From Polytrichum commune (taxonomy: Eukaryota; Streptophyta; Polytrichopsida; Polytrichales; Polytrichaceae), in contig OX485805.1 in NCBI GenBank assembly GCA_950295325.1, positions 52,352,758 to 52,416,757 on the forward strand: DNA of 64,000 nucleotides, in the 5' to 3' direction. The notes below the pieces were generated by a model. That model was not told where the DNA came from. It searched no databases and saw only the letters and a program-made list of their open reading frames with translations. The position numbers and the translations under genes were made by a program. This document shows, in pieces, positions 1-64,000 of this stretch. The stretch's first letter is position 1, and the number at the start of each line of letters is the position of its first letter.

Positions 1-97
1 TTCTTAATAACTCAATGTATCATTCCAATATGCCTTTGGAATATACACAACGTTAATGACTTATGATTTAACCCCCTAGGCTACATCCAGAACAAAT

Positions 98-722
98 TTC
101 AGAATAGTGTAATTTTCCCATTACTTCTCAGAATATTCTGAAATTTTATCTGTAAATAGAGAGACAAAGCAAAAAACATCTCACCAATTTGTGAGCCTAT
201 CCCATTTTTTGTCCGACAGTTATGACCATTTTAGTGTGTCAGTCTACCCAGATTTCAGAATGTCATAACTTCCTCCGACGGGCTCCAAAGAACATTAAAT
301 TTTGGGAGCAATCACAAAAACTAATTGTTTATGACCCCCTGAAATTTCAAATTATTTTCATTTTCTGCCAAAACGTTATGGCCTTTTTAGTCTGCAACTC
401 TTGAAAACACTTCAGAATGATATATCTCCTTCTCATCTACTCGGAGTGACTTGAAATTTGTACCACAACTAGGAAACCTAAGAACAAGGCATCCCTCAAA
501 ATTTCATGCTTTTCCAAGCCTCTTTCCAGGAGTTATGCCCATTTCAACTCGAAAATGTAGGCTAAGTTCAGAATGTCATAACTGCTGCTCCTGTACTCCA
601 AACATCCTCAGATTTTGACCATGTTCATATAAACAAGTTGTTTACTAACCCTCTAAATTTTAACAAAGTATCTTCTTCTGCTCGGAAGTTATGCCCCTTA
701 TAACCTAGACTATTCAAAGGAC
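98..722. repeat. four diverged tandem repeats of about 156 bp
   Basis: Units begin at 98, 254, 411 and 567, each with a TTCAGAAT(G/A) start, so the spacing is 156, 157 and 156 bp. Within each unit the order is CAGAATG-CATAACT, a C/T-rich stretch, a CCCT-AAATTT segment, then AGTTATG(A/C)CC-TTT near the end. The units are old and differ from each other at many positions. No coding capacity is seen. Such arrays occur in noncoding parts of plant LTR elements or as minisatellites; which applies here is unknown. Confidence 0.7.
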
Positions 723-1399
723 CCTCTCATTTACCAACTCGTGTTCCGGCAATGTGTCACCAAAAGTACTCCAACCTTCGATTTCCTCCTAGTCCGAGTG
801 AAATAATTATGGTGACACTTAGCAAACACATATACCTAAGAAATATGAACTCAAGTACTACAACTTGAAGCCATAAATTATCTTAAAATTATTCACACCC
901 AAACTAATTCTAACAAGAGGTCAAACCCTCTTCAAGGCCAACTAGCATTGGCTCCTAACTCCAAAATCATGCACACACATGTGCTCCTATCTTGTTTTCA
1001 TATACCCACACTTATAACACGTGGGGTGCCAAGGAGCACGAAACAAAGAGAGGATGAATAAGGGAAGAATGAGGGATTATATAATGAGTTTGAAGGGGTG
1101 AGCACCCTCAAGGCTCACGATAAGCCTTCGAAATCTCCTCCTACTTTGTAGGCTCTCATCTTATCTCCTAAGCCTTCCTCCCTCAAATGACCAACAAAGA
1201 TCCTAATTCCAACATTTAACTAACATTAGTTTTCTACCTACCACACTTTGCCAAGGTATGTCCTCATACTACTTGAATCCACTCCACACAAGCCTAATGC
1301 TTCAGACTTAGCTTTCCTCAAGCTTCACTCTTTTTATATTTTTGTGAATAATAAATCAACAAAACACCACTTGTAATGTTTTACAAGTGTTAACAACAC
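723..1399. other. unassigned spacer upstream of the LINE
   Basis: AT-rich sequence without a supported ORF. It may hold more decayed copies of the preceding 156-bp unit. It contains no apurinic-like endonuclease domain, so the LINE that begins near 1400 lacks its 5' part rather than continuing into this stretch. Confidence 0.5.
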
Positions 1400-3618
1400 A
1401 TGTGGGCATCAATTTGGGCTCACAGACCTATTGCTTTAGCTAACCCTATATATAAACTTTACACAAGTACACTAACCTCTATTTTATCAACATACGGAGA
1501 AAGATACCAAATACTACACGATAGCCAAGAAGGATTCAGAGCAGAAAGAAACACCTCCAGACAAATCCAAATACTAATTGCAGCGCTTGAAGACGCAAGA
1601 CTCATAAACCAAGATATATACATTCTTTACATTAACTTCAAAAACGCCTTTGGCTCCATTGACCACGCCAGACTCTTAGCCATAATGAAAGTCTTAGGTT
1701 ACCCCAATGACTCAATAAACCTCATAGGAAATATATACTCACAATCTTCAACCATATTCACTGGCGAACACTTCAGAAAAACCCTACCAATCCACATCCA
1801 AAGAGGTACAATACAAGGCGATACCCTTAGCCCATACTTATTCATCATATTTCTAGAATCCCTACTTAGATGGCTACAACAAGGAAACAATGGATATACT
1901 TTCGGTACGTCCAGACTCCAGAGTTTAAATCTCATCAGCAGCATATGCAGATGACCTTGCAGCAATCGCCGACAAACTAGAGACACTACAAACACAATTA
2001 AATAAACTAAACAAATTCTGCAAATGGGCAGGAATGGACATAGGTATACCAAAATGTGCAGTAACTGGATGCCCAAACAAATCTAAACTTAACCCCACAA
2101 CCTTCAAGGCCCTAATCCAATCCACCAACATAAACTATAGAAACGAACCTATACCAGTCCTAAACCAACACGAACCCTACACATACCTAGGAATAAATCT
2201 TGCACCATCATTCAAGTGGAAAACACAAATAAATACCACTACAGCTAAAGTAATCAAACAATGTCAAGCCCTCGTAGCATGCCTAGCTACTATGAAATAA
2301 AAAATCAATATGGCTGATACAGTCATATATGCTGGAATAGCATATAGTTTTTATGCAGTACCATACTCCATACCAGCCATAAAAAAACTTGACAAAAAGA
2401 TCATCGCACTCCTTAAAACAATATGCGGAATACCCAAATGCACATCTAATATTACTACACAACTCCCCCACAACCTATTTGGAATTGAAGCATTTTCACT
2501 ACAAAATGCCTACCTACGGTGTATTGGAGAGCAACTACAAAACGCCCTTAACGATAAATGCCGAATTGGCAAAATTTATACCGGCCTAACGCAATTTATA
2601 CTTGCCAAATACGGAGGTTCCAAAGAAATTACCCGTATTAAATACCACCACTGTGTTAGATCACCTATCACTAGAACATTATTTCTGCTCAAGCATGAAG
2701 CCGGAGTCCACCTTAAAAGTACAATAAACAACTTCCTCCTACACCCATCCCCACTCGAAAACGCGTGGATGCAAGAAGCACAAATGCTACAGGATCTAAA
2801 TCCCAACACCTCACTTAAACTATTACACAAATTGCTCATATATAATATAACAACACTAGACCAAATCACCATGCCTAATGGCACCACACTAATGAACCTA
2901 GATGAATTCAAAATCTACCACTCCACCCCTTCCAAACTCATCCAAAGTGCTCTAAACATAGCTAATCAACTATTTTGCCAACCTCTCTGTAATCTCGAAT
3001 GCCCCCTACCATGCCAACGACACCATCCACCCAGATCCCTTAAAGACAAATATATACTAAGACACCACAACATTCTACCTCACCTACCGACTCCCCCCAT
3101 ACACCCCCAAATCCTCCCATTCCCCTTCTACCCCCTCCCCCCAACAACATACTTAAGGACCCCCGACAATATCCCATATACAAAATACTTGATCACAAAC
3201 AAAAACAATCTACCGACCATAACGGAATAAAAAGAACAGTCACGTCATACCTATGTCAATGGACTATAACAAATAACGACACATACAACAAATGGCAAAC
3301 TCCAAGGGACCTATACCCCTATTGCGATGCCAACACATGCAACCACAACACCATCCTACTTACCCACTACTACACAGAAAGACAACACAAACATTTCTCA
3401 AACATTATTAATGCCTACTTCTCCACCGAACAATAAAGAGATACGAGATATGTCATACCTACCACAATAATCCCACTAGCACATATCTCTATTAATAAAT
3501 ATAACCCAGAAAATGACATCGAAACCAACTCCGATACTATCCAAATACAATTTGACGTCGCTCACATATACGAAGATAATGGTAGGCACCTCATCACCAT
3601 CCCGAAAACCATACTAAT
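1400..3618 (+). pseudogene. non-LTR retrotransposon, reverse transcriptase part (5'-truncated, broken)
   Basis: This is the reverse transcriptase core of a LINE-type element. From the 5' end it shows RPIAL-N-YKL, then YINFKNAFGSIDH (first catalytic Asp region, with Asn where Asp is usual in FxxAFDS), then QGDTLSPYLF. After a frameshift near 1930 it shows AYADD (1941-1955) and YLGINL. The frame then runs through one TAA at 2298 into a thumb-like region with the GIEAFSL motif, then a Pro/His-rich segment, with further stops at 3228 and about 3433 and a shift just before 3619. The 5' end is cut inside the RT domain, as expected from incomplete target-primed reverse transcription. No N-terminal endonuclease is present. 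This part cannot make a working polymerase. Confidence 0.9.
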
Positions 3619-5919
3619 GTGGTTATGGAACAATACCAATTGGCAAAAAATACCACACATGGTCTAGAACCGCCCACCCAATCTTTCGAAACCGAAATGG
3701 TTTGGTTATATCAAAGATACAAATACCGAATCCCGAAAAATGACCCACTCAAACGTGCCCAATACACAATACCAACTCCAATATTAGATCTCCTAATAAC
3801 CACATTCAATATCAACCAGTCATACTTCTCATCCCCAGTGACATGCCCCACGCAACTCACCCAATTCTACTCGCCATTCTCGCGTGACATAATATTTGGA
3901 TCCTTAGGGAAAGCATTTGACCACAAATGGCAAGGAATAGGATACGCTCACCCCCACAACGCAACAGACTTACAACAAGCCATTCACTGGGCTCGCATGG
4001 CGGCCCAAAATGATCCATATACAATCACTATACTTATATCTCCGGATGCCGACTGGTACAAAAATCCAAACCCGCACATAGGTCCATTCCTGGACACACA
4101 CATCATTGCCCACTTTGCAGCCGATACGATTGCATATGAAGAACCCACAATACCCCCCGAACTCAATATTACAAGAAAAGAACCGTCTACCCTACAAATA
4201 TTTTGTATCCACCACCAAAACAATAACATAAGCACCTATGAACAAATGAAATTACTAAAGGACATAGCAGATAATCTCCAAATATTACAAAGCCACATCC
4301 AAATTGCACCACCCACCCCTTCAAACATCATAGTAAACTCTAGTAAAAAATGGTCTAAATCAAACTACCCAAAGATACCTCCAAACAATAACACCCTCAC
4401 CCCACAACTCCCAAACTACCAAACGAACCTACCACTAAAATTCCACCCCCAATTCAGCTACTACACTGATGGCTCCTTTATGAAACCCACAGAAATAGCC
4501 CCTGGGGAATGGAGAAGAGAAAGAGCTGGATACGGTATCTACAGCCCCAAAGGGCTAAACATAGCCAATAGATTACATGAACATCAAAACATATTACGAG
4601 CAGAAATGATTGCTATATACGAAACACTAAGCATCATCAACACACAATATCCCAACGAACCCGCATTCATATTCACAGACAATCTAAATGTATTATACCT
4701 ACTTAACACTCAAATTAAACACCCCACACTTCATAATAGTCACCCAAACCAAACCACACTAGCCTCCATGGTAAAAACTCTTCAAAAAAGGATACAACCA
4801 ATTACACTATACAAAGTTAGAACACACGTCAACATTGACAGCAATGAAAAAGCAGACAAACTAGCAAAAGAAGGATTAGAATTAGAGCACAGAATTGCCG
4901 CCCACCCATACGAACATGTCCACGCCACCCCTTACTATTACCAAAAAGACGTATGGGCCTCGATGGAAGACGTTCCGGACAAAGGCCCACTTAGATTCTT
5001 AGAAAAACAAATTAAAAAATATGATAGGGAAACGAACCTAGCAATCATGGCCACACAAACCCCCAACACCTGTAAATGGACAGAAAACATAGATATAGAC
5101 AACGAGTTGACGAACGAATTCTGGACAAATCCCGCTATCACCGACAAACAAAAATCATGCCTCATCAAATTCCGCACAGGAACCTACATGGGTAATGCGA
5201 GAAAACAAATGTTTTTTGGCCACCAAAGATTTCCCACTATCACGTGCCCCATATGCAACTCAAATGAATCAGATACATGGATACATGTATTACTTACATG
5301 TAAACACCAACATATACACTCACTTAGAGTTAAAAGACATAACAAAGCAGTCGGAGAAATTAGGAAGCTCCTAATCTCATCAGAAATATCCCGATGCTTT
5401 ACTCTCATGAATGCTGGCACCTTCAATAACAACCCCCAAGAAAACACAGTCCCCAATTGGCTACTCCCCTGCACATGTAGTACACAAAGATGTCATTGCA
5501 ACGCAAGATTTAGACCTGATATCCTCTGTGTTAAAGGACTCCCCTATCAAAATGCCCCTCCCAGCGATGTCGACCCTAACCTTACCATACAATTCATTGA
5601 ATTCACATACTGCAATGACAGATTCTCCCCAGAAGCAATTGAAGCAAAAAATAACAAATACAACCCACTAATTGCTAGCATTGCTTCCAAAGGATGGAAA
5701 ATCGAACCACTTATTGTCATCATTGCTGGTGCCAGAGCGACTGCCCACATCCCATCTATGAGAGCACTAGAAACCAACTTCAAAATACCTATGGCCACCA
5801 TCAAAAATACTTTCAAAAATATTAACACCATTGCAATACAATATGCTATGTCTATTCTCCTCCATAAAAGGAGAATTGAAAACCACCAACCACTCCCCCA
5901 AAATCCAGACCCCCCATAA
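3619..5919 (+). CDS. LINE C-terminal polyprotein: Dam-like region, RNase H, CCHC, RLE-type endonuclease
   Basis: An uninterrupted 766-residue frame, the downstream part of the element above (one shift away from it). Residues about 84-176 (YSPF, GYAHPH at 108-113, SPDADWY at 141-147, HIIAHF at 161-166) follow the layout of phage-type Dam adenine methyltransferases, but the NPPY position reads AHPH, so activity is doubtful. Residues about 280-420 are RNase H: YTDGS (D284), AEM (E329), FTDN (D354) and EKADKLA (D413). A zinc knuckle C-X2-C-X9-H-X4-C spans C543-C561. It is followed by RHN (573-575), PD (633-634), E661 and K680-Y681, the order of the R2/CRE-type restriction-like endonuclease. The first codon here is GTG, so this is probably not a separate ORF but the tail of one long polyprotein. 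RNase H is secure, RLE likely, the methyltransferase assignment tentative. Confidence 0.85.
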   Translation: MVMEQYQLAKNTTHGLEPPTQSFETEMVWLYQRYKYRIPKNDPLKRAQYTIPTPILDLLITTFNINQSYFSSPVTCPTQLTQFYSPFSRDIIFGSLGKAFDHKWQGIGYAHPHNATDLQQAIHWARMAAQNDPYTITILISPDADWYKNPNPHIGPFLDTHIIAHFAADTIAYEEPTIPPELNITRKEPSTLQIFCIHHQNNNISTYEQMKLLKDIADNLQILQSHIQIAPPTPSNIIVNSSKKWSKSNYPKIPPNNNTLTPQLPNYQTNLPLKFHPQFSYYTDGSFMKPTEIAPGEWRRERAGYGIYSPKGLNIANRLHEHQNILRAEMIAIYETLSIINTQYPNEPAFIFTDNLNVLYLLNTQIKHPTLHNSHPNQTTLASMVKTLQKRIQPITLYKVRTHVNIDSNEKADKLAKEGLELEHRIAAHPYEHVHATPYYYQKDVWASMEDVPDKGPLRFLEKQIKKYDRETNLAIMATQTPNTCKWTENIDIDNELTNEFWTNPAITDKQKSCLIKFRTGTYMGNARKQMFFGHQRFPTITCPICNSNESDTWIHVLLTCKHQHIHSLRVKRHNKAVGEIRKLLISSEISRCFTLMNAGTFNNNPQENTVPNWLLPCTCSTQRCHCNARFRPDILCVKGLPYQNAPPSDVDPNLTIQFIEFTYCNDRFSPEAIEAKNNKYNPLIASIASKGWKIEPLIVIIAGARATAHIPSMRALETNFKIPMATIKNTFKNINTIAIQYAMSILLHKRRIENHQPLPQNPDPP

Positions 5920-6137
5920 CTCAGAACTTAAAAGTTAGGGTAAGGGGCAAGGGGTATTATATTAGGCGTAGTTTACATTAATGGTTTCTTGTGTCTAAAG
6001 TGTCTACTCTCGAAAGGGGGGAGTAGATCTTCTCCTTCATACCTCTGTCATGTGGGCTTGGGATTGAAGGTAGATCGAACAGACACTTAATTCACGTCGG
6101 TCTCCTTCGGAGACCGAAGTTGTTGTTATTATTATTG
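5920..6137 (+). other. LINE 3' UTR with hairpin and simple-repeat tail
   Basis: After the TAA the sequence carries a perfect 8-bp stem with a 3-nt loop at 6098-6116 (CGGTCTCC / GGAGACCG) directly before a TTG/TTA simple-repeat tail (about 6119-6136). A weaker stem (CTACTC/GAGTAG) lies near 6004-6026. A 3' hairpin plus microsatellite tail is typical of several LINE clades and is thought to be recognised by the reverse transcriptase. It marks the 3' end of the element; no clear target duplication was found. Confidence 0.65.
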
Positions 6138-6149
6138 TCACTTATCCTA

Positions 6150-6650
6150 TTTTTGACATATCCTACGTCACACCAATGATCAACAAATTTGCCACAAATG
6201 TCACCTCATGACACTTGGCATTCATGTGTGCTAGCAATTGGCATGAGTATGTTCAATAATGTTATGAGGCATATGCCTATGCTTCACAACGGTGTACAAG
6301 TAGACTAAAGTGTACACAAATAACACCTGGTGTTAGTACACCAAATATCTTCCTTTCCTCTTGTATAGTAAATTGTAAACACGTGACACTTTCCCTTAGT
6401 ATGCTTAATACCATCTTCCCGTTGCATACTAAAATGTAGAATTGTCATCTCAAGTATCCCAACATGCTATGCTGAATGTCATGGTGTAAATCATTTTCAC
6501 TTTAAAATAGTAATTATATTGACGAATAGTGTCATATTGGCAATTAGTACTAGACGTGACACTTTGAGACCTCTAAGAATCTATTTCAATCCCTTCACAT
6601 ATAATGTAATGACACTAAATATTATAAACGGTGTATTTATATTACGATGC
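6150..6650 (+). repeat. dispersed repeat family R1, copy a
   Basis: Related to 41905-42040, 55015-55380 and 59845-60035. Shared landmarks are CACCAATGATCAAC, GCATGAGTATGTTCAAT, TTGACGAATA-TGTCATATTGGCAAT and GACACTAAAT near the right end. TGACAC/GTGTCA motifs recur throughout. No ORF. Terminal structure was not resolved, so the class is unknown; the many GACACT motifs would fit a nonautonomous DNA element. Confidence 0.6.
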
Positions 6651-7164
6651 CACAATATATTATTTTAATCCAAAAGCAAATTGGCATGCGCATTTATTAG
6701 AATCCACATTTGAATATCCGGTGTTCAAAAATTATTTTAATCAACAATCCACGCCTAATATCTAGTTTATAGTTAGTGTGGACCGCGTTATTATCTTATG
6801 TAGAAAATTGGTATGGAGAGTTTACTATTGTGATAGTAAACACCCAAAATAGTGTGGAATGCCAATAATTGGCCTGCGACAACCTAATTGCACATATCAA
6901 TGTAGCATGAATGTTAGAAAGGGAATGGGAAGATTTGATGTGGCTGTCTTTCCTACTCGAACCTACTTTGAACTTTCCCAAATTCATTATATTGTACATC
7001 TCTTTTCTTGTGAAGTGTATACGGTAGCAGGGTTCGGGAGATTTTTGAGCTCAACCAGCTAAAATCCGTCCCTTCATAATTTCTACCGGTTTTTTTAAGA
7101 TTTGATCAGTTGCAAACTTGTTGTCATTAATTTGGATCGGCCAATATCCTATTTTTTTTTTCAA
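6651..7164. other. AT-rich spacer, nothing recognised
   Basis: Only short chance frames are present. The stretch separates repeat R1 from the inverted-repeat pair member that begins near 7165. Confidence 0.4.
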
Positions 7165-7775
7165 GTGCCGGTTAATTTCCTCTTCATTGTAATGACAACC
7201 GGCCAAAAACTCGAGCATTGATAAGTAAGTTGGTTTTTCAATTATATCTACAAACAACATACACCATTCAACAACAATGTCCAAAGAACATATCAACATA
7301 CAACAATAATATGTAATGATATCAACATCCAACAAGAATGATCAACAATTTATCCGTAGCAGGAGTTGAACCTAAAATAAGCCATCAACCGGTTGATGGC
7401 CATGGATAGACTCTTCTATCATACCTAGGTCTTAAAACCTCGTATTAGATTTGAGGCCACAACATGATAAAAGAGTAACCTAACATACCATACCATATAC
7501 AAAAATGAAATTCACCAATTGTTAGAGTCAAAATCAACAATATCATCTTCACCTTCAAGAGGAAAACGCCCTGAAAGGTATCTTTAATTTGTGGATGTGA
7601 AAACAACCATCTAAACTTTGTAGAGTTCCTTCATAAAGCCATGGCTTCCATTAGTACATTATCAAGATCACCGCAAAGATGTTCCATATACACAGTCATA
7701 ATACATTCTAAACGCTAGCTGTCATCAATGAAATGCAATAATGAAGCAAAAGCATCGTTAAGTTTCTTGTGACCT
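7165..7775 (-). repeat. dispersed repeat R4, minus copy
   Basis: Reverse complement of 13505-14118, easily aligned over about 610 bp. Read on the minus strand, both copies start with a frame giving FASLLHFI, a TAG at the same place, then RLECIM and GDLDNVLMEA, and a later PLEGEDD segment that ends at a stop. After that comes noncoding sequence with the shared motif GACCTAGGTATGATAGAAGA. It looks like the 3' end of an unknown protein-coding element. Confidence 0.65.
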
Positions 7776-8574
7776 ACACGGCTGAGAACCTCCCTCATTC
7801 AATATCCGCCCATACCCTTGGGAGACCAGCCAATATCCGCCTATACCCTCGGGAAGCCCAACTCATTTCCGCCATTTTTTGAACCTGAGGGGTTAAATTT
7901 CCTACATTATCTCATATTGGTCGGTTGATTTCCTATACTCTTCATATTTAACTCAATTATACGGCCGAAATCTCCCAAAAAAAATCGGTAATTTTACAAT
8001 TTCACTCGGCTAATTAACAACTAGCTGCCAAATCTCCCCGATCATTGTATGGTAGCATTGATGTCGAGAAGGTTTTCGGAAGTTGCCAAGATTTGATGTG
8101 GGTACAAATCCACTATGAACATGCTTTGATCTTTCCAAAATCTATATTATCCTCAATTTCCCCCTACAATGTGCACGTGGCATTGATATCGATAAGGCAT
8201 TGGGAAATGCTTGGCAAATCAACTTTTCCATGGTGACACCACAATTACTAATTTATGTGCACTAACTTCCCACATGACCCACACTTATAGGACCATTTAT
8301 TCCACACTCCAATTGCAGCATTGGAGTGCATTGACCGGGAAGGTATGGGGGTGTTATTTCGTTTGTTTTTCGTGTTCTCCAACTTTTGCTAATCTCATAT
8401 TACAAAATTCGTGTTGCATTAGCGAATCTACGATGAATCATCTGCAAAATTTAGATTGAAAATTGGACTTCCCCTAATTTATTAATGATTATCGGAAGTG
8501 TATGTTGGTTGATTTCTTAATAGAATACATAGGTCCTCCCAATTGCGTCCACCATTGAGTTTAGAATTAATATA
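7776..8574. other. spacer with a 31-bp direct duplication
   Basis: A short tandem pair (AATATCCGCC-TACCCT-GGGA) lies at about 7801-7860. The rest is AT-rich with no supported gene. Confidence 0.4.
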
Positions 8575-9215
8575 CAGTAATCTCCCGCTTAGGTATGCAC
8601 CCGTTTAAGTACGCATCTCGGTTAAGTGCGCAATTTTTTTGACAAAAATTAGGGTTCATACTTTATTGTTTGAACATGTCATGCAGAGTCATTTGCCGTG
8701 AATGCATAATTTTTTTATGCTTGACATGAAATGCCAGTTTGTTAACGTTTCCCTAAAATGTCTCATATGATCGTCCCAATTCATCATACATACGTCCAAC
8801 TTTTGTTTGAACATCAAAGCAAAGCAATTGGTCGGTGATATAGAGGACAATGTTGTGTAGAACTTCAAAGCCTTTGAAGTCAGTAGCAATTTCAAATTTA
8901 GCAAATGTCTCGATAGGTTGGATCTCATTGCAACATGTTCTCCTGATTGTCCCATATTTTCTGGATGGTGCCTTCACTGACTTCATACTCCCACCCCAAC
9001 GCATGCTTGCTCGGCGCGTTCAGCTTGCTCAACTTTGCAATGATTTCACATCGTTGGGCTTCAGTCAAGCGGGTTGCCTCAAGTTTCATTCGTTTCCCAT
9101 TGCAATTTATCAAATCAGAGGGTCTAGAAAGTGATATGAGTAAAGTATGCACCTACCAACTAAGTGCACACCAACAGCTCCAGTTCAAAGTGCATACTTA
9201 AGCGGGAGATTATTG
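8575..9215 (-). mobile_element. pogo/Tigger-type DNA transposon, internally deleted (641 bp)
   Basis: Terminal inverted repeats CAGTAATCTCCCGCTTAGG (left) and, read inward from the right, CAATAATCTCCCGCTTAAG, continuing to about 28 bp. TA occurs on both sides (8573-8574 and 9216-9217), the target duplication of Tc1/mariner/pogo elements. CAGT termini plus a CENP-B-type DNA-binding region identify the pogo/Tigger group. The element is far shorter than an autonomous one (usually over 2 kb) and lacks the DDE core. Confidence 0.88.
8663..9152 (-). pseudogene. Tigger transposase remnant: CENP-B-like N-terminal helix-turn-helix
   Basis: On the minus strand from 9152 the frame reads RLTEAQRCEIIAKL, then NAPSK, then EVSEGTIQKIW, the CENP-B/pogo N-terminal DNA-binding fold. 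A shift near 8930 moves reading into another frame that runs through a stop at 8753 and ends LHDMFKQ with a stop at 8663-8665, similar to the short basic tail of Tigger proteins. The catalytic middle is missing. An intact copy of this form could bind the TIRs without cutting; this one is frameshifted. Confidence 0.7.
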
Positions 9216-9217
9216 TA

Positions 9218-10521
9218 TGAAGACGTGGTCCAATCTCTTTTCAACACATGCCTTTATGATGTTTGCTCTTTGATCCTCACCGAACCACATACTAGTCGAA
9301 TTTAGGGGTCCGATTGAGAAAATGAGCCACTTAAGAGCCATCTCCCTCAATGCATTTCACAATGCAAGAACTTAGAAGACCCCCAAATCCCCCAAATCCC
9401 CCTTAGGACACTACACTGATTATCCCAATTAGGGTGCGTTGCTATTCGAAATTGCAAAGTGCGACAATTATTTAATGAGAATCAAATATTTTACCAAGCA
9501 AAGCCATTCATATTCTAAAACGTCTAAAGAAAATATTGAACTTTTGTTAGCAATAATTGAACTCTTGAACAAGACAATATTGCAATGCGTAATTCTAACA
9601 AGAGCACGCACTAATTGATTGGATTTTGCTAGATACAATCTACACTAATTATTCATGATTGATTGGATTTTGTTTGACTGGCATCAAAAAAACAAGTTTT
9701 GGGGTATCAAAGAGGATTAAAAACAATAGCCATAGTTGATTACACTACTCTTACATACCGTAGCACCATTGCTAGTTTGTGCAAAAATAATTCCCCCAAA
9801 AAACCATAAAAAAACAAAAAATTATGAGCCTAATCAAACGAATAAGTGAAATTTTATATTTTAAAAAATGAATACTGACCGTCCTTATTGGGGGAAAAAA
9901 TGATTTTTTCTTAATCATAAGGCATACGGAATTTTAAAATTTGTATTTCAAACTAATGAAGCTTTAAAAAAAATTGTTTCGAGGTGCATGAACCAACTAT
10001 GATGCTACAGTATAAGGTAGGACAAATACAAAAGTCTGATTAGTGCATATGCTATTATAATTGCAAAACATTTTTTGCATAACATGCATTATATTAAAAC
10101 CAAAGGCAAGAAGTAGTACAATTATTTGTATAATTAAAATTATCGACCTTACAAAGACCTAACTTTTTAGTGCCCCCCTTTGAAATAAGATGCTTCAGCC
10201 ACCTTTCTAGTTTCCCAAGTTTCTAAGGGTTCGGTAATATGGCTAAATACGTTGACATTTCCATGTACTATCTTCCCTATTATTAGATTTTGAGATTGAA
10301 CATAATGTTCACTAGGAGGTCAACAATGTTTGCCTTCTTATTTGGAGCAAAACGCTGTTCATGTCAAGGGCTAAGTGTTCTAGTACCCATCTACCTCATT
10401 TGAAGAAGGAAAAGGAACTTCTCCCACCAAGCAAGTTACATTACATTCAATCTTTAAGAACTTACAATTATGTTGTTTATTTTGCAATTGGTCGTAGGAT
10501 CTTTGCACCAAGGAGTCGAAT
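9218..10521. other. AT-rich spacer, nothing recognised
   Basis: Long A/T runs, no supported ORF, no inverted-repeat termini seen. Confidence 0.4.
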
Positions 10522-10529
10522 GTTAGGAG

Positions 10530-11012
10530 CAGAGCCCAACATTTTTCCTTTAAATTGCACCCATACCTAGACCATGCCCATCAGCAGCGACCTATGACCA
10601 CCCATGCCCACCCATAGCATGACATGTGCGCACCCATGCCCACACATAGCATGACATGTGCCCACCCATGCCCACCCATGCTATTTAAATTGCACCCATG
10701 TATTCAAAAATTGTGTAATGTGTACTACCCACCTTTCAGCTTCCATCACAAGAGAATATTGAATTTAGCAGTGGTATCCAATATGCTTTGCTTTAGCCCA
10801 TGCTCACCCATGAACAATAATATTGAACCAATGCCCACCCATGAACAATAACATCGCAGCCATGCCCACCCATGCCCACTCATGAATAACAATATCGCAG
10901 CCATGCCCACCCATGCCCACCCATGAACAATAATATCGCAGCCATGCCCACCCAAAACCCATGAGCATGAGTGGGCATGGGCATGGGTATGGGCACCCAA
11001 TGTAGGGCTCTG
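10530..11012. mobile_element. nonautonomous hAT element with minisatellite interior (483 bp)
   Basis: Fourteen-bp terminal inverted repeats CAGAGCCCAACATT / AATGTAGGGCTCTG differ at one position. The perfect 8-bp direct repeat GTTAGGAG flanks it (10522-10529 and 11013-11020), the hAT signature together with CAG termini. The interior is a minisatellite built on CATGCCCACC and GAACAATAATATCGCAGC units and has no transposase. Confidence 0.9.
10585..10985. repeat. CATGCCCACC minisatellite inside the hAT element
   Basis: The short unit CCCACCCATG recurs many times. From about 10800 to 10960 it alternates with GAACAATAATATCGCAGC in units of roughly 30-50 bp. The final part turns into the opposite orientation (GGGCATGGGCATGGG), so the interior can fold on itself. 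Confidence 0.8.
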
Positions 11013-11020
11013 GTTAGGAG

Positions 11021-11369
11021 TGTGATGGACTTGACGATAATGTGGGTAACTTAGCTTGCAACTCTCCTTTCTTAGAAAAAGAAACAAATGATGATGAGTG
11101 TTCATCCGTGTGAAAAACCGTTCACCCACCGCTACAATTAGGACGTGTGCCCTAAGGAGTGGAGGAGGGGAAATGCATGTCCTAGCTATGAAGGTAAATG
11201 GTGCTTAACTTTCGTCCAAGTCTCCTTTGTTTAGAAAGATAAATGCAATGTATTTTATGAGAGTTTGTTGAGTAGAGTACATGTCGAATTTTAATGGCGG
11301 TTTTACGAATTTTAAGATCAATGATTTGTACGACATATAGGTTGTAAGATGGCGCATCGGATGCTGGTA
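11021..11369. other. spacer, nothing recognised
   Basis: No supported ORF and no terminal repeats; simple unique-looking sequence between the hAT element and repeat R5. Confidence 0.35.
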
Positions 11370-12127
11370 GTACATCTTTAAATGCTCATGCAACTTGAAA
11401 TGGGTCGCCATCTAATATTCTAATGGGGTTTGCGATCCACTAGGTGGTAAGTCTACATGGATGGAAGGTATATATCCACTGGTGTAGGGTGGTGCCCACT
11501 ACCATGTGGGCTAAAATAACATATAAAAATCTCTTACTCCAAGCGTGTAGGATTCTTTATTAGATTGGGATTGGTTGTTTTGGGAGGTGGTTCCATGTGT
11601 TGTTCAAATGTAGGAGGCAAATTTAAAAGCTAATGTCTTTCACATATGATGCCAATTTGGGTGGGGTTTTATCAATTAGGAGAAGGTGATGGTTGTCTAC
11701 AACTTGACAAATGGATTTGGAAAATAGTTAGTGCACATGTGTGCTTGCTCCATGGAAAGGGGAAATCTCCCAAAATGACCTCATGTGGCCCCTCCAGCTT
11801 TGAGGGTGACGAACTTCATCTAAATCTGGTAAACAAACCCTGGATTTTTGAAGAGTAGCTCATTTGTCATCCACATAACATATTATGGCAAAATTCCCAA
11901 CTTTCTAAAATTTCGTGGCATGACCGAATGGTCATCAAACAAAAGAAATCAAAATTCTCTCTAATTGCCACATGGATGAAGGCCATGTTTGTATGTCAAG
12001 ATGACCAAGCAAATATAGTTTGATTGACTTCAAATTTTTACAACAAGAATATATAATAGTCTAGTTCACATCTAGATGGTTGGATTTCAAGAAAACGCAC
12101 TCTTTGTTTCTACAGAACATAATTTTG
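11370..12127 (+). repeat. dispersed repeat R5, plus copy
   Basis: Reverse complement of 60495-61245 over about 750 bp. Shared landmarks are TTTATCAATTAGGA, CATGGAAAGGGGAAATCTCC, GTCATCCACATAACATAT and CAACAAGAATATAT. The short frames in it are not conserved between the two copies, so it is probably noncoding. Class unknown. Confidence 0.7.
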
Positions 12128-13504
12128 AAGCACCGGTGCTGGACATACCCAAAAAGGGAAGGTGAAACCGTGAAGGCTCAGTCACCGTTCCATACTAGTG
12201 CAAGTTTAGGGTTTGATCCCATTTGAATGTATTAAATTGTCTAATGATTGGGAATACGGGAAGGCATTCAAACATCTGACATATTCTCTACCATTTTGCC
12301 CAACAGGACTTTACGAATTGTCATGGCTTTCAATATTGAAAATGCGAATTTGGAGATTAAAACATTTTGGGAAGAACACATTCGAAAAGACAAGGATTGG
12401 AAGGACAAGGCCCGGGGTTCCCCACCTTTGGAATAAAAGTTCCACCGCATGATACTCACTACCTACAAAACAATAAAGACTTGTGCAACTTTGTTGTACT
12501 TCACAAGTGATCTAGAATCTAGATGGGTCTTTGTGAGCCCAAGATCGTGCGCACATGCTTAGCTAATCAAAGGACAATGTAATATCGGGGTTGTTGCATA
12601 ATTAAAACCATTTAAAAAATAGGAATGACCGGAGTTAAAACTAAGTTGAGTTGTGTTAAGCTAAAAGGAAAGGAGGAACAGAGATAAGGAGAAAGAAAAA
12701 GGGGGAGTTCGTTTTTTTGTTCAGGCTGTCCCAAGATGTCGGGCAGCGCGGGAAAAAAAGGATGGAATTGGAGGGGTTTCGGAGGCTTGGAGAGGAGAAG
12801 CTCATTAGGGTGGTAGAGGGAGACATCATAGGAGGGAGGTGAAAGCGCTGCCGCGGCAAGAAATTTTCAATCTGGTGGTGCTCTCAAGCAACCCTGTCAG
12901 CTGGTTCCGCATGTAGACTTGAAGGTGGCGATGTAGGTAGGATGGAACGAGGTGTTGGTGCAGTGTGAGGGACCAGGCATGAAGGAAGAGGCAGAGAGAG
13001 AATGTGAACAAGGAGTAGATGGAACGGGCCAAGAGTTGGATTGCCTTGAGTGCAAGGATGAAGTCTGTAGTAAGGGTTGATGAGTCAAGGGGAGGCTCTC
13101 TGTTCTTCGTTCCTAGAGATGTCAATGGAGCCTAGACATGTATGTTGAGTGGCGGAGGAGCAAGGTGGTATCAATCATGGGTTCCTTTGTTCTAGATCGA
13201 TCCCTTGCTCCTTTACAATGTCCGGGGAGCACCGGTATTTAGTATAATGGCGGCCGGTTGGTTTTGTGAAAAGCCCAGTTGAATCGGGAAAGTGGAGGAT
13301 GTGAAACCGGTGCTTTTAATAATAATTAATAATAAAATTAAAAAACGGATTTCAACCGGCAACCATTTTGAGGAGGGTTTTTTCCCGGATGAATTGTGAA
13401 ATAGGCGGATTTCATCCGGTTTGATTCATCTAGGGCCGGATATCATTTGGTTATGGGGTTTAGGTTATGTATTCATTGTAGGCTTGTAGCGATTTGGTGA
13501 ATGG
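12128..13504. other. spacer with a GC-richer block and CCGG-rich stretch
   Basis: 12650-13130 is richer in G and C than its surroundings and has open minus-strand frames of 60-100 residues, none with a recognisable domain. It might be a decayed exon or retrocopy. 13240-13460 repeats GGATTTCA-CCGG words irregularly. No gene is called. Confidence 0.35.
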
Positions 13505-14118
13505 CGGACAAGCAAAGCTTTTGCTTCATTATTGCATTTCATTGTTGACGGCTAGCGTTTAGAATGTATTATGCGTGTGTATATGGAAGATCTTCGTGGT
13601 GATCTTGATAATGTACTAATGGAAGCCATAGCTTTATGGAGGAACTCTACAAAAGTTTAGATGGTTGTTTTCACATCCACAGAGATACCTTTCAGGGTGT
13701 TTTCCTCTTGAAGGTGAAGATGATATTGCTAATTTTGACTCTAATAGTTGATGAATTTCATTTTTGTATATAGTATGGTATGTTAGGTTATTCTTTTATC
13801 ATGCTATGCCTCAAATCTAATATGAGGTTTTAAGACCTAGGTATGATAGAAGAGTAAATCCATGGCCATGAACCGGTTGATGGGTTATTTCATGCTCAAC
13901 TCCTGCTATAGATAAATTTTTTATCATTGTTGTTGGATGTTGATTTCATTACAAATTATTGTAGTATGTTGATATGTTCTTTGGACGTTGTTGTTGAATG
14001 GTGTATGTTGTTTGTAGATATAATTCTGCTACATTGGAAAACCGGTTTACTTATCAATGCCCAAGTTTTTGGCCGGTTGTCATTACAATGAAGAGGAAAT
14101 TAGCTGGCACTTGAAAAA
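13505..14118 (+). repeat. dispersed repeat R4, plus copy
   Basis: Inverted partner of 7165-7775. It carries the same vestigial frame (FASLLHFI, RLECIM, GDLDNVLMEA, PLEGEDD) and the same TAG in GCTAGCGTTTAGAA. The two copies are about 5.7 kb apart and could pair in a transcript or recombine. Confidence 0.65.
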
Positions 14119-15864
14119 AATGAAAAAATGAAAGAAGAAGAAGAAACCCATGGGATATGGCAATTAGAGATATGGCAATTGAGTGGAGCGATGTCCCAGG
14201 ACATCGCCCTCGTACAACAATGGCCTGGGAGTGGCTCTCGGGATTGCCAAGGTTTGAACAGGCATAACTTCTTCAATACTTATCCGAATGGGGCAAGTGA
14301 GGGGTCCATCGTGCATCTACGTGAAGTGTAGATGACGATGGAGTGGTTGTTTATGAGCATCCAAGATCATACAAGGAAGTTGTCGGAGGCTTCTAGGTCC
14401 AACGCGTAAGGGGAAATATCTACTTGGCCCCAACTTTTGGTAGAGAGACAAAAGGTTTCTTGACGGTGGGGTAGGAGCCCTGCCAAAAGTCCTAGAGGCT
14501 CGTAGGGGTGAGGTGGTGTGGCTAAACCCACCCGAGGCCGAACAACACGGCCTGTATGGGCATTAGCCCAATGTGAGAACATAGTTATCTAGTATGGTTA
14601 GGGTTGTTGTAGTGTTGCTCCGGCAACGCAATGATCAACATAAGATTGGACTTCCATGGATGGAAGTCCACATCTAAGAATTGGTTACCGATGAAGGGAT
14701 GAGTCCCGAAAACAAAGTAGGTGGGTTGGTTCCCCTTTTATGAACTATAAGGTCCGCGGTATGGGGAGCTAACCATTAGCATGGCGGAACGTGAAGAATT
14801 AGCGCTCGTGACCTTTGCTAGAATTGAAAAATGACCAAGTAAGTTAAGGGGCGCTAGCAAGGGTTGCGATAAACGTTCTCCTTTACCGGGATGAGTCGTA
14901 GCAAAATGATGCTTAGAAAAGGACCTCTTTTAATGACAACACATGGTCGTAATTGGGACTGTGAAGGGTGTGTATGAAGTAATTGAGGGCAACGAGCCGG
15001 TCATTGACTGAACCACTGCTCTGATGGTTCTAGTGTTTCTTTCCGAATTGTTCAAAAAATTGGGGTAGTTGTTGTTGCCATGCCTAAGCTCCAGCCGTTG
15101 TGAAGATTGCTCTAGGAAGTCAAAGGTCACGTTGTTGCATGTTCTGCTCTTGATATTCTTGGGGTTGCCTGCATTTATGTTGTGAGAGTCACAAGTTTGA
15201 GTGGACGGTGAGTCTCACAAACACCCGGTGTACTCAAATCCTTCCTGGTGGCAAAGAACGTGAGGATGATGGGTGAATTTAAGGCAGCTACTTGTGAGAA
15301 TGGTAAATTGTTCATGGCAAGGAACGAGGAGGAATTTCATGTGCACTCAGGCCAGATTGTTCCAGATGTGTGGGTCTAATGGTGATGTCTGTTGGTCCTC
15401 AGTCTGGCACCACATAATAGTGGATGCCAAGCAACACTTGGTGTTAATTGACAAGTCACGAGGACCACTCAGATTGCAATGGACACTAGTATCAATGCTA
15501 ATATGTGTTTAGTATATGAGCATGCCTAGTGATAATGAGGAGGTTGTTTAGAGGTTTGGTTGGTCATGATAAGGAGGGTTCAAGTGCTGATGTAGCCTCA
15601 AGAGGGCGTGGGAGGATTCTTGCAAGGCATGATATGTTAGAAGTTGGAAGGATCAACTAAGGTGGTAGAGATAGTGCTTCCTTGACATTGTAATGTGACC
15701 AAGTATTTCTAAAAACTTGTATGTTAAATAAAACGATAGTGCATTTAACACACTCCTCCAACCTCAATCTAAAGTTGCTTGGAGTGTAAGGGTTAGTAAG
15801 TGATTAGGTAATGCTTATGTGACATGGAACCCCCATCTGGACTAGGAGGCAATGAAGGGTGGGG
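14119..15864. other. spacer, nothing recognised
   Basis: Short open frames of 60-80 residues occur on both strands, with no domain motif and no consistent codon pattern. No terminal repeats were found. It may be decayed retroelement sequence. Confidence 0.35.
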
Positions 15865-16205
15865 GAAGTCTTTGCTCACAATCTTGGATGGTTAATTTTC
15901 CAACTAGCCCATTTCGCCTAGGATGCGAAACAGGTGATTACTACAATGTAATTAGCGGATCCACATCAAGGCCATAACCACTTTCCTCATAATTTTTGGA
16001 GCTCATATGAATATCTTATTCACTATGAAACGGAAGATTGCCGTGCTCATGAAACGGTCATACAAGTTTCCCAATTATGTTGACTGTTGAATTGAGAACA
16101 ATTAGCATGATTTGAGCATGAAGCTCAATCTCTTTTAAAGCATGTTTTTTTCCCATTCATTCTTGGAGACACAACAAACCACGTACCACTCAAATATAAG
16201 TAACC
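15865..16205 (+). repeat. dispersed repeat R3, copy a
   Basis: Shares GGAGCTCATATGAATATC, TATGTTGACT and CACTCAAATATA-type landmarks in the same order with 17145-17475, and the first half with 26225-26345 and with 52430-53105. No ORF. Type unknown. Confidence 0.6.
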
Positions 16206-17144
16206 TAATAAGGAAAGCAACTAAGTGAAGGCCCTTCTCCACCTCGGTCTATCAAAAAGTCCAAATCTTTCCAAAAAAATTGCCGGCTTTGGCAAAGTCA
16301 CCCTTGTTCACATGGCGCAATTGCAAGAACTTGCTCACCGGAAATTCAAGACAATATTAGTGAAGTTGCTTTCACACTCGGGTCATTGTTTTATCGACCA
16401 ATGTTTAAAATAAAATAAAAAGGCCTTTGGGAGCATGCTCAGCAAGGATTGTTGCCTCCACCACGCTGGCCAATGAGGGTGGCTGAAATTAGCTCTTACG
16501 TAATGCTATCAAGTTCTCAGCAAAGGACTATATGTTCGGTAAAAAAAACTCTACTTCTATCATGTTTTATGTCTTGCCACCTAGAGATCCCAACTAGGAT
16601 TAGAATTTAAGATAGATATTTGTGTGAATATCATATAAAAAAACCTTAATTGCCACCTAAAAACGCAGAATTTAAATACAAGTGGAGAAAGACCTTAAAA
16701 GTCATCGACCTTATATTAGAGTATGTTACTTTTGTGACACTACAATGGTGACGTCAACGTACAAGTTCCAAGCAAAAGTGTTGGTGGTCCAACCTCGAAA
16801 GGAAGGATGTCAAGTTTTTTTACGGGATTTCCTCAAGTTTGAAAAAATCTACTTACATGTGGACTTGTGTGCCTAGTCAACGTCATGCACCATCAATTGT
16901 CATGGGCCGGCCGGAGAAACTCCTTTATGTTGCATGTCGTCAAAAGGACCTTCCGAGCAAGAGACGAAAGTAGGCTTGTTAGTGTCCCAAAAGAGACTTT
17001 ACATCTTGGCACTGCCTAGTAAGCTAAGTTAGATCCTCCTTTAAATCAAAAGCCGGATCCTTAGTTCGAGTGGTGGGCCTTATGGCTTGTGGATGATAGG
17101 CAGTTAGAAACGCCCAAAATCAAGTACAAAGGTAGAAGGATCTT
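16206..17144. other. spacer between two R3 copies
   Basis: A few 60-residue frames, none recognisable. Probably unique or strongly decayed sequence. Confidence 0.35.
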
Positions 17145-17475
17145 AGATGGTAACTTCTTCCCACTAGCTCACTTGTCAAAGGATATGAAACACACAATAA
17201 GTACAAGATGGTTAGCAAATTCAAATCGATGCCATAGCCGCTTTCCCCATGAATTTCGGAGCTCATATGAATATCGTATTCATTATCAATTGAAGATTTT
17301 TGTGTGCATTACATAGTCATAAAGATTCTTCATATTATGTTGACTAGCAAACTTACAATGATTATCATATTCTGAGCATGCAACCTAATCTCCTAAATAC
17401 ATTTGGCATCCATTTTTGGAGCCACACCAAACTACATATCACCACCCAAATATACATGCACGATTAAGGAACCAA
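17145..17475 (+). repeat. dispersed repeat R3, copy b
   Basis: Direct copy of R3a about 1.28 kb downstream, with AAAGGATATGAAACAC near its start and the shared CGGAGCTCATATGAATATCG core. Flank-to-flank similarity was not seen, so two insertions are more likely than one tandem duplication. Confidence 0.6.
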
Positions 17476-20196
17476 TTTAGGCATAACTAATTCTCGTAAG
17501 AGTGAAATCTAGAACTCAGATTTTTATGAGCGACATCCAAGGCTCCTCACATGATTTTGGGAAGGCTATTGTTCTAGGTGTTGAGGTTTGTGACACATAT
17601 TTATTACACTCGTCTTGCCTCCAATGAAATAATCATCTCAACGTTCTTCTCTCTCCCCGAATCTCAACACCCAATACTATTTTGCTATTGGGTTCACAAA
17701 AAATGCAAAATCAATTGTTCAACACAATTCTCCCACCTTGTGCATCTCCCATGTAGCCATTCAAAACCTTTGAACGTACTAATGACTATCATAACCCAAA
17801 CCTAATTCACACAATGTTCATAAACTTAATTATATCAATCCAATTTTAGCTCAATGACATGTTAGACTCTTGCCTAGCATGAACATGTCACTCCTGAAAA
17901 GCATATGTTGTAGGTTGACTGAACTGTAAACCATATGAAAGAGCTTATTATTCAATCTCCTATGGTTACTTCCACCTCCTATGGCCGCTTCATGATATCA
18001 CATCGGAGGCACGAGGAGTTTGAGCCCATGCAAGTATAAGATTTAAATAGGATGATGCCCTTGTCAATCATGTTGCAACAATCATCATGGTCATGCCTTT
18101 ACACATGGCATGCAATTAACAAATGCACATGGAGCTGGACAAGATGCTATACAATCCATCCATGCAAATAATATGCACTAGTACAAGATGTTGTGCACTC
18201 CATAGACTTAGAATGATATGCAATGTACAAGTTGTTATACACTTCATGCATGTAAGTAAAGAGTATGCATTGTTACCTTGTGATTCAAGTGGGGATAGAA
18301 GTCGGTGAGCACCCGAACAACATTTGCACATATTCATCTGACACAAGCACAGACAATCTATGCTCACACAATCTCAAAACTCAATTTTAGGTTCCTTATC
18401 AAAAGTTGATCATTAGCACTAGTACCCATCTCCCATCTCAAAACGATCCAGCCAAAGGAAAGGACAAAACAAAGTATCCACTCATGATAAAGGACGAGTA
18501 TTCCGAGTTCCATGATGAAAAATCCAACCTTGTGATTGCACCAGTACAAAGAAGAAATCCTCTTGACGAACATTTCATTTCTCAAGGATCCACATAGTCT
18601 AATATATGTGCAATGATGTTGCCTCACACAAAATTATCAAAATTCCACACTATTCTCAATATTTAATACCACAACAACAACAACAACAAAAAGAATTGTT
18701 TATTTTTTCTGTGGATGCTACATGGATGAGTTAACAAAGTTATCTATATTTGTGATTTGGTCTAAGCCATGCAAAGGTGAAGAAATAACCTGATTATACA
18801 TATCAAAGTAGTTATTACAATGACTAACCTAAGATAGATTGTGCTTGAAACGAACCCTTGGCTTGTTGATGACTATATATGGAAATATATATAGTATTAT
18901 ACTAATATATGTTTGCCTTAGTATAAGGGATTATATTGCAATATAGCATATAAAATTGACTAAATTTGAATATATTTTGGATCATTTTAGGCTTCTACTC
19001 CCGACCATTAGGGTGTGCCTTGGTTGCCCCTAGGTGAGGCAATTCTAGCCGCATCATTAGCTATACCCTACTTTTGCTAGCCTTCCAACATTCTCTCTCC
19101 ATGTCTAATACGTCTTCATGTACTCTATTGCCACCCGCCACCTGAGACAAATTTCCATTTCCATTAAAAGTTGAACTAATCTTAAACTGAGATTAAGGTT
19201 AATTTTTGCCATTGGATTAGTAGCGACCTGGAATGACCTTGCATTGCCACTATCATACTTCAAAACCATCCTTTTCAATTCAATAACAGAACAAATTGGG
19301 AAAAGGATTCCGAAGCCGCTGCAGTGAAGCGAATACCCGGCCCAATAGTCAGAGTCGACAAGCACCTTACTTTGGTGGTCACTTTCCTTTCTCAAGCATT
19401 GAGTATTATCATGATTAACCTACGTAGGAGTCATTGTGCCTATTCAATATGGACAGCTATCCATCCACATGTCGGTCCCCTTAGTTCACCTAAATAAAGT
19501 AAACCAACAACCATTTTTTTCTCCTGCTACTGCAACCATTTTTTAAAAACCCATCTCACATTTGGGACCCCTATCGCAAAAGGTTTTGATCTGCTTGACA
19601 ATATAACTGCTTAGAGTAGGCTAGTAGCAAGGCAGAAAGTTCCAAGTAGATATGTAGATGCAAGTAGTTTGACTTTGTTGCTTCTATCTGACTCCGTCTC
19701 CACAAAGATAACGAAAAACAGAAACTTCGAGGCCCAAAGGGTTATAAGATTATACCTCGTCGTTGGATATAACCTGCATTTCGATTTCTTGATTCTCCAA
19801 ATGACTCTTTAGTACAAACAGCACTGCTCATTTTCTCGTATACTCAGTACGAGTACCCTTGCAAGATTAAGGAATGAAGAGTACAGGTATGTGAGAATAG
19901 AAGTGAAGTGATATAAATTATAATATATTGAATCTGTACAACAGAAAGGTGAAATTCACGCCGAAAACTTCTTATCGACCGAGCTTGAATCCCGCTCGAT
20001 GCTCAGGCGTAACCCACTGTTTCGTGTTCAGCCTGAATGGAGGCTTCGTTAAAGTGCCTAAGCTCTTGGCTACTTACGCTAACCTGATCAACGGCGATTA
20101 TCTAGGAGGGATTACGTAGGAGTGATATTTGCTCAACTAGCGAACTTGAGCCATCCACGTCCCTTGAGCATTATTTTTTAGACAAAGAAGGAGGAT
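17476..20196. other. spacer downstream of the glycosyltransferase gene
   Basis: Contains an (ACA)n microsatellite at about 18670-18690 and AT-rich stretches near 18880-18960. ORFs up to 96 codons (for example 19105-19395 minus) show no recognisable domain. Confidence 0.35.
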
Positions 20197-20466
20197 TTAC
20201 CTCCTTTCGTTCAATCTGCTGTAATGGTGAGGCGAAATCTTGATTTCGAATCTCACAGCAAATCCCCGCCGCGTACCTTGTTGAGTACTTTCATTTGCAG
20301 CGGCCTCGCAATGTCGTCCCACCTTAGCTTCTAAGGTTGGCCGCAAGAAGAATTCCCTCTTGTCATGCGATGCGAGACAAGGCGAACATGTTCCCAGCAT
20401 TAGCATGCGCAATCTGCTTACAAATATCGGAGGCCTGTTATCCGAAAATTTCGGCATCAGATCCAT
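20197..20466 (-). other. 89-codon ORF in the 3' flank of the GT77-like gene
   Basis: An ATG-started frame on the same strand, beginning about 50 bp after the stop codon of the glycosyltransferase. No domain is recognised. Its base composition resembles the gene rather than the surrounding repeats, so it is most likely part of a long 3' UTR or a decayed last exon. It is listed for completeness. Confidence 0.2.
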
Positions 20467-20519
20467 ACTCAGCAGTCTGATTGAGTGTTTTCAAGGTGCG
20501 TGGAATTTCATGCTCTGTT

Positions 20520-22961
20520 TCAGGGCACATTTGAAGGAGCGGGGGGAGGGGAAGACGTGTGATTTTCTTTCTTTTTTCCACGATTCGGCCAAATCGAATG
20601 CTTGCATTCGCTGGGAGCACGCCACGGTGACCTCTTTATCGATTCAGTTCCAACTTTCCGGAACTTCGGCGGCGAGTTCTTTCCTTTCTCCCAATCCTCC
20701 ATTGAAAACCGGAGGTCCGCAAGTTTGTTGTCCAGCCCCGTGCAGCAGTTTGCATGCATGGTGACCACCTTCCGCATGTCCATGCTTGCCTCGCAAAAGC
20801 CCGAAAATAATTCAGTCGGCAAGAACCGCACCCTGACACCTAGTTTTTTAAGTTCCCCCCGCTGTAGCATCCCTCCGAGCTGACTTTGCTCGTCCACCGA
20901 CGGGTATCTTTTTCCTCCGTTACACCAGTGCGTGTACAGTGCAATGGTGTGGTTGTTCGATCGTGTGAACACGTACCCGCAGTTCGGCCTATTATCCACG
21001 GTCGACAGCGGATTTCCTTTAAACTTGTCGCTCGAAATTTGGAAGTCGGCGTCATCGTCGAAATGGTTGAATGGATTTCGGAACCAAACTATATCCGCAT
21101 CCTGCGCCAATGTCAAAAAATAACATAAGAAATAGCAGAGCAACCTCGACTTCGTTTGACAACCACCCCAAAGCAAAATCGTTCCTACACGACTACACCA
21201 ATTCATAGAGAAAATAGATTGAACCCTTTTGCTCTTGTAACGTAGTCGAAAATGAGGGACGCTTTGTACTGGAGTGTTCCCTCTATTGCAGATGGGTTTC
21301 CTTCCCTATTGCAGAATGTAGTACCAGGCAGTTTCTGATTTATATTTCTATTTTGAACAGAAGGCCAACCGTATACATCAAGAAAAGTGAAGCACACATT
21401 CTCTGTAGAGGGAGTTCATCCTTTGTGAGGAATTTTGATGCAGTATCGGAAACTCACTGAGAAAACGAAGTTGTATCCCATTTCAAGAATCTCTTTCATG
21501 AACTCCATCCGACGCCACATCATTTTCAAGAAGTCATCGCTCATGTAAGGCTTGAAGCCGGAGAAATCCACACCCTCGGTCACGAGCATGTAACAATGGT
21601 GATGCAGCTTCCGGCAGCGGTCAAACGACTTCTGGTCCAGAGCCACGACCACCAAGTGCTGCAGGAGCTTCTCAATGTCCTCACCACGGTGAAAGCTTTC
21701 AAGAAACAAGTCAATCATTGTGTTGTTGGCCGCCCAAGCTTGATTCAGCGTCGTGATTATCACAGTCTTGTCCGGCATCGCGGCGCTTTTCAGCACGTCA
21801 TCTAGAGTTTCCTGTCAATGTTGAATAACTCGTTAAGCTGATTGCAACGATTATCAACATGGAGCAATCAGGTGCTCATCGCACTGACCGTCTAAATTTT
21901 TGGCAGGTTAGAAGCCGTCAACTTTTAACAGTCCTCAAAATCGAGCAACTTCGGACTGCAAGCTAAAAAGCCTGGAACCGACCACGCAACACTACGACCA
22001 CGTACACTACGCAACCGAGAATCTTAGAGCAGCTGCGACTCCGCAAGCAACTTAGAGGAATCTTGATATACTGTTTCACATATTCAACAATTCAAATTCA
22101 CCTCAAAGTCGGCAATCGCTAGAACGTCCACTAGCGCCTCCTGTATGGATTAAAACAACTCGTTAGGCTAATTGTAACAATAAAGACGGAAAAAATTAGG
22201 GTTATAGAACACCTTGTTAGGTGCTCATCCGCAGGTTTGAAGTCGTCAGCTCTTAGTAGTCTCTCAGAATCGAGCAACTTAGGACTCTAAAATCAAAAAG
22301 CCCGGGAATACTACGCAACCGATAATTTTAAAGGAGCCGCGAATCCGGAAGCAACTGAGAGGAATCTTGAATTACTGTTTCAAACGTTTCTACGATTCAA
22401 ATTTGCTCCAATTTCAAAAATCGCTAAGTCCTCTAACGCTTCCTGTCGAATTGAAACAACTAGTTGAGCTAATTTTACTTATCAGGACAGCGGAATGAGG
22501 CCTATTGTTGGCAGGTGCTCATAGCGGCGACCGTCTAGATTTTCGGCAGGATTGAAGTCGTCACACCACAGTAGTCCCTCAGAATGGAGCTTGAAACGCA
22601 AAAGCCAAAGTATACTGCGCACCAGGTGATTGTAGAGCAGCTAAGAGGAATATCGTGACACTATTCCACATGTTTCTACGATCCACAAATTATTCAGATT
22701 CGAAAATCACGGCAAACATACTGGAAAGCTTCGAGTGACGAGATTGATTTAACTTACCGGTGGTGGGGGCTCTGCTTGCGCTTTTGGCTCCCAGTGTGTG
22801 CTTGCACTGGAGAGCTGCTGCGAGACTGCCTCCACGAGCTGGTCCACCGAAGGCCGCTGATATATAAGCAAGTAAGGCAGCAGAAAGACGGTGGCGGCCA
22901 CTACGACCACCAACACCTCCCGCATCCTCATCTGACCACTCCAAGTCTTCTCGGAGCTCAT
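20520..22961 (-). CDS. GT77-like nucleotide-diphospho-sugar transferase (three exons)
   Basis: Exons on the minus strand: 22961-22758, 21811-21458 and 21101-20520, giving 379 residues. Both introns are phase 0 with donors GTAAGT and GTGAGT and AG acceptors. The first ATG at 22961 gives a short basic N-terminus, a membrane anchor at residues 16-34 and a stem rich in Ser/Pro/Glu: a type II Golgi-type protein. The catalytic domain (PF03407 family) starts with KTVIITTLNQAWA, has the metal/nucleotide-binding DAD at 187-189 in DADIVWFRNPF (spanning the exon 2/3 junction), then NCGYVF, FLPTELFSGFCE and VVTMHANCCTGLD near the end. Relatives transfer pentoses to cell-wall polysaccharides or glycoproteins; the donor and acceptor here are unknown. 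All key motifs are present and no frame break is seen, so it is probably functional. Confidence 0.9.
21102..21457 (-). other. intron 2 of the GT77-like gene
   Basis: A phase-0 intron of 356 bp with a GTGAGT donor at 21457-21452 and an AG acceptor at 21103-21102, placed so that FVFS and DADIVWF join. That junction matches the continuous family motif, which supports the boundaries. Confidence 0.85.
21812..22757 (-). repeat. intron 1 of the GT77-like gene, made of tandem units of about 300-330 bp
   Basis: Three units begin (plus-strand sense) with TCCTGT at 21810, 22139 and 22441, and a partial fourth reaches about 22720. Each shares AACTCGTTAGGCTAATT-like, CAGGTGCTCATC and GAAGTCGTCA words. 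Read on the transcribed strand, each unit ends with an AG acceptor followed by codons like those that open exon 2 (E-x-L-x-D). The intron therefore grew by duplicating a segment containing its own 3' splice site. Confidence 0.8.
22102..22140 (-). other. candidate 39-nt cassette exon in intron 1
   Basis: Unit 2 shows ACAG at its start, 13 open codons reading EALVDVLAIADFE, and GAG|GTGAAT at its end. The length is a multiple of three and both borders are phase 0, so inclusion would add 13 residues to the stem without a shift. The matching site in unit 3 (from 22442) reads EALEDL but has AT where GT is needed. Use of this exon is inferred from sequence only. Confidence 0.35.
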
Positions 22962-23700
22962 CCTAGCCTCAATCAATGCCTCGCACCAAAACTTCAAAAT
23001 AACCAGCTGTAGACTACCTTCTACACTCCCCTTGCCAAATCTCCGCTTCTCCCATTCCTAACCTCCAGCTCCTCAAAATCCTATCTCCACATTCACCTAC
23101 ACCTTCTGTGCTTGAATCTTCAGCTTCTTTCACATCGTCAAAGCAGTCAGTCTTTTCGACAATACTGACTTTCAGGTGAAGTTTATAACCTCATGATCTC
23201 GAAATCCTCTGAGGCACTACCTCCAACTTCACCGCCACCTTCTGAACTCCATTATTTCCCTAAATGGCAATACTTTCAACCAACGACGTCACGGTACAAT
23301 ACAAATTGCGATATCCAGAGAGTTACAACCTCAAAAAATCCTCGCAAATCCTCGCAAATCCTCGCAAATCCTGAAATTCCTACCTATGACTTCAGCGTCA
23401 CCTCCCGGACTCGATATTTGGCCTAACCTCACAGCGTAAAATCCTTCAAAGAACAACATCCGACGTGCTTTATAAGCTGGAGCGCACGTGTAGAAGGTTC
23501 CGAGAGACGAACGGTAAGCACTGGCGATGGTGAAGGCATCTCGGGAGTCGAAGCGCGCTAGGCGTGAGTGTTGTGGAGAGAGCTCGGGGGAGGTTTCTTC
23601 TTCTTTGGATGAGAAACAGCCACTGTTGTGATTGTAGGCAAGGTAGTGGATGTAAACTAGACGCTCTGTCTGGGGGATGAAGTCATTCATCCCTTCTTAC
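22962..23700 (-). promoter_or_regulatory. 5' UTR and promoter region of the GT77-like gene
   Basis: On the minus strand a TATAAA lies at 23474-23469, about 510 bp before the start codon, with a G-box CACGTG at 23490-23485 just upstream of it. A long leader or a 5' UTR intron would be implied. A ten-base word CCTCGCAAAT is repeated three times at about 23339-23371. A 119-codon minus-strand ORF (23690-23331) crosses the TATA word and shows no domain. Promoter assignment rests on motif position only. Confidence 0.4.
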
Positions 23701-24027
23701 TCCTACGCCCTCGTGCTTCTCCGAGCTTCTAGAGTCCAGGAGGCTTCACCAGTTACCTGGGCCAGCCCCGTCACTGAGGCGCTGTGAATGAGCCTCTTCA
23801 TTTCGCGAGCATGGTGCATCCGGACCGTTGATCCATCAAGGCCCATCCAAGGGCCTCAATGATCCTAGGTGGCGAGGGGGTGGGGTGGTGCTTGCCACCA
23901 AGGAGGGGTGGGGCCGTGGGCCTCATGTCTTTTTTCGGGGAGGCCGGCTTTAGGGTGGTGTCGGGCCTAGTGGCTAGGCGGGCTCGGTGGGCTAGGCAGC
24001 TAGGTAGGCCTACTTACTAACTAACTA

Positions 24028-24257
24028 TTTGGTTACCCTTACTCTACTTACTAACTAACTAGTTGGTTGGTAACCCTTACTCTACTTACCAAATAACTAG
24101 TTGGTTACCCTTACTCTACTTACTAAATAACTAGTTGGTTACCCTTACTCTACTTACTAAATAACTAGTTGGTTACCCTTACTCTACTTACTAAATAACT
24201 AGTTGGTTTCCCTTACTCTACTTACTAAATAACTAGTTGGTTACCCTCACTTGCTAA
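24028..24257 (+). repeat. 34-bp tandem array, left arm
   Basis: About six and a half units built on TTGGTTACCCTTACTCTACT followed by TACTAAATAACTAG. Regular starts are at 24101, 24135, 24169, 24203 and 24237. Confidence 0.85.
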
Positions 24258-24932
24258 GGGCCACTTCACACACGAGCCAAGAGCCATCACCGTGAAATTG
24301 TGAGAGCCCACAAGAAAGTGTCTAAAGGCCGTCCCAAGACACCTCCAAGTCTTCATGTTAATTTAAAATATGAGAAATCTATAGCCATTTGTTGGAGCCT
24401 CCATTCACTTATTTATGTCACGGTGTGCTACACGGTGGACGATCCATATGTGAATATAAGTCATGTTTACTTGATTATTTTTATTTTTATTATTTTTGGG
24501 TACAAATTAAAACATGTTTTTTCCCACTCTATACCTTATTTCAAGAGCACACAATAGTGAATGCAAGATGGATGTAAAGTCTACATTAATTCCTACATGG
24601 CATCAAATGGGTCACGTTTCATGGTCACTTGGACTACTTTCAAAAACCACATCTTGGAAGTAGGCCTAACACAAAAATGGGAGACCATCGCATTCCGAAC
24701 GCTCACAACCGTTGGTTTATCCTATTTTATCATGTGTGAGGACCCGCATGAATAGAAATTCAATGAAATAGCATTTGGTTGAGGGCCCGGTACATATGAC
24801 TTCACACTACACTTGAGGATCCGTGACCGCACTACATGATTTTGGAGGTGTCTTGGGACGGCCTTTAGACACTTTCTTGTGGGCTCTCACAATTTCACGG
24901 TGATGGCTCTTGGCTTGTGTGTGAAGTGGCCC
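24258..24932. mobile_element. Tourist/PIF-type MITE family F1, copy 1 (675 bp)
   Basis: Termini GGGCCACTTCACACACGAG and its complement, with inverted similarity continuing for about 90 bp. In other F1 copies the two ends differ after the first 25 bp; here the left end has become a mirror of the right end. The flanks read TAA on the left and TTA on the right, a mirror image rather than a direct repeat, consistent with sitting at the centre of the foldback. A remnant ORF is not supported. Confidence 0.75.
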
Positions 24933-24956
24933 TTAGCAAGTAAGGGTAACCAACTA

Positions 24957-25356
24957 CACTAAATAGGTAGATTAGTGTTGGAAACACTAATAGTCGACGA
25001 AAACGCTAAATGTCAATTGTCTTCATAGTGTTAGAACACTAAATATCAACTCTAACACTATTTGTACCAATTAGTAACTTTTAATATTTACAAAAGCGCA
25101 TTTAGCGTTAGATGACATTTTTTGTAGATCTTTAAATGAAGAATTGGAGGTAGAATATGTGAGCCTCATAGCAAATGTAATATGCTAGGAATTTGATATT
25201 ACAAAATTTAAACTTAATGGAACTCAACTTTGACAATGCAAAATAAAGACAAAGGAAATTGTAACACTAATTGTACTTTCAAGTGACATTTAGTGTTTTG
25301 GGTAACTATTGGCTCTAACACTAATCTTCATCTAACACTAATCTACCTATTTAGTG
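24957..25356. mobile_element. Tc1/mariner-type MITE, CACTAAATAGG family, copy 1 (400 bp)
   Basis: Inverted termini CACTAAATAGGTAGATTAGT and complement, flanked by TA on both sides (24955-24956, 25357-25358). It sits inside the 34-bp array: joining the flanks with one TA removed restores CCAACTAGTTATTTAG, the normal array sequence. That fixes the borders and the 2-bp target duplication. Confidence 0.85.
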
Positions 25357-25505
25357 TAGTTATTTAGTAAGTAGAGTAAGGGTAACCAACTAGTTATTTA
25401 GTAAGTAGAGTAAGGGTAACCAACTAGTTATTTGGTAAGTAGAGTAAGGGTTACCAACCAACTAGTTATTTAGTAAGTAGAGTAAGGGTAACCAAATAGT
25501 TAGTT
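25357..25505 (-). repeat. 34-bp tandem array, right arm
   Basis: Four units in inverted orientation relative to 24028-24257, reading CTAGTTATTTAGTAAGTAGA then GTAAGGGTAACCAA on the plus strand. Confidence 0.85.
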
Positions 25506-25811
25506 AGTAAGTAGGCCTACCTAGCTGCCTAGCCCACCGAGCCCGCCTAGCCACTAGGCCCGACACCACCCTAAAGCCGGCCTCCCCGAAAAAAGACATG
25601 AGGCCCACGGCCCCACCCCTCCTTGGTGGCAAGCACCACCCCGGCCCCCACCTACCTTGGTGGCAAGCACCACCCCCACCCCCTCGCCACCTAGGATCAT
25701 TGAGGCCCTTGGATGGGCCTTGATGGATCAACGGTCCGGATGCACCATGCTCGCGAAATGAAGAGGCTCATTCATAGCGCCTCAGTGATGGGGCCTGGGC
25801 CAGGGCTAGAC

Positions 25812-27075
25812 ACTCACCTCTTTCAGTTGGGCCTACATCACCATTACCCATGTCAAGGGTGTCTAGTAAAAGCTTGGCACTCATAAATTGTAGTTAATTC
25901 ATCTGTAATGAGCATTTTATTATTACTTCGGGCTTCTAATGTTGACTTTTGAGTCGATTAATCCAAAATAAATAAAATTATAAGGTATAATAATTTGACT
26001 GCATTTTCATCTTAGGTAATAGTGGTGAGGGGCCCAACTAAAAGAGGTGGGTGTGTCTTGCCCTTGCCAATTACTTACCGCCTAACTTTAACTCACTCTA
26101 GGTTAATGGTAAGTACCTATTTTGTTAGTTTAGTGTTTGGACTTGATAAAGATCAAAGTAATCACGGTCTTGACACTTTATACTACAGTACAAACATCTC
26201 AACATTAACTAATTTGGTTACTTTTCCTAAGCGGGTCTTAAGTGGACACTTTTCTCTATGCATCCACTTCTCATAGGGATATGAAACGCGCAATAGGTGC
26301 GAGATAGTTAGCGAGTCCAAATTGTGCCCATAGTCATTAATATCTTAAAAATTGCCAAAGTGAACATTTTTGAAGTTATTAAATGACCATATTGGTTCCC
26401 CCCCCCCGCGAGCAAAAATAAAATACAAAATTTTATTTTATTTTTAAATGTTGACAAGTACATGTACAACATTTAACAAATATTGAGCACATATTATACA
26501 TGATGCTTAGACCAACCCTTTGGTTGATTTAGACTGCTTTTACATTCCATTTGGATTAGCGGCATGCATGATTGGCTTATCGAATTGCCTTGAACATGGT
26601 AGAAACTAAACTTATATGAATTGCACATCGCATGAATATACTGTAAAATCTGCAAGTCAGTTACCCCTAGCTCCCTAAGCCTCCCCTTGGCCCCACATTC
26701 TTTTTCCATTGCAAATGGCTCCCAATTTCATAATGACACTCGCCCAAACCCCTCCATTCTTGTTCAGATCTTGCCTTCTCCCAAAAATCGTCCCAATCGT
26801 TCCCCCAAATCACCCCCACACTTAAACAATTAATGTAGCCGACTCGTTCCTGACCAGTTGAGCAATTTAGCGTATATGCCATTTAGGTATGATTATAGAT
26901 AGAAATCCCCCATGTAAAGAAATGAGTAAGAAGTAATTAGTTTTTCAAAATTGTTTTTCGCAATAACAAAATTAGGAATTCTCTAAGTGGGTTTTCTCTT
27001 TGACCTATATTCATCATATAGGCTACCCTATTTCCAATCACCATTCGGATACAAACCGAGAACACTTAATCTTCA
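25812..27075. other. spacer with a partial R3 copy
   Basis: A partial R3 repeat lies at about 26225-26345 (GGGATATGAAACGCGCAATA). A poly-C run occurs at about 26398-26408. Minus-strand frames at 26494-26882 carry no recognised domain. Confidence 0.4.
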
Positions 27076-27077
27076 TA

Positions 27078-27363
27078 CTCCCCCCATCCCAAAATGATTG
27101 TACGTGTTCCTAACTTTGACGAGATTAAGGCCCGTTGACCATTGACTTAGTAGTTGTATGTATGGCACTTAGAATAGAAAACATCAACTTCTCCGAAACA
27201 CCCCTCGAAGTTGCGGTGTTGAAAGACTTCTTGATGATGAAAGTTTGGCACGAAAACATTTGACTTTGAGCCTCAAATTTCTAGCCGGGCATATAAACCA
27301 AACAATCGTTTTGGGACAAAAAAAAAAATGAGAGATTGGATATTTGTTTTGGGACGGAAGGAG
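27078..27363. mobile_element. Stowaway-type MITE, copy 1 (286 bp)
   Basis: Left terminus CTCCCCCCATCCCAAAATGA, right terminus TTTTGGGACGGAAGGAG, TA on both sides (27076-27077, 27364-27365). The CTCCCTCCGTCCC-type end is the standard plant Stowaway terminus. Internal words such as GAAGTTGCGGTGTTGAAAGA are shared, in reverse orientation, with the next copy. Confidence 0.92.
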
Positions 27364-27365
27364 TA

Positions 27366-28978
27366 ATCGATAATTGTGACACCTAAATATGCTCGCAATC
27401 TAGACCTAGATATCAACTCAGCCATTGACATTTGGATAAGTTGGATTTTGATTATGACATGTCAACATTGACCAGAGATTGATATTGTGTTGCACAAAAC
27501 TAAGTTGTCTAAGATGCAAAAATGGGCTGGTGTTTGGGAATGGGTCAGCTAGCTTACTCCAATTTGAGCTTTCTAACTTTTGCATATGGAATCTTAATAA
27601 AAACTTGTAAGTAACACATCCTTAGAGTCGTGACGACTGCCCAACTCCAACCCCACTTACACCCAAAGCCAACTTTGTATTGTCCCATAATTGCCCCATT
27701 TATCACCCACATCTGCCCCCACTTTGCGTTGGGGACATTCAAATAGTTCGAGGTGTGCTTACAGTACACTTTTGGGAAGGGGTTGGAATTAGCATCCTCT
27801 ACCTAAGTCCAACCTCATATTAAAATGTGTGTTTCTTTGTCCATTCTTAAGTTCACACCCAATTGTACACCACTAAAACATGGATTTCCATTCAATATCG
27901 AACAGCAAATGAGTGATATCTACCTAAATTATATACGGCTCGAGCTTGTTTCAATACAATCAATCATATCTTGCACCTTCAATTTCACCACTTACTTATA
28001 ATAGAATATTCCCCTATAGTTTTCAATAGCAATATAAGCATATTATTATACCTGCTAGAAAATTAAAATTAAAATATAATGATGTGGTAAGCTTGGATCT
28101 ATAAACTTACATCTGCAATTTTGGAGAGTCTCGTGTCTATCAAGTGGGATGGATATATATTAGACTTTAAGAAGTTTCTTTCTCTAGGTTTCTAGCTCAT
28201 AAACAATTAAAAACATCTTCAAGTTGTGATTCAAGTTTGAGGGGTTGGTTGGACACCAGTAATGTAGTGGTGTGTAGACGTGGATCTCAAAACGGACACT
28301 AAAATTACATGTTCTCAAAGATAATGGTGTTCAATTTTTGTTAACTATTATAGGTTCAACAGTCAACGTACTTAGGGGGGAGGTATATGAAATAATTAAG
28401 AATATATAGAATTGTGTTACCTTCCAACTAATTATAAGGAAATAATGATGGCCTTCATTTAGATTTGCTAATCATCTTGTACGATGCGTATGCTAAGAAA
28501 ACTAGGAGAAGTGGACTCATTGTTACAAAGCAATCATGTAAGACCCTTTTACCCTACAAATTTCCACTATTTTATAGCATAGAACAAAATGTAAAAACAT
28601 AAGAGACCATGCTTGCTAAAATGATGACATTTTGAATATAGTGTTAGAACCACATAAGTCATACAAAATCAACAAAAGGGTGTCATGTGTTTTGAGTTCA
28701 TCGGAGACATCATTCACTACTCTATTGTGATACGTGCCGCTAAGTTTGTATATTATATTGTTGTGGGTAAAGAATGTCATGATAACTTTGATGCCTCATT
28801 GATGGGTTTTCGCATGTGTTGAAAAACAATATCTTCATTTGCTAATACCATTCGTTAATAGTGTGGATACTAGATCGCAACATATTATGTTTTGGTTTGG
28901 CGAAAACCCTATCAGTTTGTATCTTAGCAAGCATCGAGTTGAGAGTTTGGGAAGTTTGAAATCATCTTGTTGTTTTGT
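27366..28978. other. spacer, nothing recognised
   Basis: AT-rich, with no frame longer than about 75 codons and no terminal repeats found. Confidence 0.35.
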
Positions 28979-28980
28979 TA

Positions 28981-29265
28981 TCCCTCCGTCCCAAAATGAT
29001 TGTCTTACCTCCTGGACTTCTTTTGTCCCAAAACGGTTGTCCAATTTATCTGCTTGGCTAGAAATTTGAGGCTCAAAGTCAAATATTTTGGTCCCAAATT
29101 TTCATCATCAAGAAGTCTTTCAACACCGCAACTTCAAGGGGCGTTTCGGAGTAGTTGTTGTTTTCTTATTTTTAAAGTCATATTTACAACTACTCAGTCA
29201 ATGGTCACCGGACCTTAATCTCGCCAAAGTTAGGAACATGGACAATCATTTTGAGACAGAGAGAG
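28981..29265. mobile_element. Stowaway-type MITE, copy 2 (285 bp)
   Basis: Termini TCCCTCCGTCCCAAAATGAT and CAATCATTTTGAGACAGAGA, TA at 28979-28980 and 29266-29267. Its interior is the reverse complement of copy 1, so the two lie in opposite orientation 1.6 kb apart. Confidence 0.9.
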
Positions 29266-29267
29266 TA

Positions 29268-31256
29268 AGAGTTTTGGGTTTCATTCTTACTAAACTATGC
29301 TAAGTAGTGTGTGTTAAGTGCTCCACCCAGTCCTTGTGGGGGTCAATGAGTCAACAATCATCTTAAAATTTGTGGATAGTAAGAGATTTGGTGTGTCTAG
29401 TAGCAAAAATAGCAAGAGGTAAAGTTCAACACGAACCGAAAATGTCGTAAACTTTGAAAGAAGAGAAGGTGTTGAAAAGTGGCACTTTGAAATGAAGAAA
29501 GGAAGTGCAAAACCCACAAAACTAGAATAAACTAAACAAACATCTAGGGTTTGAATACAAAAACAAATAAAATATTGGGTGTGTGTGAATTGAGAGTGTA
29601 TTAAAGTGCAATGTCTGATTGGTCAATAATGCTAATACATTGATGTTTGTCGCCCCCCCCCCCCCCGCTTTACATATGAGTATTGAATCGTTCATCCCAA
29701 CATCTAACTTAAAAATAGTCTTCCATGTTATATTCTTTCGGACATCACGTGAGGCCCACTAAATTGTGATTTTTGTACATAAGATATGTGGGTGTTATTG
29801 GGTCACTCTTCTTAATCGGATAAGATATCATTATTTGATTGGTGTGTGGATGTTGAGGACCAAAGAACAAACACTATAGAGGAATTGGACAATTTTTATT
29901 AACTATTGTAGACTCGGTGGCGAACATAATTGGCATCATAACATTGCTTAGTCGATGAGTTGTGTTCAGGGGCCCAACAATAAATTCAATAATAAAAAAT
30001 CCGGATGTTGGAATCCCACTACTTCATACTAAATATGAAGTCAAGAGAGTTGAACACTGCTCATCAGCTGAGTAATGTTATGAGAACGTAAGCAATCATT
30101 AAAAGAATATAGAAATGTGCACTTTGTAATAATCATACCAAATTGGAGAGGTTTGATTTTTCAATATGGTTTTCATTGACGTTACATCTTAAATATGGTA
30201 ATGCGGCACCAATAGACAACGGAGAGCAAGAACAACAAGCCAAATAATACCCGCATGTATTGGTTGTCGAGGTAAACTTGCATTTGGGTGCATGTTTATT
30301 TTACTACTTGGCGAATGTGGCAGTGATAATATTTCAGTGGGCTCTTGTTGGCTATGGGATCCTAAACCTTGAGCCCTAAACCCAATAGAGTAAGAAATTA
30401 TGGCTATTTTCATTTTGTTTCTTGAGAAGAATGTTAGCCAAACTCACATACATTTCACTCATGATCACACATTGTACATCAAACACTAACACAAATGGGT
30501 GTTAAATCATCTAATATTAATTTAGCGGGGAGCAGTCCCACTACATGTCCCACACGTTCACTTTAAAGGAACATTATAAATTGTGGGTTCCATGCAATGA
30601 ACAGGGAAAACTCGCTACTACTTACAAATGAACCGGGTCAAGTTAGAGACTTCATCATAATTATCAATAAATGTAGAAACATCTACGGAATGCATCTCAA
30701 TTCAATAAAGAGAGACCGAGAGAACACAACAACTAACCGGTCGGACTTGAAAAAACTTTGCGATTTTTGACCGGTTCCACCCCAAAATCTCCGTGGACTT
30801 TGGTTCCATGATCGAAACGATCGTCTTATTAATACACAAAGGCTTCGAATTAGAAACAGTTGAAGCTACGATTCCATTTGGTCAAACATTCGTGATATAT
30901 ACACACACACACACATATACCGGAGTGTCCTATACGGTACCTCTAAAAGTTGCATAGTTTATATGTTTAGATACGAGTTTCCAACAACTAGATGGGGTTT
31001 GATTGCGGTTCATGCTCTCAAGTTTTAAAAGGAAGTTGCTTTCACTCCATAAAGTGCTCCATGGAGAGACGGAAGGTGGACGTGGCGCTACAGCCGGAAA
31101 ACCGTATTATGGAGGAGAATAAAATTATTATTGTTTGAGAAGAGTCTCGTGAAAGACCTTAACATGGTGTGGTTGTATCTTATGAGCTCCGTCGCATGGA
31201 GTTTGAGTAGAGGCGTTCCTAACCGATCACTTTACGAGATTCCGCACCGCATCTCG
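29268..31256. other. spacer with simple repeats
   Basis: Poly-C of about 15 at 29652-29666 and an (AC)n microsatellite at about 30897-30916. No gene recognised. Confidence 0.4.
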
Positions 31257-31370
31257 AGAAGTATAGTAGAGGCGCCTATTCCCGATCGGGGTCCCATCAT
31301 CAATCCATAGGGTACCGGGATTCGATCAGGCTGGGACTGAGCTTCAATCAAGCCAAAGTTGGGCTTGTTT
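31257..31370 (+). repeat. dispersed repeat R7, copy a
   Basis: Shares TAGTAGAGG-GCCTATTC, GATC-GGGTCCCATC and TTGATCAAGCC/TCAATCAAGCC with 53982-54115 (same strand) and 36205-36330 (inverse). The element type is unknown. Confidence 0.5.
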
Positions 31371-33559
31371 TATGAGATTATGTTAGGTGAAATTGGGAAA
31401 AAAAAGACACATGATTCAAATTCTGAGAAGCCCCCTAAAAGTGGTTACTCTCTTGCAATTGAATTTTCAATTTGTGTCAACAAAAGAAAGAAAGAAAGAA
31501 AGAAAGAAGCCCCCTAAAAGTTGGTCAACACGATGTTCACGATGCATTTGAGAGGCATTGATATCACAATGGATGGATGGATGGATGGATTGATTGCAAG
31601 ACTAGTCTCGTGGTTAACCCGTAATTGCATATGAAGCGCTTGAAGTGTTTTCACTATGTCCACTATGTTGTTCCTCTTGTTCTCAATGCATATTTCAACT
31701 ATTTTCAAGTTATTTTTGGGTGAAAAGTGTGGGTGCTTTAATACTTTATATCAATTTAATACACATGTTTAATTCATAGGCATTCATCATGCATTTATCA
31801 TATTGTTCGTGGTTGTTCTAACACGAGAATGAATGCAAGGTTTAGTCCATAATGTCCCTTATTGGAGTAGAAATTTTGGACATGTAGATGGGGATGCAAA
31901 TGACATGCATTTTCCTCAAAAATAGTGCGGTAATAAATGGCACATGTAATCACTCATGAGAGAAATTTGGGAGAAATTTGAATATAATTACATATTTATT
32001 TAAAGTTTAAGGAGTAGTTTGTTATATTTACTTAAAGGTCACATATATGCTTAGAATCCGCATGCAATAGAGAAAAAAATTTCAAAAAAAAATTTGAGAA
32101 AGGAAAACTTCAATTTGATATTGACAAGTTTTCCTCACAATTTTGTGCTATCTAACCTTGTGAACTTCTTTCAATGGAAAATGAACATTATGTGCTACTT
32201 TGTGAAAGAAAATCTTGGGTGTTTCATGGTGAACCTCCATGAGGTGAAAATGCAAGAGGTCATGTAGATATAGCAACTACCTACTATTTTGAAGTGCATG
32301 TAGAATATGTTGTGGTCCCTCAATATGGTCCACTTTCAACTTACAACAGGCTCGAGGGTTCGCCAATTATAAAATTGGAATTTTATTTTCCATGGTACAC
32401 CCTTTGGATGAGTTTGAAGGGCCCTTCTTTTGTCATGGTCACGGCTATTCGTCCATGTGTAAAGTGGCCCTAAGGGCACTTGATAGTCATCCTAAGACCA
32501 CACAATGAAAATAGAAACAAGGTTTTGACAGTGGTGGGCCTTAAGCTAAGTTTAAAGTGAAAATGAACTATGATAAGCAACCGCAACATATGTTTAGGAT
32601 CGGATCCACACCATGGCAATATAATATTTTAAAGGAGCCAATAACACCTAGGTTTGTGATAGACTCGTCTCGTTTTGATGGGCCTAGTTGAATATCCAGT
32701 AGGCCGTGAAACATTATCCACTTGCTACCATGTAGGAGACCATTAAAATTTTCATTCATTCAAATATATTCGACCCACCAAACCTTCAAGGTCTAATGCA
32801 AAATGAACTTGGCCCATCTCCGACTTCTCAATCAATCACACAATTCATATATCACAAGTCAAGGGCCCTCAAGCCCTAATGTAAAGTGGCCCTTATGACA
32901 ATCCAATGTAATTAATGCCATGTCTAGAGCTCTAGTGCAACACAAAGAGGTGTTTTATAAATATTCATTGTATTGAAGAGGGAACATTGCCCCCATACCT
33001 TGATCATGTTTAAGCGTCAAGATGGGCTAATATCTTCCTTTCGAAAGGTGGTCTCCAAGTGTAGCAAAGAAAAGGGAGTGTGTATAGCGTCATCCTATAG
33101 CATGTCGATCGGAGATTGTTTGTTTAGGATTAGGTGTGTGATGTATTTTTTTTGGTAGTCATGTGTGTTTGTTTCACGAGTCTTTTTATTAGTCTTCTTT
33201 TGGGGCACGAATTGAAAAAAAAAATATTGCAAGAAAAGAACCAAATACAATCAATTCGAGCAGTGCGTCTTGCTATAGGTAGAGAATTTTGGAGAAATGG
33301 TCATATATGGGTAAGAGTATTCGCTTTCTCGGGAGAACCAATGCAAATTGAGGGGACATCAAGAAATAATGCCCATTTGGGGCCTAACTTTTCATGTGAT
33401 CACTAAGTTGCTACATGTCACAAGAAGACCTTTGATCTCCCACATCAAATCAAATACAATAAGAACATCATGATAAACAACATTTGTGGTTTTTTTCAAG
33501 TTCGAGAGAGTATGTTGCCACTCAATCCTACCATAGTCCTACAAAGTGTTCCAAATAAC
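31371..33559. other. spacer with (AAAG)n and (GGAT)n microsatellites and F1-like ends
   Basis: (AAAG)n at 31483-31508 and (GGAT)n at about 31569-31590. Two MITE F1-like ends, AAAGTGGCCC followed by TAA (about 32474) and AAAGTGGCCC followed by TTA (about 32895), bound a decayed stretch that may be an old F1-related copy. No gene recognised. Confidence 0.35.
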
Positions 33560-34430
33560 TTGACGTGTTTTCTCAACATGCCATTGAAGAACATTAAAAA
33601 CTGGATCATTCCGTTGGCGCGAAATAATTCACGGAAAGTCACTCCTTAAGAAGAACCTAATGCGATTGAATCGTTTCAGTGTCTTGCAGAAAGGTTGATC
33701 AAAGAGGCATTGTATCATTGAAAAATAATTCCAGGGTCCAAGGTTACCACTTTTGACAAAGAGCTGCCACAAGATGTTAGCAACATAATGCCATACTCGT
33801 TGAGCAAGTGGGCAGGTTAAAACACATGTGTTGCACTCATTGCAAGCCACGATGATGACAACTCTTATGAACTCTTCATAGGGAGGCCATGAGTCTCCCA
33901 TGCCATTCATTCGCTGCCATTGCCTTATGAACAATTGACCAAAGGAACGTTGCCTTTTTGTGCCTTAGATTTGTGATATTCCACCTTGGAGAAGCGGACA
34001 AGGGGATTTCATTTCACCACTCATGTGGAGTTGGCTCCTTAAGGAGCTCTGGAGTACTAATCCATTTCTTCCCAAGCTCAACCGAGTATGCAAGGAAGGG
34101 AGCAACCTCCAGCCGCCACCAACGTGTTGGGTCAAAGAAAAGTTGATCAAGCTTCCCAAAGAACAAGTTGAATTAAATGCGGACACTACCAAGTATCAAT
34201 CTATCCACCTTGACACGTAACATCCATCATGAGAAAGCCGTGGGTGGTGTCGCATTCTTTGCATTCAGTTTCACCTCCATAAGAGTGAGGTATTGCAAGC
34301 CAGTGGTAGACTTAGGGAAAATGCTCATAAATTCCAACCTAAAGTGCATAGGACCTGAGCTAAATTCCTTGAGGTAACCAACACTGACCACCCATTTGGG
34401 TAATGTGTCATGTGCATTTCTATACATGCC
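33560..34430 (-). pseudogene. L1-type LINE fragment (C-terminal zinc-binding region)
   Basis: Read on the minus strand in two or more frames: a segment ending FLWSIVHKAMAANEWHGRL, then NECNTCVLTCPLAQRVWHY, then WNYFSMIQCLFDQPF. This matches the C-terminal zinc-binding part (C-x2-C ... CP-A--VW) of plant L1 reverse transcriptase proteins. Several stops and shifts break it. The upstream part (34227-34427) is less certain. Confidence 0.65.
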
Positions 34431-36204
34431 AACCTATTCATGTTGTTATCATAAACTTCTTAAATCATGGTAAATCTCTTTTTATTTATCATGATGGGAT
34501 GTGTAGTGTTTCTAGCGTTGCAATTGAGTGATCATGGATGGCAACTTAAACTCTAGCAGTGATGGTGACAAGAAGGTTTACCTTCCACCCTATATGTTTG
34601 AAGGTAGTTATGAGGGGTTGTATTTGTTGTATTTTTCCTTTAATGGCTTCTACAAGGATTTTTCATTGCAACATGTAAATCCTATAAATTGTATTGTATT
34701 CAGTAGGGTCAGTGTTATTGGTGATTGGCTTTCAATTGGGGCGCCTTGTGCAAATAATATATCCGGTCTTAGCCTAGCCATGCACGAACATGGTGGGGTG
34801 TTACATGTACATTGAAGTAACCATTATGAGACCGTTATTTCTTGTGGTCTATTGATTTTTATTACATGCATTTACTAGGGGAAAGCATCTCGTGAGTTTG
34901 TTTGTGGAGAGCGTGTGAGCTATTTGGTGGATTGCATTGTTGTGTTTAGCTATGCGGAGCCATTTGTTTGGGTATGCGGACATGAGATGTGCTCATGTGC
35001 TCATTATGTTGTATGGCATAATGCGCAATTTGGAATTGAGTGTGTTGTGTGCCAAAAGGTGTTTTCCCCTATGGTTCCTCATGTACTAGGCATATTCAAA
35101 ATTCAGCGTTTGTGTTATCTGGGCATCTGGGGGTGTCCCTGATTCCATGGGCTTTTCTAATTGGATGGACAATTTGTGATTGATTTCTTTCATTGGAAAC
35201 CCATTTATGTACGTGGTTTGGATTTTGGTTCGACTCTTTCGACTTCTTCTTGGATGTTCTTCACTTACACAACTTTGTAGTTTGTGAATTGATCGGTATA
35301 TGGGTTTCCTACTAGCCAACATGGGGTTGTGTGGGCTGCCTGAATGTGTGGCATTGGGATGGGTTTTTCCAAGACAAAGAATAAATTATTGTATGCAAAT
35401 GTACCTCACATCCATCCAACACAAATGCCTTGAAATAATACGCAACCCGGAGGTTGTTTTTGCAATTTAAGTCGATTTGACACCGAAATTTGTTTTATAG
35501 ACCACGAATTAGCTACTTAGCATCGTTTGAGATGAATCGACAACAAACCTATAGAAGGTCAAGTTGTTGTGTTGGATGGATGAGAAGTACGCTCAAATAC
35601 AAAAATTTATTCTCTCTCCTCGAGCGGGGAGGACTCCTTCTCAATGTACAAGCCTTTAAAGTGGAAAGTGGAATTTGCCATCTTTCACCGGAATCGTCAA
35701 AGAAAGTTTCATAGGAAAGGCGACACAAACATTATGGTACTACAATAGGCGACTTTTTGCAGATGGACAAATTTGTATGGACGGTGGTCGCCCACTCGGA
35801 CCCCCACCCTCGGTCACCTTGCACACTAGACGATGTTCTCCTTGGGAGAGACAAAGACGCGACTATTGTTTACTTTGTTATTATTCCCGGGTCCTCTAAT
35901 AACACACATGGAATATATAACCACTCATCACCAATTACCCCAATTAGCGTGTGCTTTGTAATGTCCGAACAACCTATTGAACCCATAACCGATCACGTAA
36001 GAGGTTTTGCGCCCAGTCCGGAGAAGTATAAGGTGGTGCAAACCCCCCCCCCCCCTCCATGCAGGAAGTTAGAGATGAGGAGGATTGCAAATTTTTCGGT
36101 GATTTCATTCCTTACACTGAAAATCACTGTGAGTTTTTGAAGCCAAAAGTTGGCCCGAACATACGACCAATGTCTGGAGTCTACCATAACCGCTCATTCC
36201 TCCT
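34431..36204. other. spacer, nothing recognised
   Basis: Frames of 60-127 codons (for example 35757-36140 plus) have no recognisable domain. A poly-C run is present at about 36043-36055. Confidence 0.35.
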
Positions 36205-36330
36205 TGCTTTAGTACTCAACAAAACCATGACATGTGTCATGACACTATTGATTCCAACTTAATTGAAATTGAGTCCCAGCTGGATCGAAATTTAGTCCCA
36301 TCATGATTGGGAATAAGCACGTCTATAGTA
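36205..36330 (-). repeat. dispersed repeat R7, copy b
   Basis: Inverse of the 53982-54115 copy. The word CATGACACATGT and the AGTCCCA-GATC core are shared. No ORF. Confidence 0.5.
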
Positions 36331-36752
36331 ATTAGAATAATGAGTGTAGACCCGCATCATCGACGTCTACTTCCCAAGTGCTTCTCTTACCAATGGCTTC
36401 AATCATATTTAATTAGTGTGACGAGAGTCCACACTAATTGATCATATATTTAGAAAACTTTGATGGTGATGTCGTACATACTCAGGAAAGTCATGTAGCT
36501 AGTATGACATCATGTTGGCAAGGGACCACTTGTATTCAATAATACCAAAGTACCTTTACCACGTTGCCTATTTGTAATAATGGCTATATTGTATGTTCTA
36601 TTTGTACGTTCAACGCTCCCGGATTTAAAGGGAAATTCACTCCTTTTTCCATATATAATTTTTGATATTTTAAAATATAATTTCCAAAATGGGGAGCAAG
36701 GACCCAAGACCAAAAGTTGGAGTGGTGTGAGATATGGAAGAAAGTCATGTTA

Positions 36753-37244
36753 GGGCCACTTCACACATGAGACTGAGAGCCCGTGACCATTACACTCCAA
36801 GCGCTCTCATTCATGGAAAAGGCGGAGCCGGTCCAAGTTCGCTTCACACTACACTTGAGGGACCGACCGCGTATATGAATGCAAGATGTATTTAAAGTCT
36901 ACATGGATTCCTACATGGCATCCAATGGATCGTGTTTCATGATGACTTGGATTATTTTCAAAAACCATCTTTTGGAGGTAGACTCAACACAAAACCGGGA
37001 GATCATGGCCCTCTGAACGTTCACAACCGTTGGTTTATTCTATTTGATCATGCATGAAGACCCACATGAATAGAAATTCATTGAAATAGCATTTGGTTGA
37101 GGGCCCGGTCACATATGACTACACTTGAGGGTCCATGACCACTCTACATGATTTTGGAGGTGGGTTGGGACGGCCTTTGGACACTTTCTTTTGGGCTCCC
37201 ACAATTTCATGGTCGCGGCTCTTGGCTTGTGTGTGACTTGGCCC
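36753..37244 (+). mobile_element. Tourist/PIF-type MITE family F1, copy 2 (492 bp)
   Basis: Left end GGGCCACTTCACACATGAG, right end CTTGTGTGTGACTTGGCCC, with TTA target duplications at 36750-36752 and 37245-37247. The interior is collinear with 51786-52270 (for example GAATGCAAGATG and CAAAAACCA). TTA/TAA targets and GGGCC termini place it with Tourist-like MITEs of the PIF/Harbinger superfamily. Confidence 0.9.
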
Positions 37245-37540
37245 TTATATAACGGGTGTGGGGGTGCGGTCAATGTACAGGGTTGGTACCCACGTGAGTG
37301 AAACAAATGATGGTAAATATACTTTCAGGTATAAATGGATAAATGTTGTTTTCGGGTTTAATTTTTTGATTTATTTGGCTTTTATTTGAAACATTCAATA
37401 AAATCATTTAAAGGTGGCCTTCAAAACTTGCATGAATTTTTTTAACTTGAATGTCTCAATTTTATTTTGAAGAATCGTAGAAAACCACATACTTAGATGC
37501 CATGTACATCCTTCTACCACACATAATGTGCACAAGGTTT

Positions 37541-38280
37541 AAGGGGCTTACCCCATTACATGCCTTTAAAATTTTGGTGGTGGCAGTGATTGGTTGGGTG
37601 CAACTATCGCTGCCCTAATGGGTACCACACAGACGGGAGATAAGAACAACGTGGCTTTGAAAAGTGGAGTGCTTCCTCACGATGAATTGCCGTTGGTTTT
37701 TCCCTGGAAGTGTTGTGTGGTGCTAAACTGCTGGTAGTGTGGTACATGACCATTGGCAAAGTGATGAGATGTAAGGTAGAAATACCATAACCCGTGAAAA
37801 TAAGGCGATTTGCATTGAAGATATGGTCTGACAATCATGAGATAATTTTCCAAGATAGACGAGAAGGATTCATGAAGAATGCAAGTTGTTTTATATTATT
37901 CTGTCTTGTACAAAAAATGCTACAAATTTTCAAAGTGAAAAGTTGTCAAACCCCCTACTCGTTCACTAGATTCTTCCTACACCGAACACGGTAATCCACA
38001 TTTCCATACAGAACATCGCCTAAATCGGTTACCTCATGAGTACATCAACACTTGACTCCCATTGGCTACACTAAGTGTGCACGCATTGAAGTTGCTGCCG
38101 AGCCATGATCCGTTTTAGAAATGACACTTCACCATTATGACGGCGATGTAGTGCACAGCTAGAGGGTGGTTAACCGCTTATGGTATTTCTACCTTAAGCA
38201 TTTGCTTTGAAAAGTTGCCGGAACTATAGTCCACATCACGGAACCCCAATTGCCGTAATGTGGTAAGCCCCTTAGATGGC
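37541..38280. repeat. pair of short inverted segments
   Basis: AAGGGGCTTACC-CATTAC at about 37541 and the complement GTAATGTGGTAAGCCCCTTA at about 38252, together with AAGGTAGAAATACCATAA at about 37773 and its complement at about 38175. The ends match but the interiors differ, so this may be two related MITEs in opposite orientation. Confidence 0.4.
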
Positions 38281-38504
38281 ACATGTTTTATTCTCTCGCA
38301 TCAATTTCAAATGTACACAGGGGCATCAAAAGTACGTACTTATGTGGAGACGACCACGTACTTTGACTGCCCCCTCCCCTTTGCCCCCCAAAGATCATGG
38401 GTTTGTGTTTCTTAATTTCTTAATTAAGACCCATAAATGCAATTGACAAGATTAATTAAGAAGACTAAATATGCTCTTTCGAGATTGAAGGCGTCACGGT
38501 CGCC

Positions 38505-38840
38505 CCGTGCTAGATCATGTCTTCATTCGGCTGGGCCCCGTCCCTCCCAAGCCTCGTTCCCTGCTTGCACCTGCATGGGAACTCTTTCTCGTTGGGAACC
38601 AATGTGACAAAACCTGGTCAAATTTACAAATATTCAAGTTCACATCACTTTCAATATTCCTAAGTTAATCCATGGAGTTCCTTCACATGCCAAAGAAGTT
38701 TAATGGCTTAATTGACCGGTATTGTCACATTCATTCCCAACGGGGAGAAGTTCCCAACAGGTGTAGGAAAAAATATTGGGCAATGAAGGAGGTGTGGGAG
38801 GGGCAGGGCCCCACTGAATGAAGATGTGATCTAGCCCAGG
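38505..38840. repeat. foldback repeat with arms of about 115 bp
   Basis: The left arm (about 38505-38620, TCATTCGGCTGGGCCCCGTC, GTTGGGAACCAATGTGACAA) is the inverse of the right arm (about 38715-38835) with roughly 95 bp between. The arms differ by point changes and small gaps. No target duplication was fixed. It is probably a MITE. Confidence 0.6.
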
Positions 38841-39106
38841 GCATCATGATCTCCCTTCTTTTGGGTACACCTACGTCAAAGAGGGGGTCAAGAGCAATAC
38901 TCCTGACCATGGAGACATTAACTACTTTGGAAATGTACATCATTTATGATATTTAGTGTCATTTGGCCTATTATGAAACCTATCCTAAGTTACACTACGG
39001 TAAACAAGGTTGACCATGAGTGTAACCACAAGACCTTCTTGCATAATAAAACAAAAATCATATTATTTGAAGCATCTTAATGTGTTGCACTAAATGTGAT
39101 CATGTA

Positions 39107-39135
39107 CAGTCGGGATTCTATAAATGTTACAGGTT
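39107..39135 (+). repeat. possible left terminal repeat of the Tigger element
   Basis: TA followed by CAGTCGGGATTCTATAAATG resembles plant pogo/Emigrant-type ends (CAGT...CTCTATAAAT). It lies about 470 bp beyond the 3' end of the transposase remnant. No matching right end was found before 41500, so the element may be truncated there. Confidence 0.4.
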
Positions 39136-39574
39136 GGGAGTAGCAAGAGAATAACATATATAGAATTATAACAAGTAACACTTATATAATTCATACCAAT
39201 GGTTAATAACGTTTATAAAAATAACACTTAAAATTTCTAAAAATGAAGAACATAAGGTTTTATAAAAATGTAAATGAAAGTACAAATGATAATATGTATT
39301 TCAACTAAACTAATTGAAAGAAATAATTTATATAATAGTAACTCGATGAGATTCTTCCAACTAAACAAACCGAAAGAAATAATTTATAGTAGTATGACGA
39401 GAAGTTTCCAAATGATGGGATGGAACTTCCTTTTGGAGTCCTTGAATGCTCTTGATGTGTGATAGGGCATCATTTGGTCTTTGTTCAAAGTATTTCTTCA
39501 AAGTCTCTAGAGAACGTTCAACAACACTCAATCCTACAACTTCTTCTACCACATCAACCGTAACTTCATCAACA

Positions 39575-40984
39575 TCAATTTCTTGATGTTATGAGGAATA
39601 CATATATATCCAAAAACTCCTCGTCGGTAGGTTCATAGGGGTTGTTTAAATCAAACTCCATCTCATAATTGAGGTATTCATGAGCATTCATCACGTCACC
39701 CACCTCACTATTAGATGACAACAATGTCAGTTGATGAAGTAGAGTAGCAACTTCATGAACCTCTACCAAGTGCATAGCTTCCTCTATCTCCCTCTCAACA
39801 GAGATCGAAAGAACACCCATGTGCCTCCAACAATTTTGAATTGTCGATGTGGTAACTCCTACACGCCATGCCCGCTCAACTATAACAACAACTTCATATA
39901 TATATATCAGTTGCAAACACCTTGTTTGCACTAAAACAATATGTCTAATATTGAATCACCAACTTTCGGTATTGTGCCTTGAAAGATGCAATAATGCTTG
40001 CATCCATGGGTTGAGAACAACTTGTGGTGTTCGGAGGTAGAAATTCTAATCGTGTGATCCTCATACATGAACCTACATTTGACACTTGATGACCATAGAA
40101 ATTATCTATGAGCAAAATCACCTTCTCTTTCTGTGCCAACACCATCCTCCTCTCAAAATCTAGTATAAATTGCTAAAAAATGACCATAGTCATCCACACC
40201 TTCATGTTAGCGGCCCACTTGATACCCAAATTCTCCGGATAGCGAATGTTCCTAGATGTAAAGGCCCGCGACTTCAAATACTGATTAATTATCAATGGAG
40301 GAAGGCAAATGGTACATGTGGCATTTGCAGTGAGCGCCACTGTAATCCATTCCTTTTGCTTCTTCTTCCCAGATAGCATTTTTGTAGCCAACGTTTGATT
40401 TGGCTCTAACCTATAAAAATAATATATCTCATTCACGTTAAAAACATCATTGCTATCGTATTTATATACAATAACTTTGATCTCCTTCATCCTCCTCAAT
40501 ACCTCTATTGAAATGTCAACATAAGCATCTTCACTGCGACGCATGTATGCCTTGATGTTGAACCTCTTATTGAATTTGGTTACCCACCCATGTGAAAACT
40601 AAAGTTCCTTCTCACTAGGATCTCTAGGCTGCAAAACATAAAATCATTGTGCTGCAACTACCAACAAATCATCGGATATGGTTGCGCCCTTCTCTTGCAT
40701 TGTTGTAAACCAACTGAAAGTAGCTTGCTCCACTTTGGGACATTGCACCTTCCCAATGCACTTTTGATCAGCCGAATGATCCACATCAAAAGTGGCGAGT
40801 CTTTCTTCTTCAAGACTCTACCAATAGTCATTTGCGAAACTAAAGTATCAAATTTGACACTTGCCCACTTTGTCAATGCCTTCTTACTAATTTTCCTCCA
40901 TGAAGCCACCAAGCTCTCATAATGGGAAATGATCTCTAGCTTCTCCTTAAAGGTGAACTCTCTACCCTTGCCCATTGCAAGCAT
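39575..40984 (-). pseudogene. Tigger/pogo-type transposase, inactivated
   Basis: On the minus strand the pieces follow in order. Near 40970 there is an N-terminal helix-turn-helix (FTFKEKLEIISHYE, then MTIGRVLKKKD). From 40544 the DDE core begins with YRLEPNQTLATK, SGKKKQKEWITVAL and GIKWAAN. At 40145 KVILLIDNFYGH carries the second Asp and LEFLPPNTTSCSQPMDASII the third, followed by FKAQYRKL. At 39931 the C-terminal VTTSTIQNCWRH follows. The first catalytic Asp, expected in the NMDETG motif, reads NVNEIYY, so it is Asn. Stops and shifts separate the pieces. The protein is dead as a transposase; it was once a full-length copy. Confidence 0.88.
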
Positions 40985-41904
40985 CCACTTAAAAAAATGC
41001 TCAAAATATAAATGGATGGTGTAAGATCAATTTCGAGGCCTTGTGAAGAATAAGTGTAGATGTGTGGTGCAAACTAAATGATGAACGTCTTTTGTGGTTA
41101 TTGTTGCCCTCTGCCACATCCTCCAACTTTGAAAATCTAAACCACTGCCATAACAATCTTGAAAAATCTTGAAAATTTATGTTCACAACATTTTGGGAAA
41201 AAAAATTAAAATCAGACTGCATACCTTGCCTGCAATCATGAAAATTGCAAGTTTCCTTAAAATAAAAAAAGTTAGGCCCCATACCTTAGGTTGATTGTTG
41301 ATGCGTGGTTGAACAACAAACGAATTTGCTTACAATTACAAAAATTGCAATTTCTTTGGGAAAAAAGGAAAAACTAAATAAAATCCAGGCTCCATACCCT
41401 TGATTGATCTGTAAACCTATTGACTAACAATCTACTTGCAATTTTTTGAAAAAATAAAAAATAAAAAATCTCTATACAATACTTGCATGTGCCTGATTGT
41501 TGACCATGATTGTTGTGTGTGAAAGATGCTATATCAAGTATTGTAAGCCCCAACTAGCACCCAACAAGCACCCCAACTCCCAAACCTTCTATGTTTGCCA
41601 TCTCCTCTCCCAAATTGCTTGAAAGTGCACAAGGAGGAAGGATCTTTAAATAAGAGAGAATATTTTACTTGTTCGCAAAGATTATGAGATAAATGTGATT
41701 TCATGTTTAAGATGTATGCTCTCATATATTATTACCTTGGTTTTCTCAAAATTAACACTTATAAAGGTGCAATTAACAAAGAAGGGAGTAGAGCATGTTA
41801 TAACACTTAACACATAACACTCACTAGTCTTACCAATTGTGTTTTTGTAGGGGAGTACAATTTTCTTAATGCTTATAGAGGTAACACTTATAGAGTCACG
41901 ATTG
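40985..41904. other. spacer, nothing recognised
   Basis: AT-rich with A runs. It might include the 5' noncoding part of the Tigger element, but no terminal repeat was found. Confidence 0.35.
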
Positions 41905-42040
41905 TATATTGTTATGCATTTCACTTATCTTGACAAATAATGTCATGTTGACAATCAACAAACATGACACTTCTAAACCTCCGTGCATCTAGTTTAGTCC
42001 CTTAGTAAATAGTGCACATGACACTAAATACCGTAAACGA
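41905..42040 (+). repeat. dispersed repeat R1, copy b (right end)
   Basis: Shares TTGACAAATAATGTCATGTT, GACACTTC and GACACTAAATACCGTAAACG with R1 copies a and d. Confidence 0.55.
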
Positions 42041-43463
42041 TGGAGTGGACTTCCTATTAACATCGGGCCAAGTGGGCCCGAGTGTGAACGAACTTGGACC
42101 ACAACCTCTCTCTCCTCCAAAAGCAACTCTAAAAATGAAAGTGATCCTTTCATAAACCGGTATTGTGTGACTGATGATTTTCAATGGACCATTAGAGAAA
42201 GATATTTGAAGGGAAATTGACTTGTGATGCATAGCGGGTCATGAAGATGTACACAATGTCATGGAATTTTGTTGTAATGATATATGTGCAAATATCAAGT
42301 GGGTATCAATAACGACATTGAGAGAAATAACCAACATAGACCGGGATTTATACACATACATAACACCTTTTTTGATCTTATTGATGCCCGGCTCGAGATC
42401 ATATATTCAAAAAACATTGGTGTGAACAATCCCTAGGGTAGACATGCTTAATTCAAGCATAACAATTATACGAACACTTATGTTCGAGTTATGTGTGGTT
42501 TACATGTGGATCTAAGAATTGGCACCAAAAAGAAAAGTGTTTAAAAGAGATTGGACTATGTGCTCAGAATATGCTGATCATCATGAACTCAATAGTCGAC
42601 ATGATAGGGGAGGGGGGGCTATATGACCACCTAATGAGTACGAGAGTCTTTAAATTGACAATGAATGTTCATTACGAGGCAACTCGTGGCTACAAGCATA
42701 ATTTGGATTTCTAATTGTCTTGGTCTAGTTGCGTGTTTCGTGTTCTACAACGAGTAGGTGTAGAGAGCAAAATTGTCCATTAAAGACATGCCCACCTTAA
42801 CCCCCTAAGCTTCTAAGAGGCTCATAATGGGTCTCCCCAAGCAGAAAAATAGTGCATTTGAGCTACATACATTCATGGGTGCCCTTGGATGCAAATACGT
42901 ACATTGTATTTTGATCATTGGTGCCCAGTATGACCATATTTTTATTTTCTCCCCTGAGTATTCATTCTATGGGGAATTTTGTGGACCATGTGCAGTTGAG
43001 GGGTATTTGTGTCAGGGCCATTCACCTCCAAGGCAAGATTTAATAGATTTCCCTATTAAAAATTAATTCTCTAAAATGACATGTTGTACTCCCACATACC
43101 ATTAGTTATATTTTGTAACTTATTGCATTTTTGGGTAGTCTACATTCCTCATAATTCAAAAGTCTTCACATTGGAGAAGTAGGAAAAAGCATGGCAACAA
43201 AAAGCATGATTCATACATACCATTGCAAAATTGTACAAATGCAACACTTCATAAAGACACAAAATACACCTACAACAACATGAATGGAAATTGCAACAAG
43301 AAAATCAAGCACAATCTTAAAACTACTTACGAATTTAAGGTATTATTACATTATCGTCATGCATCACAAAAGAAGGCTTAGGGTGGAAACACAACAAGAG
43401 TGAACATGTGTTCATAAACAATACCCACTCCATGGCAGTGTAGCTCCAAACCACAATGCGTTC
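42041..43463. other. spacer, nothing recognised
   Basis: Short frames only, no terminal repeats. Confidence 0.35.
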
Positions 43464-43471
43464 TAAACCAA

Positions 43472-43990
43472 TAGAGGAATGCTATCTTGTGAGCGGTGAG
43501 CGGTGAGCAGTGAGCCGTGAGTAGAAAATTTGAATTTTTATTCTTCAAATTTTTCAATGAAATGTATGATATAGACCCTATGACCGTGGAGAATTTATGG
43601 TTTCATTCTATAAAATTTGCATATTATTTAACAAAAATTAATCAAGGTCCTATTTCCTTTTTTTGAGTTTTCGTGGATAAATACTTAAATTTTTAATTTA
43701 CATTCTTATCCCTTATTTTATGTTCCCTATTATTTTGGAAGTTTTTTTTCTAAATTTTTTTTTTCGTTTTCTTCCGTTTCTTTTTATGGATGGTTTTTTC
43801 AAAAGTTTATAATTTCTTCCACTCCACGGTTATAGGCACCATGCACAGTTAAACGTACCATCTACTTTTAGTCATATTTGTAAAGAAACTATATGAAGAG
43901 TCCTACTCGGTGTAAGAATTAAGTCAAATATTCTGATTTTTTTTTAAAAAATCAATTTTTTTGCTCACCGCTCACAAGATAGCGTCGCTG
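43472..43990. mobile_element. nonautonomous hAT element with GTGAGCG repeats at one end (519 bp)
   Basis: The 8-bp direct repeat TAAACCAA flanks it (43464-43471, 43991-43998). The ends are imperfect, TAG...GCTATCTTG and, read inward from the right, CAGCGACGCTATCTTG. The inner 20 bp, GCTATCTTGTGAGCGGTGAG, is perfectly inverted. Next to the left end a 7-bp unit (GTGAGCG and variants) repeats about five times. The interior is T-rich with no ORF. Confidence 0.75.
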
Positions 43991-43998
43991 TAAACCAA

Positions 43999-45082
43999 TA
44001 TAATGCATTTGGTAACAAACCTAGACAACCGGGTTGCATTAATCCTATCAATATTATATACAACATTTGTAGAATTGTCATTGAAAGTTTCGGTGGATAT
44101 AACGCAATCTACGTCAATCCATTTTCTATTTGTCTATTTGATAGCATGTTGTTGTGTGCATGTCTACGATATTTGCTTCCTTGACTATGCTCTCCACTTT
44201 CTACTTCCCCTTGTGTCGTAAACCCTAAACAAAAAACAAAAAACCACCAATCTTGACAAAATGAAATTAAAACCCCTAGGTGTTGCCAAAAGGAAGTGTA
44301 GACGTGTAGGATAAGGAAGACAATTGACAACAAACCTTGGGTATTTCCATCCTTTTTGGGCATATGATGCTGCAATTTTCATCCAATTATGTGCTTATAC
44401 GTTGTTTATTGACATTCATTTTCATCCAATTATGCATTTATACCCTTTTTATGGTCCCTAAATTATGTGGAGGTCGTCTTATAACATTTAGGTCAAATAA
44501 ATTATATTCTCCCTATATTAGGCAACACATTGTTTTTAAAATGCATTAAGTGACAAACCCTAGTTTTCTCCTTGACACAAGACAATGAATAATACATGAT
44601 TCAAACACATGAATACATAAAATCTGAAATCCAAACTTGGTGAAGCCTATATAAATTGCATATATGGCCATATATTGAGACCCCGGATCCTTTAAGGGTA
44701 CAAAAGCTTTGGTGACGACATGCAAAGAAACAAAACTATGGGTACAATCACCAACGTTGATATTATATGGAAGGAGAGGTTGGCCATATGCATGCATGCA
44801 AAACGGGAGGTTGGTACACATGAGTGGGGATATGCTCCCGGGCCCCATGATTTCAATGGCCGGGGATTCACGTTGTCTACATACTAAACTCATCCATTGC
44901 GTAGGTGAAAACATGGCAAATCACACTATAGCATGCAAATGACTATGTTGAATCAATATGACTCCAAAACTAACGCCAAAGACCCCAAATTAGTGTGGTG
45001 AAATCTAGTTGGGAATGAATCAACCCCTCAATTTTACATTGCACTTGTTTTTCCAACGATTCTTTCGTCCACAATGCATTAT
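43999..45082. other. spacer, nothing recognised
   Basis: A 122-codon minus-strand frame (44546-44914) shows no domain. No terminal repeats. Confidence 0.35.
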
Positions 45083-45151
45083 TTTACATAGACATTGCAA
45101 ATCCCAAGCCGATTTCAATCAACGGCTTGGGATGCATGGCGTCTATGTAAA
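45083..45151. repeat. near-perfect 69-nt hairpin
   Basis: TTTACATAGAC and ATCCCAAGCCG on the left are complemented by CGGCTTGGGAT and GTCTATGTAAA on the right, with a small internal mismatch region and an 11-nt loop ATTTCAATCAA. The size and pairing would suit a plant small-RNA precursor or the core of a tiny MITE. There is no direct evidence for a transcript. Confidence 0.6.
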
Positions 45152-46741
45152 CTCATCCATCGTGAATGAAGGGGCTGTAGTAAAAGCAAGTCCCATATAG
45201 AATCGAGGGACCAACTTGTTATAACTAGACTCCCTAAAACCAACCCGAAGCCTATGATGCTATTTTCGAAGTCAAAGCATATTAAAATGGAGATTTATGG
45301 GCTACCATATAAACCACCACATCTTCACCTTCACAATGGAGGAGTGTCACGAATCATAGCCGGTTTCAATCAATGGCCCATGTGCGCCATACCGTAATTT
45401 TATTGAATGGTATGGGCAAGATAGCCGAGCAATGAAGCATATATATGGATCCTATGTAATAAGTTAAGAGCCCGGGATCTTCACACCAATAGCAAAACAA
45501 CAAAGTCGGACCCACCTTTCACATGTGACCTTCGTAAGTGTGTATTCTATACTATACATATAAACTAATCGTACCACATTAATGAAGCTTAAATTTGGGA
45601 GAGTTTTTTTTGGGTATATAAAACCAACAATCATCCACGTATGTTACCGGATCCCGGAACCTTTAATACGAGTCTTATTGGGGGAATCCCAAAAGCAATG
45701 ACCGGGGAACATCTCCGTGGGCCAAGTGGCACAAAGCATTCTCCCTATTCCCATTGTGATTGAATTTTAATGTGATGAAATTAAAGAAGAGAGAATCCAA
45801 CATGATCTAGACACATGGAATGTTTGTTTATGTCGATGATGAAGTCCATGGTCAAATTTCTATAACGATGCAATTTTGAAAAGTCTTTTTGGCCCCGCAC
45901 TCGGTGTAAACCGAACCCATGATCAAGAGGAGGAGTGAAAAGTGGATGCGTTGACTTTTTTAATATACACCCAAAAGGAAAATTTTGGATTTGTCCTTTT
46001 TTTTGCCGACTCCCTTTTTTCCTCCTTTCTTTCCGTTTGACTAAAATATGTGTCCAAAAGAATGATTAAATTATTTTGTAACGGCATTTCTCTACCATGA
46101 TCTCCTAACATTTGCGGCGAGAGAATCTCCTTCACCTCTCTCGTCGGAAAACCCGTTGAACGGTGATAATGGATAATGTTAGGCATGAAAAGAGGCATTT
46201 TGGGGACGTCAGGCTCCGTGGTCGTTCTTACACTGCTTTCTTGATGTAAATTGAAGTGATCATGGAATGAAGTTCAATAGCTGATCACATAGTTTAGGGG
46301 GAACAGGGGATGACTTCATAGTCCATGATGTAAACAACCCCATTTGTGTCGTTGTTAGCTAGGCGTGTTAGAAAAATACATCGGCTAAAAATGAACTCGT
46401 TCATGAAGTATCTTTTTGATGAGTTGATTGAATGCCTCGATAATGAATTTGGATTCGGATTCAAACATATGACTTCTTCGGTGTCTTTCGTTGCAAGACT
46501 GATTAGTATATTGATCAGCAATGTCATATATTACTAGATTTATGGGGTTTCCCCTTGACATTATATAATGCATTAAATGAAGATCCCTTTAATACATGTA
46601 TTAGGTGATTTCAAGTCAAGGGAGAGAACTCGTAGACATGGTGCATGTGAGTCAAATGTCGAGCCCCTTTAGACCCTTGCTTAAAAAGTGTTCACTTACA
46701 TAATCGCATTCAAGACGTAAAGCTCCCGTTGAGGGAGAGAT
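45152..46741. other. spacer, nothing recognised
   Basis: A second weak relative of the hairpin loop (GGTTTCAATCAATGGC) lies near 45363. No gene recognised. Confidence 0.35.
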
Positions 46742-47374
46742 GTGTATTTTTGACAAAGTTTTTGGCATTTGACACACAAGAACTTGCATACACAAAAACG
46801 CACATCAATTGACATGCACAATTTAGAAATTGACATGTAGTGTGACTTGTGAAGAAAAAAATCACACTTTGGTTGACATGTTAGAAATTAAAATCACACA
46901 TACTACTAGACATGTGACATTAAGGTGACATTTTAGAAAAAAATGTAGACATCAATTGACATTCATTTTTGTTTTTGAAAACATCACGTGACACTTTGGA
47001 TTTGAAGCTGAACGTTCAAATGAAACTTGTCAAACATACACATCGCTTGCGAGCTACGTGTATTTTTGACATTCGACACACACAAAACTTGCACTTTAAA
47101 AAATGCACATCAATTGACATGCACAACTTAGAATATAAACACGTAGTGTGACTTGTGAAGAAAATAACCACACGTCAATTGACACGTTACAAATTGAAAC
47201 GACACGTACTACAAAACACGAGGTAACGTTGCTATAACATTTTAAAAGAAAAAAAATTGTAGACGTCAATTAACATTCTTTTTTTTTTGCTTTTCAAAAC
47301 GTCACATGACACTTTTGGATTTGAAGTTGAACGTCAAATGAGATTTGTGAAACATACACACACTGCATGCGAAC
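46742..47374 (+). repeat. tandem duplication, two units of about 316 bp
   Basis: GTGTATTTTTGACA starts at 46742 and again at 47058. The units agree in order: GCACATCAATTGACATGCAC, GTGTGACTTGTGAAGAAAA, GTAGAC-TCAATT-ACATTC and TTTGGATTTGAAG-TGAACGT. The TCAATTGACA word also recurs inside each unit. No coding function. Confidence 0.8.
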
Positions 47375-50018
47375 AATCAAAAGAGTCCGTTCATTGATGA
47401 TACGGTATGCAACTTAAAGTAGACCCACGACACGACTATTGTGACGTTGACCGGTAGCTTGAAACTTTTGGGGTTATATATGTATCCTAGGCTTTCAATA
47501 GTAGGATGTACTTCTCCTCCATGTTGGGATCAACCGATTTGAGGTACATATATATGTTGAGAATAATTGTTGTGTATAAAACAATAAAGCATCCATGCAT
47601 CATTTTATTCTTTGGCGAGCGAGTACGTACCTTCATATAATAAGCTCCAATTCTCACAACTTGCATGTCGAGTTCATTAATCAGTGCGCAACTGCAATAT
47701 TAGTATCAATCAGTGGTTAGTGGTCCCTATAATTTAATAGAGTCCCGAGAGATTTTTAGGGCATTAATCGGTCAAGATCGCAGTGTTTCTGAATCGAACC
47801 AGTTCCGTGTTGACATTTTTAAAATAAAAAAAAACTTTATTGATTCATGGTATATTCTATAGATTCCTCCAAAATGATGGGTAATTTTTCTTGAAGTCTC
47901 CAACTTCAATTGGTTGTTTCCCAATCCCAACCAGTTCATCTATAATTAGCAGTTGGTTCTCCTCATTCATCGCTAAGTGTCATATGGATTTGGGTGAACC
48001 AACCCATACACTCGTTCCTTGTCGGATGCCTAAACCCTTGCCTTCAAGGAACCAATGTATGGGTTGGTTTGCACCAACTACCTCATGTGGAGTCCCCACA
48101 CATTTGAAAACCTTGGTTTCAAAATAGACTTTGGTAAGGCAAGGTAAAAGGTTGTTGACTTTGAAATGTGCCCAGTTTTAGGGAGCTTGTTTTGAAGGTC
48201 GATCCCTCTTCTGTTGGGTAGAAATGTCCATTTTCCACATTGATCCAAGATATGGGTTTTGTAGGGTTACAAAATACCCGTTTGTTTTATTTTATTGGAG
48301 TTGCAAATGGAAAATTCTGAAAATAAAAAGGAAAGAGAGACTGACCTTGCAACCGAGTTCCTTTAAATTATGCACATGTCAAGGCTTGGATTCTTTTATG
48401 TTGTCCCATTGGACCTTGCCTCGAATTCGGGGTTTATGATTGTGTGTGGCCACCCCTCGGCAAGAGAATAATACAATCAAACGGCTGTAAATAAACATGT
48501 TGTGCTTTTCAAAAAGCGGCGGTCTACATCTTAGTGCCACAATAGGGTTTCCATGGAACATGGGATCTTCAATCATTTAGAAAAAGGTCAAGGAACACAA
48601 GGCTCAACAATGTTGTGCACCTTTTGCATTTTTTGTAAAAAAAAATCCGACTCCAAGTTACAAATGGCAACCGACCATGAGTAAACGAACAACATGAAAA
48701 GATGATTTCATGTTGGTAGGGTTGTGAAATGACAAGTCAAAGTCAAAGTAGGGATGTCAAAAGCCAAAGTCTGGCTCAAGAGATCCAGGTTAGGAGACAT
48801 TGTTGTTGATACATTACAACATTAAAACCGGGATAGGTTCAAACGCCACAAAGACAAAACTATGAGCCAAGTTCTATTGCTTCATGTTAGGGTAATCTCA
48901 CCGGCACGATAAAATGCATGCCATGTTTAAAATGCCATGTTAGTATAGAAATAATTGACATGGTCGAATTTAATGTTGCCAAGACCCCCACAAGCACGTG
49001 TGTACATGGAATATAGGATAAAAGAAGGATGTTGAACAAAACTTTGTGTGTTTTATGCCTTGTGATGATTGCTTTCATGTTGTTATATGCTTTCATTGTT
49101 GAGGTTACTGTTGAGTTGTGAATCTCATATGGTAGCATCAAATTGATCACCACAAGGGACACAACATGCAAAATGTGCATTGAGTTATCACCTTTTGAAT
49201 AGAACATTATACCTTGTACCTTCTCACATAAGTTTGTCTTGCATGTTGGTTCCACCTAACCTTCATTCAAGTTGATTTTATAACCCGTATCCTATGGGAC
49301 GACTCAATCAAATAAACTCTTATAACCTTGTTCTCCAACGATTAATTATCCATAAACATCTACATAGTCTCGTGAAAAGTGAAAGCTTCCTTGTGTTATC
49401 CACTAAATAAGGTCATTAGTTCAACTAACACTAATTTTTTTGTAACATTTCACAGTCATCTCTAATACTTGATTCTATTACGAGACCAAAAGTACTAGAA
49501 ATTGCACCAAATAAGGAGGAAAACAAACTCACATCTCTCAACCATATTATCACGTGTCAAAAAGTGAAATTGATTTCATCTTAGTAACTTAGAACCACGA
49601 GTCAACGCAATAAGGTGCTTTATTAAAAAAGTCACACTAATGACCAAGTTGAAAAGACAAATAGAAATAACAATATGGAAAGAAAGAAAACATGTTAACA
49701 AATGTGTCACAACATTGACATACATGTATTTATACCCCATAATGAGCATGTTTATACTCCACATGTAAAGGACCACGAGCACGCAAATTCTTTGGTGTGT
49801 GATTGTTTTATTACAATTTTAGCTGATATTACATTGAAATAGTGCAGCAAGGCCTCTTGAGGAGCTTGAGCACATCGTATTTGAAAATATATAGCCTACA
49901 CCAATACGAGAGAGAGAGAGAAAGATTTTCATGGCAACTCTACATGCAAAGCTTCTTCCCTCTTTGCAATCTATATAAAGAGATTCATGTGGATATCTTG
50001 CGGGACATAAGGTAGGAG
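47375..50018. other. spacer, nothing recognised
   Basis: The 122-codon minus frame at 48887-49255 and others show no domain. A (GA)n run is near 49911-49921. Confidence 0.35.
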
Positions 50019-50440
50019 TGTTGGGGGTAAAAGTGTGGATTTACTAGTGTTATAGGTTTTTACTTAGGATTAGAAAGTAGGTAGAGTTGTTAAGACTTTG
50101 TGGTAAGTTCTAGAAGAGATGGATCAAGTGGCTAATACTTGTCCACGTCCAAGTTGCTAGAACGGTGACAAGGCCTACACCTCGTCAAGTTGATGAGGTA
50201 AGACTTTCTATATTAGTTATATCTAGATTATGATAGGTTTATGAGCCGTATCTACGAGTAAGTAGATTTAGGTTATTTCTTGGGTAACTTCCTATTCCAT
50301 AGTATATAGGGGCTCCCGGCGAAGGGTCCGACACCTTCTTCGAGTCCTTAGGATAGTGTTAGTTGTTATAGGATGGGTTTGAGTGTTAGATTAGAGCTAT
50401 GACTTCTTGTATTAAGGCCTTCGCCTTAGGGGTTTAATAA
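50019..50440 (+). mobile_element. possible LTR (solo or decayed)
   Basis: Begins TGTTGGGGGTAAAAG, contains a TATA word in AGTATATAGGGGCTCCCG and a later AATAAGGG. It is followed by GGGTGAGAGCCATG, which resembles a tRNA-Met primer binding site (CAGAGCCATG core). No second copy, integrase or gag frame is present in the window, so the call is weak. Confidence 0.3.
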
Positions 50441-51782
50441 GGGTGAGAGCCATGTTCGTTTATGAGGTTTCTATGTGTGATTTTCTTGTCCTTAATGTTA
50501 TTTCCCTTATGCCTAAAGGACCCCAACAGGAGCACCTTAAACCAAGACAACACCCTCGACATCTTGTTGTTGAAAATCACAACGAGTTTCTTGTTATGTG
50601 GGAGGTGACATTCATTCTTTATTGTGTCAGGAGAGCAACGAGGGAGAGAGGTTTTGAGCATGGACTCCAAGGCACATCTATCATGTAATTGGTGTTCGTG
50701 ACATGTTTCTTTGTGGGTTTCTTCCCTTAAATATTTACGAGGGGTCTACTATTTTAACAGAACACCCAATAAGTTGAGATGTTGCTAAGTCATAGAAAGC
50801 AATGTGATTTTGGAGAAAAACCCAAAAGCGCCAATACTCCACCAAACATAATCAAAAGGATAACAACAACAAAACCCACATAGTAGAGAAAAAGACTAGG
50901 GATCCCAATTCTCCAATGCAAAACCTAGCCAAAACAATTATAATCCAACATTTGAATTTTAAAGTTGAGTCTTCTTGCAAACGTCAAGAATATAAAATCA
51001 CATGATGCAGAAGGTCACAACCTACCAATATATATATATATATATATATATACCTTGATTTTGATTTTGATTTTGATTTTTTTGGGGCACAAATTGAAAT
51101 TTTAATTGCAAGAACGGAACCAAAACATATCCCTTGATGTCACCTTCTTTATACAAATGCAGTTAGTACTAGCCACATGTTTGCACTAGGAGAAGGGAAC
51201 CCCCCCCCCCTTTCCCCACCCCCACAACCTAACTTGAACATAGCTCATATATTGGACCATGTTACAAGCAAGGAATAATATAATCTAAAGTTGGAACCAT
51301 TTTGATGTACTCCTAGGCTACTTTGTAATCAAATCATTTCTATAATTATAAAGATTACTACATTATAATACATTGTAATGTCCTATTGTAACTCAGTTAC
51401 GAAAGCATACTACATAGGTGAAGATAAAGCACTACTACAATAAACATTGTATGTAGTGTCATATGATATTCTATGTCATTGTCGTAAAACTTTTAATGAC
51501 ACTTCTTATGAATAAGTTTGCGACTACTCTCGTAAATGACCGAAATTGGATGAAATCCATGCCATCATTGAAACAAAGTTTGGTGTATTTTGCATCCCCA
51601 CAATTATGTAGTGACAGGTTGTCATGGACGATTGAAATTGGGATGAAACCCCACTTATTAAGTGATGGTAATTGCAATGTTGTAAATATGTAATGCCTAT
51701 TTAAAAAATAAAAATAAAAAGGAATGAAAAATAATGTTAAGTTTGTTTTTAGTGTTGGTGACACTACACATGCAGTTTCCAA
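50441..51782. other. spacer with simple repeats
   Basis: (TA)n at about 51027-51052, a TTTTGA run at about 51055-51080, and a poly-C run at about 51201-51210. A short CACTACTACAATAAA word near 51430 resembles a CACTA-element end but has no partner with matching flanks. Confidence 0.4.
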
Positions 51783-51785
51783 TTA

Positions 51786-52270
51786 GGGTCACTTCACACA
51801 CGAGGGTGGGAGCCCGTGACCATTACACTTCAAGCACTCTCGTTGGTGGAAACGGCGGAGCTGGTCCAAGTTCGCTTCATATTAGGCTTGAGGGACCACT
51901 GGAGTATGTGAATGCAAGATGGATGTAAAGTCTTCATGGCATCAAATGGATCATGTTTCATGGTCACTTCGATTATTTTCAAAAACCACTTCTTGAAGGT
52001 AGGTCTAACACAAAATTGGGAGATCATGGCACTTTGAACACTCAAAACCGTTGGTTTATTCTATTTGATCATGTGTGAGGACGCGTATGAAAAGAAATCC
52101 ATTGAATCAACATTTGGTTGAGGCCCCAATCACATGACTTCACACTACACTTGAGGGTCCGTGACCACACTGCATGATTTTGGAGGTGTGTTGGGACGGC
52201 CTTTGGACACTTTCTTTTGGGCTCTCACAATTTCATGGTCACGACTCTTGGCTCGTGTGTGAAGTGGCCC
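51786..52270 (+). mobile_element. Tourist/PIF-type MITE family F1, copy 3 (485 bp)
   Basis: Left end GGGTCACTTCACACACGAG, right end CTCGTGTGTGAAGTGGCCC, TTA at 51783-51785 and 52271-52273. Same orientation as copy 2. Confidence 0.9.
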
Positions 52271-52429
52271 TTAGTATTGAGCAAGATAAATAGAAAGGGT
52301 GACACTAAACACAATAATGAGTGTAGTACATGCACCACTTTCTAAATATTCTTGGCTTTTGAACTCATGGACATGAGAGGTGAATGGGTGTGGGCCTGGC
52401 CACACATTGCTTTGCTAAGGTAGAGGGTC

Positions 52430-53105
52430 TTGTCCGGTCACTTGTATTTCCGACTAGCTTAGTTCTCCTAGGATAAGGGCCACTTCACACACGAGCCAAG
52501 AGCCGTGACCATGAAATTGTGAGAGCCCAAAAGAAAGTGTCCAAAGGCCGTCCCAACACACCTCCAAAATCATGTAGTGTGGTCACGGACCCTCAAGTGC
52601 ACTGTGAAGCCATATGTGACCATGCCGTCAACCAAATGCTATTTCAATGAAGTTCTATTCATGCGGGTCCTCACACATGATCAAATGAAATAAATCAACG
52701 GTTGTGAGCATTCGGAGTGCCATGGTCTCCTAGTTTTGTGTTAGGCCTACCTCCAAGAGGTGGTTTTGGAAAATAGTCCAAGTGACCATGAAACACAATC
52801 CATTCGATACCATGTAGGAATCCATGCAGACTTTACCTCCATCTTGCATTCACATACTCCATTGGTCCCTCAAGCGTAGTGTGAAGCGAAGTGGCCCTAA
52901 GAAACACGTGACCAATACAAGGTGGACAACAAAGCCAAATCAAGGCCGCAATCACTTTCCTCGTACTTTTTGAAGAGCATATGAATATCTAATTAATTAT
53001 CAAAGTGAATATCCGCATGCCTATTAAACGATCGCATAGATCCCCCATCCCCGATCATGTTGATTATGTAGCTCATAGTGGTGAGTATATTTGAGCACAT
53101 AAAGC
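52430..53105 (+). repeat. dispersed repeat R3, copy d, split by an F1 MITE
   Basis: The two parts (to 52476 and from 52898) join as CTAGGATAAGAAACACGTG, matching CTAGGATGCGAAACAGGTG at about 15928 in R3a. The right part continues with AGAGCATATGAATATC and ATGTTGATTATG. R3 therefore existed before the MITE inserted. Confidence 0.65.
52477..52897 (-). mobile_element. Tourist/PIF-type MITE family F1, copy 4 (421 bp)
   Basis: Ends GGGCCACTTCACACACGAG and GTGTGAAGCGAAGTGGCCC with TAA at 52474-52476 and 52898-52900. Orientation is opposite to copy 3, and about 60 bp next to the right end are missing compared with copies 2 and 3. It interrupts an R3 repeat. Confidence 0.92.
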
Positions 53106-53562
53106 ATTGTTGTTTGAACCAAGTGTTTTTAGGTTAAATGTTTTCGGAGTCATGTATGACCACATACCATTGAAATATAGGTGTTTGATTTGAAGAAGTA
53201 ACCGACTTGGGCATGTCTTTTGTAATGGAACATTCATACATGTGTTGCAAAGGTTTTGACACTTGTAGAAAATCCATGAGGATTAAGTCCTTCCTAATTA
53301 AAGGCATAGACCATGCGTAGGATCTAAGCTTGAAGATGGACAAAAGACTTGCATGAAGATTATAATGCATTTAGAGTATATAAATGATGTCAACATATAA
53401 GTGGTTAGACTGGGAAACACTAAGGTATTGACTGATTATGTCCAAATATCCTTGTGGACACTTGATTTTGGGGGGGAGGGGCTGAGATTATTTATAAAAC
53501 GATGCATGCACTTGATCTACTATATCATAGTGTGCTTTGATAATTGGGTGACAACAAGACAC
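53106..53562. other. spacer, nothing recognised
   Basis: A 78-codon minus-strand frame with no domain. Confidence 0.35.
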
Positions 53563-53564
53563 TA

Positions 53565-53806
53565 CATTAAATAGGATATTTAGTGTTTGATTATGTTTAA
53601 TATTGTAATCACTTTACCTTGTTCAACACTAATTTTCAAATTTTTGACAATCAGTGTAGAAGATATGCTAGAACATAACCTATAATTCTACTTTTATCAT
53701 TGTTATTTTTTTCATATCTTTAGTAGCACTAAATTCAAACATGTAACTTCCACATATTATCATAGTTGATATTTAGTGTATCAAACACTAAATATCCTAT
53801 TTAGTG
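53565..53806. mobile_element. Tc1/mariner-type MITE, CACTAAATAGG family, copy 2 (242 bp)
   Basis: Termini CATTAAATAGGATATTTAGT and ACTAAATATCCTATTTAGTG form a nearly perfect inverted repeat of about 27 bp. TA lies on both sides (53563-53564, 53807-53808). It shares termini with 24957-25356. Confidence 0.85.
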
Positions 53807-53981
53807 TAGTTGACTATGGTGTAGTAGTCTTTGGAATTGTATGAGTGCGTTACTTACAAAGTAGCCGCCAAGGAGCAATCATAAGATTCCAACTTTGGAT
53901 TTCATTTTTCCTCACTTGATTTATGGAGTACTAACATGGTCCCCATAATGGAAATGGTTCTCTAGTTGCATATTGTGATAT

Positions 53982-54115
53982 AGTAGAGGTGCCTATTCTT
54001 GATCAGGGTCCCATCGGCAATCTATAGGGTGCCATAACTTTGGTCGAGCTGCGATTGAATTTTGATCAAGCCATAATCAATAGCGTCATGACACATGTCT
54101 TGGTTTTGAGTGCTA
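53982..54115 (+). repeat. dispersed repeat R7, copy c
   Basis: Same strand as copy a, with TATAGTAGAGGTGCCTATTC and GGGTCCCATCGGCAATC. Confidence 0.5.
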
Positions 54116-55014
54116 AAATGCAGTGCACTAAGTGGGTATGGCGGACTCTAGACATTGGCAATATGTTCGAGCCAACGATTGGCTTCAAAATTTCACAGTA
54201 GTTTTAGTTAATGGAATACAATTACCAAACAATTTGCAGTTTATATCTTGATGATTTATATCTTCCTACTGGGAAAAAAATGCACCGCCTTATACTTCTT
54301 CATATATGGCGCAAATTTTTATAATTGATCGGTTGCGGGTGTCTCTAGTCTAGATTTCATGTAACTGTTGCTACACTAAGTACCCCAGTGAGTGTGTGTG
54401 GTATTGATTCATGAAACAAACACTATTTTGCCTAGTCTTAAAATTAGTGAGGGCTCAAAATCTGACTAAGTGATATTAAATTCATGAATACATACTCATT
54501 TATCATATATTACGAGAAAATTATTGTGTGCTCTAAGGTGTTTGTAGAGTGATAACATATGTAAACACATGCTTGTCAACATTACATTACTAACACATAA
54601 GTTATATTTCTAAGTTTAGCATCTAGCAAGGGCCTCCATCATCTTACATTTATGGGAGGAAAATAAACAAATAGGAAGAAATTGACACCAATATAAATAG
54701 TATGAATATTGTAAATAATGTTAGTAACTTCACTAAATAGTGTCAAGATGAACATTTCTTCCTATATCTTATGATGCCACTAATTTCATAGTATAAAGAA
54801 ATTTAGTATCACCTTCACTAAATTTCTCACACTCACTATTAGCCCACCTCCACTAATTGGAATAATTAGTGTAGTAGACATGGGCAAATTATCATGTGGA
54901 TAGTTGTCCTTAGTGAGTAAATAAAAAACTCTGAAGTCAATTTAGTACTTCCAAGTAGAATTTAGTGCATTGTTTGTGGTATTCAATGTTACATGAGTAA
55001 TAGCGTAATTAACC
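54116..55014. other. spacer, nothing recognised
   Basis: AT-rich, with scattered TTAGTGTAGT words that may be decayed MITE ends. Confidence 0.35.
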
Positions 55015-55380
55015 GTGTTCTTAGGCGTTTACTAGGTTACACTAATGATCAACAACTTCACCATTAGTGTCATCTCATGACAATTAGCATTTAAGTTTGC
55101 TTACTAATATAGTTGCATGAGTATGTTCAATGGTGTTAAGAGGTGTATGCCTATATCCCATTGAGGTAAACGTTTCTTCTCTCTTCTTTGTATGTCTATG
55201 TTATACAATGCTCTACAAGTTGACTACAAGTGTCCACAAATGGCACTTAGCATTAATATGCTTGAGAAGGTTTTCCTCTTGCATACTAAAATGTAAACAC
55301 ATGACGCTTGCCATTAAATATGTTGAATAATATTTTTCCCTTGCACACTAGAATGGAAAATAATGCATTAAATGACTAAG
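55015..55380 (+). repeat. dispersed repeat R1, copy c (left part)
   Basis: Shares CACTAATGATCAACAA, TCATCTCATGACA, GCATGAGTATGTTCAATG and GCATACTAAAATGTAAACAC with R1a. It ends about 60 bp before the Harbinger element. Confidence 0.6.
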
Positions 55381-55661
55381 ACTTGGTCCTCCTTACCATC
55401 CACGTAGAACCCAATCCATTGTCCGGGGTGGGTGGTATCTAAGAGCGTCCCCACCAGCAGAGGTATAAGTCAGTTGAACGGCACTCCTGGAAATCCGGTG
55501 CCCAGGACGCCAAGTTCTAACGTCCACCAGTCGACGCTAACGCCATAAAGGGTGCCGGACCGGGCATTTGGGAGGAGCTCTTCGGGTATATTGGCCTCGG
55601 GTACCGTGTTCTGCCCGCCAACGCCATCCGGCAGTTAGCCCAACTTTGGACTTATTCCACC

Positions 55662-56900
55662 ATGTCAGGAAGGGGGGGGGGTGTGCCTGCAACGGGTGGG
55701 ATGACCAAGAAGGGCAGGAACTTTTGCCCGGAGGAGGAAGAATAGTGTTGCCGAAGTTTTATGCATACTTCCACCGATGCCAGGAGAGGGATAGGGCAGA
55801 AGAATGCACAATTTTGGATCAATGTAGCAACGCACTATGCTAGACACAAACCCGAGGGAGGAGCTGATCGTCCTGCTAGGTCTCTAGAGACAAAATGGTC
55901 TGACATCAAGCAATCTGTCGCCAAGTTCAGTGGTTGCTATCAGTCAGTGAGAGATCTGAATGAGAGTGGGAAGAGTGAGGATGATTTTGTATTAGATGCT
56001 ATGAGCTTGTACAAGCAAAAATGTGGGAAGGCATTTGTTCTAAAACATTGCTGGTTGTTGTTAAAGAACTATCCTAGGTTTGCGGCAATATTTATGGGCA
56101 AGCGAAAGGGTGGAGGGTTTGATCTGCCCTCAAGAGAGGGGCTGCCTGTTGATCGTCGCGATCTGCTTTCTCTGAATGGCCAGGCTCCCTCCACCGAATC
56201 GCCACCTGCACAGACAAGACCACAGGGTGCTAAGTCAGCAAAAAATGAGCATGCACAAAGTAAGGGGAAGGAGCTAGCTTTGCGCGCTAATGCAAAAGCT
56301 ACAACTGACTTTGCTGCAGCTACATTGAAGAAAGCTGAGCAAATTGCTCAGCAAAATGCTTTTAGCTTGTTTACAGTAGAGGATAAGAACATTACCTGTG
56401 ACCTTGCTAGACAGTGGCTCCACCTCCGCAGGACCCAAAAGCTTGCAAAGCTCAAGGCACAGGTTGCTGCCGAAGTTGCTGCCTCCAACGAGCCTGCTCC
56501 TCCTCGGTTTGGAGTCTGCTCCAACACGCCTGTTGCACCTGCACCTGCACCAACACAAAGGTTAGGGTTTAGAGGACATTTGAATGAAGAAGATGATGCT
56601 GATGATGATTGTGAGGATGATTCCTCCGACTTGTTTGCAGACAGGAGGAGGGTAGCTGATCTAAATGTTTTTGGGAATGACTTCGGCCAACCAGCTTCGG
56701 ATCGTGATGAGGATACAACCACCATCCTAGATTCTCAACCTAATGACTTCGCAATTAACCCTCCCCCATCACAACGTCGACGACTCTCTGCTAATCCTCA
56801 TGAACTCTTTGGCCAGTTTTGGACCCCTGCAATTCAGGAACAGTTTGTACCTAGGCAAATATCCCCTCCATCCACATGGTTGCAGGGCTCAAGAATTTGA
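55662..56900 (+). pseudogene. PIF/Harbinger ORF1-like Myb/SANT and NAM-associated protein, one stop codon
   Basis: From ATG at 55662 the frame is open for 413 codons apart from one TAG at 55743. Residues about 20-100 (NFCPEEEE, CRSFMHTSTDARRGIGQKNAQFW, then ETKWSDIKQSVAKFSGCY) are the Myb/SANT-like domain with the C-terminal region seen in plant proteins annotated as NAM-associated or GST-T3-like. Residues about 175-275 are a lysine/alanine-rich helical segment, followed by an acidic stretch (EEDDADDDCEDDSSD) and a conserved-looking tail ending WLQGSRI. The TAG replaces what is usually a Gln or Leu codon in the EEEE-x-LC motif; a single C-to-T change could explain it. A start at the downstream ATG (55761) would drop half of the DNA-binding helix set. 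The role is accessory to transposition, or domesticated if expressed. Confidence 0.8.
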
Positions 56901-57836
56901 ATTATGTGTTTATTAGAGTTAGGCTCATAATTATGTATTTGTATTTCTGATTTATGTCTGCAATTCATTTGTCTTAATTGGATTCCAATGTGCAATGTTA
57001 TGCAATGTCTCTTCAAACGCAGCGTCAACAAACTCAAACACAAACACAACCACGCCACGCTCCAGCTCCCTGGAGCTCCATGAATTTTTTCCTTTATACC
57101 TGCAACTTGGGGTTTTGACGACGGTTATGGGACCATGTAATCATTGGTAGAGTCCTGGCTTATGCTGAGATTGTAACGCTTCAATTTGTATGCATGCTCA
57201 CACACTTCCCAACTCGCTCAAGCTTCTGAAACCACTGTCTCGAGTTGAAGAAATAATTGGAGACGAGAAGAAAAAATTTAACAAAGTCATATCTTCTGGA
57301 GGATTGTATAGAGAGGAATATACCCCAGTTTAGCGAAGGAGAACCCTAAGGATGTCAACATGATGTAACCGGTTGGACTTGCAAACACTAGGATTTCAAC
57401 CGATCATGCCTAAAACTCTCCCTGATCACTGCATCGGGGTTTTCAGAATGGCCTTCGGTGTCGAATCAACTAACAGTGTCGAATCTTTGAGTTCGTATTA
57501 TTTTAAGGTTTTTTGTGTATGCAGTTATCCCCACTCACATGTATTGGGCACTATTTCCTTTCCCTTCCTTTACCAGACCGTGACCCAAACTCATGGGCAT
57601 CATCATCTATTATACTATGTCCCAAATTATTACGACGCCACAAATTACCACTTCGGAGGTATAAAGTATGTGGTCCGAGTACACTCTGTACAGAGATCGC
57701 GACATTCTTGGCTCTCCACTAATAAGGATCGCTACATTATGGAGAGTTTTTGGTTGTGGACCCTAGTAGTGCAAACCCAACGTACGGCCCTTATCCTACC
57801 ACTGCACACAAAAGAAAGGAAAAACCAGGGTTCCAT

Positions 57837-57987
57837 AGTCGAACCTCGTTAATATGACACCCTCAATATTACGACACATTTTTTGCAAGACCCAACTTTT
57901 TAATTTCAAAACTCCCTCTTTTATATGAGTACAACGCTCGATAATGCGATATTTAGAATCTCCGTTGTATCATATTATAGAGGTAAG
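57837..57987. mobile_element. pogo/Emigrant-like MITE relic
   Basis: The left end TAGTCGAACCTCGTTAATAT and the right end CATATTATAGAGGTAAGTTA are imperfect inverted repeats resembling CAGT-AACCTC-TTAATA ends of plant Tigger MITEs. About 150 bp, inserted in the Harbinger element. No clean target duplication. Confidence 0.4.
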
Positions 57988-58729
57988 TTAATGCTAAAAT
58001 TCCTTTCATCTATGTTATGTACATCTAAAATACATTCTTTTTCACTTGGGTACTACTTGGAAAACTACACTTATCATTGGGAACTTAATGAGAATTAGGA
58101 TTATTAGTGTAGAATGGACATGGTTGATGTTGGTCCACCTACATTAAAGCTTAGTGATGCTAAATGTCATGCATCATTGGTTGTCTAGTTTCTTATTAAA
58201 TAACTCTTTGGTGTGAATGGAATTATTAGTTTTCGAAAGTTAGTAGGGAATTTAGATAAGATGATAGTTGCTAACTTGAGTAGGCAACACCCAAGGTCTT
58301 TGAACTCCTATTTCAAGAGTTCTTGAGAAAGCTCATTGTGTATTTTCTGCCTAAGCTGCTAGTAACCCACGGTAGAAGCATTGCAAGTCTACTATTGGCT
58401 TTGGAAGCACACGAGCAATGGAGATGAATTAGTTAATTAGTTAATTAGTTAATGAGGGATTTTAGTATATTTCCGGGCGGAGAACCGAAAGGGATCGGGT
58501 AGGGAATCGGGCAACACATCGGGCACGGAATCGGTATACGGGCAAAACATCGGGCAAGGCTAATGGAATCGGGCAAGGGGGTAATACCGGGCGGGGGCCG
58601 GCCTCGAAGAGGGGCATGTACCCGAGCTAGTGGGCTCCAACAATATGTCGGGTAAACCCACACTATGCCCGGGGTGCCACCGGTGCAATTATGCCCGGGG
58701 CGGTGCCCGGTCTGGTGGGGATGCTCTAA

Positions 58730-59229
58730 TGCCCCCTTCCCACCTGACTTTAGCTATAAGACTAAAAGTTGGTTCTAACAAACCGGCCTTCACACCATCG
58801 ACATTATCTAGTGCCGAGCCTAGTTGGCAAATGATGTGGCATGGCTTAAAAGTGGAGGTTTTAAGCCTCAACCACCGACCCTCCCATCAGTACCTAAACA
58901 TGAGGCAAGAATATAGGAGCTTTAAAAGTGTCGCCTCCCACCCTTGTGATTGGTTGCTTTTTAGTCTTAGCTATGAGGGCACGAGGAGCTTCATTAACAA
59001 AAGCCAATGGTAAGATAGGTGAGTAGTAAGGCATTTGGGGATGGGACAAAAACAATCCAACATTCATTGCTTGGTAGATAAAACCATGAACATGTGTGAA
59101 AGCTATTTAACTAAAACCTACTTGAAAATCTCCGGAGCAAGTTCTTGTAGGTGCATTGGGATAGTTGGATGCCTCCGCTATAACCGAGGGAGCTTTACCC
59201 GGTTTTTAGGAAAGGATTTGGTTATTTGG
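58730..59229. other. spacer, nothing recognised
   Basis: The plus frame at 58630-59013 crosses the Harbinger end and is not considered coding. Confidence 0.35.
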
Positions 59230-59845
59230 TAAAGTCAGGTGGGGAGGGGGCATAAGTCGGCTTCCAAAAAGTGGTGCCATTGTCCAGAATTTTTATCCGA
59301 CAACTTTATCCATTCACCTTCCTCCATTGGCAAGAGGTTAAATTTCTCTTGTGCAAATTTCTCTTGTGCTTTATCCCAGTGATGAAATTTTGTTGTTCAC
59401 TATCTCAAATGTCATCTACGCGTTGGATGTTTTTGTGGTAAAGGTTGAGACCTTTAGAGTAAGTGAAACCCTTATTAAGAAGTTCCACCCCGTCAGACCA
59501 CCATATGTTTGAATGCACCAATTCCATCCGAGTGTGAAGCGAAATTTGATAGATGCCTTTAACCATAATTTTCCAGGCTTTGCTATGTGGCTCCACATCT
59601 TGGATCCCGGAAATCCTTGATGTTGTTTGCTGGTGAACCAATCCAAACTAACCCCCAAATGTGTCCTCTATGTGGGTTGAACCTTGCTAACCTATACCTT
59701 AGCATAAGTTGAAGGTCAAATTCGCCCGGTTCTATTTCCTTGACTATCCACTTGCACATAAGACTGATCTTGGCTGCCTCTAGGTCCAATAGCCCTAAAC
59801 CGCCATATTTATTCTTCAGGCAAACTTGTTTAAATTGTAAAATTA
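59230..59845 (-). pseudogene. L1-type LINE fragment (region after the RT domain)
   Basis: On the minus strand from about 59823: CLKNKYGGLGLLDLEAAKI, the standard post-RT motif of plant L1 proteins (K--GGLG--DL), then KWIVK-EPGEFDLQ, then WWSDGVELLNKGFTYSKG with a short frame change between. It stops abruptly where R1d begins. Confidence 0.75.
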
Positions 59846-60035
59846 GTATCCCAATGTGCCCTGCTAAATGCCATGATGTAATATTTTTTCACTTAAAAAA
59901 AATTGCTTACATTGACGAATAATATCATATTGGCAATTACTGGATGTGACACTTTGATATCCCTAAGCATGTAGTTTAGGACCTTTGCAAATAATGTATG
60001 TGACACTAAATGCCATAAACGATGTAGTTCGTTCA
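59846..60035 (+). repeat. dispersed repeat R1, copy d (right part)
   Basis: AGTATCCCAATGTGC, TTGACGAATAATATCATATT and GACACTAAATGCCATAAACG match R1a at 6450-6640. Confidence 0.6.
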
Positions 60036-60239
60036 CCTCAATGTGTGCGGGGTGTATTCTGGCTACTGGTTTGAGCTAAATTATGTATTTTTGAAGCATG
60101 AATTTTTCTTTCTCCATATTGTTATTGCATTGGTTGGGACCACTGCAATTTTTCCACATAGAAACTGTGTTTGGACACTCAAAGTGTTGAACTATATGCC
60201 CATGTACAATCCAATCCGCACGAGGTTTCAAAATGCTTG

Positions 60240-60440
60240 TGGGTAACTATACACACGCAATAGTTGTTTTTTTCCTCGAGATATTGGAGTATTCTTTATT
60301 TCGACCTTATTTTTGGATAGGAGTTGGTTATTTTGCACACAATACTTTTCATGTGTGGTGAGTCTTCGGCGCATGCTTGGAGTCAATGTGAGTGTTTGAA
60401 TGAAGAACTTTCTATATTGGTTCATTAACCCCAAAAGCGC
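60240..60440 (-). repeat. repeat R6, minus copy
   Basis: The inverse of about 61985-62120 (shared AACCAATATA-A-A, TTCAAAC-TCCACA/CACACT and TACAACCAACTCC-like words). No gene. Confidence 0.45.
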
Positions 60441-60494
60441 TCAAGCCTTGACATTCCATTTTCGGGCATTTCTAACATCATTGTTGATCTTGTG

Positions 60495-61245
60495 TTTTTG
60501 TTATGTAGTAAGAAAAAGTTTGTTTTCTTTAAATCCAATCATACAAATATGAACTAGACTATCATATATTCTTGTTGTGAAAATTTGAAGTCAATCGAAC
60601 TATATTTGCTATTTCATCCTGACAAACGAACATGACCTACATCCAGGGGGTAGTTAGAGAAAACTTTGATTTTATTTATTTTTAATTGGTTTCATGACCA
60701 TTTCGGCCATGCCAAATTCTTAGAAAGTTGGAAAATTTTCCATAATATATGTTATGTGGATGACAAATGAGTTATTCCCCAAACTTTGAGGTTTTTGGAG
60801 CAAATGTAGATGAAGTCCATCACCCTCAAAGTCGGAGGGCCACATGAGGTCATTTTTGGGAGATTTCCCCTTTCCATAGAGCAAGAAAAATGCACACAAA
60901 CTATTTTCCAAATCCATCCTTCAAGTTATGCACAACCGTCACCTTGTCCTAATTGATAAAACCCCACTTGAATTGGGCATCTTATGTGAAAGATATTAGT
61001 TAGCTCCTAAAATTGACTCTTACATTTGGGCAAGATCATGGGACCACCTCCCAAAACAAGCAATGCCAACCTAACACAAAATCCTACATGCTTGGAGTAA
61101 AAGGTTTTCTATGTTATTTTGGCCCTCATGATAGTGGGCACCACCCTACCACCAATAGAAACCTTCCATCCACGTGGATTGCCACTCAGTGGGTTGCAAA
61201 CCCCATTAGAATATTAGGTGGTGACCCATTCAATGTTGCATGAGC
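60495..61245 (-). repeat. dispersed repeat R5, minus copy
   Basis: Partner of 11370-12127. Its plus-strand right end runs directly into the L1 fragment at about 61246. Confidence 0.7.
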
Positions 61246-61965
61246 GCTCCAGGGTTAAGGGTCAAACTCATTTTGGCAAAGCACAAAATTTGGGATTGCA
61301 TCCAACCACGGAGGGCATGGAGATGGGCCACATTCACTATGCATGAGTTATGTTGGGTTAGAACTGGCAACTATGATATCTTACACTTGAAACAAGCTTT
61401 GTTTGGAGAAAGATTCCGAAAAAGTGTTGCAAAAAGATTGAAATTCGGCACCTCCTTCGGGGTATCACGCTCTAGACCATTTGGATCGAACGCAATGACA
61501 AAGTGTTCAACCATGAGCACTTGGCACGAGTTTAAAATCAAACACCAAATTTGGGATGAACTCATCATGTATGCCAAGGTGGCTTTGAAACGGGTGATTA
61601 AGCAAATCAAGAGTAGCAGCTTCTCCGCCAAGGCTATGCTTCACGGGTCTGATCAAATGTGGGGAGCAAGGAACATCCTCTATAGAAGGAACAATTTGAG
61701 CATTGCATGGAATCGGAAACGGCAACGTAGCTAGTTAGTTCTCTTCGAGTTGGTTTTCTTGGTGGCTTGGGGGTTGTACTTGGTTGGTGAGGCGGGGGTT
61801 GTCCTTGGTAGGGATGCATTTGTTGTAACTTTTACGTGGTGGTGTTTCACGTCCGGAGGGGTCATGTCTTCCCTCGTAGTGGGCATGTATTCTTGGTTCT
61901 TAATGAATTTGGCATTGGTTGTGTTGGTCTTCTATTTTTTTATAAAAAAAAAACTAATTTTTGGC
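61246..61965 (+). pseudogene. L1-type LINE 3' end with A-rich tail
   Basis: Read in mixed frames: KQALFGERFRKSVAKR, then TIWIERNDKVFNHEH (after an in-frame stop in ITL*TIW), then HQIWDELIMYAKVALKRVI ending WNRKRQRS with a stop at about 61732. TIW-ERN-K-FNH is the terminal motif of plant L1 reverse transcriptase proteins. A 3' UTR of about 210 bp ends in TATAAAAAAAAAAC. 5'-truncated and broken. Confidence 0.75.
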
Positions 61966-61984
61966 ATGCCAAAAGGTGCCCTAA

Positions 61985-62120
61985 AACGAGTTTGCTCCCA
62001 ATAAACCAATATAAACAATTATTCGTTCAAACGTCCACACCAACTCTAATGATGCACAAAAAATTACCGAACCGGGAAAGTGTTGCATGTAATACAACCA
62101 ACTCCCAACCAAATCTACAG
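61985..62120 (+). repeat. repeat R6, plus copy
   Basis: The inverse of 60240-60440, lying between the L1 tail and the second RLE-type LINE copy. Confidence 0.45.
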
Positions 62121-62138
62121 TCGAATTAAAATAAAACT

Positions 62139-63045
62139 TTGTTGCATGAAATTTTAGGGGAAAAAACAAACAAAACATCTCTAAAATATCATCAAATGAA
62201 GATTTATTTATTTGTACATGAGTTCAAACTCTCCAACCAATTCTGGAGAAACCCTGGAATAATAGACACCCATATTACACAAACCCTAAAACTAAGATAC
62301 ACCCAATACATGGGTAACCACCGTAAACATATATTTTGGCCCAATATATACCCAAACCCGAACTGTACATTATGCCCCAATAATGCCCTAGATACATGGC
62401 CACCACTACCCTCCACATGCTCAAACCCGCACCTAAAGGGATTGTGTATAGCACGACACAATAAAGCAGTACATCAAATAATACACACATTACAATCAAG
62501 TAGACATACAAGATATTACACCCTTATAAATGCATGTAACCAAAATCTTAGGCCGCAAGATAACACCGTCCCAACGTGGCCACTTCAATGCTCATGTCAC
62601 ACCACACCATGCACATGTCTAGCGAGACTCATGCCAGACATACTATGTGTGCTAGGTGCCCCCTCTGAAAGCCAACCCCCTCTAACACCAACCCAACCAA
62701 ACGTTAAACAATTTATTGAATTCACATACTGTCACGGTAGATTCCCAAATACCGCACAAAAGGAAAAAAAACAAAGAAGTACAACCCACTCATCCAAACA
62801 CTCAGAACAACTGGGTGGAAAGTCAACCCCCTCATCACTATCATAGCAAGAGTGAGAGGAGCTAGCGATCCATGAACAACCAATTAAAGAACTAGAAAAC
62901 CTCAAAATATCCAAAAAAGAAATCAAAATACTTATGAAGCAACTACACCAAATAGCCATTAAATACCTAACATACTTGATACTAAACAAAAGAAAACTAG
63001 ACAATAAACAACCCCTTGTCGATCCCCCCTAGAGGCTAGGAACTG
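62139..63045 (+). pseudogene. second copy of the RLE-type LINE, C-terminal end only
   Basis: Aligns with residues about 500-760 of the 3619-5919 protein: SNQFWRNPGII, the knuckle CTLCPNNALDTW with Pro in place of the zinc-binding His, ARHNKAV, MPDILCVLGAP, QFIEFTYC and, after a shift near 62760, KKYNPLI and GWKVNPLITIIA. The RHN, PD, E and K positions of the endonuclease are kept, which supports the domain call. 5'-truncated and frameshifted. It is too diverged to be a recent duplicate of the first copy. Confidence 0.85.
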
Positions 63046-63215
63046 AACCGTTGGGTAAACTAATGGAGCCCACCTCCTGAGAGGGAGGAAGTACCCCTAT
63101 AGTGACGCTTGGTCAAACATGATCATGGTAGAGTAGAACGGGCTCCCATTCATGTTAGGGTAAAAGAAACCTCGACGTTGCTTTTTATTTTATTTTTATT
63201 TTATGAGTGCAAACA
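63046..63215 (+). other. 3' UTR and tail of the second RLE-type LINE copy
   Basis: Has a CCTCC/GGAGG stem at about 63075-63091, then a TTTTA-type simple repeat (about 63180-63205). The plan matches 5920-6137: hairpin region, then a simple-repeat tail. Confidence 0.5.
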
Positions 63216-64000
63216 ATCCAAACCTGAAGGGGATCAAATGAAAAAAATACTTAGGGTTGGTTCACATGGGGTCCCAAGTCCCATCGTGGTTAGCAAGTCC
63301 CAACTTTTGAGCCTCAAGAATCCTTGATGTATGATTTATATCCTTTAAAGTAAAATCTCGATTATTGTATGCAACAAATTCTTTGGACATGTGGCGAGTT
63401 GGGTCTAGATTAGCTTTTTGGTTGTGTGTATTATTTCATTATTATTATCCACATTATATTTTTCTCGTGTATGTATTATTCGTTTTATCTATGTAAACTC
63501 AAGTTGTGTGTAGCTTTTGACACATTATTAAAATGTGGTTAATTATCATTAAAGTTGGATCTTGATTATAAATGCAAAAATATTTGTGGGATTGGTGTTG
63601 AGAGTTGGGTCTAGACCAGTTTTTGGCTCCACCCAACTCTCAACACAAGTCCTTCGCCTCACCTCACCTTTAAGACGTGTTGCCATGTCACACTGAGGAC
63701 CATGTGTGAAGTGGTAACTCCCAACTTCCATGCTCTCCACCAGCTGAGATTGCATGGACTGACCTCAAGTGAACTAAGGCTTAGGACTTGGAACTCGTGT
63801 GAATCAACCCAGAGAACGTTGTCACGTCACTCTTCTTTGTCCACGAGGTTTTCCCAAGGACAACAAACAAATGCAAATATGTTAATCCACAAGTCTAAAC
63901 CAATGAATGGGGAGAACCGATCGCTAGTTCTACACGAACTGGTTGAGTTTGAGAAATAAACGGTTGACATTTGAGACTTCAGAATAATCACTGATCATTT
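63216..64000. other. spacer with a weak direct duplication
   Basis: About 63347-63422 and 63553-63628 share AAAGT-AATCT-GATTAT and GAGTTGGGTCTAGA. No gene recognised. Confidence 0.35.

Follow-up and report, generated by a model that had tools for sequence, protein, structure and literature searches.

The question raised by this locus is whether a land plant harbours LINEs that encode two different endonucleases. The window, by which we mean the whole stretch of 64,000 nucleotides of Polytrichum commune DNA that was analysed, carries on its forward strand a 5'-truncated, non-functional copy of such an element (1421..6137), Dualen/RandI-like in its plan, that extends from inside the reverse transcriptase (RT) to a 3' repeat tail. 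The original prediction let the element begin at 1400 with its 5' end missing. Alignment by blastn of 1421-5919 with positions 6564-11054 of a longer copy (L018+L005; 86.3% identity) moves the start to 1421 and bears out the truncation, as the window copy begins within the RT. Comparison of copies puts the 3' end at about 6137, in a simple-repeat tail; no trustworthy target-site duplication (TSD) was seen for this copy, and the open reading frames show that the element is interrupted at several places. The copy in the window is dead, and the LINE family to which it belongs is very abundant. All 58 scored genome places, the window locus included, matched its 777-amino-acid frame (3586-5919) at an identity of at least 86%, and the motif residues are kept in aligned relatives from diverged subfamilies; for these two reasons the observation is more than chance.

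Two further relics lie in the window, both recognized by tblastn and their frames. An older 5'-truncated relic of a second subfamily (62130..63029, forward strand) retains the CCHC knuckle and the restriction-like endonuclease (RLE), with 58% amino acid identity to L014 over 62226-63029. The other, on the reverse strand (34477..35369), is a heavily decayed relic of the RLE region of the same family, with many stops; it shares 30-32% amino acid identity with L014 and 51% with L005 across the PD motif.

Reverse transcriptase and C-terminal endonuclease

The C-terminal part of the RT (1421..2300) is read in two frames (1421-1954 and 1929-2300), with YADD at 1944-1955. PF00078 matches the first with an E-value of 2.4e-17 and the second with 2.3e-6, the latter slightly below the curated cut-off. 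A thumb/linker region (2301..3585), traced by its frames and by tblastn with L005, is disrupted by a stop codon and by shifts of frame. Within the 777-amino-acid frame, RNase H (4456..4878) scores above the Pfam cut-off (PF00075, E 5.4e-11) and has the residues D295, E340, D365, D424 and H414; the four acidic residues had been correctly identified at the outset, with numbers 11 lower than those of this frame. The CCHC knuckle C-X2-C-X9-H-X4-C (5245..5301; C554, C557, H567 and C572) is invariant in six of six aligned sequences. It is followed by the RLE (5335..5916), with RHN at 5335 (R584-H-N), PD within 5515-5520 (P-D645), E at 5599 (E672) and K at 5647/5656 (K688/K691), as well as an extra CXCX4CXC cluster at 5470-5499. 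The motif positions thus have the R2-type order that was predicted, and Pfam and motif evidence together confirm that RT, RNase H, a CCHC knuckle and an R2-type endonuclease are combined in one plant LINE.

Profile comparison with the R2 RLE found the match that had been expected for the C-terminal region (hhalign 95.6%, E 1.1e-8, 202 columns), with shallow profiles on both sides (Neff 1.7 and 1.5); two control profiles gave 0.4% and 0.04%. In this alignment the CCHC, RHN, PD and K region is in register, and the acidic strand is off by a few residues. An RLE profile of five sequences had no match in the PDB at E<=10, and AlphaFold models were of too low confidence to use for either the RLE (pLDDT 31.7) or the PCIF1-like region (35.8) of the window.

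An RT profile of intact relatives scored 141 bits against the best R2 chain in the PDB, although Bombyx R2 (89 bits) was barely above human L1 (85 bits). In a tree whose rows were without Dualen, RTE or an outgroup, the family formed a clade outside L1 (support 100/98) and lay on the same side of the division as R2; one locus first labelled 'other' (L047) belongs to this new clade. A grouping inside L1 had been named at the outset among the refuting outcomes, and the tree does not show it. A search of viral contigs with the RT alignment gave 226 pattern matches and no relatives. One alternative is that this is an ordinary plant L1-type LINE with a C-terminal CCHC that merely resembles the R2 knuckle. 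This would suit a 2022 review that names L1 and RTE as the only LINEs of land plants (PMC9033089), and of nine further RT loci taken from the host for the tree, eight do group with L1. It is nevertheless most improbable given the position of the RT outside the L1 clade, the R2 register of the C-terminal motifs and the purifying selection on the RLE described below.

Intact copies and the N-terminal endonuclease

The original prediction left it undecided whether an AP endonuclease (APE) had been present and proposed a search of the host genome for full-length copies. Intact copies were found (L005-L007, and ORF2 of L050-L052), and in these an APE lies upstream of the RT; a single reading frame spans it together with RT, RNase H and RLE, so that one polyprotein carries both endonucleases, the feature by which Dualen/RandI is defined. 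The ORF2 frame is 2625 amino acids in L005, L006 and L007, 2690 in the L051 stretch, 2712 in the L050 stretch, 2663 in L052 and 2372 in L014. Pfam recognized RVT_1 (E 1.1e-29), RNase_H (7.3e-13) and PCIF1_WW (3.5e-10) in ORF2 of L005. Exo_endo_phos was not reported when this ORF2 was scanned whole; on its 500-amino-acid N-terminal piece it reached E 0.012 and 15.9 bits, below the Pfam cut-off of 24.5, with positions 1-173 of the 225-position profile covered. The residues WN, QETK, YMP, GDFN, IDGFY and SDHYP are invariant in all four aligned sequences, hhalign to the APE of a host L1 gave 53% (E 1.3e-4, 221 columns), and the only PDB matches of the APE profile were ExoIII N-termini (best E 0.0046). 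Together, these similarities make a moderately strong case for an AP-type endonuclease, and the element appears to encode a PD-(D/E)XK RLE alongside it.

Both endonucleases are under strong purifying selection between two intact subfamilies. In the comparison of L005 with L051, dN/dS was 0.063 for the APE, 0.065 for the RT, 0.052 for RNase H, 0.079 for the PCIF1-like domain and 0.082 and 0.105 for CCHC/RLE; the leader gave 0.56. Comparisons with L014 ranged from 0.11 to 0.40, with dS saturated. The low values for APE and RLE suggest that both endonucleases are needed. It could be argued that they are redundant relics, one of which is no longer required, as most LINE clades work with a single endonuclease, but we regard this as quite improbable: the dN/dS of both (0.06-0.11 for L005-L051) is about that of the RT and the catalytic motifs are invariant in the rows aligned. 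Copies L005-L007 are 99.37-99.55% identical in pairwise comparison and have different 3' flanks, as do all seven copies of the window's subfamily whose 3' flanks were read. A TSD of approximately 10-14 bp was seen at one truncated copy (L056/L029).

PCIF1-like domain, 2A core and a possible integration cycle

The region originally described as Dam-like (3667..4077) instead resembles PCIF1, of the cap m6Am methyltransferase family. PF12237 (PCIF1_WW) matches 3667-3939 above its cut-off (E 4.1e-9, 36.7 bits against 31.1), with no Dam family at E<=1; as Pfam also gives PCIF1_WW for ORF2 of L005, the Dam-like methylase was rejected. By phmmer, 6irx aligns weakly (E 0.23) as far as 4077, and this places the site of NPPF, the catalytic motif of PCIF1 (PMC9916840); 6irx was also the only PDB match of the PCIF1-like profile (E 0.48). 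In this weak alignment the window reads HPHN at the NPPF site (3949-3960), and across the copies read, partly by eye, HPHN, HPPN, FPTD and HPKD were found. The domain therefore shares with PCIF1 the PF12237 match and the SP.(T/N)C and FGS motifs, and differs in that the catalytic NPPF appears to be replaced in the element copies read. It is conserved although the catalytic motif is apparently lost, a pattern that suggests a role in RNA recognition, and it may bind (capped) RNA without methylating it. We know of no LINE with an RNA-recognition role of this kind.

A 2A/StopGo motif lies before the endonuclease polyprotein. The motif had 255 exact matches in the genome, and the reversed-pattern control had none. 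Set against the core (D/G/C/N)(V/I)ExNPGP, the sequences read GDIEPNPGP in L005-L007, GDIETNPGP in L050, and GDIELNPGP and GDIEINPGP in L015; other copies depart from the core at the E, with GDIK in L051, L052 and L053, and GDIH or GDIQ in L014 and L016, L051 and L052 being intact. The element thus carries a predicted 2A/StopGo core, which may direct ribosome skipping. Its (D/G)(V/I)ExNPGP core, placed ahead of a LINE polyprotein, is like the 2A of viruses and that of LINEs in animals and trypanosomes, and it is unlike them in its plant host. The core is that given in a recent survey, whose reference list includes 2A in APE-type LINEs and which found no natural 2A use by plant viruses (PMC12846837). 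In the present plant the motif would represent StopGo in a natural setting. We know of no plant case of natural 2A ribosome skipping.

At the 3' end, the UTR (6000..6119) is predicted to form an RNA structure (z -3.6) with an outer stem, two arms and then a terminal hairpin (GGTCTCCTTCGGAGACC); other subfamilies have a similar architecture with a different sequence. Comparison of copies defines a (GTT)n(ATT)n tail (6120..6137) in which the ATT repeat number differs among copies. Five of seven tails of the window's subfamily have (ATT)n and two are without ATT repeats, and those of other subfamilies are (TATC)n or (CTTTT)n. An (ATT)n tail is also given for RandI (PMC3747384).

These features could be accommodated in one cycle. 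The capped element RNA would encode ORF1p (733 amino acids) and the ORF2 frame; 2A/StopGo near the ORF2 start would free the leader, leaving an ORF2p of about 2,340 amino acids that starts at the proline after NPG. ORF2p would recognize the structured 3' UTR and simple-repeat tail, nick the target DNA and prime reverse transcription there (TPRT), after which RNase H would remove the RNA and a cut by the second endonuclease in the opposite strand, at a distance of some 10-14 bp, would create the TSD. APE and RLE may divide the two nicks between them. A fuller form of the proposal, which we consider unlikely, is that a captured PCIF1-type methyltransferase, now a catalytically dead RNA/cap-binding module, might help ORF2p to choose its own full-length capped RNA, with natural 2A skipping freeing ORF2p and APE and RLE making one nick each. 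The element would offer an experimental system for the old question of which enzyme cuts the second strand in LINE integration.

Comparison with known systems

We consider it very probable that this is a family of Dualen/RandI-type LINEs with an N-terminal AP-type and a C-terminal R2-type endonuclease; the presence of both in one polyprotein of the intact copies supports the Dualen/RandI-like plan first proposed from the window alone. The architecture suggests a possible kinship with algal Dualen. Dualen has a cysteine protease domain; Pfam gave no protease family at E<=1 in ORF2 and a 539-amino-acid part of ORF1 of L005. Another possibility is that a streptophyte R2/NeSL-like element gained or kept an APE, giving a dual-endonuclease LINE with no descent from the algal Dualen clade. 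The RT, closest in profile to R2 chains in the PDB and separated with R2 from L1 in the tree, would fit such an origin, as would the PCIF1-like domain and 2A motif, which to our knowledge have not been described for Dualen. We think it unlikely, however, as the domain set (APE, RT, RNase H and RLE) and the tail type match published Dualen/RandI and a single origin is simpler. Young, intact, high-copy LINEs with two endonucleases in a land plant would mean either that the Dualen/RandI lineage is extended or that the design arose twice.

Plant L1 LINEs, of which the host has an example (L017), share with the family the N-terminal APE and the arrangement of ORF1 and ORF2, whereas its RT falls in a separate clade and it carries an RLE. 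R2 elements have a single ORF and a single target in the rDNA, and they lack both APE and RNase H. The family is like R2 (PDB 9nl2, 9nl3 and 8gh6) in that R2 supplies the nearest RT in the PDB and a homologous CCHC and RLE, and unlike it in having an APE and, in the window's subfamily, varied 3' flanks. A search of open-access literature by title found no Dualen in land plants; this combination of domains has so far been tied mainly to algae and lies outside the usual picture of plant LINEs, and a Chlamydomonas paper calls Dualen 'comparatively obscure' (PMC8226300). Four further papers place Dualen/RandI in green algae, with LINE/Dualen annotated in cryptophytes too, and the features given there are those of the present family: an APE together with a PD-(D/E)XK endonuclease within the element, an RT, an RNase H and a simple-repeat tail (PMC3747384, PMC4640811, PMC3636483, PMC12747079). 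Host genes point to a probable spore-bearing land plant. A flowering plant, which rbcL had first suggested, is excluded by two PF00148 genes on the plastid contig C8 that were read as chlB and chlN, genes absent in angiosperms. EF-Tu D3 gave 12 matches, none of them on C8, in keeping with the absence of tufA in the plastids of land plants, and dynein heavy chain gave 13, of which 12 exceeded the cut-off, as would suit a land plant whose sperm swim. A comparison of rbcL with the PDB drew no sharp line between land plants and Chlamydomonas. The element described here departs from Dualen/RandI in its land-plant host and, as far as we know, in its PCIF1-like domain and 2A motif.

The window copy and its intact relatives

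In the window, the + strand from 1394 to 5919 holds frames for a reverse transcriptase (RT), an RNase H and a C-terminal CCHC and endonuclease region. By blastn against a longer copy joined to its upstream stretch (L018+L005; DNA identity 86.3%), the window copy starts at 1421, inside the RT, and its ORF2 ends at 5919. It is dead: the RT lies in two frames, a stop occurs before 2301 and more frame changes follow up to 3586. Over window 1-8000 the GC skew is -0.36 and -0.23 and the AT skew +0.18 and +0.14, strong over the element; its coding strand is A- and C-rich, a bias that by chance also holds frames open. Older relics of the family lie at window 34477-35369 and 62130-63029.

The host assembly searched comprises 407.8 Mb in 64 contigs. 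For the 777-aa frame (window 3586-5919), all 58 genome places scored as best candidates, the window's own included, were at least 86% identical. A 2625-aa frame is present in three copies (L005-L007), together with a 733-aa ORF1. Their ORF2 order is leader, GDIEPNPGP, AP endonuclease (APE), RT, PCIF1-like domain, RNase H, CCHC and R2-type restriction-like endonuclease (RLE), the sequences read stopping short of the 5' ends. The same order was found in a second subfamily (L014) and in further copies L050-L052, as far as these were read; frames are broken in the second-subfamily copies L015 and L016. Identity to L005 from the RT to the end is 46% for L014, 65% for L050 and 90% for L051. L005-L007 are 99.37-99.55% identical to one another over 9.6-10 kb and differ in their 3' flanks, which argues that the family moved recently.

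Several features of the 5' regions were recorded. Residues 1-27 of ORF1 in L018+L005 are hydrophobic and signal- or anchor-like (MKVAYATYLVIIMWLVLATPYW), followed by a Cys-containing part; the ORF1 frame of L014, the one copy compared, has another start. At C6:16700766-16713399 (L026, L054) one copy seems nested in the ORF1 of another; the 3' flank of the nested copy was read by eye as NVECLNPFVYKKFV, a stretch of ORF1. Upstream, L005 and L006 have about 800 bp in common, with GAAGCTGCCGAATTG-type repeats; L007 (comparison of L018-L020) has other sequence up to the junction common with L005 and L006, a pattern that an exchange of 5' ends would give.

As to the assembly itself, a long CCCTAAA array stood at one of the four contig ends read, two being N and one lacking an array. 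Contig C8 was taken as plastid DNA because it carries rbcL, with accD and atpB adjoining by eye; two PF00148 genes on it were read as chlB and chlN, and none of 12 genome matches to EF-Tu fell there. Dynein heavy chains gave 13 matches in the nucleus. As chlB and chlN are not known from angiosperm plastids, nor the EF-Tu gene tufA from those of land plants, and dynein heavy chains fit swimming sperm, the host was read as a spore-bearing land plant rather than a flowering one.

Two putative endonucleases and the reverse transcriptase

The N-terminal domain is accepted as a predicted APE on four combined lines of evidence. WN, QETK, YMP, GDFN, IDGFY and SDHYP are invariant in all four aligned copies (L005, L014-L016); Exo_endo_phos (Pfam) matched weakly, below cut-off (E 0.012, in a scan of a 500-aa piece only); the PDB search with the profile returned only ExoIII N-termini (E 0.0046); and profile comparison with the APE of a host L1 gave 53% (E 1.3e-4, 221 columns).

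For the RLE, a profile of six C-termini matched that of two solved R2 proteins at 95.6% (E 1.1e-8, 202 columns), both profiles being shallow; as controls, the R2 profile gave 0.4% against the RT profile of the element and 0.04% against its PCIF1-like profile. CCHC, RHN, (R/K)PD and the K region were in register, and the acidic strand (QFIEFTY in the element, VVDVTV in R2) was a few residues out of it. In hmmsearch, where scores alone were not significant, the CCHC-RHN piece was correctly placed in all five R2 chains shown, which amount to three proteins, and in three of these chains so was the K region; an RLE profile of five sequences found no match in the PDB. Between RHN and PD, at window 5470-5499, an extra CXCX4CXC cluster, a possible second zinc site, is invariant in the aligned copies; neither of the two R2 sequences used for comparison shows it.

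Between L005 and L051, dN/dS was 0.063 for the APE, 0.065 for the RT, 0.079 for the PCIF1-like domain, 0.052 for RNase H, 0.082 and 0.105 for CCHC/RLE and 0.31 for the linker; by these values, constraint on each of the two endonucleases is about as strong as that on the RT. Ratios with L050 were higher (0.11-0.13 in the APE, 0.11-0.14 in the last part of the RLE, 0.58 and 0.32 in the leader), dS exceeding 1 and several cells being saturated, and with L014 they were 0.11-0.40 in coding parts, again with saturated dS.

The best PDB matches of the RT were R2 proteins (2.5e-40, 141 bits); in the PDB profile search it scored 89 bits against Bombyx R2 and 85 against human L1 ORF2p. In a 19-row tree the new clade (seven rows, including L047) was monophyletic at 100/100, and support of 100/98 divided the nine L1-type rows from the new clade and R2. 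With rows from the new clade, R2 and L1 types, the tree places the clade relative to R2 and L1 only; long branches were flagged for human L1, Bombyx R2, L040 and 9nl2, and composition for Bombyx R2. A host L1 (L017:3382-8919) carries an ORF2 frame of 1845 aa, in which the RT part is followed by a long C-terminal extension rich in Pro and Arg.

The PCIF1-like domain and the 2A motif

PF12237 scored above cut-off in the window copy, in L005 and in all 150 scored of 697 genome candidates. NPPF is a PCIF1 motif, the helical domain of PCIF1 is thought to bind RNA, the cap site sits between domains, and fly PCIF1 is catalytically dead and still binds the polymerase tail (PMC9916840). In the element the NPPF place reads HPHN, HPPN, FPTD or HPKD, as judged by eye and from a weak 6irx alignment (E 0.23). 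Because this motif is altered, and in view of the properties described for PCIF1, we propose that the domain may serve binding and not methylation.

The StopGo core is given as (D/G/C/N)(V/I)ExNPGP; variants that still function exist and are rare (PMC12846837). As degenerate DNA, G-D-I-E-x-N-P-G-P had 135 + 120 exact genome matches with varied codons, and the reversed pattern had none. On contig C1, a same-strand family match lay 3.5-9 kb downstream of 27 of the 54 listed sites; random places had 0.10 on average, and the other side of the sites gave 0. With 100 of 255 sites listed and the best-scored family matches used, the 27 is a minimum. Intact L051 and L052 read GDIK, outside the core. 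In the least divergent pair compared (L005/L051), dN/dS was 0.56 in the leader before the motif, where 48 codons were gapped, and 0.13 just 3' of it, which suggests that strong protein constraint begins at 2A. Second-subfamily copies L014-L016 have two 2A-like motifs in tandem. The region 5' of the polyprotein consists of tandem repeats in L015, L016, L014+L021 and L054, leader stretches being repeated at least three times upstream in L054. The 2026 survey reports no natural StopGo in plant viruses (PMC12846837).

Integration and comparison with Dualen/RandI

The 3' UTR of the window copy closes with a hairpin, after which a (GTT)n(ATT)n tail runs to about 6137; the RNA fold of this UTR has a z of -3.6. 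The same UTR, followed by unrelated flanks, occurs in six other copies of its subfamily read to the 3' end (L023, L024, L026-L029), with two to five ATT repeats after it in L023, L024, L026 and L029 and none in L027 and L028; L025 departs from the shared UTR sooner than the other copies compared. UTRs of other subfamilies, whose folds were computed with no shuffled sequences as control, differ in sequence and repeat one arrangement: an outer stem bearing two arms, followed by a terminal hairpin and then the simple-repeat tail. The outer stems (GTGTCT/AGACAC, GTGTCC/GGACAC, GAGCCC/GGGCTC) change on both sides of their pairs, and the tail repeat is (ATT)n, (TATC)n or (CTTTT)n. One truncated copy (L056/L029) is flanked by a target-site duplication some 10-14 bp long, and no trustworthy one was found at the ends of the window copy. 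Such features are what target-primed reverse transcription with a staggered second cut would leave.

Plant LINEs are described as L1 and RTE (PMC9033089). Dualen/RandI elements encode an APE and a PD-(D/E)XK endonuclease (PMC3636483, PMC4640811); RandI, with (ATT)n and (CTATTT)n tails, is tabulated under green algae (PMC3747384), and LINE/Dualen is annotated in cryptophytes too (PMC12747079). The element has the predicted pair of endonucleases that defines Dualen/RandI, and by this domain content, a placement set by definition and not by tree, we file it as a probable variant of the Dualen kind.
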